The position numbers and the translations under genes are program-made. Below are positions 1 through 49,899 of a stretch of DNA of 49,899 nt, in pieces; position 1 is the stretch's first letter, and the number at the start of each line of letters is the position of its first letter. The stretch is from NCBI GenBank assembly GCA_017453245.1, contig JAFTKM010000025.1, positions 1-49,899 on the forward strand. The letters run 5' to 3'. The notes below the pieces were generated by a model. That model was given only the letters and a program-made list of their open reading frames with translations, ran no database searches and was not told the DNA's origin. Source of the DNA: Clostridia bacterium. GTDB lineage: Bacteria; Bacillota; Clostridia; Oscillospirales; CAG-272.

Positions 1-45
1 CGATGATTGATGTGTAAGTACTGATTAAAGCTACCATCTGCTCGC

Positions 46-179
46 TTGGCAATATTCTTTGAATGCACCTCGGGGTCTGAGAGTCCACCGGACTCTCATT
101 CAATACCCTCGGTTTCGCTTCGCTACCCCAAAGGGGAAGGTCTGTCTAGCCTTCCCCTTTGGGGAAGGTAAATTGCCAA
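46..179. repeat. multi-hairpin intergenic element with closing inverted repeat
   Basis: The 8-mer TTGGCAAT at 46-53 is answered by ATTGCCAA at 172-179. Between them lie GAGAGTCC (79-86) facing GGACTCTC (90-97), extended by GAATG (61-65)/CATTC (97-101), and a perfect 15-bp pair CCCCAAAGGGGAAGG (126-140)/150-164. No reading frame is supported here. The whole unit could fold as a closed multi-branch structure on either strand. The CCTTCCCC...GGGGAAGG motif resembles dispersed repeats I associate with gut Clostridia; that resemblance is from memory, not a search. Confidence 0.6.
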
Positions 180-199
180 ACTCGTAAACATTACCACCA

Positions 200-234
200 A
201 ATAAAAAAGCGGATTTGCCGAGGCAAATCCGCTT
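200..234 (-). terminator. intrinsic terminator downstream of tldDE
   Basis: A 13-bp perfect stem (207-219/222-234) with a GA tip is followed on the minus strand by TTTTTTAT. It would end transcripts coming from tldD-tldE after they have crossed the structured element at 452-582 and the hairpin array at 267-425, so those elements lie in a long 3' UTR. Confidence 0.8.
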
Positions 235-266
235 AAATGCTAATTATAGTTTGTAAAAAACAAGGT

Positions 267-450
267 TTGATGAATTGACGCGGTGCGTCATGAATTGAAG
301 CTCTGTTCAATGAATTCTTGCTTCGCTCCATACATACCGCTTGCGGTATCTTGCGTCATTCGTCGTATCGGCCGACGAATAGCAAATTTCTCGCGCTACG
401 CGCTCCATGATTTGAATTGCGCACCAACCTTAATGCCCTAGAGGGCAATT
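267..450. repeat. palindrome array A (ATGAATTG spacer word)
   Basis: The word ATGAATTG (270-277, 290-297; variant around 309-317) separates short palindromes: GACGC-ggt-GCGTC (277-289), ATACCGC-tt-GCGGTAT (334-349), ATTCGTCG/CGACGAAT (358-380) and TTGCCCtctaGGGCAA read on the minus strand near 434-449. The array resumes at 597-648 beyond the structured element, with GCGCttttGCGC, AATTCATT and a hairpin over the tldE stop codon. It lies wholly 3' of tldE. The segment 331-389 recurs inverted in array E (45061-45121). Confidence 0.7.
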
Positions 451-451
451 A

Positions 452-582
452 CTCCTATGTGGCGTAATTCCACCTTGTGTCCTTGGTGCTTCGCACCTTG
501 CTCCCCTTACGGTGAGCCGCCACGGAGCAATCTACGCGAGCGTCCTTGTGAGTAAACTCCCAGATCCGCTTTCGCTTGATTA
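452..582 (-). mobile_element. structured ~130-bp element, copy 1
   Basis: 131 bp that recurs at 49211-49340. About 65 bp at the 516-582 side differ at roughly four positions between copies; the centre is variable and the 13-bp end CTCCTATGTGGCG is identical. Read on the minus strand it gives a stem GCTCC-GTGGCG/CGCCAC-ATA-GGAG closing a junction that holds GCTCACC-GTAA-GGGGAGC and GGTGC-gaa-GCACC hairpins. It is preceded by a short stem-loop closed by ATCT/AGAT. Orientation is inferred from GNRA loops, which appear only on this strand. It sits in the 3' region of tldE. Confidence 0.65.
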
Positions 583-644
583 TCATGAGTGCGACACACT
601 CAATTAATGCGCTTTTGCGCAATTCATTGTAAGCGCTTTCGCGC

Positions 645-1988
645 TTACTTTCCTGCCACGCTCATATCGGGGACAAGGACGTCGGGGGAGCAGAAGCCGG
701 TGAAGCCGGTGGTAACGCCGCGCTCAAGCTTATTGCCGAGGGCGGAGATGCTCTTTAAGAGCTCGAAGAAGTTGCCCGCAACGGTGAAGCCCTTAACGGC
801 CTCAGCCTTCTTGCCGTCCTTGATAAGGAAGCCTGCAGACTGGAGCGAGAAGTCGCCGCTGACGGGGTTTGCGCCCGCGTGAAGGCCGTTGATCTCGGTG
901 ATATAAATGCCGTTGCCGACCATCGCGAAGAGCTCGTCTTGGCTCTTGTCACCCGGCTCGATAGCAAAGGAATAAGGTCTGACACCGATGGGAGAGGAGT
1001 AGCCGGCCTTAGAAGCGTTAGCGGTGGTCTCCTTGCCCATAGCGAGAGCTGTCTCTCTGTTGTGAAGGAAGGTCTTAAGCACACCGCCCTCAACTACCGC
1101 CTTGCGGTGGGTTGCAACGCCTTCAGCGTCAAAGGTGGTACCGACCGCATTTCCCTCTCTCTGAGGATCGTCGGTGATGGTTACAATGTCTGCGGCGATC
1201 TTCTCGCCCTCCTGCCCCTTGAGTCTTGACATACCGTCGAGGACCGCCTTAGCAGAGAATGCGGAGGAGAATACGGACAGAAGCGAGCGCATCTGGTTAC
1301 CGCTTATAACTACGTTATACTTGCCCGAGTCGACGGAGCCTGCGCCAATCTTGGCAAGAGCCTCTCCGACAGCCTCGTCTACTACCTCGGCAACCGTGTC
1401 TTCACCTGTAAGATTCTTGAAGGAGTAGTCCTGCTGATTCTCTTCACCAACACCAACCACCGCCTCGCCGATAAGCGCGTTTATGCCGCAATCAAGAGAG
1501 AGGTCGACGCCGTGAGAGTTCACGAGTCTGACTGTTGTTCCCGCGCAGATCGCCTGAGAGGAGGTACCCTCCTTAACAGCGGGGGCCTTGGCAAAGAGAG
1601 CCTCGCCCGTCTTTATTGCGTAATCCTTAAGCTCTGCCGCGGAGAGAAGCTCAACCTTCTTGATCGTAAGCTCCTCGTAGCTCTCCGAGCCCGCATAGAT
1701 ACCTACGGTATCGGGCTTCTCGGTAGCCTCGGCGTTTGACTTAGCGCGGCGAGGAAGCTCGCGCATCTCTGCCTCGGTCATAAGCTCGGTGGAAGCATAT
1801 CCCATCTTGCCGTCAACGAGGACTCTAAGACATAGTCCGCCGCTCTGAGAGGAGGAGAAGGAATTGACCTCCTTATTGAGAGTCTGCACAGAGGTGCTCT
1901 CATCACTCATATAATATATTTCGTACTCGTTGAGCCCTTCCTCCAAAAGAGCGGCTACAAGAGTATTCTTTAATACGTCAAAGTTCAT
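645..1988 (-). CDS. tldE: TldE/PmbA-like partner of the TldD metalloprotease
   Basis: 447 residues of the TldD/PmbA (U62) family. It lacks an HExxxH motif, as expected of the non-catalytic TldE/PmbA subunit, which pairs with TldD to digest unfolded or modified peptides in the cytoplasm (in E. coli, microcin B17 maturation and CcdA degradation). The C-terminal core has the family's GGVLKTFLHNRETA region and the PVSGDFSLQSAGFLI strand around residues 370-390. The ATG directly follows the tldD stop codon, and its GGAGG site lies inside the end of tldD, so translation is probably coupled. The stop codon is buried in a hairpin of array A (629-648). The substrate in this organism cannot be read from the sequence. 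Confidence 0.88.
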   Translation of the reverse strand: MNFDVLKNTLVAALLEEGLNEYEIYYMSDESTSVQTLNKEVNSFSSSQSGGLCLRVLVDGKMGYASTELMTEAEMRELPRRAKSNAEATEKPDTVGIYAGSESYEELTIKKVELLSAAELKDYAIKTGEALFAKAPAVKEGTSSQAICAGTTVRLVNSHGVDLSLDCGINALIGEAVVGVGEENQQDYSFKNLTGEDTVAEVVDEAVGEALAKIGAGSVDSGKYNVVISGNQMRSLLSVFSSAFSAKAVLDGMSRLKGQEGEKIAADIVTITDDPQREGNAVGTTFDAEGVATHRKAVVEGGVLKTFLHNRETALAMGKETTANASKAGYSSPIGVRPYSFAIEPGDKSQDELFAMVGNGIYITEINGLHAGANPVSGDFSLQSAGFLIKDGKKAEAVKGFTVAGNFFELLKSISALGNKLERGVTTGFTGFCSPDVLVPDMSVAGK

Positions 1989-3368
1989 TTATCTGCCTCC
2001 TACTGTAATTTTTGAAACGCGGATGAGGGGCTGACCTACGTCGGTGGGAACGCTGCCCGATGCCGAGCCGCACATACCCTGACCGGTAGCAAGGTTCTGA
2101 CCTACCATATCTATATCCTGAAGTATCTGTGAGCCGTTGCCGATAAGGGACGCGCCGCGGACTGCCTCGCAGATCTTACCGTTTCTGACAATGTAGCCCT
2201 CGTTGACCGCAAAGTTGAAGTCACCGGTAAGGGGGTTGACAGAGCCGCCGCCCATAGACTTGGCGTAAAGGCCGTACTCGATGGACGCGATGATGTCCTC
2301 GTTCTTATCGGGGCCGTTGTCGATGAAGGTGTTGGTCATACGGGAGGTGGGCTCGTAAGCGTAGCTCTCACGACGGCCGTTACCCGTAGAAGGCATACCC
2401 ATTCTGCGAGAGCCGAGACGGTCGATCATATAGCTCTTGAGAACGCCGTTCTCGATAAGTACGTTACGCTGAGTGGGGTGACCCTCGTCGTCGATGTTGA
2501 CAGAGCCCCAAGCGCCTGCGATGGTGCCGTCGTCGATAGCGGTGACCTTCTCGTTAGCGATCTTCTGACCGAGCTTGCCGCACATCTGCGAGCAGCCGAT
2601 ACCGACAGAGGTAGCCTCAAGCGAGTGGCCGCACGCCTCGTGAAAGATAACGCCGCCGAAGCCTGACTCGATAGCCACGGGCATCATACCCGCGGGACAG
2701 TATACCGCGCCGAGGTTGACCATAGCCTGTCTTGCCGCCTCGGTACCGATGTCCTCGGGCTTGAACATCTCGAAGACCTCAAGTCCCATACCGCGTCCGG
2801 GCGAAGAGGAGCCCGACTGAGTCTCGGTGCCGTCGGATGCGATGGCGCTGACCGCCATACGTGTGCGCACGTGTCTGTCCGAGGTAAGAAGACCCTCGGA
2901 GTTTGCGATCTCTATTGTATGGTCGACGGTGAGAAGATTTCCCGCCGCCTGAACTATGCGCTTGTCATAAGCCTTCGCGCTCGAGCACGCGAGCTTAAGA
3001 AGGTCGGTCTTGTAGGAGGTCGCAGCGCTCGAGGGAACGATGCGGACGGGGTGAATGTTGGGGAAAATGCGCTCGGTGAGAACGACGTTCTGTCCCTCAC
3101 CTATCTCGCCCATAGCCTCAGCTACCGCGCGGGCGCACTTAACGAGTCCCGCGGGGGATATATCAGAGGTCGAGCCGTAAACTGTGGAGGTGCCGCGGAA
3201 GGCGCGGATACCAACGCCTGATACCACCTCGTCGGTGATAGCCTCGATCCTCTCGTTCATAAGCGCAATTCTGCCGTTGCGCGTGTACTCGCAGTAAACC
3301 TCGGCAAAATCCGCTCCGCCCGAGAGCGCTATACCAAGGATCTGTTCGTATAGTCTTTTTTCTAACAT
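1989..3368 (-). CDS. tldD: TldD zinc metalloprotease
   Basis: 459 residues, the usual length for TldD. The metal site HEACGH (HExxxH) is at about residues 243-248 in the context GGVIFHEACGHSLEA, the family hallmark, and the C-terminal PLTGDFNFAVNEGYIV stretch matches the TldD/PmbA core. With TldE it should form a cytoplasmic heteromer cleaving small or unfolded peptides. The ATG at 3368 is preceded by AAAGG, and a CAATCGC-gt-GCGATTG palindrome (383-398 of this kilobase) sits just upstream in the leader. It is first gene of a two-gene operon with its own promoter. No ribosomally synthesised peptide cluster is visible nearby, so a housekeeping role is as likely as peptide maturation. Confidence 0.93.
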   Translation of the reverse strand: MLEKRLYEQILGIALSGGADFAEVYCEYTRNGRIALMNERIEAITDEVVSGVGIRAFRGTSTVYGSTSDISPAGLVKCARAVAEAMGEIGEGQNVVLTERIFPNIHPVRIVPSSAATSYKTDLLKLACSSAKAYDKRIVQAAGNLLTVDHTIEIANSEGLLTSDRHVRTRMAVSAIASDGTETQSGSSSPGRGMGLEVFEMFKPEDIGTEAARQAMVNLGAVYCPAGMMPVAIESGFGGVIFHEACGHSLEATSVGIGCSQMCGKLGQKIANEKVTAIDDGTIAGAWGSVNIDDEGHPTQRNVLIENGVLKSYMIDRLGSRRMGMPSTGNGRRESYAYEPTSRMTNTFIDNGPDKNEDIIASIEYGLYAKSMGGGSVNPLTGDFNFAVNEGYIVRNGKICEAVRGASLIGNGSQILQDIDMVGQNLATGQGMCGSASGSVPTDVGQPLIRVSKITVGGR

Positions 3369-3422
3369 ATTCGTACCTTTCTCAATCGCGTGCGATTGCT
3401 TATAAAATAAAAAATTACCTTT

Positions 3423-3451
3423 ATTATATATTAAAAATTAATCATTTTCAA
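3423..3451 (-). promoter_or_regulatory. sigma-A promoter of tldD-tldE
   Basis: On the minus strand TTGAAA (3451-3446), a 17-base spacer, then TATAAT (3428-3423). It lies about 55 bp upstream of the tldD start codon in AT-rich DNA. Confidence 0.75.
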
Positions 3452-3574
3452 GTCTTTGAAAAAATTATATTAATTGAATGTATAATAGGGGTATTAATAT
3501 TTCTCATACTCAGGGACGCTTTGAGGCGGAAAATCAAAAAAATAGCAAAAAAGTGAAAAAATCGGCAAAAAGTA

Positions 3575-3604
3575 TTGACTTTAGCGTTACATATGTTGTA
3601 TAAT
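3575..3604 (+). promoter_or_regulatory. sigma-A promoter of the TetR-type gene
   Basis: TTGACT at 3575-3580, an 18-base spacer and a perfect TATAAT at 3599-3604. The palindrome ACATATGT lies between the two boxes, which is where an autorepressing TetR dimer could bind; that role is inferred. Confidence 0.75.
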
Positions 3605-3666
3605 TTTCGACGTAGTCTTTTTTAAGGGCTATCAATTTCAGTAAAGAAAGGCATCACGGAGACAAA

Positions 3667-4242
3667 ATGGCAAAAAAAGAAGACCTCAGAATCACCAAAA
3701 CAAAGGCTGCGCTGACAAACGCATTTTACGCTATGCTCGAGGATATGTCCCTCGAGGAAATAACGGTTAACGACCTGTGCGAAAAGGCGGAGGTGCGCCG
3801 CGCCACCTTCTACAAGCACTTCAATGACAAGGGGGATTTCATCCTCTATCTTATCAAGGACGTGCGCGAGAAATTCGAGACAGAGGTCTGGGCTCACGAG
3901 TCCACGGGATACCCAAGCAGAGAATACTATAAGAAGTACGTAGAGACTCTTATGGCATACCTCATAAAGAGAAAGGACGCTATCAAAAATATAGTTCTCT
4001 CCTCCGCTCGCTCTACCCTCATCGAGACCTTCTCTCAGCAGAATCTCAAGGATACGAAGAAGCGCCTCGAGGAAAGCCAGGCGGCAGGAATGCAGCTTAT
4101 CTCCACTCCCGCAGTTGTCGCGAGCATGCTCGTCGGCGGAACCGCGAGAGCTATCGTCGACTGGTTTGAGGATGAGCAGAGATGTCCCCTCGACGTACTC
4201 TTAAAGGAGATCGGCAAGATCATCGACCGCGTTTTGGCGTAA
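3667..4242 (+). CDS. TetR/AcrR-family transcriptional regulator
   Basis: 191 residues. The N-terminal helix-turn-helix (about residues 8-55) reads ITVNDLCEKAEVRRATFYKHF, the standard TetR recognition helix ending in the TFYxHF signature. The C-terminal ligand domain is all-helical and ends in a typical dimerisation helix; its ligand is unknown. The start ATG follows AAAGG and CGGAG-like bases. It is divergent from tldD with about 300 bp between, and convergent with asnS, so the tldDE promoter or its own are the nearest candidate targets. The stop codon is immediately followed by the hairpin AAGCTCC-ctc-GGAGCTT (4242-4258). Confidence 0.9.
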   Translation: MAKKEDLRITKTKAALTNAFYAMLEDMSLEEITVNDLCEKAEVRRATFYKHFNDKGDFILYLIKDVREKFETEVWAHESTGYPSREYYKKYVETLMAYLIKRKDAIKNIVLSSARSTLIETFSQQNLKDTKKRLEESQAAGMQLISTPAVVASMLVGGTARAIVDWFEDEQRCPLDVLLKEIGKIIDRVLA

Positions 4243-4375
4243 AGCTCCCTCGGAGCTTCACGCAGTTATATTCGCCCGGAGGGCGAGTTCTATTGCCCAA
4301 GGGCACCTCTATTGCTTCGCAGTTATATTCGCTCACGCGAGTTGTGAGTTCATAGCGAGTTAGATCGCATAAATA
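4242..4375. repeat. palindrome array B1 (GTTATATTCGC spacer word)
   Basis: Two copies of CAGTTATATTCGC (4263-4275, 4320-4332) and two near-copies of CTATTGC separate short palindromes: AAGCTCC-ctc-GGAGCTT, TCGCCC-gga-GGGCGA, TGCCC-aa-GGGCA and TCGC-tcac-GCGA. The design is the same as the other arrays but the spacer word is different. It starts at the last base of the TetR-type gene. Confidence 0.6.
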
Positions 4376-4376
4376 T

Positions 4377-4419
4377 AAAAGAGAGCATCTCGGCTAGAAG
4401 TCCGAATTGCTCTCTTTTT
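4377..4419 (+). terminator. intrinsic terminator of the TetR-type gene
   Basis: AAAAGAGAGCA (4377-4387) pairs with TGCTCTCTTTTT (4408-4419) across a 20-base loop, ending in a T run on the plus strand. The A run on the other side could make it bidirectional. Confidence 0.8.
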
Positions 4420-4463
4420 GTATTGTTTTGTCAACTGATGTTTGCAAATAATGGGGGTTAACG

Positions 4464-4642
4464 AATTTATGCTAACGCATCATGAATTGAAACCGCGTTT
4501 CATGATTTCTCGCTTCGCTCCATGAATTGAATTGCAACATACAATGCGCTGTAGCGCAATTCATGCCGAAGGCAATTCATGAGTCAGAGACTCAATTCAT
4601 GCAACTTGTTGCAATTCATTGAAGCGGGCTTCGCCACGCTTC
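4464..4642. repeat. palindrome array B2 (ATGAATTG/CAATTCAT spacer word)
   Basis: Left half carries CATGAATTG (4481-4489, 4521-4529) and right half its complement CAATTCATG/T at 4557, 4573, 4593 and 4612. Hairpins between them include GCGC-tgta-GCGC, GCC-gaa-GGC, GAGTC-aga-GACTC and GCAAC-tt-GTTGC; a final GAAGCG/CGCTTC pair ends at the asnS stop codon. Array C (10480-10640) has the same spacing of the four right-hand words (16, 20, 19 bases) but different stem sequences. There is no coding potential. Confidence 0.75.
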
Positions 4643-6037
4643 TTAGTATTCAGCGTTGCCGACGGTGCGAGGATACGGAATTACATCACGGATGTTAGAA
4701 ACACCGGTGAGGTACATAATAATTCTTTCGAAGCCGAGGCCGTAGCCTGCGTGCTTGGTGCCGCCGTACTTGCGGAGGTTTAAGTACCACCAGTAGTCCT
4801 CCTCGGAGAGGCTAAGCTCTGCCATACGGGACTTGAGTACGTCGAGTCTCTCCTCACGCTGGGAGCCGCCGATGATCTCGCCGACACCGGGAACGAGAAG
4901 GTCCATTGCGGCAACGGTCTTGCCGTCGTCGTTGAGTCGCATGTAGAACGCCTTGATATCCTTGGGATAGTCAACGAGGAAGATAGGCTTCTTGTATACC
5001 TGCTCGGTGAGGTATCTCTCGTGCTCGGTCTGAAGGTCAACGCCCCAGTATACGGGATACTTGAAGTCAGCGCCGGACTTAAGAAGAACGTCGATAGCCT
5101 CGGTGTAGGTCACCTTAGCGTAATCAGCGTTGCGAAGCGCGGTGAGTCTATCGAGAAGGCCCTTGTCAACGAAGGAGTTGAAGAAGGTGAGCTCTGCCTC
5201 GCAGTTATCCATTACGTGGTTGATGATGTACTTGATCATATCCCACGCAAGCTCTATGTTATCGTTAAGATCTGCGAAAGCGATCTCGGGCTCGATCATC
5301 CAGAACTCTGCCGCGTGACGCGCGGTGTTGGAGTTCTCTGCTCTGAAGGTAGGACCGAAGGTGTAGATGTTGCCGAATGCCATAGCGTAGGTCTCGCCCT
5401 CAAGCTGTCCGGAAACGGTGAGGTTGGTGCTCTTGCCGAAGAAGTCCTTCGAGAAGTCTACCTTGCCGTCCTCGGTCTTAGGAAGATTGTCGAGGTCGAG
5501 GGTGGTTACTCTGAACATCTCGCCTGCGCCCTCTGCATCCGAGCCGGTGATGATGGGGGTGTGAACGTACACGAAGCCGCGGTTGTGGAAGAAGGAGTGG
5601 ATAGCGTAGGCAACCTCGGAGCGGACTCTGTATACCGCGGAGAAGAGGTTGGTTCTCGGGCGAAGGTAAGCCTGCTCACGGAGATACTCTACCGTGTGGC
5701 GCTTGGGCTGAAGAGGATAGTCGGGGGTAGAAGTGCCCTCGATCTCGATCTTCTCTGCCTTGAGCTCCATAGGCTGCTTTGCGCCGGGGGTGAGGAGAAT
5801 CGTACCCGTAACAACAAGAGCCGCGCCAACATTCTGCGATGCGATCTCGTCATAGTTATCTATCTTTTCTCTTTCAAATACTACCTGAATGCTCTTGAAA
5901 TACGAGCCGTCATTAAGGTCGATGAAGCCAAAAGCCTTGGAATCTCTGAGGTTTCTGACCCATCCGCCTACGGTTACGGTCTTGCCGCCGTAGGACTGCA
6001 TATCACTGTATATGCTTCTGAGAAGATCTCTTTTCAT
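4643..6037 (-). CDS. asnS: asparaginyl-tRNA synthetase
   Basis: 464 residues, the normal size for AsnRS, a cytoplasmic class IIb synthetase that charges tRNA-Asn. The N-terminal OB-fold anticodon domain ([19 protein letters not shown]) is followed by the catalytic domain with motif 2 ([15 protein letters not shown]) and motif 3 ([13 protein letters not shown]) near the C-terminus. The AsnRS assignment rather than AspRS rests on overall pattern, including TSARH-like [11 protein letters not shown] start at ATG 6037 because GGAGG lies 7 bases upstream; an in-frame TTG 12 bases earlier overlaps that site. It has its own promoter and no T-box leader. It is monocistronic, and its stop codon abuts array B2. 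Confidence 0.95.
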
Positions 6038-6076
6038 TTTTGCCTCCAAAATAAGAGAAATTAGCTATAATGATAT

Positions 6077-6105
6077 ATTTTAACACAATAATAAGGTTTT
6101 TGCAA
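6077..6105 (-). promoter_or_regulatory. sigma-A promoter of asnS
   Basis: On the minus strand TTGCAA (6105-6100), 17 bases, TAAAAT (6082-6077), about 40 bp ahead of the start codon. There is no room for a T-box riboswitch. Confidence 0.75.
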
Positions 6106-6174
6106 CCTTTTTTCAAAATATTTGGAAAAAAGTGCGATGAGCCGCGCGCGTATGTGCAAACTGAGGCCTAAATA

Positions 6175-6262
6175 TTGACTTTTCCAAAAAATACTGCTAA
6201 AATAAAAGAGTTAACGGATATATAGTAAGCTATTTAAGGCGTTAACAAATCAAGTGTTAACA
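6175..6262 (+). promoter_or_regulatory. promoter and GTTAAC-rich leader of the membrane-protein/M20 operon
   Basis: TTGACT (6175-6180), 17 bases, TAAAAT (6198-6203). Downstream, GTTAAC occurs three times in the leader: 6210-6215, 6241-6246 and 6256-6261. The last two are a 15-base direct repeat of GTTAACAAA-type sequence just before the ribosome binding site. They could be regulator sites; no regulator gene is adjacent. Confidence 0.65.
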
Positions 6263-6280
6263 AAAGGAAAGGAGAATATT

Positions 6281-7096
6281 ATGGAATTCCACGTTAACCA
6301 CCCCGTCCTGTTCGTGATAGTCGGCATTATTATTGCCGCGGTTATCGGACAGTCGGTCTACTTCCTGGTGAAGTCCTACAGACGCGCCAAGGAAAAGGGT
6401 ATGGATATGACGCAGATAAACAAGACTATCAAGACTGCCGCCATATTCACCGTCGCTCCCGCAATCTCAATCGTAATCACGGTAATCGCGCTCTCGCAGT
6501 CGCTGGGCATCGCCCTGCCCTGGCTGAGACTCTCGGTAGTAGGCTCGCTCTCATATGAGGCTATCGCGGCGGCAAACGCTGCCTCGGGTATGGATACTAC
6601 TCTCGCGGCTCTCACAGGCAATATGACCGCGTCTCAGTACGTTACCATCGCAATAGTTATGACCGTGTCCATCATGGTCGGTATCTGGCTCGTGCCCCTT
6701 ATCGCAAAGAAGTATCAGTCGGGCCTCGTCTCCTTCGAGAAGAAGGATGCGAAGTGGAGTGGTATCCTCCAGAACTCGCTCTTTATCGGTATGATATCCG
6801 CGTTTGTCGGCTTCGTCTTCTGCGACGTGTCAAGACTCTGGACGAGTGAGAACGGAATCTTCACCACCTACGTCAAGAACGCTGAGGGCATTGAGGAGGC
6901 GGTACAGTACACCTCGACCTCCGGTCTTGTTCCCGTATTCGTAATGGTTATCTCCGCGGGCGCTATGTGCGTTTGCGGTCTGCTTATCAACAAGCTCAAG
7001 TGGAAGTGGGTAAACGACTATGCTCTGCCCATCTGTATGGTGCTCGGTATGGCGCTTGCAATTCCGCTTACAAGCTGGCTGGGAGGTAAGATATAA
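6281..7096 (+). CDS. DUF5058-like polytopic membrane protein
   Basis: 271 residues with about six or seven hydrophobic segments: near 10-30 (HPVLFVIVGIIIAAVI), 50-75, 120-145, 165-185, 215-240 and 245-265. It resembles the uncharacterised DUF5058 family, including a conserved-looking LPWLRLSVVGSLSYE loop followed by an Ala-rich AIAAANAASGM stretch. No reaction is known. I start at ATG 6281 because AAAGGAAAGGAG lies 6-8 bases upstream; an in-frame GTG at 6254 is upstream of that site. Its stop overlaps the next start by one base (TAATG), so the two membrane proteins are probably made in equal amounts, as for a two-subunit transporter. An M20 peptidase follows. Confidence 0.75.
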   Translation: MEFHVNHPVLFVIVGIIIAAVIGQSVYFLVKSYRRAKEKGMDMTQINKTIKTAAIFTVAPAISIVITVIALSQSLGIALPWLRLSVVGSLSYEAIAAANAASGMDTTLAALTGNMTASQYVTIAIVMTVSIMVGIWLVPLIAKKYQSGLVSFEKKDAKWSGILQNSLFIGMISAFVGFVFCDVSRLWTSENGIFTTYVKNAEGIEEAVQYTSTSGLVPVFVMVISAGAMCVCGLLINKLKWKWVNDYALPICMVLGMALAIPLTSWLGGKI

Positions 7097-7770
7097 TGAA
7101 GAAGAACACTAATATGACTTATATGGATACAGTACACAGAGACGGTACTATATGGAACCTCTCTATGATGGTTATCCTCCTTCTCTTCCCTATCCTTGTA
7201 TGGATACTCTTTGAGGACGCTACCCCCGACTGGCGTGGTGTTGCGCTCGGTCTTCTCGCTACCGCTCCTATGTACTGGGCTGTCGGCGTGGTTGAGGTAA
7301 TAACCTTTATCCCCATGCTCGGCGCGGGCGGCTCCTACCTTTCCTTCGTGACAGGTAACATCTCCAACCTCAAGCTCCCCTGCGCTATCAACGCGCTTGA
7401 GAATGCGGGCGCTGACCCCAAGAGCGAGGAGGGTGAGATCATCTCCACTATCGCTATCGCGGTGTCCTCTATCGTTACCACGGTTATTGTAGCTCTCGGA
7501 GTTTTACTCATCGTGCCGCTCTCTCCCATTCTCTCAAATCCCGCGCTTACTCCAGCCTTCGACCAGATGCTCCCCGCGCTCTTCGGCGCTCTCGGCGTAG
7601 CACTCATCTCGAAGAACTGGAAGATAGCTATCGCGCCTATCATTCTTATGCTCGCGCTCTTTATCTTCGTGCCCGCGCTCGACTCGGGTATGGTAGGTAT
7701 TATGGTTCCCGTTGGCGTAATCTTCACCATCGCGGTATCCAGACTTATGTATAAGAAAAATCTGCTTTGA
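7096..7770 (+). CDS. uncharacterised membrane protein, partner of the DUF5058-like protein
   Basis: 224 residues with about five to six membrane spans (near 20-40, 50-85, 115-140, 155-170, 175-190, 195-215). I do not recognise a named family. A polar, glycine-rich membrane stretch GAGGSYLSFVTGN followed by NLKLPCAINALENAG looks like a re-entrant or substrate-binding loop and parallels the GSLSYEAIAAANAA stretch of the preceding protein; that parallel is by eye. One-base overlap with the upstream gene and an M20 peptidase 17 bases downstream suggest a two-subunit carrier for a peptide or N-acyl amino acid, which is inference. Confidence 0.7.
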   Translation: MKKNTNMTYMDTVHRDGTIWNLSMMVILLLFPILVWILFEDATPDWRGVALGLLATAPMYWAVGVVEVITFIPMLGAGGSYLSFVTGNISNLKLPCAINALENAGADPKSEEGEIISTIAIAVSSIVTTVIVALGVLLIVPLSPILSNPALTPAFDQMLPALFGALGVALISKNWKIAIAPIILMLALFIFVPALDSGMVGIMVPVGVIFTIAVSRLMYKKNLL

Positions 7771-7787
7771 TAGGAGATTTGCAAATA

Positions 7788-9227
7788 ATGCCTTACATTT
7801 TAGCCAGTATCGGCGCAGTTATACTTGTATTCCTCGCCGTAGTTATTATCAGAACATTACAGTTTAAGCCAAAGGCTATGCCCGAGGCTGACGGCGAGAC
7901 GATCGAGTTCGACAGAGAAAGGGCGCTCGACGATCTTGCCCGTCTTGTCAGATGCAAGACTATCTCAAGGATAGATCACGTGGGTGAGGACGACGCTGAG
8001 TTTGACAAGCTCGTCGGCATACTCCCCGAGCTATATCCTAACGTCTATCAGAAGTGCGAATTCAAGTCCTTCCCCGACAGAGGTCTTCTCTACAAGTGGG
8101 AGGGTAAGAATCACGCAAGTCCCTCGGTATATATGGCGCACTACGACGTCGTGCCCGTAAACGAGGAGGGCTGGGAAAAGCCTCCCTTCGACGGTATCAT
8201 TGAGGACGGCGTGCTCTGGGGACGCGGCACCCTTGACACCAAGATGACCTTCTCCGGCGCGCTCTTTGCCGCCAATCATCTTATCGGCGAGGGCTTTGTA
8301 CCCGAGAATGACATTTACCTCGCCTTCTCCGGCTGTGAGGAGGTAAACGGCCTCGGTGCTAAGCATATCGTAGACTACTTTGAGGAAAACGGAATTAACC
8401 CCGCGCTTGTGCTCGATGAGGGCGGCGCGGTCGTGGAGCGCGCATTCCCCGGACTGAAGGTCCCCTGCGCCTACATCGGTATTGCCGAAAAGGGTATGAT
8501 AGACGTGGAATACCGCGTGAAGTCAAACGGCGGTCACGCCTCCGCGCCCAAGCCCGGCACTCCCGTGCCTACCCTTGCGAAGGCCTGCACCAAGGTTGAA
8601 GCCAAGCCCTTCAAGAGTCATATAACCAAGCCTGTCGCGGAAATGTTTGACACCCTCGGCAGACACTCTAACTTCCTCTACCGAATGATATTTGCGAATA
8701 TGTGGTGCTTCGGCTGGGTGATCGACCTGCTCGGTAAGATGCAGGGCGGAGACATCAACGCGCTCATACGCACTACCGTCGCATTCACACAGATGTCCGG
8801 AAGCTCGGCATCCAACGTTATCCCGCCCGAGGCTACGATGGTCTCTAACCTCCGCCTCAACCCTGAGGATACGATGGAGTCGGCTCTCGAATACTTGAAG
8901 AGCGTTGTGGACGATGAGAGAGTCGAGCTCACAAGGCTCCGCGGATACAATCCCAGCCGTATCTCGGTAACCGACTGCGAGGGCTTTGACAGAGTGGCAA
9001 GCGCGGCTGTGTCCACCTGGCAGGGCTGTATTCCCACTCCCTACCTTATGATGCAGTGCTCAGACTCAAGACACTGGGGCAAGATCTCCGACAGAGTCTA
9101 CCGCTTCTCTGCTATGGACCTCACCAAGGAGGAAAGAGGCTCTATTCACGGACATAACGAGAGAATACGCATTGAGTGCCTTGAGAGGGCGTGCGAGTTC
9201 TATATTCGTATGATGAAAAAGTCTTAA
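7788..9227 (+). CDS. membrane-anchored M20-family metallopeptidase (PM20D1-like)
   Basis: 479 residues. One N-terminal hydrophobic helix (about 3-22) is followed by a complete M20 di-zinc set: HYD (H118, D120), GRGTLDTK (bridging D150), CEEVNG (catalytic E184/metal E185), LDEGG (D210) and a C-terminal IHGHNERI histidine. A smaller dimerisation or lid domain lies between about 225 and 340. The length and HYDVVPV/GRGTLDTK wording match PM20D1/carboxypeptidase-S-like members that cut terminal amides or N-acyl amino acids. I start at ATG 7788, 11 bases after AGGAG, rather than at a TTG inside the previous gene. It is last gene of the operon with two membrane proteins and is likely the enzyme acting on what they carry. 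Confidence 0.88.
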   Translation: MPYILASIGAVILVFLAVVIIRTLQFKPKAMPEADGETIEFDRERALDDLARLVRCKTISRIDHVGEDDAEFDKLVGILPELYPNVYQKCEFKSFPDRGLLYKWEGKNHASPSVYMAHYDVVPVNEEGWEKPPFDGIIEDGVLWGRGTLDTKMTFSGALFAANHLIGEGFVPENDIYLAFSGCEEVNGLGAKHIVDYFEENGINPALVLDEGGAVVERAFPGLKVPCAYIGIAEKGMIDVEYRVKSNGGHASAPKPGTPVPTLAKACTKVEAKPFKSHITKPVAEMFDTLGRHSNFLYRMIFANMWCFGWVIDLLGKMQGGDINALIRTTVAFTQMSGSSASNVIPPEATMVSNLRLNPEDTMESALEYLKSVVDDERVELTRLRGYNPSRISVTDCEGFDRVASAAVSTWQGCIPTPYLMMQCSDSRHWGKISDRVYRFSAMDLTKEERGSIHGHNERIRIECLERACEFYIRMMKKS

Positions 9228-9256
9228 ATATGGGGCGCTTAATTTAGGTGTAACCG

Positions 9257-9354
9257 AAAAAGAGCATAACAATTAAAGGAACCATCCTTAAAACTAAAAT
9301 TTTACTCAGCAAGAAGTGGGGATTTCAAGAATTTCCACTTCTTGCGCTCTTTTT
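9257..9354 (+). terminator. nested terminator after the M20 gene
   Basis: The inner perfect 11-bp stem GCAAGAAGTGG (9309-9319)/CCACTTCTTGC (9335-9345) is followed by GCTCTTTTTCT. That tail also pairs with AAAAAGAGC at 9257-9265, giving a nested second stem. Termination on the plus strand is the simplest reading. Confidence 0.7.
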
Positions 9355-9356
9355 CT

Positions 9357-9414
9357 ATCGTCGTTTCCTCCCTCCGACGTATGTATATACGCCTCTCGGT
9401 CGGAGAACGACGAT
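9357..9414. other. long imperfect hairpin upstream of the hydrolase
   Basis: ATCGTCGTT (9357-9365) pairs with AACGACGAT (9406-9414) and, after a six-base bulge, CTCCGAC (9372-9378) pairs with GTCGGAG (9399-9405); GTAT...ATAC sits at the tip. It lies directly after the M20 terminator and about 50 bp ahead of the hydrolase start. Confidence 0.55.
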
Positions 9415-9461
9415 TTCCATCCTAAATTCAGCTAGCCCCTTTTTTAGCAAAGGAAAAACAG

Positions 9462-10427
9462 ATGCTTTTCGAAAGAACGGTTTTAAAGATTTACAAGAAA
9501 AAGCTTCTCCGCCGTCTTGACGGTGACGGGAGCGTTTACTACTTTAGCAAGGAGGATTTCCCGGGGCTTATGTCCGAGGATATCTCCTTCCTTGGCGACA
9601 AGGGGCAGAGGCTCTGCGGTCACTTCTACTTCAGGGGCGAGAGACGCTCGGACAGACTCATTATGCTCGACCACGGTATGGGCTTCGGTCACGTGGCGTA
9701 TATGAGGGAGATAGACGAGATAACAAGGCGAGGCTACACCGTCTTTACCTACGATCATACGGGCACGAGATCGTCCAAGGGAGAGAATATCGGCGGCTTC
9801 TCGCAGTCGCTCTGTGACCTTGACCGCGCGGTGAAATTCGTGCGCTCTAAAGAGGAATACAAGGACACAAGAATCGCGGTTATCGGTCACAGCTGGGGCG
9901 GCTTTTCCACACTGAATATTGCGGCTTTACACCCCGATATTTCACACGTGGTGGCACTTGCCCCGTTTATTTCGCCGCGAGCGATACAGGAGCAGGTGAT
10001 GCGCGGAGTGCTCAGATTCTACCGTAAGTCAGTCTATAAATTGGAGTCTGAGGCCTTCCCCGACTACGCTCACTTTGACGGCAGAGAGAGTCTCAGGGGT
10101 GTCCCGACACGGGCGCTTATCATACACTCAAGAGATGACAGGACCTGCCGCTTTGACGAGCAATTCGAAAGGCTCAAAGAGGCGCTTGGTGACGAGAGAA
10201 ACGTGGAATTTCTCGCCCTTGACGGAAAAGGACACCACCCGCACTACTCACTCGAGGCGGTGAGATCAAGAAGCGAGTATAACGCCGCGCTGAAGGAAAG
10301 GCGCAAGAAAAAAGAGCTCCAAAGCAAGGAGGAGCTCGACGCCTTCGTTAAGTCCTACGATTGGTACAAAATGACCGAGCAGGACAAGGACGTGTGGAAT
10401 AGGATATTTGAATTTTTGGAGAAGTGA
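9462..10427 (+). CDS. alpha/beta-fold hydrolase
   Basis: 321 residues, no signal peptide, so cytoplasmic. The oxyanion region MLDHGMGFGH (about 68-77), nucleophile elbow GHSWGG (Ser144), an acidic residue in HSRDDRTC (about 219) and a late histidine in GKGHHPHYS (about 256) complete a serine-hydrolase triad. A YDHTGTRSSKG loop near 98-108 matches the serine aminopeptidase/lysophospholipase-like branch. The C-terminus has a charged helix (RRKKKELQSKEE). The substrate is unknown. It is transcribed alone between two terminators. The start ATG lies 10 bases after AAAGG; no stronger site is visible. Confidence 0.85.
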   Translation: MLFERTVLKIYKKKLLRRLDGDGSVYYFSKEDFPGLMSEDISFLGDKGQRLCGHFYFRGERRSDRLIMLDHGMGFGHVAYMREIDEITRRGYTVFTYDHTGTRSSKGENIGGFSQSLCDLDRAVKFVRSKEEYKDTRIAVIGHSWGGFSTLNIAALHPDISHVVALAPFISPRAIQEQVMRGVLRFYRKSVYKLESEAFPDYAHFDGRESLRGVPTRALIIHSRDDRTCRFDEQFERLKEALGDERNVEFLALDGKGHHPHYSLEAVRSRSEYNAALKERRKKKELQSKEELDAFVKSYDWYKMTEQDKDVWNRIFEFLEK

Positions 10428-10431
10428 AAGC

Positions 10432-10456
10432 TACCCCCGACAGAAAGTCGGGGGTA
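10432..10456 (+). terminator. terminator-like hairpin after the hydrolase
   Basis: TACCCCCGAC (10432-10441) pairs with GTCGGGGGTA (10447-10456) around AGAAA, followed by TTGTTGT, a weak T tract. Confidence 0.7.
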
Positions 10457-10479
10457 TTGTTGTATGTCAGAGCTGAGTG

Positions 10480-10640
10480 ATGAATTGATGCTGACGCATC
10501 ATGAATTGGCTACGCCGTGATTTCTCGCTACGCTCCATGAATTGAATTGCAACACACAATGCGCTTTAGTGCAATTCATGCCGAAGGCAATTCATGACAC
10601 ATAGTGTCAAATCATGCAACTTGTTGCAATTCATTGCGGC
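10480..10640. repeat. palindrome array C (ATGAATTG/CAATTCAT spacer word)
   Basis: ATGAATTG at 10480-10487, 10501-10508 and 10537-10544; CAATTCATG/T variants at 10572, 10588, 10608 and 10627. Intervening hairpins include GATGC-tgac-GCATC, GCGC-ttta-GTGC, GCC-gaa-GGC, GACAC-ata-GTGTC and GCAAC-tt-GTTGC. It is clearly homologous to B2, with conserved spacing. The last word contains the TGA stop codon of the flavodoxin-like gene (10631-10633). Confidence 0.75.
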
Positions 10641-11989
10641 TTATTCAAGCCGCTCATTTTCTTAAACATTTTTTCGTAGGGCGCGATCATTCCCTCATTC
10701 ATCTTATTGCCCATTTTGGCAAGTATCTTCTCGTTGCCGAGGAGCATACCGACTAGGTGCATAAGTATAGCTCTGCCGCTGAAGCGCTTCGGGAAGTCGT
10801 AGATGCCCTGCTTCTTGTAGAATTTGTGGTCGGCTCTCATCATACCGCGCATCTCGAAGATGAGGTCGCGGAAGATCTTCATACCACCGACACCCCAGAA
10901 ATTCTTGGGAGCGGTGTGACCTGTCTCAAGGGCGAAGGCGAGGCTCGCCGAGAGCTCGTCGATACGGCGGTCGGTGTCACCCTCATCGGTAGCAACGCCT
11001 GCAAGGAAGTTGCCGCCCGTCTCTGCCCTGGCCTCAACAACGGTGCGAAGATTATTCTCGGCGGAATAGTTGCCCGAGACAAGATAGCCGACGGGCATAC
11101 CGACGGTGACGGTCCTGTGTCCGTTGCAGAAGTTACGGTCGTCATACATCTTGAAGCGCGAGCCCATCGAGTGGTCGCTGACGGTAAAGGCGTAGACTAT
11201 CGCGTCCGCGGTCTGTATTTCTTCTCTTAAGAATTTATCAAAGGCGTCCTTGTAGACGCACTTCTCGGATACCGCGCAGCGGAAGCAACCGAGGCAGCCG
11301 CCCGAGAGGGGATACTCGGAGATATTAACCACTCTGGTCTTATATGGGAAGGTCGCCTTAAAGCGAGCTATCATAGCCGAGAGGTTTGACGCCTCGTCGG
11401 TCTCGTCGGTAAGGATAAGGACGTCCTTGTCGCTTCTCTTCTCTGCCACATTTTCCACAGCCGTTGCGGGGGTGGGAGTATACTCGGGGACTTCGCTTCT
11501 GCGCACATACACGTCATTCTCTACCGACCAGAGGAAGCGGTCAAAGAACTTTTTAGCATCGTTTTTGCCTACTTCGGTTAGCAAATCCTCCATATCAGCC
11601 GAGAGTCCGCGTACGTACTTCATTCCGAGGTCGAGCGAGTTTTCCTCAATATATTTGTGAGCGGTGACGTCGTAGAAGTGCTTGGAAGTAGAGATCTGAG
11701 TCGCGAATTTGCCCGAGAGATCAACTCCGTCAGCCTTTGCGAGCTCGATAAATCTGTGCAGCTGCGAGGGAGCTAAGAAGGTGTAGACGGGATAGGAGAA
11801 AAGGACCGCATCCGCCCAGGTGAGCGTCTCGCGAGCCTCGGTGAAATCCCTCTCCAGCGCCTTTATCCTCTGCCCTGCGTCAAGGACCTTGAACTCGTGG
11901 TCGGGGTAGACGATACCGAGATACCTGACCGTCTGGAGCGTCACGCTGTACTTGCCCTTAGGGCTGCCGTTAATTACCGCTATTTTCAT
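10631..11989 (-). CDS. tandem-domain flavodoxin-like NAD(P)H:FMN oxidoreductase
   Basis: 452 residues containing two flavodoxin-like halves. The first (1-about 175) opens MKIAVINGSPKGK, the FMN-phosphate loop of NADPH-dependent FMN reductases. The second (about 190-340) opens DVLILTDETDEASN and carries a cysteine cluster GGCLGCFRCAVSEKC typical of iron-sulfur flavoprotein-like reductases. A C-terminal helical region of about 100 residues follows. Single-domain family members are about 180-250 residues, so this is a duplication or fusion. I start at ATG 11989, 8 bases after GAGG; a GTG three codons earlier overlaps that site. It is monocistronic with a strong promoter. The electron acceptor is unknown. 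Confidence 0.8.
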   Translation of the reverse strand: MKIAVINGSPKGKYSVTLQTVRYLGIVYPDHEFKVLDAGQRIKALERDFTEARETLTWADAVLFSYPVYTFLAPSQLHRFIELAKADGVDLSGKFATQISTSKHFYDVTAHKYIEENSLDLGMKYVRGLSADMEDLLTEVGKNDAKKFFDRFLWSVENDVYVRRSEVPEYTPTPATAVENVAEKRSDKDVLILTDETDEASNLSAMIARFKATFPYKTRVVNISEYPLSGGCLGCFRCAVSEKCVYKDAFDKFLREEIQTADAIVYAFTVSDHSMGSRFKMYDDRNFCNGHRTVTVGMPVGYLVSGNYSAENNLRTVVEARAETGGNFLAGVATDEGDTDRRIDELSASLAFALETGHTAPKNFWGVGGMKIFRDLIFEMRGMMRADHKFYKKQGIYDFPKRFSGRAILMHLVGMLLGNEKILAKMGNKMNEGMIAPYEKMFKKMSGLNKPQ

Positions 11990-12019
11990 TTCTGTCACCT
12001 CGAAAAAGTCGTTTTAATA

Positions 12020-12048
12020 AGTATAACACACTTCCGGACTCATGTCAA
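12020..12048 (-). promoter_or_regulatory. strong sigma-A promoter of the flavodoxin-like gene
   Basis: On the minus strand TTGACA (12048-12043), 17 bases, TATACT (12025-12020), 31 bp ahead of the start codon. Confidence 0.8.
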
Positions 12049-12144
12049 TCTTACGGGGAAATTCTATTTTCGCTCCTCCCTCTCCCGTGTAAGCGCCGTA
12101 TTCATGGGGGCAAAGAGCTTTAGGAAAAAGCAGTTCTTCACATA

Positions 12145-12178
12145 TCAAAGAGGGCGGCCCGCTAAATGCGAGCCGCCC
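12145..12178 (-). terminator. terminator of the ABC/Ig-lipoprotein operon
   Basis: GGGCGGC (12152-12158) pairs with GCCGCCC (12172-12178) with further GC pairing inside. On the minus strand it is followed by TCTTTGAT, a weak T tract, 20 bp after the last gene of the operon. Confidence 0.6.
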
Positions 12179-12198
12179 GAAAATTATGCCGATTTTAA

Positions 12199-14934
12199 TT
12201 AGTGATAGAACTCAAATACAACGGAGAGACCGCCCTGAGAGAGAGTCACGTACTCTGCGGTTGCGAATGCGGCAATGATAGCCTGATGGCTTGCATCGTT
12301 GCCGATCACGTTGCCCATAATATCACAGAAGATGGTTCCGTTGAAGTAGAGGGTGTAAGGTGTGCCGTCTGCTCCGAAAACGGTGATGAAGGGAGCGTTA
12401 GCAGCGAATGCGGGATGGTTGTAGATGATGCCCCAGTAGGTGGGATCGTTCTGCCATCTTGCAATACCGTCGGTATCAAAGGTCATCTCGCCCTGAGCGT
12501 CAACGCCGCCGATGATCTTAGATGCATCAGTGCCGCTCGCCATAAGAAGACCGACGATGTTCATCTTGCCGTCTCCGTCAACCCAGTTACCTGCGGCGCC
12601 TACGGAGTTAAGTACGGTGTTGATACCGCCGCCGAGCGCCTTGATCTCGCCGACGATGGTGGTCGCGTTAACCGCGGTGAACCAGATCTCCTCACCGGAG
12701 AGGTGAGTCTCATTCACGGTATTGGTTACGGTGAGAGTGGGATTGTACCATACGCTATCCTCCTCGCTGCTCTGGCAGATGATGAGGGGACCGCCCGCTC
12801 CGCTAAGGTAGGAGTCGGAAATGGTAGCCTGAACGTTACCCCATACCATAACAGCGTTCTGATAGGAGTCGTAGCACTTAACCTTGTCTATGGTAACGAT
12901 ACTGTCCTGATCGGGGAAATAGCCGAGGAAGAAGGAGTTACCTATCATATTGGTGAAGGTGGCGGTGGAGTATTCCTTAACCTTTACGAGAATAAGACCG
13001 CCTGCGGATGCGAGGTTGCCCTCAGCGTCAACCCAGTTGTTTCTAGCCGCGTTACCCGCAACGTCGAGGTTGGCTACGGTAACGTTGGAAACGTCCTCGG
13101 GCTTGGGATCATATCTTCTGTCATTGGTCTTGAATACGAAGAGAGTCGCATTGGAGAAGTCGGAGCCGTAGTCCCAATCGGACTCGCTGCCGAATACTGC
13201 CTTGGAGGGTACGAGCGGGAAGTTCTGAGTATCGATTCTGAAGAAGTTACCCTCGATCGCAAGCTCGGAGGAGCCGGAGTGAACGTAGATCTCGGTACCG
13301 TCGATAAGGTATCTTGTACCAACGGGAGCTACGCTTGTCTTAACGTTATCGGGATCGGTCTCGTCCTTGTATGTGGTCTCGGTCTCGGTCACGTAGAAGA
13401 AGGATGCGGGAACGTCGTCTGCGCCGATGTGAATATCAGCGTGGATAACAACTGCCGCGGGATTGTAGTTAAGAATACCCTTCTCTGTCTTGAGCTGTAC
13501 CCAATCGGTACGGGTGGAGTCATTGTCGATAACCGCAAGCTGCCAAGCCTCGTAGACGTTGTAGCCGTCGATAACCTTGAATTCAAAGGTAAGCGCGTTT
13601 ACGCCCTCGATCTTGTAATACTCATCGGAGGGGAGAACGGAGAGCTTGAGCTGTTCTCCGACTGCGGCCTCGGCAAAGGTGTAGCTGCCGCGATAGGTGT
13701 CAACAACAGCGAGAGCCTCGCCGTCGGAATTCGTGTAAGTATAGAGAGTAGCGTTTTCGGTATCCTGAGTCTTGTCAAGAAGAACGTACTCACCATCAAC
13801 CTTTACGTAGAGGTCTACAGTGGTGTAGAAGTTGACCTGAGTAGTGGGGATACCGTCCTTATCAACCGCGAATGCGGGGAGGAACTCCCACTCGTTGTCA
13901 TCGCCGACAACGTAGAGCTTGCCGCCCTCAATGAACTGTCCCTGGAAGCCTGCCGCGCCGTACTGGAGTGTGCCTGCGGACTTGTTATCGCTCTCGAAGG
14001 CGGTGATGCCTGCGGGCTTCTCAAACTGCTCTACAACGTCCTTCTTGATAAGAGTGATGGTTACGGACTCGTAGTCGACCTCATTGTTGATGGGATCGGT
14101 GAAGGAGATGACAACAGTCCTGGAGCCTGCCTCGGTCATATCGATCTCCTCAGCGGTAATATCCTCCGCCTCAAGAACAACGGTCTGACCGTCCTCATAG
14201 GTGAGAGTCACGGTGATGCCGGTAAGGTCGAGAGTCTCGCCGACCTCGTACTCGGTCTTGAACTCGCCGCCGACCACAACGGAAACAACGTCATTCTTCT
14301 CTACCTCGGGGTCGGAAACCTTAACGGTAACAGAGCCTGCGTCCTCGCCGTTGTACTGTACCTTAACTGCGGTGTTGCCCGCGGATGCGGTAAGTCCGTC
14401 AAGAGAGGGAGTGTAGGTAAGCTTTGTAAGATCGGTGATTTCAACCTCGGTGTTATCCGAGAACTTCTCATAAACCTTGATGCCCGAGAAGTCAACGGTC
14501 TCGCCGACAACGTATGCGGTCTTGACCGCGCTCGCGTCAATGCGATAGGATACGTGCTTTACCGCGTTGGGATCCTCGTTAACGGTGATCTGAACGGTAG
14601 TGCGCTGAGTGGTATTAAGATGAGGATCATCGAAGGAAACCGTAACGGTCTTCTGACCGGGGGTATCGGTGATGCCTATCTCATAGCTGATGGTGAGCTC
14701 GTCATAGGTATAGACCTTGGAGAGTGTCTCGTCGGAATAAACCGCGGTAGCCTTGATGCCCGAGAAGTCAATAGGCTCGCCGACCACGTACACGGTCTTT
14801 ACGCTCGAGCGGTCAACCGTGAAGCTCTCAAGCTTGAGAGAGCCGCCTATCAGCGTACAGGACGCTGCGGAGAGCACCATGCTGAAAACGAGAATGATCA
14901 AAAGAATCTTTGAGAATGCGCTGTTTGCTTTCAT
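12199..14934 (-). CDS. lipoprotein with three bacterial Ig-like domains and a beta-helix-like C-terminus
   Basis: 911 residues. The N-terminus is a lipoprotein signal (hydrophobic 9-24, lipobox SAASC, Cys about 26), so it is anchored outside the membrane. Three consecutive Big_3-type repeats of about 85-90 residues follow (roughly 33-120, 125-210, 213-300), each with YxVGExxDFSGIKxxxxYSD-like wording. The rest includes strand-rich sequence with short repeats around 610-760 (VTVANLDVAGNAARNN, ATFTNMIGN, ATISDSYLSGAGGP) that suggests a right-handed beta-helix, as in pectate-lyase-like proteins; this is inference. No catalytic residues are recognised. GGAGG lies 9-10 bases before the ATG. It follows the ABC transporter genes by 59 bp and is probably cotranscribed, hinting at a surface binding role. 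Confidence 0.8.
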   Translation of the reverse strand: MKANSAFSKILLIILVFSMVLSAASCTLIGGSLKLESFTVDRSSVKTVYVVGEPIDFSGIKATAVYSDETLSKVYTYDELTISYEIGITDTPGQKTVTVSFDDPHLNTTQRTTVQITVNEDPNAVKHVSYRIDASAVKTAYVVGETVDFSGIKVYEKFSDNTEVEITDLTKLTYTPSLDGLTASAGNTAVKVQYNGEDAGSVTVKVSDPEVEKNDVVSVVVGGEFKTEYEVGETLDLTGITVTLTYEDGQTVVLEAEDITAEEIDMTEAGSRTVVISFTDPINNEVDYESVTITLIKKDVVEQFEKPAGITAFESDNKSAGTLQYGAAGFQGQFIEGGKLYVVGDDNEWEFLPAFAVDKDGIPTTQVNFYTTVDLYVKVDGEYVLLDKTQDTENATLYTYTNSDGEALAVVDTYRGSYTFAEAAVGEQLKLSVLPSDEYYKIEGVNALTFEFKVIDGYNVYEAWQLAVIDNDSTRTDWVQLKTEKGILNYNPAAVVIHADIHIGADDVPASFFYVTETETTYKDETDPDNVKTSVAPVGTRYLIDGTEIYVHSGSSELAIEGNFFRIDTQNFPLVPSKAVFGSESDWDYGSDFSNATLFVFKTNDRRYDPKPEDVSNVTVANLDVAGNAARNNWVDAEGNLASAGGLILVKVKEYSTATFTNMIGNSFFLGYFPDQDSIVTIDKVKCYDSYQNAVMVWGNVQATISDSYLSGAGGPLIICQSSEEDSVWYNPTLTVTNTVNETHLSGEEIWFTAVNATTIVGEIKALGGGINTVLNSVGAAGNWVDGDGKMNIVGLLMASGTDASKIIGGVDAQGEMTFDTDGIARWQNDPTYWGIIYNHPAFAANAPFITVFGADGTPYTLYFNGTIFCDIMGNVIGNDASHQAIIAAFATAEYVTLSQGGLSVVFEFYH

Positions 14935-14993
14935 TGTCTTGAAATCCTCCTGAGGGGTGTTTTTTATAAAGTATTATTTACTTTTACGTATTA

Positions 14994-15494
14994 TTAAGAC
15001 ACTTTACCGCGTATAGCCACGGTGGTGCTCTTGTTGGATCCGTCGGTAGCCTTGATGGTGACCGTGAAGATCCTGCCCGGCTTTAAGAAGATAAGCGTGT
15101 GCTTATCCTCAAGGAATACGGCAACGCCTGCCATACCCTCCTCGTCGTACTCAAACTTGACGCCCGTCTCGTCCGCGAGGTGCGGGAATACGACGTAGTT
15201 AAGCTCGATAGCATTCGGATTTGAGACTATACTCTCGTCATCCGAGGTGTATTCCGAGCCGTCCGACGTGGGAACAAAGGTGAACTCGAAAAGAGGAATA
15301 TCTCCCTTCTCTCCGAGGTAGGTTACGGGATAAAGGTCGGTCGAGGTCTCGCCTCTTAGGGTAACGGTGTCGCACTGTATGCTCTCAACGTAGGTGATAC
15401 CGTCAAAGACCTTGACCTCAAGGCCGAAGAAGTTGACTATCGCGATCGAGGCGATATATACCGCGAGAATTATAATTACTATCGTTTTCTTCAT
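14994..15494 (-). CDS. small membrane-anchored extracytoplasmic protein
   Basis: 166 residues. A single N-terminal hydrophobic helix (MKKTIVIIILAVYIASIAIVNFF region, about 4-24) without a lipobox cysteine suggests an uncleaved anchor, with a strand-rich external domain ending in TVTIKATDGSNKSTTVAIRGK. I recognise no family. The start overlaps the stop of the upstream permease by one base (TAATG), so it is translationally coupled to it and probably an accessory subunit of that ABC system. The external domain's end resembles an Ig-like edge strand, in keeping with the Ig lipoprotein encoded next; that resemblance is weak. Confidence 0.7.
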   Translation of the reverse strand: MKKTIVIIILAVYIASIAIVNFFGLEVKVFDGITYVESIQCDTVTLRGETSTDLYPVTYLGEKGDIPLFEFTFVPTSDGSEYTSDDESIVSNPNAIELNYVVFPHLADETGVKFEYDEEGMAGVAVFLEDKHTLIFLKPGRIFTVTIKATDGSNKSTTVAIRGKVS

Positions 15495-17194
15495 TACATC
15501 TTCTCCTTATAGAACGCCTTGATCTTGGAAAGGTAGGTGATGACCTTGAACACTGCCGCCACGGTGGTGACGATGCCTATTCTCGTCCACACGCCCGCTG
15601 TGGAGCTCGACGAGAAGAACAGTCCGACAAGGAATACGACCGCGGAAAGGAGAACGGCAAGTATTGCCGCGCCCGACTCGTTGGGGTTGCCCGACTGCTC
15701 GTTGAAGGTCGCATACTGCTTGTGCTGAGGGTTCATAATATCGCTCTCTGCAGAGGAGAACAGGTGCGCAACGTACACGGTGTACACGGTCACGCCAAGC
15801 ATCAGATTATCTACCGTTGAGAGCGCCGAGTAGGCGTGGAACACAGACGTCGTCACCAGGGTGCCGACAAAGGCGATGACCATCGGGAAGAAGAGCTTGG
15901 AGTAAAGAAGAAGCGCGTATGGCGCGGGCTGTACCTTGTTGAGATAGGAGCTCGCTCCGTCACGGCTGTATACCGAAGCGATGTCGATATTTGTCATCAG
16001 AAGTATGAGCAGCATTATCATAACGTTGAAGCAGACTGTCATCTGCGTACCGAGATAACGCGTGTTCATAGCCGAGTAGAGCTTATTGAGCAGGTATATT
16101 GCCATAGGCATAATCACGATGAGTATGCCGCCGAGCTTGATAAAGTAGTTGGAGCGCAGACCGCTCGTCCACTCCTTCTTAAGCGCGGAGAGGAAGGGGC
16201 TGTGCTGCTTATTCTTTCTTGCCCTTGCCGCGTTTTTCTTCTTGAACTCAAAGGGGGTTGCCGCCATACGGCAGAACAAGGGCTTCGAGCACACGAAGCA
16301 TAGCGCAAGCAAGACAAGTGCGAGCGCAATAACGACAAGAAGAGTCGGAAGCGTGCCCGAGTGGAAGACGTAGCTGGTGATACCGACCGTCCTTCCGACT
16401 ATGAGCTCCGTGAAGGCGTAGATAGCGGCAAAGCTCTTTACGTAGGAGTTAAGGAAGCTCTGGATCTCCCAATAGGTCTCTCCCCAGGTCTCAATGAAAT
16501 TGATGTTCTCGGGAATAAGACCGATAAGACTGTAAACAAGGAGTATCGCAACAGCTCCCGCAGACGCGTAAAGGATATACTGAAGCACCCTCACGCGGTT
16601 TAAGAATACGTAGATATACATCGCGGGGATAGACAGGAGCGCGGAGAGAAGCACCGGCACGACCGTGATAAGCCCGAACATCAGAAGAAGCCAGGGATAA
16701 TAGTAAGGATTATAGCCCTTGGCGATACCGAAGGCGATGAACATCGGAATGGTGAACATAAAGCTCTTTCTGAGCTCGTAGACGTAGTAGACCGCGAGCT
16801 TGGAGAAGAACACCAGAGACGGTGTCGCGGGAAAGGTCAGAAGGACGGTATTGTCCTTTGAGAAATACAGAGACTTCATAAGCCCCGCAGTGTCGGTGAT
16901 GACCGACAGAAGAAGCATTACCGCAAATATGAGCGATATAACCGACACGGGTATATCGTGCACGAGTGAGAACAGACCGAGCAGCTTTACGTAATTAAAG
17001 AGCACGGTCAGGACCGCGGTTATTGCCGCAAACTCTATGATGAGCCAGACGAGCTTGAAGATGAGCGCGCGCGTAGAGCGCAGGTAGCTGAGATCCATCT
17101 TCTCCTTGAGCTGCATCTTGACAAGCGTGCTGAGGGCTCGCCAGGACTCGCGCAAGGTCTCGCCAAGCGGTTGCTTAAGCTTAGTTTTCGTCAT
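15494..17194 (-). CDS. ABC transporter permease, ABC-2/exporter type
   Basis: 566 residues with about 12 hydrophobic spans, from near 45-70 to 525-550. A long cytoplasmic break around 325-345 is rich in Lys/Arg (KKKNAARARKNKQHSPF). The N-terminal GETLRESWRALSTLVKMQLKEKMD stretch is a typical cytoplasmic lead into large ABC exporter permeases of Bacillota. It overlaps the upstream ATPase gene by four bases (ATGA) and the downstream small protein by one. With that ATPase it should form the core of an exporter or an envelope-remodelling ABC complex. The transported molecule is not evident. Confidence 0.8.
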   Translation of the reverse strand: MTKTKLKQPLGETLRESWRALSTLVKMQLKEKMDLSYLRSTRALIFKLVWLIIEFAAITAVLTVLFNYVKLLGLFSLVHDIPVSVISLIFAVMLLLSVITDTAGLMKSLYFSKDNTVLLTFPATPSLVFFSKLAVYYVYELRKSFMFTIPMFIAFGIAKGYNPYYYPWLLLMFGLITVVPVLLSALLSIPAMYIYVFLNRVRVLQYILYASAGAVAILLVYSLIGLIPENINFIETWGETYWEIQSFLNSYVKSFAAIYAFTELIVGRTVGITSYVFHSGTLPTLLVVIALALVLLALCFVCSKPLFCRMAATPFEFKKKNAARARKNKQHSPFLSALKKEWTSGLRSNYFIKLGGILIVIMPMAIYLLNKLYSAMNTRYLGTQMTVCFNVMIMLLILLMTNIDIASVYSRDGASSYLNKVQPAPYALLLYSKLFFPMVIAFVGTLVTTSVFHAYSALSTVDNLMLGVTVYTVYVAHLFSSAESDIMNPQHKQYATFNEQSGNPNESGAAILAVLLSAVVFLVGLFFSSSSTAGVWTRIGIVTTVAAVFKVITYLSKIKAFYKEKM

Positions 17195-19461
17195 GCGGTA
17201 GCTCCCTCTCTCTCTTTTTCCCTCTCTGCCGCTTCCTTAAGCGACACGGGCGGGTGGGTGTTGCCGTCGATCATATTCATATAGTAGGTCTCAAGCGGTA
17301 TGCCCATCTCCTTGATCTCGGCAACCGTCCTTGAGGTAAGTATCTGTCCCTTGCGGATGATGGCTATTCTGTCGCAGATGTTCTCCACAACGTCGATAAT
17401 ATGGCTCGAGAAGAATACGATATTGCCGCGGGAGGCGTGCTCCTTCATACACTCCTTTACCTGGAAGATGGACTCGGGATCAAGACCTGTGAGGGGCTCG
17501 TCGAGTATCCATATCCTCGGGTTATGCACAAGGGCAGACATAATGGTTATCTTCTGTTTCATACCGTGAGAGTAGGTCTTCATGGGGTTATCGATAGCTC
17601 CCTCGAGGCGGAAGCGCTCAACGTACTCCGCTATCCTCTTGTCACGGTCCTCCTCGGATACGTTATAGAGGTCGGCAATATAGTTGACGTACTCACGGCC
17701 GGTGAGGTTCTCATAGAGGGCGTAATGGTCGGGGACGAAGCCTATCTGCATTTTGGCGCCGACGGCCTGCTTGTCCACGTCGTAGCCCGAGACCTCGATC
17801 TCACCCGATGTGATGGTCTGAATACCTACTATGGATTTAATAATTGTTGACTTACCCGCGCCGTTGGGGCCGAGGAAGCCGAATATCTGCCCGCCCTCGA
17901 TCTCGAGGTTGGCATCGTAAACAGCGTAAACGTCGCTGGTGGAATATCTCTTTGAGAAATGACGGAGGATAAGCTTACCCTCGTTCCCGGGATTCATAGG
18001 TTCCTGCATACTTCTACCTGCAAGGTGTACCTCCAGAGCGAGTCTGTCGGCCTTGATCTTGCGGTTCCTTTCCATAATGATTGCGTAGGTGTCGGTGATT
18101 TCAAATACCTGCTCGTATAAGAACCACATCGCGAATGATAATACGATATAGACTGCGAAATAGATAAGCTGATAAACGGGGTAAAGAATGAACTTATAGT
18201 CCCCGATACCGAGGATCGTGTTAAGATCGAAGGTGATCTTACGAAGGTCCTCTGCCCAGTCTCCGAGCTTGGACGCTACGAAGTCCGAGTTGATGAAGAA
18301 GAAGTCGGTCTCGTTGCCCATACCCGTGAGCACCGCGTTTGCGATAAGGACGAACGCGTAATAGCAGAAGAAGGCGATGAGCGAGTAGACGAACTGCTTC
18401 ATCTTCGGTCTTCTGAAGATGCCGAGCGTCATAATGAGCACGGGAAGCGCGAAGGCGATATAATGGTTGAACCAGAACTCGAAGGTACGGGTGGCAAGCC
18501 AGTTCGCGCCGTCGGTGTTGGGCATTATCATCGCTAAGAACGCGCCGAGCACGTTGATGAATATCGTGAAGTAGTAGAGCTTCTCCATTCTGAAGATCAG
18601 AACGAGAGGGATAATGAACATCGCGGTGTTGCAAAGGTGGAGCGGCCAATCCGCAAGATGCAGGAAGGTCGAGAAGTCGTACTTGAAGCAGAAGGAGATC
18701 ATCGTCGCCATGCTTATGTAGATCAGGGCGTATCTTCTCTGCTCGTAGGAGCATCTCCTGAATAAGAAGTGCGCCGCGAAGATGAACGCGAAGGAGCCGT
18801 AAAGCACGATTCTGTGATAGACGTTGAAGTCATCGATCTTCACAGCGCTGTCACCAAGACCGAACAGTACCTGAGGAGCCCAAGCAGGAAGGCTTATCGC
18901 AAGCATACCAAGGAAGATCAGGACGGTGTTTAACCATTGCTTGCCCGTCGCCTTTATCTTCACTCCGTCAAGAAGGCAGGAGAGGGAGAGTCCGAGTCCC
19001 ACGCCAAGCTCGAGCGCAAACACTAGGCTGCGCCAATGGAAGGAGGACGCGAGCTCTGCGTCCATAGCGCGGTTGAGCATCGGGATGGCTATTATTGAAA
19101 GCAGATAAACCGCGGGTGTCAGGTAGCGTACTATCGGAGTCACGCGAGGAAGATGTTCCTCGAAGAACACGTAGGTAACCAGAGCGAGCTGCACTGTGAA
19201 GATCAGCCACATAAGGATAACCGAGGCGAATGCCTGAAGACTTCCCTGCGCGCCGAAGGGCGAGTAGTTGTTGAGGCCCACCGTGTGCCTTATCGCATAG
19301 TCACCGCCGAAGCTCCTGACAAAGAAGAGCGCTCCGTAAGCTAAAGCCGCGAGCTGTCTGTTATTGAATTTTTTAAGAAGGGGCTTGTCCTTCGTAAAAT
19401 ATAAAGCAGCAAACACGCCGCCGGCGACAAGGAGTGCCGCCAAGTAATAAAGTACCGTCAA
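17191..19461 (-). CDS. fusion of a YwaF-like membrane domain with an ABC ATPase
   Basis: 756 residues. Residues about 1-455 are polytopic (roughly 12 spans) and contain DWPLHLC at 271-277 followed by NTAMFIIPL, the signature stretch of the YwaF/TIGR02206 (TMEM164-like) membrane family. Residues about 495-715 are an ABC nucleotide-binding domain: Walker A GPNGAGKST (531-539), signature SHGMKQ (631-636), Walker B WILDEP (651-656), and H-loop histidine in SSHIID (687). Usual drug/bacitracin-type ATPases are about 240-310 residues and lack the membrane half. The start is a TTG with GGAGG 8 bases upstream; no ATG competes. First gene of the operon; the downstream permease supplies a second membrane part. 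Confidence 0.85.
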   Translation of the reverse strand: MTVLYYLAALLVAGGVFAALYFTKDKPLLKKFNNRQLAALAYGALFFVRSFGGDYAIRHTVGLNNYSPFGAQGSLQAFASVILMWLIFTVQLALVTYVFFEEHLPRVTPIVRYLTPAVYLLSIIAIPMLNRAMDAELASSFHWRSLVFALELGVGLGLSLSCLLDGVKIKATGKQWLNTVLIFLGMLAISLPAWAPQVLFGLGDSAVKIDDFNVYHRIVLYGSFAFIFAAHFLFRRCSYEQRRYALIYISMATMISFCFKYDFSTFLHLADWPLHLCNTAMFIIPLVLIFRMEKLYYFTIFINVLGAFLAMIMPNTDGANWLATRTFEFWFNHYIAFALPVLIMTLGIFRRPKMKQFVYSLIAFFCYYAFVLIANAVLTGMGNETDFFFINSDFVASKLGDWAEDLRKITFDLNTILGIGDYKFILYPVYQLIYFAVYIVLSFAMWFLYEQVFEITDTYAIIMERNRKIKADRLALEVHLAGRSMQEPMNPGNEGKLILRHFSKRYSTSDVYAVYDANLEIEGGQIFGFLGPNGAGKSTIIKSIVGIQTITSGEIEVSGYDVDKQAVGAKMQIGFVPDHYALYENLTGREYVNYIADLYNVSEEDRDKRIAEYVERFRLEGAIDNPMKTYSHGMKQKITIMSALVHNPRIWILDEPLTGLDPESIFQVKECMKEHASRGNIVFFSSHIIDVVENICDRIAIIRKGQILTSRTVAEIKEMGIPLETYYMNMIDGNTHPPVSLKEAAEREKEREGATA

Positions 19462-19514
19462 GGTGAGTTCCTCCGTATGGTTTTCTATCGACCGTGGCCG
19501 AGAAAATGAACAAA

Positions 19515-19586
19515 AAATAAGGGTTTGGCTCGAAATATCGCCTCACGAGCCAAACCCATTATATATAAATAGTATTGCTTTGTAAA
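19515..19586 (-). promoter_or_regulatory. promoter nested in a terminator-like inverted repeat
   Basis: On the minus strand TTTACA (19586-19581), 17 bases, TATAAT (19563-19558). The -10 box is flush with a perfect 12-bp inverted repeat GGGTTTGGCTCG (plus 19521-19532)/CGAGCCAAACCC (19546-19557), followed on the minus strand by TTATTTTTTG. Read-through from the upstream 5'-nucleotidase gene would make the full terminator. A transcript starting about 7 bases below the -10 box would begin inside the stem and keep only about 6 bp of it. Confidence 0.7.
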
Positions 19587-19724
19587 TATTTTTTAATAAA
19601 ACTTAAGAATTTTTAATTATATTTAAGAAATAGTCTTTCGCCCGCCTTAACGCCGTTTTATGCGTGTCGGCGCCGGATTGACTGTGTACGGTTGCAATGG
19701 GAGGCTTCGCGAGCGCGCTACAAA

Positions 19725-21269
19725 TCAGGCGAGATTGCCCGCCTTAACGTACTCGGCAAACAAATCTCTTGCGTAGACACCCGAGCCATATCTCGCCACT
19801 TCTGTCAGGTTATTGTAAACATAACTTGACGTATAGGTGTCCACAACGACGTAATAGGTCGCATTGTCGTCTATTGAAGAAATATCGTTATTTCCGTAAC
19901 AGATGTAATAGTCCGAGTTATTTGTGTTGATAAATTTACGCTTAAGGTCGCGCCCCGAGATCGAGCAGAGGACGAGCTCGTTGTCAAACGGGAGGAGTGA
20001 GTAGATGTCCGAGTAGGTTATCTCTCCCGACTTAAGATTATAGGGATTTCTTGTACGTATGAAGCCGCCGCCGAGGATAATGTCGTATTCGCCGCCCCAC
20101 TTCGCTACTCCGTATTCGTAGTAAAGATCAGCAACTATCTGTTCAACCTCGCTGTCGTCAAGGTATCGCGAGCTTGTGCCGAGGACCTCGTATGCGCCGT
20201 CGATCATATCCTTGTATTTTGCGAGGAGCTGATCAATAAGCGGGTCCTGCGGCATATCACCGTATACACCCGACTTTACTACCTCGGGAGATCTGACACG
20301 CTTATTGCCGTTAGCTGTATTATAGGAAAGCGCCGCGTGTGTAAGTCCCTTATTCTCTCCTCCGCCCTGAAGGTGGTAGACGCCCTTGCTGTCGGAGAGG
20401 ACGTAGGACTGATGAGTATGAGCCTCGAAAACAACATCGACATAGTCACCCGAGAGCGAGGTGTCATAGTAGGAGGAGATGGCGTTATTGCTCACCGGCT
20501 TAACACCGCTTGAGCTCGAGCCGTAGCCGTCGTGGAGCGAGTATACGATAACGTCGACTCCCTCCGCCTTGAGTCTTTCCGACTCCGCCCTGACGAGTGC
20601 GGTCAGCTCTCTGCCGACCTTGAACTCAACGTCACCTACGACCTCGCCCGAGATAGAGGAATAGCAGTCGCCTATCGCGCCGATAATGCCTATCTCGATC
20701 CCGCCTCTTTCGACAACGACCGAGGGTGTGGCGTACTCTGCCCTCTCACCCGTGGTCTTATCATAGACGTTAATGGCAAGGAAGGGGAAGCTTGCAAGCT
20801 CAAGATTTTCGTATATGTACTCGTCCGACCAATCATACTCGTGGTTGCCGAGAGTCATTGAGACAAAGCCCATCTCATTCATCCAATCGGTTATAAGTGC
20901 GCCATAGGTGAGGTTGGACTCGGAGGAGCCCTGCCACATATCGCCCGAGGAAAGGAGTATGGAGTTTTCGTCCATCACGGTCTTAAGATAGGTCGTAAGG
21001 CCCGCGATACCCGGCTGAGACGAGCCCGGGTTCACCTTGCCGTGCAGGTCGTTGACGGCGTAGAGGTCGATGATTACGATTACCGATACCGAGCACTCGT
21101 CGCAGTAGCCGTCATCATCCGTGTCGGTGTGAGCGTCACACTCCTCACCGCCATTTACCGGACCTCCGCATTCGGGCAGGATAATATCCTTAACCTTCTC
21201 GACAAGATCGCATCCCGCAAACGAAAGGACGAGAGCGAGGGTAAGGATTATTGCAATTATTCTTTTCAT
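19725..21269 (-). CDS. 5'-nucleotidase/cyclic-phosphodiesterase family lipoprotein
   Basis: 514 residues. The N-terminus is a lipoprotein signal (lipobox SFAGC, Cys about 20), so the enzyme is extracytoplasmic. Next comes an acidic cysteine-bearing linker CDAHTDTDDDGYCDEC, of a kind seen in clostridial surface proteins and probably calcium-binding. The metallophosphoesterase domain has the calcineurin-like signatures VNDLHG, SSGDMWQGS, LGNHEYDW, and AHTHQSYV. The C-terminal 5'-nucleotidase domain (about 355-514) has the GGGFIRTRNPY and FDNELVLCSISG substrate-site stretches. It probably dephosphorylates external nucleotides or cyclic nucleotides to nucleosides for uptake. It has its own promoter (21339-21367) and is monocistronic. 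Confidence 0.9.
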   Translation of the reverse strand: MKRIIAIILTLALVLSFAGCDLVEKVKDIILPECGGPVNGGEECDAHTDTDDDGYCDECSVSVIVIIDLYAVNDLHGKVNPGSSQPGIAGLTTYLKTVMDENSILLSSGDMWQGSSESNLTYGALITDWMNEMGFVSMTLGNHEYDWSDEYIYENLELASFPFLAINVYDKTTGERAEYATPSVVVERGGIEIGIIGAIGDCYSSISGEVVGDVEFKVGRELTALVRAESERLKAEGVDVIVYSLHDGYGSSSSGVKPVSNNAISSYYDTSLSGDYVDVVFEAHTHQSYVLSDSKGVYHLQGGGENKGLTHAALSYNTANGNKRVRSPEVVKSGVYGDMPQDPLIDQLLAKYKDMIDGAYEVLGTSSRYLDDSEVEQIVADLYYEYGVAKWGGEYDIILGGGFIRTRNPYNLKSGEITYSDIYSLLPFDNELVLCSISGRDLKRKFINTNNSDYYICYGNNDISSIDDNATYYVVVDTYTSSYVYNNLTEVARYGSGVYARDLFAEYVKAGNLA

Positions 21270-21308
21270 GCTTTCTCCATTATAAATAATAAAGGACCCA
21301 AATAACGC

Positions 21309-21367
21309 GTAAAATAGCGTATTTTGTCTTATACCACTATTTTACAGTATCTTGCGCGTTAATTCAA
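21309..21367 (-). promoter_or_regulatory. promoter of the 5'-nucleotidase gene with a flanking inverted repeat
   Basis: On the minus strand TTGAAT (21367-21362), 17 bases, TAAAAT (21344-21339). The -10 box lies inside CTATTTTAC (plus 21337-21345), which is repeated inverted as GTAAAATAG at 21309-21317; AACGCG/CGCGTT (21304-21309/21355-21360) flank it. The arrangement could be an operator or a leader hairpin; no dedicated regulator is adjacent. Confidence 0.6.
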
Positions 21368-21397
21368 GTCCTTTTTTGTATTTAATTGCGGAATAGC

Positions 21398-23947
21398 TCA
21401 GATTGAAGCAGAAATGACGTGCTCTCCGGGTAAAAAAAGAGTCTCTATGCCATCTAAAACAAAGGTTGCCACAGTATTTGCGGGTACGGTAATGCTGTAC
21501 TCAACGCCCCTCTCTGTCCTTCTCCAAGCCGAACGGACGGTTCCGTATGCGCTATCGTACTCGCACTCGGCATGTGTGATGCTGCCGCCTGCCTTAGGCT
21601 CGATAAGAAAGTGCCTTTCACCGGCTATTTTTATTCCACACATTTCTCCGAATATCCACTCACAAACTGCGCCCTTGGAGTAGTGGTTGAGTGATGCAAC
21701 GCCTCCCTGAGCCTCGGTGCCTTCCCAGCTCTCCCAGATCGTATTTGCTCCCATCTTGGGCATAAAGAGCCAACCCGGCATCTGCTCGTTTTCAAGCAGG
21801 CGGTACGCGTATTCAATATCCATATCATCAAGAACATAGAGTATAAACGGAGTTGATAGGAATCCTGTGCCGACTCGCCAACCGTAGTTATCAAGCGCTT
21901 TTAGTAAACGTTTCTTGGCATATTCTGTCTGTTCGGTATCTAAGAGGCCAAAATATAGCGGTCGAACCAATTTCGCTTGTCTGTCCGTATCGAGACTGAA
22001 TTTCTCGGTTTTGACAAGCTCGCGGTAGCCGAGCCTTGCTCTTTCGCAATGCTTCTCATAGAGCGCCTTATCCTCGTCCATACCGAGAATATCCGCAATT
22101 TTCGCCATAGTGTCAAGCATATATACAACGTATGCGGTGGTCTCCTCGGGGTGGGGACAAATAAAGTCCGAGATGCTGAAGGGATTGACGTCAGCAGGCT
22201 CTGCCCACTCGCCGTAGGACTGTCCGTAGTTTGATATCATACGTCGGTATTTCCCCTTCACGCCCGTGGGCATACCCGTGAGGTAATGCCTGCCAAGGCT
22301 CTTGATCTTGAAGGTGGCGTATTTCTTCATTGCATCGTAGTTTTCCTCGAGGATGCGGATATCTCCGTAGCGCTCATATATTCGGTAAGGGATAAGCACG
22401 CCCGCATCCGACCAGCCCGCAGAGCCGTCCATAGCATTCATATAAAAATCTATGCCTCCGACGGGAGTTATCTGACGGAATACGCCGTTTCTTCTCTGTC
22501 CGTCGCGCATATCGAGAACGTACTTTCTCGCGAAGGATGCGTAGTCGAAGAAATACGTCGCAGTATTGCAGAATATCTGCGCATCGCCCGTCCAGCCGTG
22601 TCTTTCTCTTGTGGGACAGTCGGTCGGAACGTCGAGATGGTTATTCTTGGTGGACCAACGTGTACTCTCGACAAATTTATTTATCAACTCGTGCGAGCAA
22701 TCAAAGCGGAGTGTATCCTCCATGTCCGAATAGACCGCGATGGCGGTGAAGTCCTCGGGACACCACTCGATATTTCCTTCGACGAGGACGTATTGGAAGC
22801 CGAAAACGGCAAATTTGGTCTTATATTCATTGAGGCCATCCTTGGCGGTATAGCATACCTCTTGAAGAGGTGTCCTGCGCTTTTTAGTCGAGCACTGGAT
22901 ATTCTTCTGGGTAAACTCACCGTCCTTATCAAAGGTCTCGCCGAAGCGTAGCCTTAGTATCTGATCCTTCTTTGCCTTCACGGAAAAACTCAGATATCCC
23001 GCGATATTCTGTCCAAAATTTAACACGGTATGGCCTTTGGGCGTTTTTATGACAGTAGGCTTGAAGGTCTCTCCCTCTTTTACCGGGACGTTATTTGAGG
23101 CTGTGGGTGTGACCTTATGACGCGTTACTCTCGCCCTGCCCGAGTAAGAGGGGGCAAAGCGCGCGTCGACCACCTCGCCGTCCTGATTGTCGGCAAAGCG
23201 GATAGGTCCGTCGTTTGACCATGACCAGCTGCCATCACTCACGACAAGCTCGCTTGAGCCGTCAAGCCTCTCAATTTCAAGCTGGACAAGGAGCTTTGTC
23301 CTTTTTCCGTATTGGTTTTTTAGCCCCCAGGCTCCACATGAGCCGCGATACCAGCCGTCGGCAAGCTCAGCCTCAATGACGTTATTTCCTTCCATCAGAA
23401 GCTCGGTTACGTCATAGGTCTGATACTGAACTCTTTTTCTGTAATCGGTGTGACCGGGAGCAAGAATAAAATCGCCGACTCGCTTTCCGTTGAGCTTAAG
23501 CTCATACAGACCGCAGGCGGTGGCGTAAATGCGCGCGCGTTTTACGTTCTTTGCTTCAAATTCTTTTTTAAAGCAATCGACGGGGTATCTATGACGGGGA
23601 TCAACTCTGTAATCGCCCGTTACCCACTTTGCCTGCCAATCCGAGCTATCAAGCAAGCCCATCTCAAAGAATGCGGGTGAGGGCTCTCCCTCCCTGCCGT
23701 TTTCATCCCACAGAGTCACGGTAAGCTCTATTCTTTCTCGGGAATGAAGCTCTTTTGGATATACCGCTCTCATCGAGCTACTCTCTACCCTAGCCGTATC
23801 CCAAACGACTTCGTCACCCGATTTTGCAACTATACGATAAGCGGTCTGCTTTTCACCGCCTTCGCAACACCAGGTAATCGTGGGATTTTGAAAATCGACG
23901 CCTATCGGATCTGTCAGAAATTCGGTTTTAATTCTTATTGCTTTCAT
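21398..23947 (-). CDS. GH78 alpha-L-rhamnosidase
   Basis: 849 residues, typical of GH78. N-terminal beta-sandwich domains (about 1-330) lead into the (alpha/alpha)6 barrel with the family's PTDCPTRERHGWTGDAQIF block (about 435-453), which carries the catalytic acid region, and later NHYSKGAVCEWIF before a C-terminal beta-sandwich. It removes terminal alpha-L-rhamnose from glycosides. There is no signal peptide, so it acts in the cytoplasm on imported substrate. It overlaps the upstream symporter gene by four bases (ATGA) and is the last gene of a GH3-symporter-GH78 operon. No terminator is obvious between it and the 5'-nucleotidase gene. Confidence 0.93.
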   Translation of the reverse strand: MKAIRIKTEFLTDPIGVDFQNPTITWCCEGGEKQTAYRIVAKSGDEVVWDTARVESSSMRAVYPKELHSRERIELTVTLWDENGREGEPSPAFFEMGLLDSSDWQAKWVTGDYRVDPRHRYPVDCFKKEFEAKNVKRARIYATACGLYELKLNGKRVGDFILAPGHTDYRKRVQYQTYDVTELLMEGNNVIEAELADGWYRGSCGAWGLKNQYGKRTKLLVQLEIERLDGSSELVVSDGSWSWSNDGPIRFADNQDGEVVDARFAPSYSGRARVTRHKVTPTASNNVPVKEGETFKPTVIKTPKGHTVLNFGQNIAGYLSFSVKAKKDQILRLRFGETFDKDGEFTQKNIQCSTKKRRTPLQEVCYTAKDGLNEYKTKFAVFGFQYVLVEGNIEWCPEDFTAIAVYSDMEDTLRFDCSHELINKFVESTRWSTKNNHLDVPTDCPTRERHGWTGDAQIFCNTATYFFDYASFARKYVLDMRDGQRRNGVFRQITPVGGIDFYMNAMDGSAGWSDAGVLIPYRIYERYGDIRILEENYDAMKKYATFKIKSLGRHYLTGMPTGVKGKYRRMISNYGQSYGEWAEPADVNPFSISDFICPHPEETTAYVVYMLDTMAKIADILGMDEDKALYEKHCERARLGYRELVKTEKFSLDTDRQAKLVRPLYFGLLDTEQTEYAKKRLLKALDNYGWRVGTGFLSTPFILYVLDDMDIEYAYRLLENEQMPGWLFMPKMGANTIWESWEGTEAQGGVASLNHYSKGAVCEWIFGEMCGIKIAGERHFLIEPKAGGSITHAECEYDSAYGTVRSAWRRTERGVEYSITVPANTVATFVLDGIETLFLPGEHVISASI

Positions 23948-25572
23948 TTTGTCTTTTTAGCCTTTTTATCAAGATACCTTTGGTTTTCGGTATCGAAGTC
24001 AAGACCGAGCCTTGCACATTTTTCCTTAAGATCGGCAATACGAGCCTCCTCGGCAAGTCTTGCATTCTCCTCCCTCTCTCTTTCCTCGAGCTCCTCGGGA
24101 GATACCCAGATCTCGCCTCTTGCCTCAGCCTCAGCCTTATATCTCGCTCTGATCTGTTTCTGCATATCGGGGAGCTTCTTCTCAAGATCCATAAAGACAA
24201 GGATAAGAATGATGATCAGGTACTCAATCGCGGGAACGGCGTACTTGATGAAGTAGAGCCAATTTACAACGCCCGCGGGCTGAAGGGTATCAAGCATAGG
24301 ATCATAACCGCTCATCTCAAGGCCCGTCTCATAAACGCCTGCGAAAATACCGGTTATCAGATTAACCGCGCACATAATGATCGCCACGGATACGGTACCC
24401 TCGGGACGGAAGCCGTGCTTATGCTCAACCTCGTCGTTTGCCGCGTTGATAAGCGCGCCGAGGATATAGATGACGGGGAGCGTACCCATATTGAAAACGA
24501 AGTTTCCGATAATTGCTCCGAGGAAATCAGTCTTTGCGATGAAGCCGATAAGACAACCGAGCACAGCAACGATGCTGAAGGCGATCGTAGTTTTACGGAT
24601 CGTGAACTTCTTGCAAAGGGGGTACACGATAAGAATACCTAGTCCCATAGGAACGCCCGAGGCTACGGTGTACCAGAGATTGTAGCCGTTCTCTGCCGTG
24701 GCGCCGAGAATGATAGTGCAGAAGTTAGTGTTAAGGTTATATCCTTGGAGATTGTTCGCGATAAGCATAACGACGGTAAGCGCAATCGCCATAAGCCAAT
24801 ACTTACTTTTAAAGAGCGCCATAACCTGATCCTTTAAGGATACGGTGCTTTCCTTATGCTTCTTTGCGGTCTCGCCCTCGGAGGTTACTCTCTCCATGGT
24901 GTAGTAATACTGAACAAAGGAAAGCGGTACGGAAAGCGCCGCAAACGCGCCGATAAGACCGATCCAATTACCAGCGGGATGTCCGTGAAGCATCGTGTAG
25001 TAAAGCACAGAGCCGACTGTAAGCGTTACTGCGGTACCGACAAGCAGAAAGCTTGACATTTTCTCAAAGAGATTAACGAGATTTCTGTCGTCCTGGCTTC
25101 TGGTGCAAAGTGTGAACATATTCGTTCTCAGGGCAAGAAGCTGAGCGCCAAAGCCGTTGTAGAGGATATTAAACACATAGATCCAGATAAGCTTTGCCAC
25201 GTTTGACATTTCGGGAATACAGAACATAAAGAAGCCGGAAAGCGCGCTGAGAAGACAACCGATAAGTATGAGCGGTCGAACTCTTCCCTGCCTTGACTCG
25301 GAATGCTCAACGACGTAGGCAATAAGAATACCTGCGAAGATACCGACCGCCTTGGTCACCCAGGTCATAAGCAGATACGTGCCCGAGCCGAAGATACGGT
25401 CTATGTAGAATATCTCGGTGTAGTAGAGCTCTGCCAGTTGGTTAACTACCGCTACAAACGCAAGAATGCCAAACGGACCGAGTAGATAGCCGAGAAGCTT
25501 CTCCTTCAAGGTCATAGAGGCGGTTTTTATACGGCTGTTCATAAGAGGATTATCAAAAAGCTTAAACTTCAT
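23944..25572 (-). CDS. GPH-family sugar:cation symporter (MFS)
   Basis: 542 residues with about 12 membrane spans. The long first loops and paired repeats fit the glycoside-pentoside-hexuronide:cation symporter family (MelB/XylP/LacS-like), which imports glycosides with H+ or Na+. The last about 75 residues are a charged, probably coiled-coil cytoplasmic tail (EEREREENARLAEEARIADLKEK) not needed for transport; it is not a recognisable IIA domain. The start lies 11 bases inside the GH3 gene after AAGGAG, and the end overlaps GH78, so the three are coupled. Context predicts an intact rhamnosylated glycoside as cargo. Confidence 0.85.
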   Translation of the reverse strand: MKFKLFDNPLMNSRIKTASMTLKEKLLGYLLGPFGILAFVAVVNQLAELYYTEIFYIDRIFGSGTYLLMTWVTKAVGIFAGILIAYVVEHSESRQGRVRPLILIGCLLSALSGFFMFCIPEMSNVAKLIWIYVFNILYNGFGAQLLALRTNMFTLCTRSQDDRNLVNLFEKMSSFLLVGTAVTLTVGSVLYYTMLHGHPAGNWIGLIGAFAALSVPLSFVQYYYTMERVTSEGETAKKHKESTVSLKDQVMALFKSKYWLMAIALTVVMLIANNLQGYNLNTNFCTIILGATAENGYNLWYTVASGVPMGLGILIVYPLCKKFTIRKTTIAFSIVAVLGCLIGFIAKTDFLGAIIGNFVFNMGTLPVIYILGALINAANDEVEHKHGFRPEGTVSVAIIMCAVNLITGIFAGVYETGLEMSGYDPMLDTLQPAGVVNWLYFIKYAVPAIEYLIIILILVFMDLEKKLPDMQKQIRARYKAEAEARGEIWVSPEELEEREREENARLAEEARIADLKEKCARLGLDFDTENQRYLDKKAKKTK

Positions 25573-28003
25573 TTTCTTTCTCCTTTGGAAGCGCGGGAGC
25601 GTTTATTTTCTTAAGGAAGCAGGAGGCTCCCTTGATAAGTCTGAAATTCGAGAGATGGGCAAAGCCCTCTGCGAAGTTGTAGGGGAACTGCTTGCCCGCG
25701 CACATCGACATAGTCGTGAGCGAGCCTGAGTCTATTGCGAGGCGCTTGAATACGGCGCCCTTTATCCGATTCTCGCGCTCTGTTCCCGCGGGGAGTCTCT
25801 TGGCCTTTCTCAAGTCCTTCTTCGGCACGGAGACGACTGCGGTGTAGAGTATTTTGCCCATCAGGGTATGCTTAAGATCGGTAAAGCGGCTCTCAAGGTG
25901 GATAGGCTTTATGGGTGTAAGCTCGGGCGTGGTAATGCCCGACATTTCCTCAAAGACCTCCTCGTCGATACGGGCGGGATCGGGTGAGGCGTATATGTCC
26001 ATTATGCGCTCGGTATAAGGGCTCTTTGCCTCCTCACCCTCAAGCGTAGCGGTCACGCAAAGAATAGGCGAGAGCGAGTCACGGCAGATCTCAAGAGTGT
26101 ATTCTCCGCCCTCAAGAACGAAGCGTTCCTCGGCTATATTCCAATACTTAAGGCTGTCAAACGGTACGAAAAGCTCTACACGGGTGGCCTCTTCCGGCTC
26201 AAGATACACCTTACTGAAGGCTCTGAGCTCACGCGCGGGGCGGAAAACGTTGCTATCCTTTTTCGAGGAGTAGAGCTGCACTACCTCACCGCCGCGGCGC
26301 TTACCTACGTTTTCCACCTCGACCGATACGGCAATGCCTCCGTCACGCTCGGTGACGGTCATATCACGGTAGGCAAACTCGGTGTAGGAGAGTCCGTAGC
26401 CGAAGGGATAGCGCACTCCGTCATTCACGGTTGCGTAGTAGCGGTAGCCGACGAAAACGCTCTCGTAGTATATCTCGACCGCGCTGCGCGAAAACTCCTC
26501 GCCGAAGGGCACGTCGGAATAGGCGATAGGCCAGCTCTCGGCAAGTCTGCCCGAGGGGGACTCGTCACCGAAGAGGAGGGCGTAGGTCGCCTCACCCGAG
26601 CCCTGACCGGGAAGATACATGTTGAGTATTGCGTCGATACCGCCCTCAAACGGCATCTCAAAGGGAGCTCCGGCGTAAGTAACGAGGGTTATTTTCTTGT
26701 TATTCTCTATGAGCGCGTCGATAAGAGCAAGCTGATTGTCGGGCAGACGCATATCTGCTCTGTCACAGCCCTCGCTCTCAACGTAGTCGGTAAGTCCGAC
26801 GAAGAGAATGACGTCCTCATACTTCCCTGCCTTAATGAGAGCCTCGTCGATAAGCGCTCTGTCGACCTTGACCTCGCTCTCAAGATACCCCTTGGCGTAT
26901 TCGTATCTTACGCCGTGGGAGTCAAAGGCCCCCTTGGGTGTTATAAGTCTTGCGGGGTTGATAAGCGAGCTGCCCGAGCCTTGGTATCTCGGCTTCTCAA
27001 AGAGCTCGCCGATGACGAGGTATTCCCCCGCCTTATCAAGCGGGAGCGAGCCGTTATTCTTAAGGAGCACCGCGCCGTCCTTGGCAATACGCTCGGCAAG
27101 GGCGTGATGGGCGTCAAAATCCGCCGTTTTCTCTACACGCCCCTCGTGTTTCGCCACGAGAGTCAGGACGTTTCTTACCGCCGTATCGAGGACGGACTCG
27201 TCAAGCCTTCCCTCTCTTACACCGTCGACTATCCACTTGCGGCAGATGGCGGTATCACCGGGCATCTCAAGGTCGAGCCCCGCCTCGAGCATCGCGAGTC
27301 TGTCGTGTGTCGCGCCCCAGTCGGTCATAACGAGACCGTCAAAGCCCCACTCACGGCGGAGGACGTCGGTGAGCAGCCACTTGTTCTCGGAGGCATAGGT
27401 GCCGTTTATCTTGTTGTAGGAGCACATCACCGTCTCGGGGTGAGCCTCCTTGACTATCGTCTCAAAGGGCTTAAGGTATATCTCCCTGATAGCGCGCATG
27501 TCGCACACGCTGTCGCCCATAAAGCGAAAATTCTCGCTGTTGTTGAGAGCGAAGTGCTTGACCGCAACGCCCGTGCCACGGGACTGTATGCCCCTTATCT
27601 CAGCTGTGCCCATCTTACCCGCGAGTAGAGGATCCTCTGAGAAATACTCAAAGTTACGTCCCGCCAAGGGATTGCGCTTGATATTGGTGCCCGGGCCGAG
27701 AACAACGTCAATACCGTAGTGCTCAGCCTCCTCTCCTATCGCCGCGCCCATCTCGTAGGCGTTATCGGGATTGAAGCTCGATGCAAGGGTTACCGCGGTG
27801 GGAAAGCAGGTAGCGGGCAGACTGTCCCACGTATCGCTGTCACCAACGACCTTCTGCACTCTCAGACCGTGAGGTCCGTCGGACATACGCACGGACTCGA
27901 TACCGAGCCTCGGTATGGGGTTGGTATACATTACGTCGGTGCCCGCGACTATCGCCGCCTTCTCTTCAAGAGTCATAGCCTTAATTATCTCGCTGATATT
28001 CAT
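25562..28003 (-). CDS. GH3 beta-glucosidase
   Basis: 813 residues, no signal peptide. The (beta/alpha)8 domain contains the substrate-binding SDGPHGLR (about 41-48), KHFALNNSE (149-157) and the nucleophile loop GLVMTDWGA with Asp at 228. An alpha/beta sandwich domain and a fibronectin III-like domain (about 560-650, GGEVVQLY) follow. An extra C-terminal helical segment (about 675-813, starting EEVFEEMSG) exceeds the minimal GH3 plan; such tails occur in Bacillota GH3 enzymes. It likely removes beta-linked glucose, possibly after rhamnose is cleaved by the GH78 partner. The ATG follows AGGAGG. First gene of the operon, divergent from an AraC regulator. Confidence 0.93.
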   Translation of the reverse strand: MNISEIIKAMTLEEKAAIVAGTDVMYTNPIPRLGIESVRMSDGPHGLRVQKVVGDSDTWDSLPATCFPTAVTLASSFNPDNAYEMGAAIGEEAEHYGIDVVLGPGTNIKRNPLAGRNFEYFSEDPLLAGKMGTAEIRGIQSRGTGVAVKHFALNNSENFRFMGDSVCDMRAIREIYLKPFETIVKEAHPETVMCSYNKINGTYASENKWLLTDVLRREWGFDGLVMTDWGATHDRLAMLEAGLDLEMPGDTAICRKWIVDGVREGRLDESVLDTAVRNVLTLVAKHEGRVEKTADFDAHHALAERIAKDGAVLLKNNGSLPLDKAGEYLVIGELFEKPRYQGSGSSLINPARLITPKGAFDSHGVRYEYAKGYLESEVKVDRALIDEALIKAGKYEDVILFVGLTDYVESEGCDRADMRLPDNQLALIDALIENNKKITLVTYAGAPFEMPFEGGIDAILNMYLPGQGSGEATYALLFGDESPSGRLAESWPIAYSDVPFGEEFSRSAVEIYYESVFVGYRYYATVNDGVRYPFGYGLSYTEFAYRDMTVTERDGGIAVSVEVENVGKRRGGEVVQLYSSKKDSNVFRPARELRAFSKVYLEPEEATRVELFVPFDSLKYWNIAEERFVLEGGEYTLEICRDSLSPILCVTATLEGEEAKSPYTERIMDIYASPDPARIDEEVFEEMSGITTPELTPIKPIHLESRFTDLKHTLMGKILYTAVVSVPKKDLRKAKRLPAGTERENRIKGAVFKRLAIDSGSLTTMSMCAGKQFPYNFAEGFAHLSNFRLIKGASCFLKKINAPALPKEKENEV

Positions 28004-28132
28004 AAGCCCTCCTAAAATATATTTACGACTTTATTATAACACATCTTTTTTACATATTTCTTGCATTTTTGTATGTTTTATGATATAATCGTATTATAAT
28101 GTGAGATTTTCCTTTCGGCGAAGGAGAAAATA
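28004..28132. promoter_or_regulatory. divergent control region between GH3 and AraC genes
   Basis: Plus strand: TTGCAT (28061-28066), 17 bases, TATAAT (28084-28089) for the regulator. Minus strand: TATAAT (28038-28033) with no acceptable -35 box 17 bases upstream, as expected for an activator-dependent promoter. The 129-bp gap is where the AraC-type protein would bind. The regulator's AAGGAG site lies in the hairpin TTTTCCTT-tcggc-GAAGGA, which may dampen its translation. Confidence 0.65.
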
Positions 28133-29317
28133 ATGAAAAGAATAGATATACAATACGTAACAAAGTCGATAGGCGACCTTGCGGGCGTGCCTGTGAGGAT
28201 ATACGAGGACGGAGAGCCAATCTTTTTCCACTCACGTCAAGACTTCACCGCCGATCCGATAAAGCCGTATCTTGAGAGCGTGTTATCCGTCGGTGGTAAT
28301 ATAGGCTACTTTGTTACGCCATACTTCAACTACTACGGTGTGGTGCGCTCGGGTAAGTACGCGATAGTCATTGGTCCGTCAAGACTGACACCGATGAGGG
28401 AAAAGGATATAAGAGAGCTCGCTTTCAGCTGTGACGTTGAGGTCGGTGAGGTCGACCGCTTTATCGCGGCTATGCGAGGCCTTGTACAGATGCCGCTTGA
28501 AAGTATACTCGAGATACTCTGCACCGTCAACCACGTGCTCTCGGGTGATAAGCTCTCCATCTCGGACGTTGCGATATACGATATAGACGAGACGGCAAGC
28601 TTCGGCAGTGAAGAGGTGCTTACCCCCGGGGGCGTGGCAAATGAATACGGCGGTGAGGAGGTCCACAACACTCTCGCGATCGAGTCACAGCTCTTGGATA
28701 TGGTAAAGCGCGGAGACACAGTAGCTCTCGACGAGTGGGTAAAGGGCGCGCCCGCTGTAAGAGGCGGCAGACTCGCAGATGACGCGGCAAGGCAGATGAA
28801 AAATACCTTTATCGTCGCTACTACTCTTGCCTCGCGAGCGGCAATACAAGGCGGGGTGGATGCAGAGGAGGCGCTCTCCCTCTCCGACTCGTATATAAGA
28901 AAATGCGAGATAATGTCAACCGCCGACCAGATACTCAACCTGCAATACCGTATGATACTCGACTATACCGCAAGAGTGGAAAAGGAGAAGCTCGGCAGAA
29001 GTCCGTCAAGGCTCGTCGGCGAGGTAGCAAGGTACGTGAGAAAAAACATCTCGGGCAGAACAAGTGTCGAGGATATGGCAAGGACGATGTTTATAAGCCG
29101 CACTCACCTTGCAAAGAGATTCAAGGAGGAAACCGGCAAGACTCTCACCGACTACATACTGACCGAGAAGACCGAGGAAGCTAAAAGACTGCTTAAGCAC
29201 ACAGACAAGAGCCTCTCGGCAATCAGCGAATATCTCGGATTTTCATCACAAAGCCACTTTGCAAGAGTGTTCAAAAAGTACGCAGATATCACGCCGAGTG
29301 AGTATAGGGAAAAATGA
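28133..29317 (+). CDS. AraC/XylS-family transcriptional regulator
   Basis: 394 residues. The C-terminal ~100 residues hold two helix-turn-helix units: SVEDMARTMFISRTHLAKRFKEETG and SAISEYLGFSSQSHFARVFKKYADITPSEYR, the AraC signature. The N-terminal ~280 residues are a sensor domain I cannot name. Its first part (IYEDGEPIFFHSRQDF; YYGVVRSGKYAIVIGPSR) resembles PAS/GAF-like ligand domains, and the middle is helical, as in other long Bacillota AraC regulators. Divergent from the GH3-symporter-GH78 operon, it is almost certainly that operon's activator, with an inducer derived from the imported glycoside. Start ATG has AAGGAG 6 bases upstream. Confidence 0.88.
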   Translation: MKRIDIQYVTKSIGDLAGVPVRIYEDGEPIFFHSRQDFTADPIKPYLESVLSVGGNIGYFVTPYFNYYGVVRSGKYAIVIGPSRLTPMREKDIRELAFSCDVEVGEVDRFIAAMRGLVQMPLESILEILCTVNHVLSGDKLSISDVAIYDIDETASFGSEEVLTPGGVANEYGGEEVHNTLAIESQLLDMVKRGDTVALDEWVKGAPAVRGGRLADDAARQMKNTFIVATTLASRAAIQGGVDAEEALSLSDSYIRKCEIMSTADQILNLQYRMILDYTARVEKEKLGRSPSRLVGEVARYVRKNISGRTSVEDMARTMFISRTHLAKRFKEETGKTLTDYILTEKTEEAKRLLKHTDKSLSAISEYLGFSSQSHFARVFKKYADITPSEYREK

Positions 29318-29334
29318 TATCATAAGGCAAGTAA

Positions 29335-29366
29335 AAGCGGAGCTGCCATTTTTAGCAGCTCCGCTT
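29335..29366. terminator. bidirectional terminator-like hairpin
   Basis: AAGCGGAGCTGC (29335-29346) pairs with GCAGCTCCGCTT (29355-29366), 12 bp perfect, between the convergent AraC and TMEM198-like genes. Its T tracts are weak on both sides. Confidence 0.65.
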
Positions 29367-29411
29367 ACTTTCGGTCTCCGATTAAGAATTGGGACCTTTT
29401 AATATTAAATT

Positions 29412-30032
29412 TTAAAGCTCAAAGGCTCTGTCCTTATTCATCTTAAACTGTACTGTCATAGCGTAGATGCCGAGGGCAAGTCCCGCGAGGCTGAAGATAA
29501 GCATTAAACCCGATTCCTCACCGACAATAAGCATGCCGAGATAATAGAAAACGGTGGTCATTCCGCCAACAGACGAAGAGAAGATGTAAAGGGGCTTCAT
29601 AATCTTCATCATAAGCTTTGCGCCGGGGCGGGCAAGAAGAATACCTACGATCAAGCCGACGAGCAAGCCAACCCAATCAAGTCCGAAGGCTTCGAAGATG
29701 AGAGAGGGGATCAGCATACCGATAAGGAAGCCAAGCATACCGCCGAGGAAGTAGATCAGTCCCTTGTAGATCTTAAAGCTGAAGATCGCGAGAATGATAG
29801 CCACCGCGATACCGAATATCGGAGCGACGCTGAATCCGAACGTCTCCTCGCTGACAAGTGCGCCGAGACTCTCCGCGCCAAGAGCGTAGCCCATAAACGC
29901 CATCTCAAGAACGATGAGCGGCTTGTAGAAGCGGAAGCTCAAGAATGCGAGAAAGAGAGAGCCGAGTATCATACCTATCGCATAACCGAGGTCGTAGGCA
30001 GATAAGCCGTTAAAAATTACTTCAGAACCCAT
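29412..30032 (-). CDS. TMEM198/TM7SF3 (DUF4203)-like membrane protein
   Basis: 206 residues with about seven hydrophobic spans and very short loops. Glycine-rich repeats such as GYAIGMILGSLFLAF, GGMLGFLIGMLIP and GLLVGLIVGILLARPG match the TMEM198/TM7SF3 domain (DUF4203), whose bacterial function is unknown. The assignment is by pattern only. ATG preceded by AGGAGG; strong own promoter; monocistronic and convergent with the AraC gene. Nothing nearby points to a substrate. Confidence 0.65.
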   Translation of the reverse strand: MGSEVIFNGLSAYDLGYAIGMILGSLFLAFLSFRFYKPLIVLEMAFMGYALGAESLGALVSEETFGFSVAPIFGIAVAIILAIFSFKIYKGLIYFLGGMLGFLIGMLIPSLIFEAFGLDWVGLLVGLIVGILLARPGAKLMMKIMKPLYIFSSSVGGMTTVFYYLGMLIVGEESGLMLIFSLAGLALGIYAMTVQFKMNKDRAFEL

Positions 30033-30067
30033 ATGAAGTCCTCCTTATCTAATTTGTTTCTATATAC

Positions 30068-30096
30068 ATTTTAGCATATATAGGTAAAAATTGCAA
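30068..30096 (-). promoter_or_regulatory. sigma-A promoter of the TMEM198-like gene
   Basis: On the minus strand TTGCAA (30096-30091), 17 bases, TAAAAT (30073-30068). Confidence 0.75.
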
Positions 30097-30124
30097 GTAT
30101 ATTCTTTTATTTTTTCTGCGAGGG

Positions 30125-30153
30125 TTGACCAAGGGGAAAAAGAGTGGTAAAAT
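30125..30153 (+). promoter_or_regulatory. sigma-A promoter of the isomerase/epimerase-like gene
   Basis: TTGACC (30125-30130), 17 bases, TAAAAT (30148-30153), 34 bp ahead of the chosen start codon. Confidence 0.75.
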
Positions 30154-30187
30154 AGGAGTGTAAAAAGAAGCTATGGGAGGCCGAAAA

Positions 30188-31084
30188 ATGGCAGACAGAC
30201 TTAAGACGGGAATAACGAATACGTCCTACGGAGTATACGGATTTGAGGGCGGAATACGCAAAATAAGCTCACACGGGTATGACTGTATCGACTATCAGGG
30301 CTTTGTGAATATCGAGACCGAGTTCTTTAATTTACCGCTTGATGAGTTTGAGAAGACACTCCTTGAGCACAGGGCTCTTATCGAGTCCGCGGGGCTCTCG
30401 GTATCGCAGGCTCACGCGCCGTGGAGATACCCCTCTCAGGATGCGACACCCGAGGGCAGAGCCATGTGGCTTGAGGCTATGAAGAAGGCGATATACGGCA
30501 CTCACGTGCTCGGATGTCAAAGATTTGTGGTGCATCCCCTGATGCCATACGTTGACAGGGGTGATCATCCCGAGGAGGTATGGGTGCTCAACGAGGTATT
30601 CCTCGCCGCTCTTGCAGACTACGCGAAGGAATACGGCGTTACTGTCTGCGCCGAGAATCTGCCCTTCCCCGAGTATCCCCTGACGACTGTGGAGCAGGTG
30701 TGCGAGATAGTCGACAAGCTTGACAGAGACAACCTCAAGGTCTGCCTTGACACCGGTCACGCGGCTATCTTCTACGGCGCGCGTGTGGGTGACGCGGTAA
30801 GATATATCGGCAAGAGGCTCGAGGCTGTGCATATCCACGATAATATGGGCAAGGAGGACGAGCACCTTATCCCCGGCGAAGGTATCGTTGATTGGAATGA
30901 CTTCGCCACGGCGCTTGGTGAAATAGGCTTTGACAAGGTAGTCTCGCTCGAGACAAGCGCGAAGCATAAGCTCCACCCCGAGAGCGAGTGGGATGAAAAA
31001 GAAAGAGAGCTCGCGGAAATTGCGAAAGAAATTGCGGTGAAATGCGGAATTCGGAATGCGGAATTGGGTAACGGACGCGAGTGA
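30188..31084 (+). CDS. sugar phosphate isomerase/epimerase-like TIM-barrel protein
   Basis: 298 residues of the xylose-isomerase-like TIM-barrel (AP endonuclease 2) superfamily. Metal-site segments are visible: VCAENLPFPE (Glu), CLDTGHAAIF (Asp, His), VHIHDNMGKEDEH (His-x-His and Asp) and a late SLETSAKHK (Glu). The family includes 3-keto-sugar and hexulose epimerases, and the exact reaction cannot be told. I start at ATG 30188 because GGGAGG ends 7 bases before it; an ATG 15 bases earlier lies upstream of that site. Transcribed alone, convergent with a GH2 beta-mannosidase gene. Confidence 0.85.
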   Translation: MADRLKTGITNTSYGVYGFEGGIRKISSHGYDCIDYQGFVNIETEFFNLPLDEFEKTLLEHRALIESAGLSVSQAHAPWRYPSQDATPEGRAMWLEAMKKAIYGTHVLGCQRFVVHPLMPYVDRGDHPEEVWVLNEVFLAALADYAKEYGVTVCAENLPFPEYPLTTVEQVCEIVDKLDRDNLKVCLDTGHAAIFYGARVGDAVRYIGKRLEAVHIHDNMGKEDEHLIPGEGIVDWNDFATALGEIGFDKVVSLETSAKHKLHPESEWDEKERELAEIAKEIAVKCGIRNAELGNGRE

Positions 31085-31109
31085 AGTTGCCTTCGGCAGT
31101 TAAATAAAG

Positions 31110-31160
31110 AAAGAGCAAGAGTAAAAGGACGTAAGTTTTCCTTCTATTCTTGCTCTTTTT
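31110..31160 (+). terminator. intrinsic terminator of the TIM-barrel gene
   Basis: AAAGAGCAAGA (31110-31120) pairs with TCTTGCTCTTT (31148-31158), with an inner AAAAGGA/TTTTCCTT pairing, and runs into TTTTTATTTTT. Confidence 0.85.
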
Positions 31161-31181
31161 ATTTTTAATCTAATTCATCTC

Positions 31182-31320
31182 GTTTGCGGAGCAAACATAT
31201 CGAGCGCGGAAGCGCGATATCGAGTTGTCGCGCCTTCGCGCGGCAACATATCGAGAATCCTCATAGGATTCCATATCGACCTTAGCCGTAAGACTTGTTA
31301 GTTCGATTCCCTTACGGCTA
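31182..31320. repeat. palindrome array D (CATATCGAG spacer word)
   Basis: CATATCGAG at 31196-31204, (G)ATATCGAG at 31216-31224, CATATCGAG at 31247-31255 and CATATCGAC at 31272-31280 separate GTTTGC-gga-GCAAAC, CGCG-gaa-GCGCG, TTGTCGCGC/GCGCGGCAA, and AATCC-tcat-AGGATT. A last hairpin TAGCCGTAAG (31283-31292)/CTTACGGCTA (31311-31320) contains the TAG stop of the GH2 gene. Confidence 0.75.
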
Positions 31321-33723
31321 CTTAATATCGTACACGCTTCTGACTCTGAGCTCGCCGACCTCGCCCTCGACTACCTTAAGGCGCTTTTCGCCCGCGTTCA
31401 TATCGAAGAAGTTATCCGAGAGGATAAAGTCGGAGTCGGGCGAGTAAACCTCAACGCTCTTGGCGTAGGCAGATGCCTTCACTACTATCTCGTCACCGTC
31501 AAGATATACCTCAAGCTCGGGATCAACGAAGTCAAAGTGCTTGGGAGCGGTAAAGAGGACTGTGCCCTCGGAGATGACCTCGGAGTCAACGATAAGCTCG
31601 TAGGAGAGGTAGTTGTTTCTGACGTCGGTCTTCTCGTAATCGATCTCTTCAAGATGTGTTACCGAGAGAGGCTCAACGTGTATGGGATATGCAAGGCGGG
31701 AGATGGGTGTAGCGGAGCTGTCACGTAGGGTTGCAACCACGAATCCGTCGATGGGACCTGTAGTGTCGTTGGTTACGGAGAGAGTCGCCTTTGTCTCGTA
31801 ATCAAAGTGCCAAGGCTCCATAATAACGTAGGGGCGTGTGGTTTTTTCGCCTATTTCAGCGCAGGAGAGAAGCACGGGTGAGAAGAATCTCTTGGCGTAG
31901 TAATGAGTCGCCTTGAGTCTGCCGTAATAGTCGATGCTCGACCAGGATGCAACCGGCCAGATGTCGTTGAGCTGCCAGTAGAGAGCGCCCATACAGCGGC
32001 CTCTGTTACGGCGGAGATGCTCTACCCCATATCTCATAGCCTCAGCCTGAAGAAGCTGAGAGGCATAAAGGAGAGTCGGGAACTCTGTGGGATAGAGGAA
32101 TGTGTCGGAGAGGTAGCTGATGATCTTGGCGTTGGCGCCTGCGTTTCTCTGGTGCATCTCCATAACGCGGGAGAAGATATTTCTGTCCTCGGGGAGAGTC
32201 ACGGCGTTGATAGTCTTCTCGCAGGGGAAGGACTGGAAGCCGAACTCGGAGAGGTAACGGAAGTAATGATTTCTATACTCGGTAAAGGGCTTGTTGTGAT
32301 GCCATACGTCCCAATAGTGAGAGTCACCGAAGTTCTCGTTGGTAGGATCGACGAAGCGGCCGAGCGAGATGGGAGAGGTGTGGATGTAGGGGATCTCAGG
32401 ACAGACCTCCTTGGCTATCTCGGCTATCACACCCTCGAAGAGCTCGATGTTGACGGGAATACAAATATCTCTTACCTGCGGCTCAGCGCCGTTTCCGCAC
32501 ACCTCGATCTCGTTGTTACCGCAGATGATGGCAAGACAAGCGTGGTGACGGATCCTCTCGAGATTCTGTCTGACCTCGACAACGATGTTCTCGAGCATTC
32601 TCTGGTCGGGCATTATGAACGTACAAGCAAAGGCGAGGTCGAAGAATACGACAAGGCCGAGCTCGTCACAAATATCGAAGAAGTAATCGTCGGGATAGTA
32701 GCCGCCGCCCCATACTCGGATGGCGTTGAAGTTTGCGAATACGCATCTCTCAAGAAGCTTTCTTGAGCGCGCCTCGGTGCATCTGGAAAAGATATTATCC
32801 TCGGGCACGTAATCGGCGCCCATAGCGAAGAACTTAACGCCGTTGCACTCGTGGGTGAAGCTCTCGCCCCATCTGTCCTTCTCGCGAATGAGCTTGAGGG
32901 TACGAAGTCCCACTCTGAGGCTCTTTGAGTCAACCGCCACACCGTCGTCAAGTATCTCTACCGTGAAGGTGTAAAGAGGCTGAGCGCCAAGTCCGCGAGG
33001 CCACCAGAGCTCGGGCTCGGGGATCTCGCACTCCTCGTTTGCGGGGAGGTAATATTTCTCTCCGTCGGGAGTTACGACGGACACGGAAACTACCGAGTCC
33101 TCGTCGGTTTCGACGCGAGGTGTAACGTATACTTTACCGTTTTCGTGGTTTTGCTCAATTTTGAAGTTGGTAATACGCGCGGAGTCCTTGGTGATAAGAG
33201 ACACGTTTCTCCATATACCCATATCGGGGAGGAAGGGGCCCCAGTCCCAGCCGAGCATACAGTGAGCCTTACGGATATAGCCAAAGCCCGCAAGCGCCTG
33301 AATGTTCTTGAAGAGGTCGAGGTCAGCGCACTTCTCCTTGATGTAGGGGTGGATATTTCTGCAGACAACGGCGAGGTAATTCTCACCGTTTACAATAAGG
33401 TCGGTAACGTCGAATTCGTAGGTGACGTGCATATCGTCTACGTGGGCGATGTGCTTGCCGTTGAAGATAACGTCGGCGATGGTATCGATACCCTCGAAGC
33501 GAAGGATATACTTGTCACTTCCCTTCTCAAACCCGAAGGACCTTGAGAATGTATAGTCATTGTGAGTGAGGGCAAGAGCGCCAAACTCGTTGTCGCGCCA
33601 ATAGGGGTCTGCCATCATATCCGCGTCAAGCAGGAATGAGTAGAGCGAGCCGGGTATCTTTCCGTCGACCTCAAGGCCTGCTCCGGTCATTTTCCAGGTT
33701 CCGTTAAGAGATAACTGTTTCAT
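31318..33723 (-). CDS. GH2 beta-mannosidase
   Basis: 801 residues, no signal peptide. N-terminal jelly-roll and Ig-like domains (about 1-275) lead into a TIM barrel with VWGGGYYP (337-344), acid/base Glu405 in CGNNEIEV and nucleophile Glu493 in LSEFGFQSFP. The NNE plus SEFGFQS pair and GWDWGPFLPDMGIW (158-171) are typical of GH2 beta-mannosidases rather than beta-galactosidases. It should release mannose from short beta-mannosides in the cytoplasm. Its ATG overlaps the stop of an Sfp-type transferase gene by four bases, an unusual partnership. Confidence 0.92.
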   Translation of the reverse strand: MKQLSLNGTWKMTGAGLEVDGKIPGSLYSFLLDADMMADPYWRDNEFGALALTHNDYTFSRSFGFEKGSDKYILRFEGIDTIADVIFNGKHIAHVDDMHVTYEFDVTDLIVNGENYLAVVCRNIHPYIKEKCADLDLFKNIQALAGFGYIRKAHCMLGWDWGPFLPDMGIWRNVSLITKDSARITNFKIEQNHENGKVYVTPRVETDEDSVVSVSVVTPDGEKYYLPANEECEIPEPELWWPRGLGAQPLYTFTVEILDDGVAVDSKSLRVGLRTLKLIREKDRWGESFTHECNGVKFFAMGADYVPEDNIFSRCTEARSRKLLERCVFANFNAIRVWGGGYYPDDYFFDICDELGLVVFFDLAFACTFIMPDQRMLENIVVEVRQNLERIRHHACLAIICGNNEIEVCGNGAEPQVRDICIPVNIELFEGVIAEIAKEVCPEIPYIHTSPISLGRFVDPTNENFGDSHYWDVWHHNKPFTEYRNHYFRYLSEFGFQSFPCEKTINAVTLPEDRNIFSRVMEMHQRNAGANAKIISYLSDTFLYPTEFPTLLYASQLLQAEAMRYGVEHLRRNRGRCMGALYWQLNDIWPVASWSSIDYYGRLKATHYYAKRFFSPVLLSCAEIGEKTTRPYVIMEPWHFDYETKATLSVTNDTTGPIDGFVVATLRDSSATPISRLAYPIHVEPLSVTHLEEIDYEKTDVRNNYLSYELIVDSEVISEGTVLFTAPKHFDFVDPELEVYLDGDEIVVKASAYAKSVEVYSPDSDFILSDNFFDMNAGEKRLKVVEGEVGELRVRSVYDIK

Positions 33724-34328
33724 ATTTCCTCCGTAAAACGTATTTCTATTTTTTCATCAGCGTCACTCGCGGCAACCGCAAGGACGTATTTCTCCGAGTT
33801 ATATTCGAAGTGTGTCACCCTGACGCCCTTCGACTCTCTTTGCCTCGGAGCGAGGCACTCGCCCCCATCTCTTTTGAAGGCACTCTCCTTCCCTGCCCAG
33901 GCAGAAAGGATAAATTCATCGCGCTTATCGGGCGGCAAAGTATCAAGGATACCTAGCTCCCCTGCGGTGAGAATACGCTCGGCGAGCCCCTCCCTTATCG
34001 CTTGAAATTTCTGCACGTCAACTCCAACGGGCCTCTTCGCTACCGCGGCGGCAACAATGTCACCCGAGTGAGAGAGCGAAAAGCAGAGCTCGGGGCAAAT
34101 CCACTTACCGTTCGCGCATTTTGTAAACTCTAGGTTAGCAAATTCTATATTAAACTGCTCCTCTACCGCTTTTTCAAGCAATTTCCACACAAGGTATTTT
34201 TCGCGCTTTGTCTTGTCACTTTTAGAGGCTCTGACCTCCTTGTCGCGGCACTCGGGATAAAGAGGCTTTGTCATATCCGCCTCGCGAATCGGCGCGTAAA
34301 GGACAAGAACGTCCGTATTCTCAGACAC
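33720..34328 (-). CDS. Sfp-type 4'-phosphopantetheinyl transferase
   Basis: 202 residues of the Sfp superfamily, which moves phosphopantetheine from CoA to carrier proteins in the cytoplasm. Visible motifs are CFSLSHSGDIVAAAV, the metal-binding GVDVQ (usually G[IV]D[IV]E; here Gln replaces Glu) and WAGKESAFKRDGG with the catalytic Lys/Glu. The start is GTG with AGGAGGTGA upstream. It has its own promoter and is followed by the GH2 gene with ATGA overlap. No polyketide or nonribosomal peptide genes are in the window, so the acyl carrier protein of fatty acid synthesis is a possible target. Confidence 0.85.
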   Translation of the reverse strand: MSENTDVLVLYAPIREADMTKPLYPECRDKEVRASKSDKTKREKYLVWKLLEKAVEEQFNIEFANLEFTKCANGKWICPELCFSLSHSGDIVAAAVAKRPVGVDVQKFQAIREGLAERILTAGELGILDTLPPDKRDEFILSAWAGKESAFKRDGGECLAPRQRESKGVRVTHFEYNSEKYVLAVAASDADEKIEIRFTEEI

Positions 34329-34362
34329 GAAAAATCACCTCCTATGCGTTACTCTACGCTTG

Positions 34363-34391
34363 ATTATACCATAAGCCGATATGTTTTGCAA
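34363..34391 (-). promoter_or_regulatory. sigma-A promoter of the Sfp-type/GH2 pair
   Basis: On the minus strand TTGCAA (34391-34386), 17 bases, TATAAT (34368-34363). Confidence 0.78.
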
Positions 34392-34423
34392 TACGGCGCT
34401 TAAATAAATTTTTATATTATTTA

Positions 34424-34452
34424 TTGAAAAAGCCGTAGCGTTGTGCTACAAT
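34424..34452 (+). promoter_or_regulatory. sigma-A promoter of the PHP/pepF pair
   Basis: TTGAAA (34424-34429), 17 bases, TACAAT (34447-34452), 35 bp ahead of the PHP start. Confidence 0.75.
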
Positions 34453-34487
34453 AATACAGTACGTAGATTATTTTGAAAGGAAGCGAA

Positions 34488-35186
34488 ATGTACAGATACG
34501 AAACGCACCTGCATTCCTCACCCGCAAGCAAATGCGGCAGATACAGCGTGAGGGATAATATGGAGTTCTACAAGGAAATAGGCTACGACGGTATCTTCCT
34601 CACCAATCATTTTATAGACGCGAATATCGGTTGCGACCGCACCCTGCCCTACGAGGAGCAGATAGAGTTCTTCTTCCGTGATATTGAGGAGGGTGAGAGG
34701 CTCGCCGACGAGGTGGGAATCAAGTTCTTCTGGGGTATTGAATCCTCCTACCTCGGCACAGACTTTCTCATCTATGGGCTCTCAAAGGAGTGGTACTTAT
34801 CTCACCCCGAGATAATGGAGGTCTCGCGCCGTGATATGCTCACTATGATGGCAGAGAATGGAGCGCTCATTGTCCAGGCTCACCCCTTCCGCGAGGCGAG
34901 CTATATTGACCACGTAAGGCTCTTTCCCTACCACGTGCACGCGGTCGAGACAGACAACTGCGGCAACAAGGACTTCCAGAATGAGATGGCGAGGCTCTAT
35001 GCCGACACGTATAAGCTCCACCACTCCGCAGGCTCGGACAACCACTGGGCGCGATACGCGACACGCCTTGCCGGAGTTGAGTTTGAGACTCCGATCGACA
35101 GTGTCGAGGACTTTATCGAAAGAATGAAAAACGGCGAAGCGCATACCTTCACCGTAAATGTTGAAAACGGAAAAATTATTAACTAA
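34488..35186 (+). CDS. PHP-domain metal-dependent phosphoesterase
   Basis: 232 residues. ETHLHSSPASKCG gives the HxH metal motif at the N-terminus, with further ligands in TNHFID, GIESSY, VQAHPFR and a C-terminal GSDNHW. This is the PHP fold found in histidinol phosphatases and 3',5'-nucleotide bisphosphate phosphatases; the substrate is not determined. I start at ATG 34488, 8 bases after GAAAGG, instead of an in-frame TTG 15 bases earlier. pepF starts 13 bases after its stop codon, so the two are cotranscribed. Confidence 0.85.
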   Translation: MYRYETHLHSSPASKCGRYSVRDNMEFYKEIGYDGIFLTNHFIDANIGCDRTLPYEEQIEFFFRDIEEGERLADEVGIKFFWGIESSYLGTDFLIYGLSKEWYLSHPEIMEVSRRDMLTMMAENGALIVQAHPFREASYIDHVRLFPYHVHAVETDNCGNKDFQNEMARLYADTYKLHHSAGSDNHWARYATRLAGVEFETPIDSVEDFIERMKNGEAHTFTVNVENGKIIN

Positions 35187-35199
35187 GGAGATAAACAAA

Positions 35200-36954
35200 A
35201 TGGGAAAATGGAATCTTGACATTCTCTACACCGGATTTGACACAGAGGAATTTAAGGCAGATCTTGAAAGACTCGAGGCGCTGATCCCCGAGCTCTCAAA
35301 TATTGCTGATGATCACGGCAATATGCCCTCCGGGGACTTCCTCACAAAATACATCAAGACAAACGAGGAGCTCTCCGAGCTCGTTGAAAAGCTCGCGATC
35401 TATGCAAACCTCAGATATTCCGCAAACACACGCGACACCGATGCGGCATCGATGCTCGGCAGAATCATGCAGATGATGAGCGCGACCGCAGCGCCCGCCG
35501 CAGTTATTGAAAAGGCAATCTCCGAGATCGAGAATCTCGAGGAGGTTATCGACTCTACTCCCGCCCTTGGGGAATACAAGTATCTTCTCTTGAACGTCAA
35601 GCGCGACTCGCGCTATTTGCTCTCTGACAAGGAGGAGACCATTCTCGCTAAGATGGACCTCTCGGGCGCTTCGGCGTGGGGCGACCTTCAGAGCAGTCTC
35701 ACCAGCGGCGTTAAGGTAAAGTATGAGGGAGAGGACATCACCCTCTCGGCGGTAAGAAATCTCGCTTACTCGCCCGATGCTGATGTAAGACGCAAGGCAT
35801 TCGATGCGGAGATCGCGTGCTACGACTCCATCAAGGAGGCTGTTGCATTCGCACTCAACAGCATCAAGCTCCAGGTGCTCACCGAGTGTGAGCTCCGCGG
35901 ATACGAGTCACCTCTTGACAAGTCGCTCTATCAGTCGAGAATGAAGCGTGAGACTCTCGATGCTCTGCTCGGCGCGATGGAGGAATATCTCCCCGCCTTC
36001 CGCAAGTATATGAAGGCAAAGGCAAAAGCGCTCGGTCACGTGGGCTCGCTTCCCTTCTACGATCTCTTTGCTCCCATGGGCAAGAGCGACAAGGTATACT
36101 CGGTTGATGATGCAAAGAACTATCTGCTCGGCATCTTCGCAAAGTTTGACACCGAGCTTCACGATATGGTCAAGTGCGCGTTTGAGAACGAATGGATCGA
36201 CTTCTTCCCGAGAGAGGGTAAGGTCGGCGGCGCATTCGACTGCGGTGTTCCCTCTGCAAAACAGAGCCGTGTCCTCACCAACTTTGACGGCTCGTTCAGC
36301 GACGTTGTTACCCTCGCTCACGAGCTCGGCCACTCCTTCCACGACCGTCAGGTATTCTGTCACTCCATTCTCAATCAGGGCTACTCTATGCCGGTTGCGG
36401 AGACCGCATCCACCTTCAACGAGGTGCTCGTAATGGAGACCGCGATCGCGGATGCTAAGGACAAGGACGAGAAGCTCGCGCTTATCGAGAGCCAGCTTAT
36501 GGATGCCTGCCAGATCATCGTGGACATCTACTCCCGTTACCTCTTTGAGGCGTCGGTATTCCAAAACCGTCCGATGGAATTTATGAGCGCTGACAGAATG
36601 TGCGAGCTGATGACAGACGCGCAAAGACAGGCTTACGGCGACGGTCTTGACGAGAATGCCCTGCACCCCTACATGTGGCTTTGCAAGGGTCACTATTACA
36701 GCGGCGGCCTCAGCTTCTACAACTACCCCTATGCCTTCGGCGGACTCTTTGCCCGCGGCCTTTACGCTAAGTATAAGGCAGAGGGACCTGCCTTTGTGGA
36801 TACCTACAAGGCTATGTTAAGAGCAACGAGTATCAGCGACGTTGAGGAGTGCGCAAAGATCGCAGGAGTCGATCTCACCGACAAGGAATTCTGGCGTCAG
36901 GGCCTTCAGTCCATCGCGGATAGAATCGATGAATTCTGCGAATTAGTGGGTTAA
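35200..36954 (+). CDS. pepF: oligoendopeptidase F (M3B)
   Basis: 584 residues, close to the 600 usual for PepF, a cytoplasmic zinc peptidase that trims oligopeptides. The HELGH motif is at 374-378 in TLAHELGHSFHDRQ, with the third ligand Glu in VAETASTFNEVLVME downstream. The N-terminal oligopeptidase F helical domain (about 110-180) is intact. I start at ATG 35200 because AAGGAG at 35185-35190 sits 9 bases upstream; an ATG 42 bases earlier lies inside the PHP gene. It ends before a strong bidirectional terminator. Confidence 0.93.
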   Translation: MGKWNLDILYTGFDTEEFKADLERLEALIPELSNIADDHGNMPSGDFLTKYIKTNEELSELVEKLAIYANLRYSANTRDTDAASMLGRIMQMMSATAAPAAVIEKAISEIENLEEVIDSTPALGEYKYLLLNVKRDSRYLLSDKEETILAKMDLSGASAWGDLQSSLTSGVKVKYEGEDITLSAVRNLAYSPDADVRRKAFDAEIACYDSIKEAVAFALNSIKLQVLTECELRGYESPLDKSLYQSRMKRETLDALLGAMEEYLPAFRKYMKAKAKALGHVGSLPFYDLFAPMGKSDKVYSVDDAKNYLLGIFAKFDTELHDMVKCAFENEWIDFFPREGKVGGAFDCGVPSAKQSRVLTNFDGSFSDVVTLAHELGHSFHDRQVFCHSILNQGYSMPVAETASTFNEVLVMETAIADAKDKDEKLALIESQLMDACQIIVDIYSRYLFEASVFQNRPMEFMSADRMCELMTDAQRQAYGDGLDENALHPYMWLCKGHYYSGGLSFYNYPYAFGGLFARGLYAKYKAEGPAFVDTYKAMLRATSISDVEECAKIAGVDLTDKEFWRQGLQSIADRIDEFCELVG

Positions 36955-36975
36955 TTGCTAACCGATAGTTAACAA

Positions 36976-37015
36976 AAAGAACGAGTATGGGTGTAATACC
37001 TAGTACTCGTTCTTT
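36976..37015. terminator. bidirectional terminator between pepF and coaD
   Basis: AAAGAACGAGTA (36976-36987) pairs with TACTCGTTCTTT (37004-37015), 12 bp, with an inner GGT/ACC pairing. T tracts occur on both strands (CTTTATATTTT on plus; TTTTTGTT on minus). Confidence 0.85.
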
Positions 37016-37028
37016 GCTTTATATTTTA

Positions 37029-37499
37029 TTATTTTGCGAGAGTTCGGATATATTCCTTGACGCTCTCGGGAAGGAGTCCGTCGAGGCTCTCGCTTTTTTT
37101 TATTTTCTCCCTTACAAGGGTGGAGCTGATGTGTACGTACTTCTCGTCGCACTTAATAAGCTCGGTTTCGTAGCCGCCGTACTTAAGGTTATACTCCGCC
37201 TGCTCCCTCTCCCACGGGAGGTCTGCCTCGGTGCGATAGCCCTTGACTATCCTATCGATATCGTGCTCGCGCATATAGTCGACTACGTAGCCGAGTGAGT
37301 AGGAAACAAAGACGTTGTCGAGGTCCTCCGTGGCGAGCATAAGCATGGCAACTCTATCATCGAGCGAGAACATATATTCCTTATTCGGGTTGGTGAAGAT
37401 AACGGCGTAGACCTCGTCCTCGCGCTCGGCAACGCGCCTGATCATCTCGGCGTGACCGACGGTAACGGGATCATAGCTGCCGGGCATAATTACGCTCAT
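37029..37499 (-). CDS. coaD: phosphopantetheine adenylyltransferase
   Basis: 156 residues, normal for CoaD, which adenylates 4'-phosphopantetheine in the penultimate step of CoA synthesis. MPGSYDPVTVGH carries the TxGH nucleotidyltransferase motif and HISSTLVREKI the ISSTxVR motif. Its ATG overlaps the stop codon of the upstream 1677-residue lipoprotein gene (ATGA, 37496-37499), and its AAGGAG site lies within that gene. coaD commonly follows rsmD directly; here the lipoprotein gene stands between them. Last gene of the uvrC operon. Confidence 0.94.
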   Translation of the reverse strand: MSVIMPGSYDPVTVGHAEMIRRVAEREDEVYAVIFTNPNKEYMFSLDDRVAMLMLATEDLDNVFVSYSLGYVVDYMREHDIDRIVKGYRTEADLPWEREQAEYNLKYGGYETELIKCDEKYVHISSTLVREKIKKSESLDGLLPESVKEYIRTLAK

Positions 37500-40400
37500 G
37501 CGCTCTCTCCTTCCTCACATAAGGGTCTGGGGATTCCTGCAGAGTCATACTCCCACTGCCCTTTAAAATATATCTTATTCGCAAAGGTCCAGCCATCTAT
37601 AAATCCATCGGGCAATCCCTCTACGTTAAGGTAAATGACATCCACAGATGATAGCGCAAAGTACTCTATTGAAATCAGAGTAGTAGGTAAAACTAAATAA
37701 CTGTCATTTGTTCCTGCCAATATCGCATATTCATCAAGGTACTCTATAATACTTCCCTCGGCAAAGGCAAGGTATTTGATCGATCCCGATTTTATTGCCC
37801 TAAAGCCTATGCTCCTTACACTGGCGGGAATTACAAGGCTTCTGAGCTTCGAGCAGTTATTGATTGCGTAATCATCTATTCTCTCAATAGCCGAATTCCC
37901 AGAAAAACGAATTTCTTCTAAGGTCTCGTTGTAGTAAAACGCCTTGTATCCTATCTTTGTCACCTTAATTTCACTTTCGCCAATGGTCAATGACTCGGGG
38001 ACAGTAATCTTCTTGTCGTCACCGAGGTATCTCACAAGGACCAGTGAACCATCCCTGATAACATAGACAACATTATCATCGGCGATAAGCTCATCCGGGC
38101 TGACACCGGTATGATCCTCACCATACTCGGTATAAGACCAACCATCGGTCGGTAAGCTTTCAAAAACAACGACCGTATTATAATCAAATGCACCGGATGC
38201 AACACTCTCAAGATTTTTGCCGGGAATGTAAATGAAGTCAAGGAGATAACACGAGCGGAATGCGCTTTGCCCTATACTCTTTACATCCGATTCAAGAGGT
38301 AGTATGATATTCTTCAGAGATTTGCAGTAGCTGAAGGCCTCCACCTCTATCGAGGTGATTACCGCATCCTCGGAGATCTCGACCGTTTCGAGCTTATAGC
38401 AAAGAGAAAAAGCATATGCAGGGATATAGTCAACGGTGCTTGAGAGGTAGACGTACTCGAGCTCATAGTTGTTGGAGCAAACAAAGTACACGATGCCCTC
38501 GGGCATTATTATGCTCTTGAGCCTATCGCAGCCTCTGATATCCAACCTTGTACACTTACTTCCGGCTTCAAATTGAAGAGTCTCAATATGAGAGTATCCG
38601 GAGAACGAGTCCGAACTAAGTAATTCAGCCTCTTTTGGAATGACCAGGTCCCCCTTAATAAGCTCATCTTCAATATAAAGTTCAGCCCCGTCTCCGAGCA
38701 CGCTGAACAGGCCAAACAGTATTATACCTCTATCATTAATGTATCTTACATCCAGATATGATAGCAAATCTCCCTCATATCTGACCTCCATCAAAGAGCG
38801 AGCTCCAAAGTAACGGAACCACTTGACCGTGTCTGGAATTACCAGAGTATGTACACCGTCCGAGTCAGTCAACCAATCATATCCGAGTCCAACAACGGGG
38901 TACTCAGCCCCGTCAAGTGTGACATACGCGGCTACGGATGCGACTCCTGTATCCAAAACGTATCTTGTAGCAACGGCATAGTCCTCATACACGTAATACT
39001 CTATGCCATCGTAAAGAACTATTCTGCTCTTATCGATATTTTTATATTCTACATTCTCATAGTTCTTTGAGGTATAGAAGGTCGTATCGTCCGCAATAGG
39101 CCAGACCGCATTACTATTCACACCCACAACCTCGTAATCAACTCTATCAAGAGTAACGCTGTCGGGAAGATACTCGCTTCTTTCCGAGCCATAGTAACAA
39201 ATTATTTTTACTCCACCGTCAACTGTGACATAAGCATAGCCGTCGTTAAAGATTATCCTATCTCTTGGTGCGCCGTAGCAGAGATATCCGCCCGTGCCCT
39301 CTGCAAAGCCCAGAGGAACACTGTCCCCCTCATAAATAATGAAGTATCTATGTGAGTCGTAGAAGGTTATCGATGTAACATCCTTGTGTACGTATACACA
39401 GTTAACGTATTCATTATTGTAGAATGCAAGGATTCCAAGCTCTGTTACGGTATATTCGGCAGTACCGTGTATAATCCTGGCAGGAATTTCAACGTATTCG
39501 CTCTCTATTGGGCACATAAGAAGCGAGGCTGTTCCATCCGTGCCAAGCGTGAAATACATACCATCATATAAAACCACTTCTCCTCCGCCAAGGTAGTAAA
39601 GAAGCTCTTCCCTTGCGGCGAAGTTCTCATCAAAGCCAAGAGGCCTTTCATCTTGCATCAGGTAAAGCCGAGAGCCAAACGCCTCTTTACCTACGGTCTG
39701 TACACCGCTTTTAACAATGAAGTCTGCATTGACGTTGCACATAGCAAATGCAGAATCGCCAATGGTCTCAAGACTGTCGGGAAGATCAAACAGTCCACCG
39801 CTTATAGCCATATAGAATGCATATTCGCCAATGCTCTCGAGCGTGTCGCCAAAGTCGATGCTCGTAATATTCCGGCATTCTGCAAATGCGTACTTTTCTA
39901 TACTTGTGACGGTAGATGGAATCTGCACTGAACTAAGCTCCTTACGGTAGAAGGCATAACGTCCAATAGAGGTGACGGTGTACTCTGCACCGTCATGCTG
40001 AACCGTAGATGGAATCACCACGTCATCGGAGTCAGCGATATACTTGACAACCGTAAGCTCAGAGTCCGCTCCAACGTAATAAACGTAGTCACCAAGCCGG
40101 AAGAGCTTACCTGCCTCATAATCATAATACAAGGGAAGATCCTTTGCGTCCGAGTCTATGCTTTCATCAAACGAAAGCGATCCGTCAGCGAGTGTAGTGC
40201 AGAACACTCCCACACCCGAATCGCGCACAGGAGCCTCATAAATTTGCGACACCTCTCCGGCAAGGAGAACCATCTCAAGGCGAGGGCAGTCCCTTACAAT
40301 GGAATAAATGCGGTCAATTCTCGCTCTAAGCTCAACCCGTGTGAGATTATCGCAACCACTAAAGGTGGAATCAACGATATCTATATAATCAGAAATAACC

Positions 40401-42529
40401 GTGACAGAGACGAGATTATCCGCGCCCTTGAAGCCGTCCCTCAAGCAACTCACGCCCTCAATGATAAGATCATTTACCTTCTCACCGCCCACGTAAAGCG
40501 TACATTCAAGATGCTCATTCTCTAAAGGAGAGGAGAGCGCAAACACCTCTGCCCAATGCGCGGGATCTTCGATATATAGCTCGCAAAGAGCATCGCAATA
40601 AACAAACGCTTCATAACCGATCTCGAGAAGCGACGCCCCCTCGGGAACGTGCACAGACTTAAGCGACGAGCAAAGCATAAAAGCCTTGCTATCGATAAAT
40701 CTGAGAGAGTCCGAAAGATGTATCTCGGTCAGGTTCTTGTTGGAAAGAAATGCATACTTACCTATCGTAGTGAGCTTTACCCCGCACACAGTCTCAGGAA
40801 GATACACCTCGGACTCGTCACCGCCGTACTTGACAAGGGTGTATCCATACTCACCGTAATTATCCTTACCAAATCTATAGACGGAATCGTCCAGAATATA
40901 TTCCTTGGGAATTTCTTTGTAAATCGGGGATACTGTAGTGTCCGAAGTAACACAACTTACATCCTTATCCCATCCCAAGAATGAATAGAAGACGCCGTTA
41001 CTTTCATAGATATTCTCGACATATAGACTGAGTTCTAAGCTCTGTCCATATTCTACCTCACAAGAGTATATTTCACTGCCATGTCTGTCAACATAGGTGA
41101 CTGTGAAGCGGTGATAATGCTTAATATAAATCGCCGTAAAGGTAACGTCGCCCCAAATCTCATCTAATTCCTTATCCCAACTCCAAAACTCATAATAAAA
41201 CGCCTCTGTACCTTCCTTCACGGGAACTCCTCCCATATACACTGCTCTGTCACCTAACAAAGCCTCATACGAATAAAGGAGAGAGCCGTCATCATTCAGG
41301 AACGTTACCGTTGCGGTAATAAGCTCCTCGGTAAACACGGGGTATATAAACAGATCTGAGTTTACAGTGTCCGCATCGATATCCCAATGCGAGAAAACAT
41401 ATTTTATCCTTTCGTCCGAGTCCTTCTCCGGTGTCCCGGTAGGATAAACAATGGGATCTCCTGCCTTAACGGTTGCCGAATAAAAGACACTACCGTAGGC
41501 ATCATAAAAATAAACTGTATAATAGTGATACACCTTCTCAAAGATTGCTCTGACTGTGATGTCATCGGTTACCGATTCTGTATCTTTATCCCAACCGACG
41601 AATATCCATATGCCATCTTCATCCGACTCCCTTGCAGGAGTGTTGCCGGTATATTCAGCGCTCTCGTTTTCAGGGACCTCTGATGTACCAAGAATTTCTC
41701 CATTGTAGTTTAAGTAGGTAACCGTGTAAGTTTTTTGTATCGGTGTCTCGAGATAAGTGGCAGTCAACACGGTATCCTTAAGGATAGGCTCGTCCTCTCC
41801 GGCAAAGCCAACAAAGACGTAAGTATAATTCTCATCAGCTCCACGTTTTGGCGCATCATGCGGGTAGACTGCGACGGTGCCGTACTCCGTCTGAACAGTA
41901 GCTAGAACCTTTCCGTCAAAGTCAACAAATACGACCTCGCAGTATTTTACCATCTCGGTCGCGCTATACGTTGCTTTAACAAATGTATCGCAGGAAACCT
42001 TAGAGATGTCTCCGCCTTCCCAACCGATAAATGAATAGGCGTATTCACCGTCGGGCTCACGTGTAGGCGTATCATATGGGTATTCCGCCGGCTTACCATG
42101 ATCAACTGTGACCGACGCAAGAACAGATCCATCATAGTTTAAAAATGTGACAGTATACTGATAGTACACCTTTTTGTATACTGCGTAAACAGTGAGGTCG
42201 GAGCGAACAGAAGAAAGTGCCACCTTATTAGTCCAGCCCATGAACTCATAGTAGAAGGATTCCTCACCGTCCTTTTGCGGACGTATAGAGGAACAATCCA
42301 CGCCTGTACCGGCCTTGACTTTCACAGTCTGAAGAATGCTACCGTCGTCATCACAAAAAGTGACGGTATGATAAATTTCCTCGACGGTGCCTGTGTCACC
42401 TCCAGGCACCTGAGTGTCAGTTCCCGCCGGGGCATCTGAAACTGGCGGCGTGCAGGATGAAACAGTAAATATCAAGGCAAAAAAGCAAAGAGCCAAAAGC
42501 AAGATACACCCTTTTTTCATTTTTCTCAT
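37496..42529 (-). CDS. giant surface lipoprotein: InlB-type repeats plus BspA-type leucine-rich repeats
   Basis: 1677 residues. Lipoprotein signal (hydrophobic about 9-22, lipobox TVSSC) and a short low-complexity linker (APAGTDTQVPGGDTG) are followed by seven repeats of about 70 residues (about 50-550) with pattern YTVTFxxxDGSVL...P...FxGWD...V..D....A.Y, the InlB B-repeat/Listeria-Bacteroides type. From about 555 to 1640 it has BspA-type LRR_5 modules (TSIGRYAFY, LESIGEYAFYM, TTIGKYAFLS), interrupted by blocks opening YxYY or YxxxxDGxxxL. Probably a surface adhesin or ligand-binding protein. It starts one base within the rsmD stop (TGATG) and ends ATGA over coaD. The DNA looks more AT-rich than its neighbours, suggesting later acquisition. 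Confidence 0.88.
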   Translation of the reverse strand: MRKMKKGCILLLALCFFALIFTVSSCTPPVSDAPAGTDTQVPGGDTGTVEEIYHTVTFCDDDGSILQTVKVKAGTGVDCSSIRPQKDGEESFYYEFMGWTNKVALSSVRSDLTVYAVYKKVYYQYTVTFLNYDGSVLASVTVDHGKPAEYPYDTPTREPDGEYAYSFIGWEGGDISKVSCDTFVKATYSATEMVKYCEVVFVDFDGKVLATVQTEYGTVAVYPHDAPKRGADENYTYVFVGFAGEDEPILKDTVLTATYLETPIQKTYTVTYLNYNGEILGTSEVPENESAEYTGNTPARESDEDGIWIFVGWDKDTESVTDDITVRAIFEKVYHYYTVYFYDAYGSVFYSATVKAGDPIVYPTGTPEKDSDERIKYVFSHWDIDADTVNSDLFIYPVFTEELITATVTFLNDDGSLLYSYEALLGDRAVYMGGVPVKEGTEAFYYEFWSWDKELDEIWGDVTFTAIYIKHYHRFTVTYVDRHGSEIYSCEVEYGQSLELSLYVENIYESNGVFYSFLGWDKDVSCVTSDTTVSPIYKEIPKEYILDDSVYRFGKDNYGEYGYTLVKYGGDESEVYLPETVCGVKLTTIGKYAFLSNKNLTEIHLSDSLRFIDSKAFMLCSSLKSVHVPEGASLLEIGYEAFVYCDALCELYIEDPAHWAEVFALSSPLENEHLECTLYVGGEKVNDLIIEGVSCLRDGFKGADNLVSVTVISDYIDIVDSTFSGCDNLTRVELRARIDRIYSIVRDCPRLEMVLLAGEVSQIYEAPVRDSGVGVFCTTLADGSLSFDESIDSDAKDLPLYYDYEAGKLFRLGDYVYYVGADSELTVVKYIADSDDVVIPSTVQHDGAEYTVTSIGRYAFYRKELSSVQIPSTVTSIEKYAFAECRNITSIDFGDTLESIGEYAFYMAISGGLFDLPDSLETIGDSAFAMCNVNADFIVKSGVQTVGKEAFGSRLYLMQDERPLGFDENFAAREELLYYLGGGEVVLYDGMYFTLGTDGTASLLMCPIESEYVEIPARIIHGTAEYTVTELGILAFYNNEYVNCVYVHKDVTSITFYDSHRYFIIYEGDSVPLGFAEGTGGYLCYGAPRDRIIFNDGYAYVTVDGGVKIICYYGSERSEYLPDSVTLDRVDYEVVGVNSNAVWPIADDTTFYTSKNYENVEYKNIDKSRIVLYDGIEYYVYEDYAVATRYVLDTGVASVAAYVTLDGAEYPVVGLGYDWLTDSDGVHTLVIPDTVKWFRYFGARSLMEVRYEGDLLSYLDVRYINDRGIILFGLFSVLGDGAELYIEDELIKGDLVIPKEAELLSSDSFSGYSHIETLQFEAGSKCTRLDIRGCDRLKSIIMPEGIVYFVCSNNYELEYVYLSSTVDYIPAYAFSLCYKLETVEISEDAVITSIEVEAFSYCKSLKNIILPLESDVKSIGQSAFRSCYLLDFIYIPGKNLESVASGAFDYNTVVVFESLPTDGWSYTEYGEDHTGVSPDELIADDNVVYVIRDGSLVLVRYLGDDKKITVPESLTIGESEIKVTKIGYKAFYYNETLEEIRFSGNSAIERIDDYAINNCSKLRSLVIPASVRSIGFRAIKSGSIKYLAFAEGSIIEYLDEYAILAGTNDSYLVLPTTLISIEYFALSSVDVIYLNVEGLPDGFIDGWTFANKIYFKGQWEYDSAGIPRPLCEEGESA

Positions 42530-43101
42530 CAACCTTCCTCACCTCTGTAAATAAGGATATTCACCGCGGTCTTCTTGCCGTATGCGGTGCTCTTGATGAA
42601 TTCAAAGCCGGAGAGTCTCTCGTCACCCTCTGCGACGGTCTCGGTGCCGCTCTCAAGCACGACGATCGCACCCGGGATAATGAGCTCTGCGTCGCGAAGG
42701 CGCATAGCCGCCTCAACACAGCACTCCATAGCATACGGAGGGTCGATGAAGACGAGATCAAACCTATCTCTGCCCGACGCCTTCCTGATATAGTTTCTGT
42801 AATCGGCAACCGAGAATTTGGACCTATCGAAGAAGTCGAGGTCTCTCGCGTTTTTCTTTACTATCTCCATTGCGTCGCGCTCGGAGTCAACGAAGGTGAC
42901 CGACTCTGCACCTCTGGAAAGTGCCTCAAAGCCGAGCTGTCCCGAGCCTGCGAAAAGGTCGAGGACGCGTCTGGATTCTATATCAAACTGTATTGAGGAG
43001 AAGATAGCTCCCTTGATTCTTTCCGAGGTCGGGCGGGTTGCCTCATCCTCGAGAGTTGTAAGCTTCTTTCCCTTTTTGCTTCCTGTAATTATTCTTACCA
43101 T
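42529..43101 (-). CDS. rsmD: 16S rRNA (guanine966-N2)-methyltransferase
   Basis: 190 residues. The MVRIITGSKKGKKL start, DLFAGSGQLGFEALSRGA SAM-binding loop (motif I), and FIDPPYAM catalytic tetrad (DPPY) identify RsmD, which methylates G966 of 16S rRNA during small-subunit assembly. I start at ATG 43101, one base after the uvrC stop region, using GAAGGG at the end of uvrC; an upstream in-frame extension lies inside uvrC. It is coupled to uvrC upstream and to the large lipoprotein gene downstream. Confidence 0.94.
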   Translation of the reverse strand: MVRIITGSKKGKKLTTLEDEATRPTSERIKGAIFSSIQFDIESRRVLDLFAGSGQLGFEALSRGAESVTFVDSERDAMEIVKKNARDLDFFDRSKFSVADYRNYIRKASGRDRFDLVFIDPPYAMECCVEAAMRLRDAELIIPGAIVVLESGTETVAEGDERLSGFEFIKSTAYGKKTAVNILIYRGEEG

Positions 43102-43102
43102 T

Positions 43103-44938
43103 TTATTTTCCCTTCTTATGAGGTTCTTTGAAGTGCTCGCATATTGCGATGGCATCCTTTTCGGAGATGCCCTTAATTTTAGTTAACTCCGCTACCGTCG
43201 CGGTCTTTATTTTAGCGTATGGCATTGATGAAAGGAGGAGCTTCGCCTTCTTCTCTCCGATGCCCGTAATTTTTGTCAAGGTCGAGCGAGTGAGCTTATT
43301 GCTCTTATCTCTCGTTGAATGCTTGATGGCAAATCTGTGCGCTTCTTCCTGTAAATTGTAAACGAATGTGTACACATTCATCTCTCTTGCTATGGAAATC
43401 TCCTCGACGCCGTCCGTGATAGCTCTCGTCTTATGGAAGTCATCCTTCACCATTCCGTAGGTGGGGATATCTATCTCAAGCTCCGAAAGAAGCTCCTTTA
43501 TAGCCGATACGTGACCGACGCCGCCGTCAAGCAAAATGAGGTCGGGACACTCACCGAGAGAGGCGCTTCCGTCACCTATGTGCGAGAGTCTGCGCTCTAC
43601 CGCCTCGCGCATTGAGCCGTAGTCATCCTGGCCGTCTGTCGTCTTTATCGAGAAGGCGCGGTAGTCGCTCTTTTTGAGCTTACCGTCCGAGTAGACCACC
43701 ATCGATGCAAAGATGGACTCGTTACCAAAGTTGGAGATATCGTACGCCTCTATTCTCTTAGGTGCTTCGGCAAGACCAAGAAGCTCACCGAGGCGCTTTA
43801 CACTCTTGTCCTCGCGCTCTATGGCGAGGCGATTCTGCCTTGCGGTCTCCTTGGCATTCTCGAGCGCCATATCGCAAAGCCTTCTGCCGTCACCTCTTGA
43901 GGGTATCTTGACCGCAACCTTGTAGGGCGCGCTAAGCGAGAGATATTCCGAAAGGAGCGAGCGGTCCTCCTCACTAAGCTCGAAGTCGAGCATAATTTCT
44001 CTTGGGATATTGCCTGCGGTGTCGTAGTAATCCGCGATAAGCGCGACCGCGTCATCCTCCGAAGAAAAGTCGGCAAGCGAGAGGACAAACTGATTCTTAT
44101 TCACAAGAGCGCCGCCTCTTATCGAGAGCATAGCAAGCACGCTTTCGGTCTTGCCGATATATACGGCAAACACGTCGCGCATGACCTTCTCGTCGGCAAC
44201 GACCTTCTGCTTCTCTACAAGCGCTCCGAGGGCGCGTATGCTGTCACGAAGGCTTGCCGCGCGCTCAAACTCCATCTCCTCAGCCGCGTATTCCATATCG
44301 CGGGTAAGGCTCTCTACCGTAGCCTTGATATTGCCGTCTAGCACCCACTCGGCACACTTGACGAGTGCGCGGTATTCCTCACCAGAAACACCGCCCGCGC
44401 AGGGAGCTACGCACCTTCCCATATCGCGGTAGATACAAGGTCTTTCCTTGCCTATATCACGCGGAAAATTACGGCGGCAGGTGTAGAGGCCGAAGATCTT
44501 CACCACAGTCTCAAGCGCCGTGTGAGCGGCGGACGAGCCCTGATACGGGCCGAAGTAGCGCGCCTTATCGCTCTTGCGCTCTCTGGTGACAAAGAGGCGG
44601 GGATACTCCTCGGCGGTGACCTTGATATACGGATAGGACTTGGCGTCCTTAAGCTTGATATTATACTTTGGCGAGTGCTTCTTGATAAGCACGTTTTCAA
44701 GAGCGAGCGCCTCAATCTCGGTGTCGCAGACGATGTAGTCGAAGTCGTGGACAAGGCTGACCATCCTCGCGGTCTTGGCGTTATGATTATTACCGGTGAA
44801 GTAGGTCGTCACGCGGTTTTTGAGCTTTTTGGATTTGCCGACGTAGATTATCTCGCCGTCGGAATTTTTCATTATATATACTCCGGGTGTTTCGGGCAAT
44901 GAGTTTGCCTTATCGCGGAGTCTTTCTATTCTCGTCAC
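43103..44938 (-). CDS. uvrC: excinuclease ABC subunit C
   Basis: 611 residues, normal for UvrC, which makes both incisions in nucleotide excision repair. GIY-YIG domain at the N-terminus (PGVYIMKNSDGEIIYVGKS), zinc-type cysteines (CIYRDMGRCVAPC near 175-187), UVR motif (AAEEMEFERAASLRD near 205-220), RNase H-like domain (AYDISNFGNESIFASMVV; LILLDGGVGH) and C-terminal helix-hairpin-helix pairs (ITGIGEKKAKLLL, IKGISEKDAIAIC). GTG start with perfect AAGGAGGT 5 bases upstream; a TTTTTGAC/GTCAAAAA hairpin directly precedes that site. First gene of the uvrC-rsmD-lipoprotein-coaD operon. Confidence 0.96.
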   Translation of the reverse strand: MTRIERLRDKANSLPETPGVYIMKNSDGEIIYVGKSKKLKNRVTTYFTGNNHNAKTARMVSLVHDFDYIVCDTEIEALALENVLIKKHSPKYNIKLKDAKSYPYIKVTAEEYPRLFVTRERKSDKARYFGPYQGSSAAHTALETVVKIFGLYTCRRNFPRDIGKERPCIYRDMGRCVAPCAGGVSGEEYRALVKCAEWVLDGNIKATVESLTRDMEYAAEEMEFERAASLRDSIRALGALVEKQKVVADEKVMRDVFAVYIGKTESVLAMLSIRGGALVNKNQFVLSLADFSSEDDAVALIADYYDTAGNIPREIMLDFELSEEDRSLLSEYLSLSAPYKVAVKIPSRGDGRRLCDMALENAKETARQNRLAIEREDKSVKRLGELLGLAEAPKRIEAYDISNFGNESIFASMVVYSDGKLKKSDYRAFSIKTTDGQDDYGSMREAVERRLSHIGDGSASLGECPDLILLDGGVGHVSAIKELLSELEIDIPTYGMVKDDFHKTRAITDGVEEISIAREMNVYTFVYNLQEEAHRFAIKHSTRDKSNKLTRSTLTKITGIGEKKAKLLLSSMPYAKIKTATVAELTKIKGISEKDAIAICEHFKEPHKKGK

Positions 44939-44949
44939 TCCCTACCTCC

Positions 44950-44968
44950 TTTTTGACTTTGTCAAAAA
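44950..44968 (-). promoter_or_regulatory. hairpin next to the uvrC ribosome binding site
   Basis: TTTTTGAC (44950-44957) pairs with GTCAAAAA (44961-44968) around TTT. On the minus strand its A run merges into the AAGGAGGT site, so folding could expose or hide the site. Confidence 0.45.
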
Positions 44969-44970
44969 AT

Positions 44971-45140
44971 CAACGGCGCCGCCGTTGGATATCATCCGCA
45001 ACTTGTTGCGGCATATCATCAGACCTCTGGCCTATATATCATCACTCGCCCCGCGAGTGTATATTTGCTATTCGTCGGCCGCACACGACGAATCACGCAA
45101 TATACCGCTCTCGCGGTATGCACCACGCAACAGGCGTTGT
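44971..45140. repeat. palindrome array E (ATATCATC spacer word)
   Basis: ATATCATC at 44989-44996, 45013-45020 and 45036-45043 separates CAACGGC-gcc-GCCGTTG, CCGCAAC-tt-GTTGCGG, an AGaCC-tct-GGcCT stem and CACTCGC-ccc-GCGAGTG. From 45061 to 45121 it carries ATTCGTCG/CGACGAAT and ATACCGC/GCGGTAT hairpins, the same module as 331-389 of array A but inverted. It lies between the HPr terminator and uvrC, the only array upstream of a gene. Confidence 0.72.
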
Positions 45141-45188
45141 ATATTCTCCACCAATCAATCCAACGGTATTCATCATTTCCCAAAACGA

Positions 45189-45216
45189 AAAACGGCAGTC
45201 AACCGACCGCCGTTTT
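45189..45216 (-). terminator. intrinsic terminator of the HPr gene
   Basis: AAAACGGC (45189-45196) pairs with GCCGTTTT (45209-45216), with GTC/GAC inside. On the minus strand it is followed by TTTTTCGTTTT. Confidence 0.82.
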
Positions 45217-45283
45217 CTGAGATAATTCCTGATTTTCACTCACTTTTTCGTCATTTTCGGTTGAACCAAAATGCGATTATTTA

Positions 45284-45550
45284 TTACAACTCAGGGAATC
45301 CGCCGTCAACAAGAGCAACAAGACCGTTTACAGCCTCGTTCTCATCGTTTCCGTCAGCGATAAGCGTAATAGTAGTACCCTTTACGATTCCGAGAGAAAG
45401 AACACCGAGAAGGCTCTTAGCATTAACACGGCAATCCTCCTTCTCAACCCAGATGGAACACTTATAAGAGTTTGCCTTCTGAATGAAGAATGTAGCAGGT
45501 CTTGCGTGTAAGCCAACGCTGTTCTGTATAGTAACGCTACGAGAAACCAT
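45284..45550 (-). CDS. ptsH: HPr-family phosphocarrier protein
   Basis: 88 residues. With the start at ATG 45550 the active-site histidine of GLHARPA is exactly His15, with Arg17 beside it, and the regulatory serine of KSLLG is Ser46, the site of HPr kinase in Bacillota. GGAGGAG lies 9 bases upstream of that ATG and abuts the alternative ATG three codons earlier, so the inner one is preferred. Both phosphorylation sites mean it can act in sugar transport and in catabolite control. It is transcribed alone, without ptsI beside it. Whether it is the main HPr or a paralogue cannot be judged here. Confidence 0.92.
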   Translation of the reverse strand: MVSRSVTIQNSVGLHARPATFFIQKANSYKCSIWVEKEDCRVNAKSLLGVLSLGIVKGTTITLIADGNDENEAVNGLVALVDGGFPEL

Positions 45551-45584
45551 TAAATCCATCTCCTCCGAGAATTTTAGTAATACA

Positions 45585-45613
45585 AGTATATCAAATTATT
45601 TATCAAAAATCAA
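45585..45613 (-). promoter_or_regulatory. sigma-A promoter of the HPr gene
   Basis: On the minus strand TTGATT (45613-45608), 17 bases, TATACT (45590-45585), 35 bp ahead of the start codon. The rest of 45614-45804 shows no gene. Confidence 0.75.
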
Positions 45614-45804
45614 TAGTTTTTGGCAAAATAAAGTTTTAAAGTTTATATTTTCACTTTATTTATTTTTGGTTAAATCAACCAAAGGCTCTTATGCAAGAGA
45701 TATATGAACGGAAAATGCGGTCTTACCTCTCCCGAACAGATCGGTCACCCTCGCAAATTCCAAAAAATGCGATCCGTAACCGCCATCAGAGCTATGCCCT
45801 AAGG

Positions 45805-47607
45805 CTATCTGATAGTAATATCGATAGAGGAGGAATCCTCCGCGCTTCCGTCGCTGAAGTAGGCAAATCTGTCGTCAAACTCCTGCTTTGCAACTCGCAG
45901 GGTTGCGCTGCCAAGACCGAATACGCACCAGAAGAGATAGTACATAGTCATATCCGCCCAGATGTAATTGAAGGCGCCGTAGGCCATAAGCATAACCGTC
46001 AGGACGGTCGTGTACGAGGATATCTTGCTGACCTGAGAATTTCTGACGTAGGGCTGATAAATGCCTCTGTGACGGACACGAATGAGATAGATAAGAATAA
46101 ATACAAACAGAGAGATAATTCCCGCCTCACAGGCAAGCTCGAGAAGGAAGTTTCCGCTGTTGTGATAATTAAAGGACGAGGTGTAATTTGCGATCTCCTC
46201 GATAAAGGAATCGTCACCGATACCCACTCCGAGGAAGAGGTTATCCCTGAGCATACGGAAGGATATTTCCCAGCGCTGCATAGAGTCCGAAAGGCCGAGC
46301 GCGCCGGCAATATCACTCGAGTAAACGAGGTCTCTGTATTCTCCGGGAATGAAGAGCAAGCCATACACCATTACGGAGAGAATAAGCAGCACAAGGCCTG
46401 ACCCGTGTCGCATTTTCTGAGCAAGAAAGGCCACAGCGCCGATGATAAGAGTGCCAAACGCCCAGAAGCTCAAGGTCGAGAAAAGGGCGAGGAAATTGAT
46501 CGCGGTGATGACGCCGTAAAGGACCTTGACCGCCTTGTTTCTTCTTACGTCGACGAAGTACATCGAGAAGGATACTGCAACGAGAAGGAAGATAGCAAGA
46601 GTATAAGGCTTATCAAAGGTTGCGGACGAGCCCGCAAAGCCGAAAATGCCGTCACGCATTATACCGACTACCGCCTCGGTAATGGCGATTATTGATACGG
46701 GGACGGATGAAATTATGACAGCGTTTGTAAGACAGTCGGCAAGTCTACGGTTAGTCACAAGACTGCTTGAGAGAATGTATCCCATACCGAGAAGGATCAT
46801 TACGACCGAGCTGACAAAGGACTCAACGCCCTTAACAAACACACCGCTGATCAGTATGCAGAATAGCATAGCAAAGAGGCCTACGTCATACTGCTCGAAA
46901 AAGTAAACTCTCTTACCAAGCGCAACCTTACGCGCAAAGGAGACGAGTGTTACCGCAACGAGCGCCGCGAGGAATAGTCCCTCTGTATCAAATGAGAGAT
47001 ACGGCATAATGATGAATATCGAGAAGAATGAGAACTCCGGAGAGAGGAAGGTGAGGAAGATGTACGCAAGCGCCGCAAGCGCGATCGCAACCGTCCACAG
47101 CGGCACAATAGCGCCGAGGAGCGCGAGGATTACACCGAGGATAACACCGACGAGCGCGGATACGCCCTTTTCACTCTCGGTCTTGTGCATTCTCCTTATG
47201 CAGAAGAATTCAAAGAAAATAAAGTCGGTGACGCGGTTGCTCTGCAGGGCTACGGAAAGCGGCTTATCCGAGATGAAGAACGGAATGCTCAAAAGAGCGA
47301 ATGCCGAGCTGATGATAAGAACGCTAAGCGGAACGACGTCATATATGCCTACGTAGTCCTTGATAAAGTGGAGAACCAGCGACAGCGAGCCGAACACGGC
47401 GAGGAAAGCACCGTACGTTCTTGAAGGAGTGTAAGAAATAAGGCTTGTAAGCTTGCTAAAGAATATTGCTATATACTTGCTGAAGCGTGTGAGAGAAACT
47501 CTGTTCGCGGAGCCGGTGACAGTCTCGACGCAGAACTTTTTTCCGCTCGAGTTTTTATCCGACGTTGTATATCCGCTGATCAATTCTCCAAATGTGCGTT
47601 TTGCCAT
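45805..47607 (-). CDS. O-antigen ligase/polymerase-like membrane protein
   Basis: 600 residues. After about 70 cytoplasmic residues there are roughly 12-13 membrane spans, with a longer external loop near 455-500 holding GVGIGDDSFIEEI and NYHNSGNFLLELACEAG, the pattern of the Wzy_C/O-antigen ligase superfamily (conserved His-Asn-x-x-L...E-x-G). Such enzymes polymerise or attach surface polysaccharide or teichoic-type glycans outside the membrane. No glycosyltransferases are adjacent. It lies 37 bp after trmD and probably shares the rimM-trmD transcript, where rplS is usually found. Confidence 0.8.
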   Translation of the reverse strand: MAKRTFGELISGYTTSDKNSSGKKFCVETVTGSANRVSLTRFSKYIAIFFSKLTSLISYTPSRTYGAFLAVFGSLSLVLHFIKDYVGIYDVVPLSVLIISSAFALLSIPFFISDKPLSVALQSNRVTDFIFFEFFCIRRMHKTESEKGVSALVGVILGVILALLGAIVPLWTVAIALAALAYIFLTFLSPEFSFFSIFIIMPYLSFDTEGLFLAALVAVTLVSFARKVALGKRVYFFEQYDVGLFAMLFCILISGVFVKGVESFVSSVVMILLGMGYILSSSLVTNRRLADCLTNAVIISSVPVSIIAITEAVVGIMRDGIFGFAGSSATFDKPYTLAIFLLVAVSFSMYFVDVRRNKAVKVLYGVITAINFLALFSTLSFWAFGTLIIGAVAFLAQKMRHGSGLVLLILSVMVYGLLFIPGEYRDLVYSSDIAGALGLSDSMQRWEISFRMLRDNLFLGVGIGDDSFIEEIANYTSSFNYHNSGNFLLELACEAGIISLFVFILIYLIRVRHRGIYQPYVRNSQVSKISSYTTVLTVMLMAYGAFNYIWADMTMYYLFWCVFGLGSATLRVAKQEFDDRFAYFSDGSAEDSSSIDITIR

Positions 47608-47644
47608 TTTTCTTCCCCTTTCCGTTTATTTTGACAACAAAGAT

Positions 47645-48397
47645 TTATATTTCCTTTGTTTTTCTCTTTGCTTTCTTTGGTTTTGGTTTTAACGATTCTT
47701 CGATCTCGGGGTGAAGTGCGAGGAGATCGGGGCGCCTTTCTCTTGTGATCTCGACCGCCTTCTCAAGACGCCAACGGTCGATTTTCTTATGGTCTCCCGA
47801 CAGAAGTATCTCAGGCACCTCACGGCCGAGAAACTCACGCGGCTTTGTGTACTGAGGATACTCAAGTATTCCAGAGGCGTGTGACTCGTCCTCATAGCAC
47901 TCGGAGTCGGCGAGAACGCCCTCCTTGAGTCTTGAGACCGCATCAATAACGATGCACGCGGGAAGCTCGCCGCCGGTGAGCACGTAGTCACCGATGGAGA
48001 TGTCCTCATCGACTATCTCGTCGAGCACGCGCTGATCAACGCCCTCGTAGTGTCCGCAGAGGATAACGAGATTGTCATACTCTGAGAGCTCGCGGGCGAT
48101 AGTGTGGTTGAAAATTCTGCCCTTAGGGGACATATAGATAACGCGGGTTTTGCTTCCCTCGGGGATCTCGGACCTCACGTGGAGGTAGCAATCGTATATG
48201 GGCTGACAGGTCATAACCATACCCACACCGCCGCCGTAGGGGGTGTCGTCGGTCTTTCTGTGCTTGTCGACAGAGTAATCTCTGATATTGTGGCACTTGA
48301 CCTCAATTATACCCGCATTCTGCGCTCTGCCGATGATGCTCTCGCCGAGCGTACGCTCGACCATCTCGGGAAACAGAGTCATTACGTCAAATCTCAT
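47645..48397 (-). CDS. trmD: tRNA (guanine37-N1)-methyltransferase
   Basis: 250 residues. Opens MRFDVMTLFPEMVERTLGESIIGRA and contains DDTPYGGGVGMVM and LCGHYEGVDQRVLDE with YVLTGGELPA, the SPOUT trefoil-knot SAM-binding segments of TrmD, which methylates G37 of tRNAs to prevent frameshifts. The C-terminus adds a Lys-rich tail (KPKPKKAKRKTK) beyond the usual end. It starts 3 bases after the rimM stop, as in most bacteria where rimM and trmD are adjacent. Confidence 0.95.
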   Translation of the reverse strand: MRFDVMTLFPEMVERTLGESIIGRAQNAGIIEVKCHNIRDYSVDKHRKTDDTPYGGGVGMVMTCQPIYDCYLHVRSEIPEGSKTRVIYMSPKGRIFNHTIARELSEYDNLVILCGHYEGVDQRVLDEIVDEDISIGDYVLTGGELPACIVIDAVSRLKEGVLADSECYEDESHASGILEYPQYTKPREFLGREVPEILLSGDHKKIDRWRLEKAVEITRERRPDLLALHPEIEESLKPKPKKAKRKTKEI

Positions 48398-48400
48398 ATC

Positions 48401-48910
48401 TTAATCGAAGAACCCGGGGATGGGTGTGATGAACATTCCCTTCTCCTCGTCTATTTCCTTTATAAATTCTTTTCCCGAAGGATAGTATACGTCGCCGTTG
48501 GGCGTTTTTATCGTATACAGAAGGCCTCTCGGAACGTCAACGACCTCGGTTATCTCACCGTATACAGTGCCGTTATCTGCATCAATAACGGGGAGGCCGA
48601 TCATATCCGCAAGAAGCATCTGTCCCTTTGCTACGGGTATATCGTCGCGGTGGAGGTAGATCACCGTATTCTTCATAGCGACAGCTACGTCTCTGTCCTC
48701 AATGCCCTCTATGGACATCAGAACAAGAGCGCCTGCGGCCGATGCAGAAGCTACCTTTCTCTCCTCATATCCGCCATCCTTACCGGCGAGGAATACACGC
48801 TTCTGCTTTGCAAGCACCTTAGGGCTGTCACACCAAACCTCAATTTTTAATACTCCGCGTACTCCGTGCGGCCCAAGCACCTTTCCGCCTTCTAAATATA
48901 TCTTTTTCAT
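48401..48910 (-). CDS. rimM: 16S rRNA processing/ribosome maturation factor RimM
   Basis: 169 residues. LEGGKVLGPHGVRGVLKIEVW is the RimM N-terminal start, and the C-terminal PRC-barrel-like half includes IGLPVIDADNGTVYGEITEV and LLYTIKTPNGDVYYP ending in TPIPGFFD. RimM helps 30S head assembly through S19. I start at ATG 48910 because the only upstream in-frame candidate, a TTG, is part of the promoter's TTGACA. No Shine-Dalgarno sequence precedes the ATG; the -10 box lies seven bases away. Confidence 0.94.
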   Translation of the reverse strand: MKKIYLEGGKVLGPHGVRGVLKIEVWCDSPKVLAKQKRVFLAGKDGGYEERKVASASAAGALVLMSIEGIEDRDVAVAMKNTVIYLHRDDIPVAKGQMLLADMIGLPVIDADNGTVYGEITEVVDVPRGLLYTIKTPNGDVYYPSGKEFIKEIDEEKGMFITPIPGFFD

Positions 48911-48917
48911 AATACTT

Positions 48918-48946
48918 ATTTTATCACATATTAAATATAATGTCAA
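48918..48946 (-). promoter_or_regulatory. leaderless-type promoter of rimM-trmD
   Basis: On the minus strand TTGACA (48946-48941), 17 bases, TAAAAT (48923-48918) with a TGn extension (TGATAAAAT). Seven bases separate the -10 box from the rimM ATG, so transcription should begin at or next to that A. Confidence 0.75.
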
Positions 48947-49171
48947 TAATAACCGTCCAAAACGTTCTTCTCTGAAATTATCCTCTATCGGTTGACATTT
49001 TATCAGATTTGTTTTTAAAACGCACGCTTTATAATTAGAAAAAGTACGTAATTAGCAAGTTTTTGACAACAATTATCAACTTTTTTGCTGTATTAAGCGC
49101 ATCTTACGCATAGCCAACACACTCTTAGCTTGAAAGATGAAACGATGATTATTTTGAAAACGGCTATAAAA
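48947..49171. other. AT-rich spacer without recognised gene
   Basis: No reading frame, RNA or repeat that I can support, apart from a TTGACA on the plus strand near 48993 that leads to no gene. Confidence 0.5.
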
Positions 49172-49199
49172 ACAAAAAATGCCCCGCTTTTGCAGGACA
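49172..49199 (-). terminator. distal copy of the rRNA-operon terminator
   Basis: On the minus strand UGUCCUGC-aaaa-GCGGGGCA (plus 49180-49199) followed by TTTTTTG; it uses G-U pairs. It is identical to the proximal copy at 49622-49649. Confidence 0.75.
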
Positions 49200-49210
49200 C
49201 CGCATATATA

Positions 49211-49340
49211 CTCCTATGTGGCGCAGTGCGTCGAGCGCACTGGTGCTGCGCGCACTTACTCACCTTTCGGTGAGTCGCCACGGAGCAATCTGCGCGAGCG
49301 TCCTTGTGAGCAAGCTCCCAGATACGCTTTCGCTTGATTA
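49211..49340 (-). mobile_element. structured ~130-bp element, copy 2
   Basis: Same element as 452-582: both ends are identical (CTCCTATGTGGCG and CGCTTGATTA on plus) and the intervening stems are conserved. On the minus strand ACTCACC-GAAA-GGTGAGT replaces GCTCACC-GTAA-GGGGAGC of copy 1, and AGTGCG-ctcga-CGCACT occupies the variable arm. It interrupts the duplicated 23S 3' flank exactly where the proximal flank copy reads straight through (around 49655-49662). Confidence 0.7.
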
Positions 49341-49460
49341 TAAAGCATACGTTGTCTAGATCAACGATGCATTGTTGACATTTGCAAATGTACATTGAAA
49401 ACCGAATAAATTTCAGAAACGAAGAAGCTCAAAAATGTGCTTACTTGAACTTAGGATGTG
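49341..49460 (-). repeat. distal copy of the 23S rRNA 3' flank
   Basis: Nearly identical to 49661-49780: both contain GCATACGTTGTCTAGATC, ATTGAAAACCGAATAAA and AAGCTCAAAAATGTGC. The block ends at AGGATG followed by CCCTCGG, reminiscent of the terminal bases of 23S (GCCCTCGG at 49787-49794), so it looks like the flank of a lost or decayed rRNA copy. Confidence 0.75.
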
Positions 49461-49476
49461 GGGCCCTCGGGCATAT

Positions 49477-49544
49477 AACATTTTGCGAGCGCGCAGCGGT
49501 CGGTAGTGCGTAGCACAAAACACGTATGTGTTTTACAAAATGTT
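49477..49544. repeat. multi-hairpin unit in the rRNA flank
   Basis: AACATTTTG (49477-49485) closes on CAAAATGTT (49536-49544) around GTGC-gta-GCAC (49506-49516) and AAAACAC-gtat-GTGTTTT (49517-49534). The shape is a closed junction like the other intergenic units; the sequence is different. No 5S rRNA is recognisable here. Confidence 0.55.
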
Positions 49545-49621
49545 TCATCGGTTTTCGCGCAATTTATTGACTGAGCGAAAAACGATATTCGTATCATCGG
49601 GCTGAACACGTTAAAACACAA

Positions 49622-49649
49622 ACAAAAAATGCCCCGCTTTTGCAGGACA
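49622..49649 (-). terminator. proximal rRNA-operon terminator
   Basis: Same hairpin as 49172-49199, followed by TTTTTTG on the minus strand, about 130 bp after the 23S 3' end. Confidence 0.78.
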
Positions 49650-49660
49650 CCGCATATATA

Positions 49661-49780
49661 TAAGCATACGTTGTCTAGATCAACGATGCATTGTTGACAT
49701 TTTCAAATGCGCATTGAAAACCGAATAAATGAATTGAAACGTAAGAAGCTCAAAAATGTGCTTACTTGAACTTTAAGGAT
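49661..49780 (-). repeat. proximal 23S rRNA 3' flank (probable processing-stem half)
   Basis: Directly downstream of 23S on the minus strand. The plus-strand wording ATTGAAAACCGAATAAA resembles the spacer before bacterial 23S genes, so this is likely the 3' half of the long pre-23S stem cut by RNase III; the 5' half is outside the window. Confidence 0.6.
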
Positions 49781-49899
49781 GTTCAAGCCCTCGGTCTATT
49801 AGTATCAGTCAACTGAACACATTACTGTGCTTACATCTCTGACCTATCAAACTCGTAGTCTACAAGTGACCTTACTCATTTAAAATGATGGGATATCTC
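49781..49899 (-). rRNA. rrl: 23S ribosomal RNA, 3' end (partial)
   Basis: The complement reads ...GATACTAATAGACCGAGGGC TTGAAC at its end, the conserved 3' terminus of bacterial 23S rRNA (domain VI, pairing with the 5' end), preceded by the GTAAGGTCAC and GTTGATAGG-like helices. The gene runs past the right edge of the window on the minus strand. No 5S gene is seen in the 780 bp downstream. Confidence 0.95.

Follow-up and report, generated by a model that had tools for sequence, protein, structure and literature searches.

In the passages cited here, REP and REPIN sequences are described as non-autonomous, mostly extragenic repeats that are predicted to fold as single-stranded DNA or RNA and that spread within genomes, all of which applies to the element reported below; REPs, too, may sit inside other palindromes (PMC3116915, PMC6006769, PMC3733652). 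ERIC, RPE and RUP elements fall in the same size range as ours (RPE 105-146 bp, RUP 107 bp, ERIC 127 bp), likewise encode no protein and, by the account cited, are moved by enzymes that are mostly unidentified (PMC2229807). For the IS200/IS605 family the cited section describes a guide/target scheme, and the apparent likeness to our element would lie in the lack of duplication, a target flank that resembles the opposite end, a guide-like internal tetranucleotide and the folding of one strand (PMC6006769).

The window, meaning the whole stretch of 49,899 nucleotides that was analyzed, is one entire contig (G000:C20) of a genome whose completeness is rated 64%. It carries two copies of an element that encodes no protein, is about 125-139 bp long and runs from ATAATC to GGAGT on the minus strand. 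Copy 1 lies at 451..583 (covariance model R1, 141.6 bits) and copy 2 at 49210..49341 (R1, 127.2 bits), both on the minus strand, close to the limits of 452-582 and 49211-49340 given in the original prediction. The identical ends, the conserved block with about four differences and the diverged center described there are present as claimed, as are the changes in hairpin, tip and outer stem between the two copies; the copy 1 hairpin also contains one A.G mismatch that had been overlooked.

Compared with REPs and REPINs, the element is longer and has two domains with a three-hairpin junction. The GT[AG]G tetranucleotide that REPIN/RAYT systems carry 5' to the hairpin foot is rare: among 28 aligned copies, GGAG stands beside the 5' domain in 23, AGAG in three and GTAG in two, and this tetranucleotide is paired in the P1 helix, with double changes at two of its four pairs. 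Association with a cognate RAYT is lacking as well, the element being found at one of 17 RAYT loci. Unlike ERIC, RPE and RUP, it lacks terminal inverted repeats, and its junctions showed no target-site duplication; the same two features separate it from classical MITEs, its ends ATAATCAAG and ...GGAGT not being inverted copies of each other. In contrast to IS200/IS605-derived elements, no autonomous relative and no Y1 gene with matching ends were found, and the IS200 elements of the genus have other ends. Integron attC sites are characterized by R-box motifs and depend on an integron integrase; judged by eye, the element has no GTTRRRY junction. Because some of the features that define REPINs and IS200/IS605-derived elements are missing, the element is placed outside both families and filed as a small bacterial mobile repeat that works like either yet belongs to neither.

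Distribution and genomic context

Searches with the covariance model (E<=0.001) recovered at least 220 matches in 42 of the 69 genomes of the genus and none, under strict filters, in the other 27; the total is a lower bound because of these filters and the limited number of candidates scored. The window's own genome yields 15 BLAST rows with copy 1 and 17 model matches, far beyond chance, and BLAST with copy 1 finds matches in 8 of 39 relatives. Of 395 genomes drawn evenly across the family, 35 are matched by a second model, R2; 11 belong to this genus and the other 24 are spread over eight further genera. These 24 genomes hold one match (22) or two (2), with 13 scoring above 75 bits and 11 weak or short at 33-50 bits. 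Across the order, 4 of 295 genomes match, the window's own included, and all belong to this family. The 36 named stretches comprise 33 from ruminant-gut Clostridia MAGs, one from an Oscillospiraceae MAG and two probable chance hits. Two hits fall outside Clostridia; L204 scores 19.4 bits and L206 is not recognized by the model.

Plasmid and phage searches returned no match to the element. A virus origin was considered and rejected, as the best of 51 pattern hits in viral contigs reaches 18.9 bits, a chance level. The comparison with Rfam that the original prediction had proposed was run in both modes, covering the IscB guide RNA and HEARO, and gave no family over threshold on the element. A TnpB-type domain is likewise over cut-off in none of the 69 genomes, and so the element does not align to a known protein-coding or IS fragment by any of these searches. 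None of the titles and abstract openings listed in the literature searches names the element; one published study is said to be a large list of candidate RNAs from human microbiomes. Sub-threshold similarity to Gut-1 RNA (RF01706) occurs near elements at L006:1128-1209 (41.6 bits) and L011:1279-1357 (29.6 bits).

Analysis of ends, junctions and neighbors was based on 121 placed copies out of the 220. No ORF of at least 100 aa runs across the element in 97 of them; one does in 24, and the nine crossing ORFs that were scanned, accounting for 11 of those 24 rows, do not reach a Pfam cut-off. The upstream ORF is on the same strand in 67 copies, on the opposite strand in 44 and absent in 10, and the corresponding downstream counts are 52, 58 and 11, so that any strand bias towards neighboring ORFs is weak at most.

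With flanks read by eye, 39 of the 121 copies touch pieces of conserved genes. These include tRNA-Met-derived sequence from the anticodon on, T-arm-like and acceptor-like pieces, and 3' pieces of rplL and spoIVB. An intact tRNA-Met gene is present in all 11 of the tRNA-Met loci scanned, and the element-adjacent flanks at such loci are conserved across species. At L121:991-1283, L122:1178-1500 and similar places near tRNA-Met, a degenerate tRNA copy in inverted orientation is followed by the element and then by the 3' half of the tRNA, copied in direct orientation. The rplL gene is intact beside its 3' pieces (PF00542, E 6.1e-29); at L006:1450-2310 it is followed by partial 3' rplL copies with elements at the junctions, and a related layout occurs in one other species (L032). 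SpoIVB was identified by Pfam PF05580, both for an uninterrupted gene (L104, E 6.5e-75) and for a fragment (L274, E 1.9e-05). At L104:1003-1137 the element begins within the spoIVB stop codon, which its first base completes. Copies outside the genus adjoin T-arm-like remnants, a SpoIVB piece or a promoter-bearing repeat, as inside the genus, and no single conserved gene. The common contexts across genera suggest a shared preference, inheritance or transfer. A second dispersed repeat (CTTCTACCCG...GGTAGAATACGGGGGAAATA) often hosts the element and occurs in filled and empty forms (L080-L082, L009, L010, L012, L030, L031), and within the window, positions 61-450 beside copy 1 hold more palindromic, repeat-like sequence (CTTCCCCTTTGGGGAAGG and ATGAATT-linked hairpins).

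Fold, covariation and strand

To assess covariation, 34 placements were extracted and 28 of them aligned on the minus strand by sequence only, leaving out an identical or near-identical copy of each of two others and four partial placements. The secondary structure was written by hand and has 46 pairs. In this alignment 86.8% of 1237 cells are paired, compared with 76.5% in shuffles; changes on both sides affect 30 of the 46 pairs against 17.7 in shuffles (reached in 0 of 500), and double-change cells number 127 against 38.9. When the partner is slid by 1-3 columns, pairing falls to 28.7-43.7% and the pairs with double changes to 9-17. A ranking made without reference to structure places 13 structure pairs among the top 40 covarying column pairs, where 0.2 are expected; the other 27 are not structure pairs. 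The 98 model matches in 80 fetched loci have double changes at all 46 pairs and 906 double-change cells against 262, in an alignment that was fitted to the structure and therefore leans towards it, four weak matches included. The element's fold is strongly selected, and the proposal that the stems covary and that shape is under selection holds with more copies than the two on which it was made.

The predicted fold has two domains. In copy 1 the 5' domain (529..583, minus strand) is a long hairpin in which the helix AAUC/GAUU closes helices 2 and 3 and the apical GAG-UUUA-CUC, as drawn from helices 1-3 of the 28-copy alignment and predicted folds. The 3' domain (451..527, minus strand; helices 4-8) consists of P1 (CUCC/GGAG plus GUGGCG/CGCCAC), which closes three hairpins, the middle one containing GCGAAGC. 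Short relatives of about 70 nt are without the three hairpins. The closing stem originally proposed, ATCTG with TAGAT or CAGAT, has no double changes and does no better than shuffles; it was rejected, and AAUC paired with GAUU takes its place. This helix is nearly invariant in the 28-copy alignment and by itself thus says little. Each of its four pairs has double changes in the structure-fitted 98-match alignment, in at most six sequences at any one pair, and a divergent short relative (L165) has ATACC/GGTAT at the presumed guide helix, as read by eye. We also considered a further outer stem around the element as a structural part. A perfect match of at least 10 bp between left and right flanks occurs in 12 of 118 copies, several of them from the tRNA-Met group, against 1.5% of mismatched pairs, and flank duplex energy ranks below 5% in 13 of 104 copies where about five are expected; such a stem is perhaps real for a minority and does not define the element.

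The minus strand folds better, as the original prediction had it: of six copies, all have the lower RNA folding z-score on the element strand and five also the lower DNA z-score, the exception being L018, where the DNA score favors the other strand (-4.08 versus -3.05). After removal of the four weakest of the 98 model matches, mismatches on the element strand were counted in the remaining 94 rows. G.U occupies 118 cells and A.C 85, but 46 of the latter fall at one doubtful pair, without which the counts are 117 and 39. G.A and A.G together occupy 220 cells and C.U and U.C 25. The contrast between G.U and A.C is weak in the 28-copy alignment (44 against 36), where G.A/A.G and C.U/U.C stand at 68 and 18. 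Of 94 copies, 63 have the motif GCGNAGC on the element strand and 46 have it on the opposite one, whereas it occurs in 4.9% of shuffles. According to the cited part of the source, DNA mini-hairpins that combine a GNA loop with G-C pairs have extraordinary stability (PMC4686876). The loops and the insertion geometry fit single-stranded DNA no less well than RNA, and we lean towards the former. The earlier reading therefore stands in part. A selected shape and a folding minus strand are borne out, while the opposition of an RNA to a plain repeat finds no support, the element being a dispersed and apparently mobile repeat with a selected shape.

Ends and insertion sites

The 5' end is close to fixed, with ATAATC conserved per base in the 121 copies as A120, T117, A119, A118, T111 and C113, and the 3' end is GGAGT in most. 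The first base 3' of the element is A in 120 of 121 copies and the second is T in 82, the remaining target being loosely TTAT-like. Three pairs within single genomes are 97.7% identical in the element and less than 60% identical in their flanks (L087/L089 in G070, L083/L084 in G046 and the L111 pair in G056). Gapless head-to-tail copies occur at L077, L078 (three copies) and L079. Taken together, the element is very probably a mobile element rather than an ordinary RNA gene.

Joining the flanks yields uninterrupted counterparts for 63 copies, of which five carry a tandem-related tag and a few others look similar; many of these "empty sites" are other repeat copies or related genes rather than orthologous loci. 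The window contains such a pair. Copy 2 sits downstream of, and on the same strand as, the 3' end of a 23S rRNA gene (49779..49899, minus strand, Rfam RF02541), in a spacer unit recognized by self-match (49163..49450), and sequence comparison finds a second unit of this spacer without the element at 49620..49780. The filled site reads CCGCATATAT[element]AAAGCATACG and the empty one CCGCATATATATAAGCATACG. At L090 the element splits GSP from IIQ of a SpoIVB-type sequence, with both flanks in one reading frame. No target-site duplication was seen at junctions in the 63 rows with uninterrupted counterparts. In 20 of them an extra base stands two positions ahead of the 5' junction (CCC-G to CCCAG, GGCT-C to GGCTAC); by our own count these fall in about nine contexts and so do not represent 20 events. 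One base is missing instead from the window pair and from L154. We know of nothing in IS605 chemistry that predicts a one-base addition or loss.

Mobilization and alternative explanations

On balance, the element appears to be a non-autonomous REPIN/ERIC-like element mobilized as a folded single strand, probably single-stranded DNA, with IS200/IS605-like geometry. The ATAATC...GGAGT strand would be processed in single-stranded form, most likely as ssDNA, and its two-domain fold recognized by an enzyme acting in trans. In plus-strand terms, a short, often TTAT-like target would lie beyond the left end; the right end of the element closes with GATTAT, and the internal AATC, pairing with GATT, would occupy the position of a guide tetranucleotide. 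Because the element's own right end resembles the target, insertion beside itself may account for the gapless tandems.

None of the Y1, RAYT, RT, TnpB and IS110 families tracks the element in the 69 genomes of the genus. Y1_Tnp exceeds its cut-off in 15 genomes (11 of 42 carriers and 4 of 27 non-carriers, p 0.37), RVT_1 in 11 (4 of 42 and 7 of 27, p 0.095) and IS110 in one. RAYT-like proteins occur in 16 (6 of 42 and 10 of 27, p 0.04, rarer in carriers); the class assignment rests on NCBIfam REP_Tyr_transpos at 75.8 bits, below its cut-off of 80, on Pfam Y1_Tnp at 31.9 bits and on similarity to the solved TnpA-REP 4er8 (E 0.0014). Altogether 25 of the 42 carriers have none of Y1, RAYT and RT, including G049, which is 98% complete and has 16 copies. 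As MAGs are incomplete, absence from a single genome is weak evidence; absence from many genomes, G049 among them, carries more weight. The 13 IS200 loci of the genus have ends that look different from the element's by eye. IS200-type elements lie directly after terminator-like hairpins in L036, L162, L165, L172 and others, again by eye. It is possible, at lower confidence, that an enzyme foreign to the known HUH Y1, RAYT, RT and TnpB systems moves this folded-strand element. The insertion signature would then be new, marked by the lack of duplication, an A that is almost always present downstream, in many cases a base gained two positions ahead of the junction, and a preference for the 3' portions of tRNA genes and further conserved genes.

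A structured RNA with a cellular function, either as a small RNA or as an mRNA element, could have spread secondarily, much as SINEs arose from host RNAs. Compensatory change at every modeled pair of the structure-fitted alignment, purine-rich loops and G.A pairs on one strand, and the one or two matches held by each of the 24 genomes in other genera are all consistent with this explanation. We nevertheless consider it unlikely, since the copies outside the genus stand in the same scattered contexts rather than at one conserved gene, orientation to neighboring ORFs is at most weakly biased, and under strict filters 27 of the 69 genus genomes have no match. An element mobilized as RNA, such as a small ribozyme or a group II-like retroelement inserting by reverse splicing, would leave duplication-free junctions, and one junction does fall in the anticodon loop of a tRNA-Met-derived sequence; an intact tRNA-Met gene in all 11 such loci scanned makes splicing unneeded there. 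With RVT_1 in only 4 of 42 carriers and no intron or ribozyme family of Rfam reaching threshold on the element, we judge this route improbable.

The RAYT was followed as a mobilizer because in G070 one such gene is separated from a copy by 308 bp; a RAYT-like gene is also encoded in the window's own genome, at G000:C12:6604-7092 (L322:2605-3093). It was dropped on the locus scan, the other hairpins and the carrier counts: 16 of the 17 RAYT loci scanned (L292-L308) are without the element, three carry another hairpin, GTAGGGCGGGGGC..., both inside and beside the gene, GTAGGGGAGGGGC... flanks the RAYT of G070 on both sides, and RAYT is rarer in carriers than in non-carriers. That the element is the cognate REP of the genus RAYT, and hence a REPIN, is accordingly a shade less credible than reverse splicing. 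A GTAG-tagged REP-like hairpin, GTAGGGCGGGGGCTTGCTCCCGCCG, lies inside the coordinates of the RAYT-like gene in L322, with similar ones both within and beside such genes in L323 and L324. Lastly, the element is short, dispersed, structured and fixed at one end, as a TnpB/IscB-type guide RNA or its remnant might be; PF07282 is over cut-off in none of the 69 genomes, where six control genomes were positive, and without an Rfam match this origin is very improbable.

The mobile, folded single strand that we prefer carries a warning, in that covariation by itself does not make a sequence an RNA gene. Here the covariation is clean enough for the fold itself to be read as the likely mobilization signal. 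Since filled and empty sites coexist in a single genome and related species are numerous, both the insertion chemistry and the enzyme responsible become testable.
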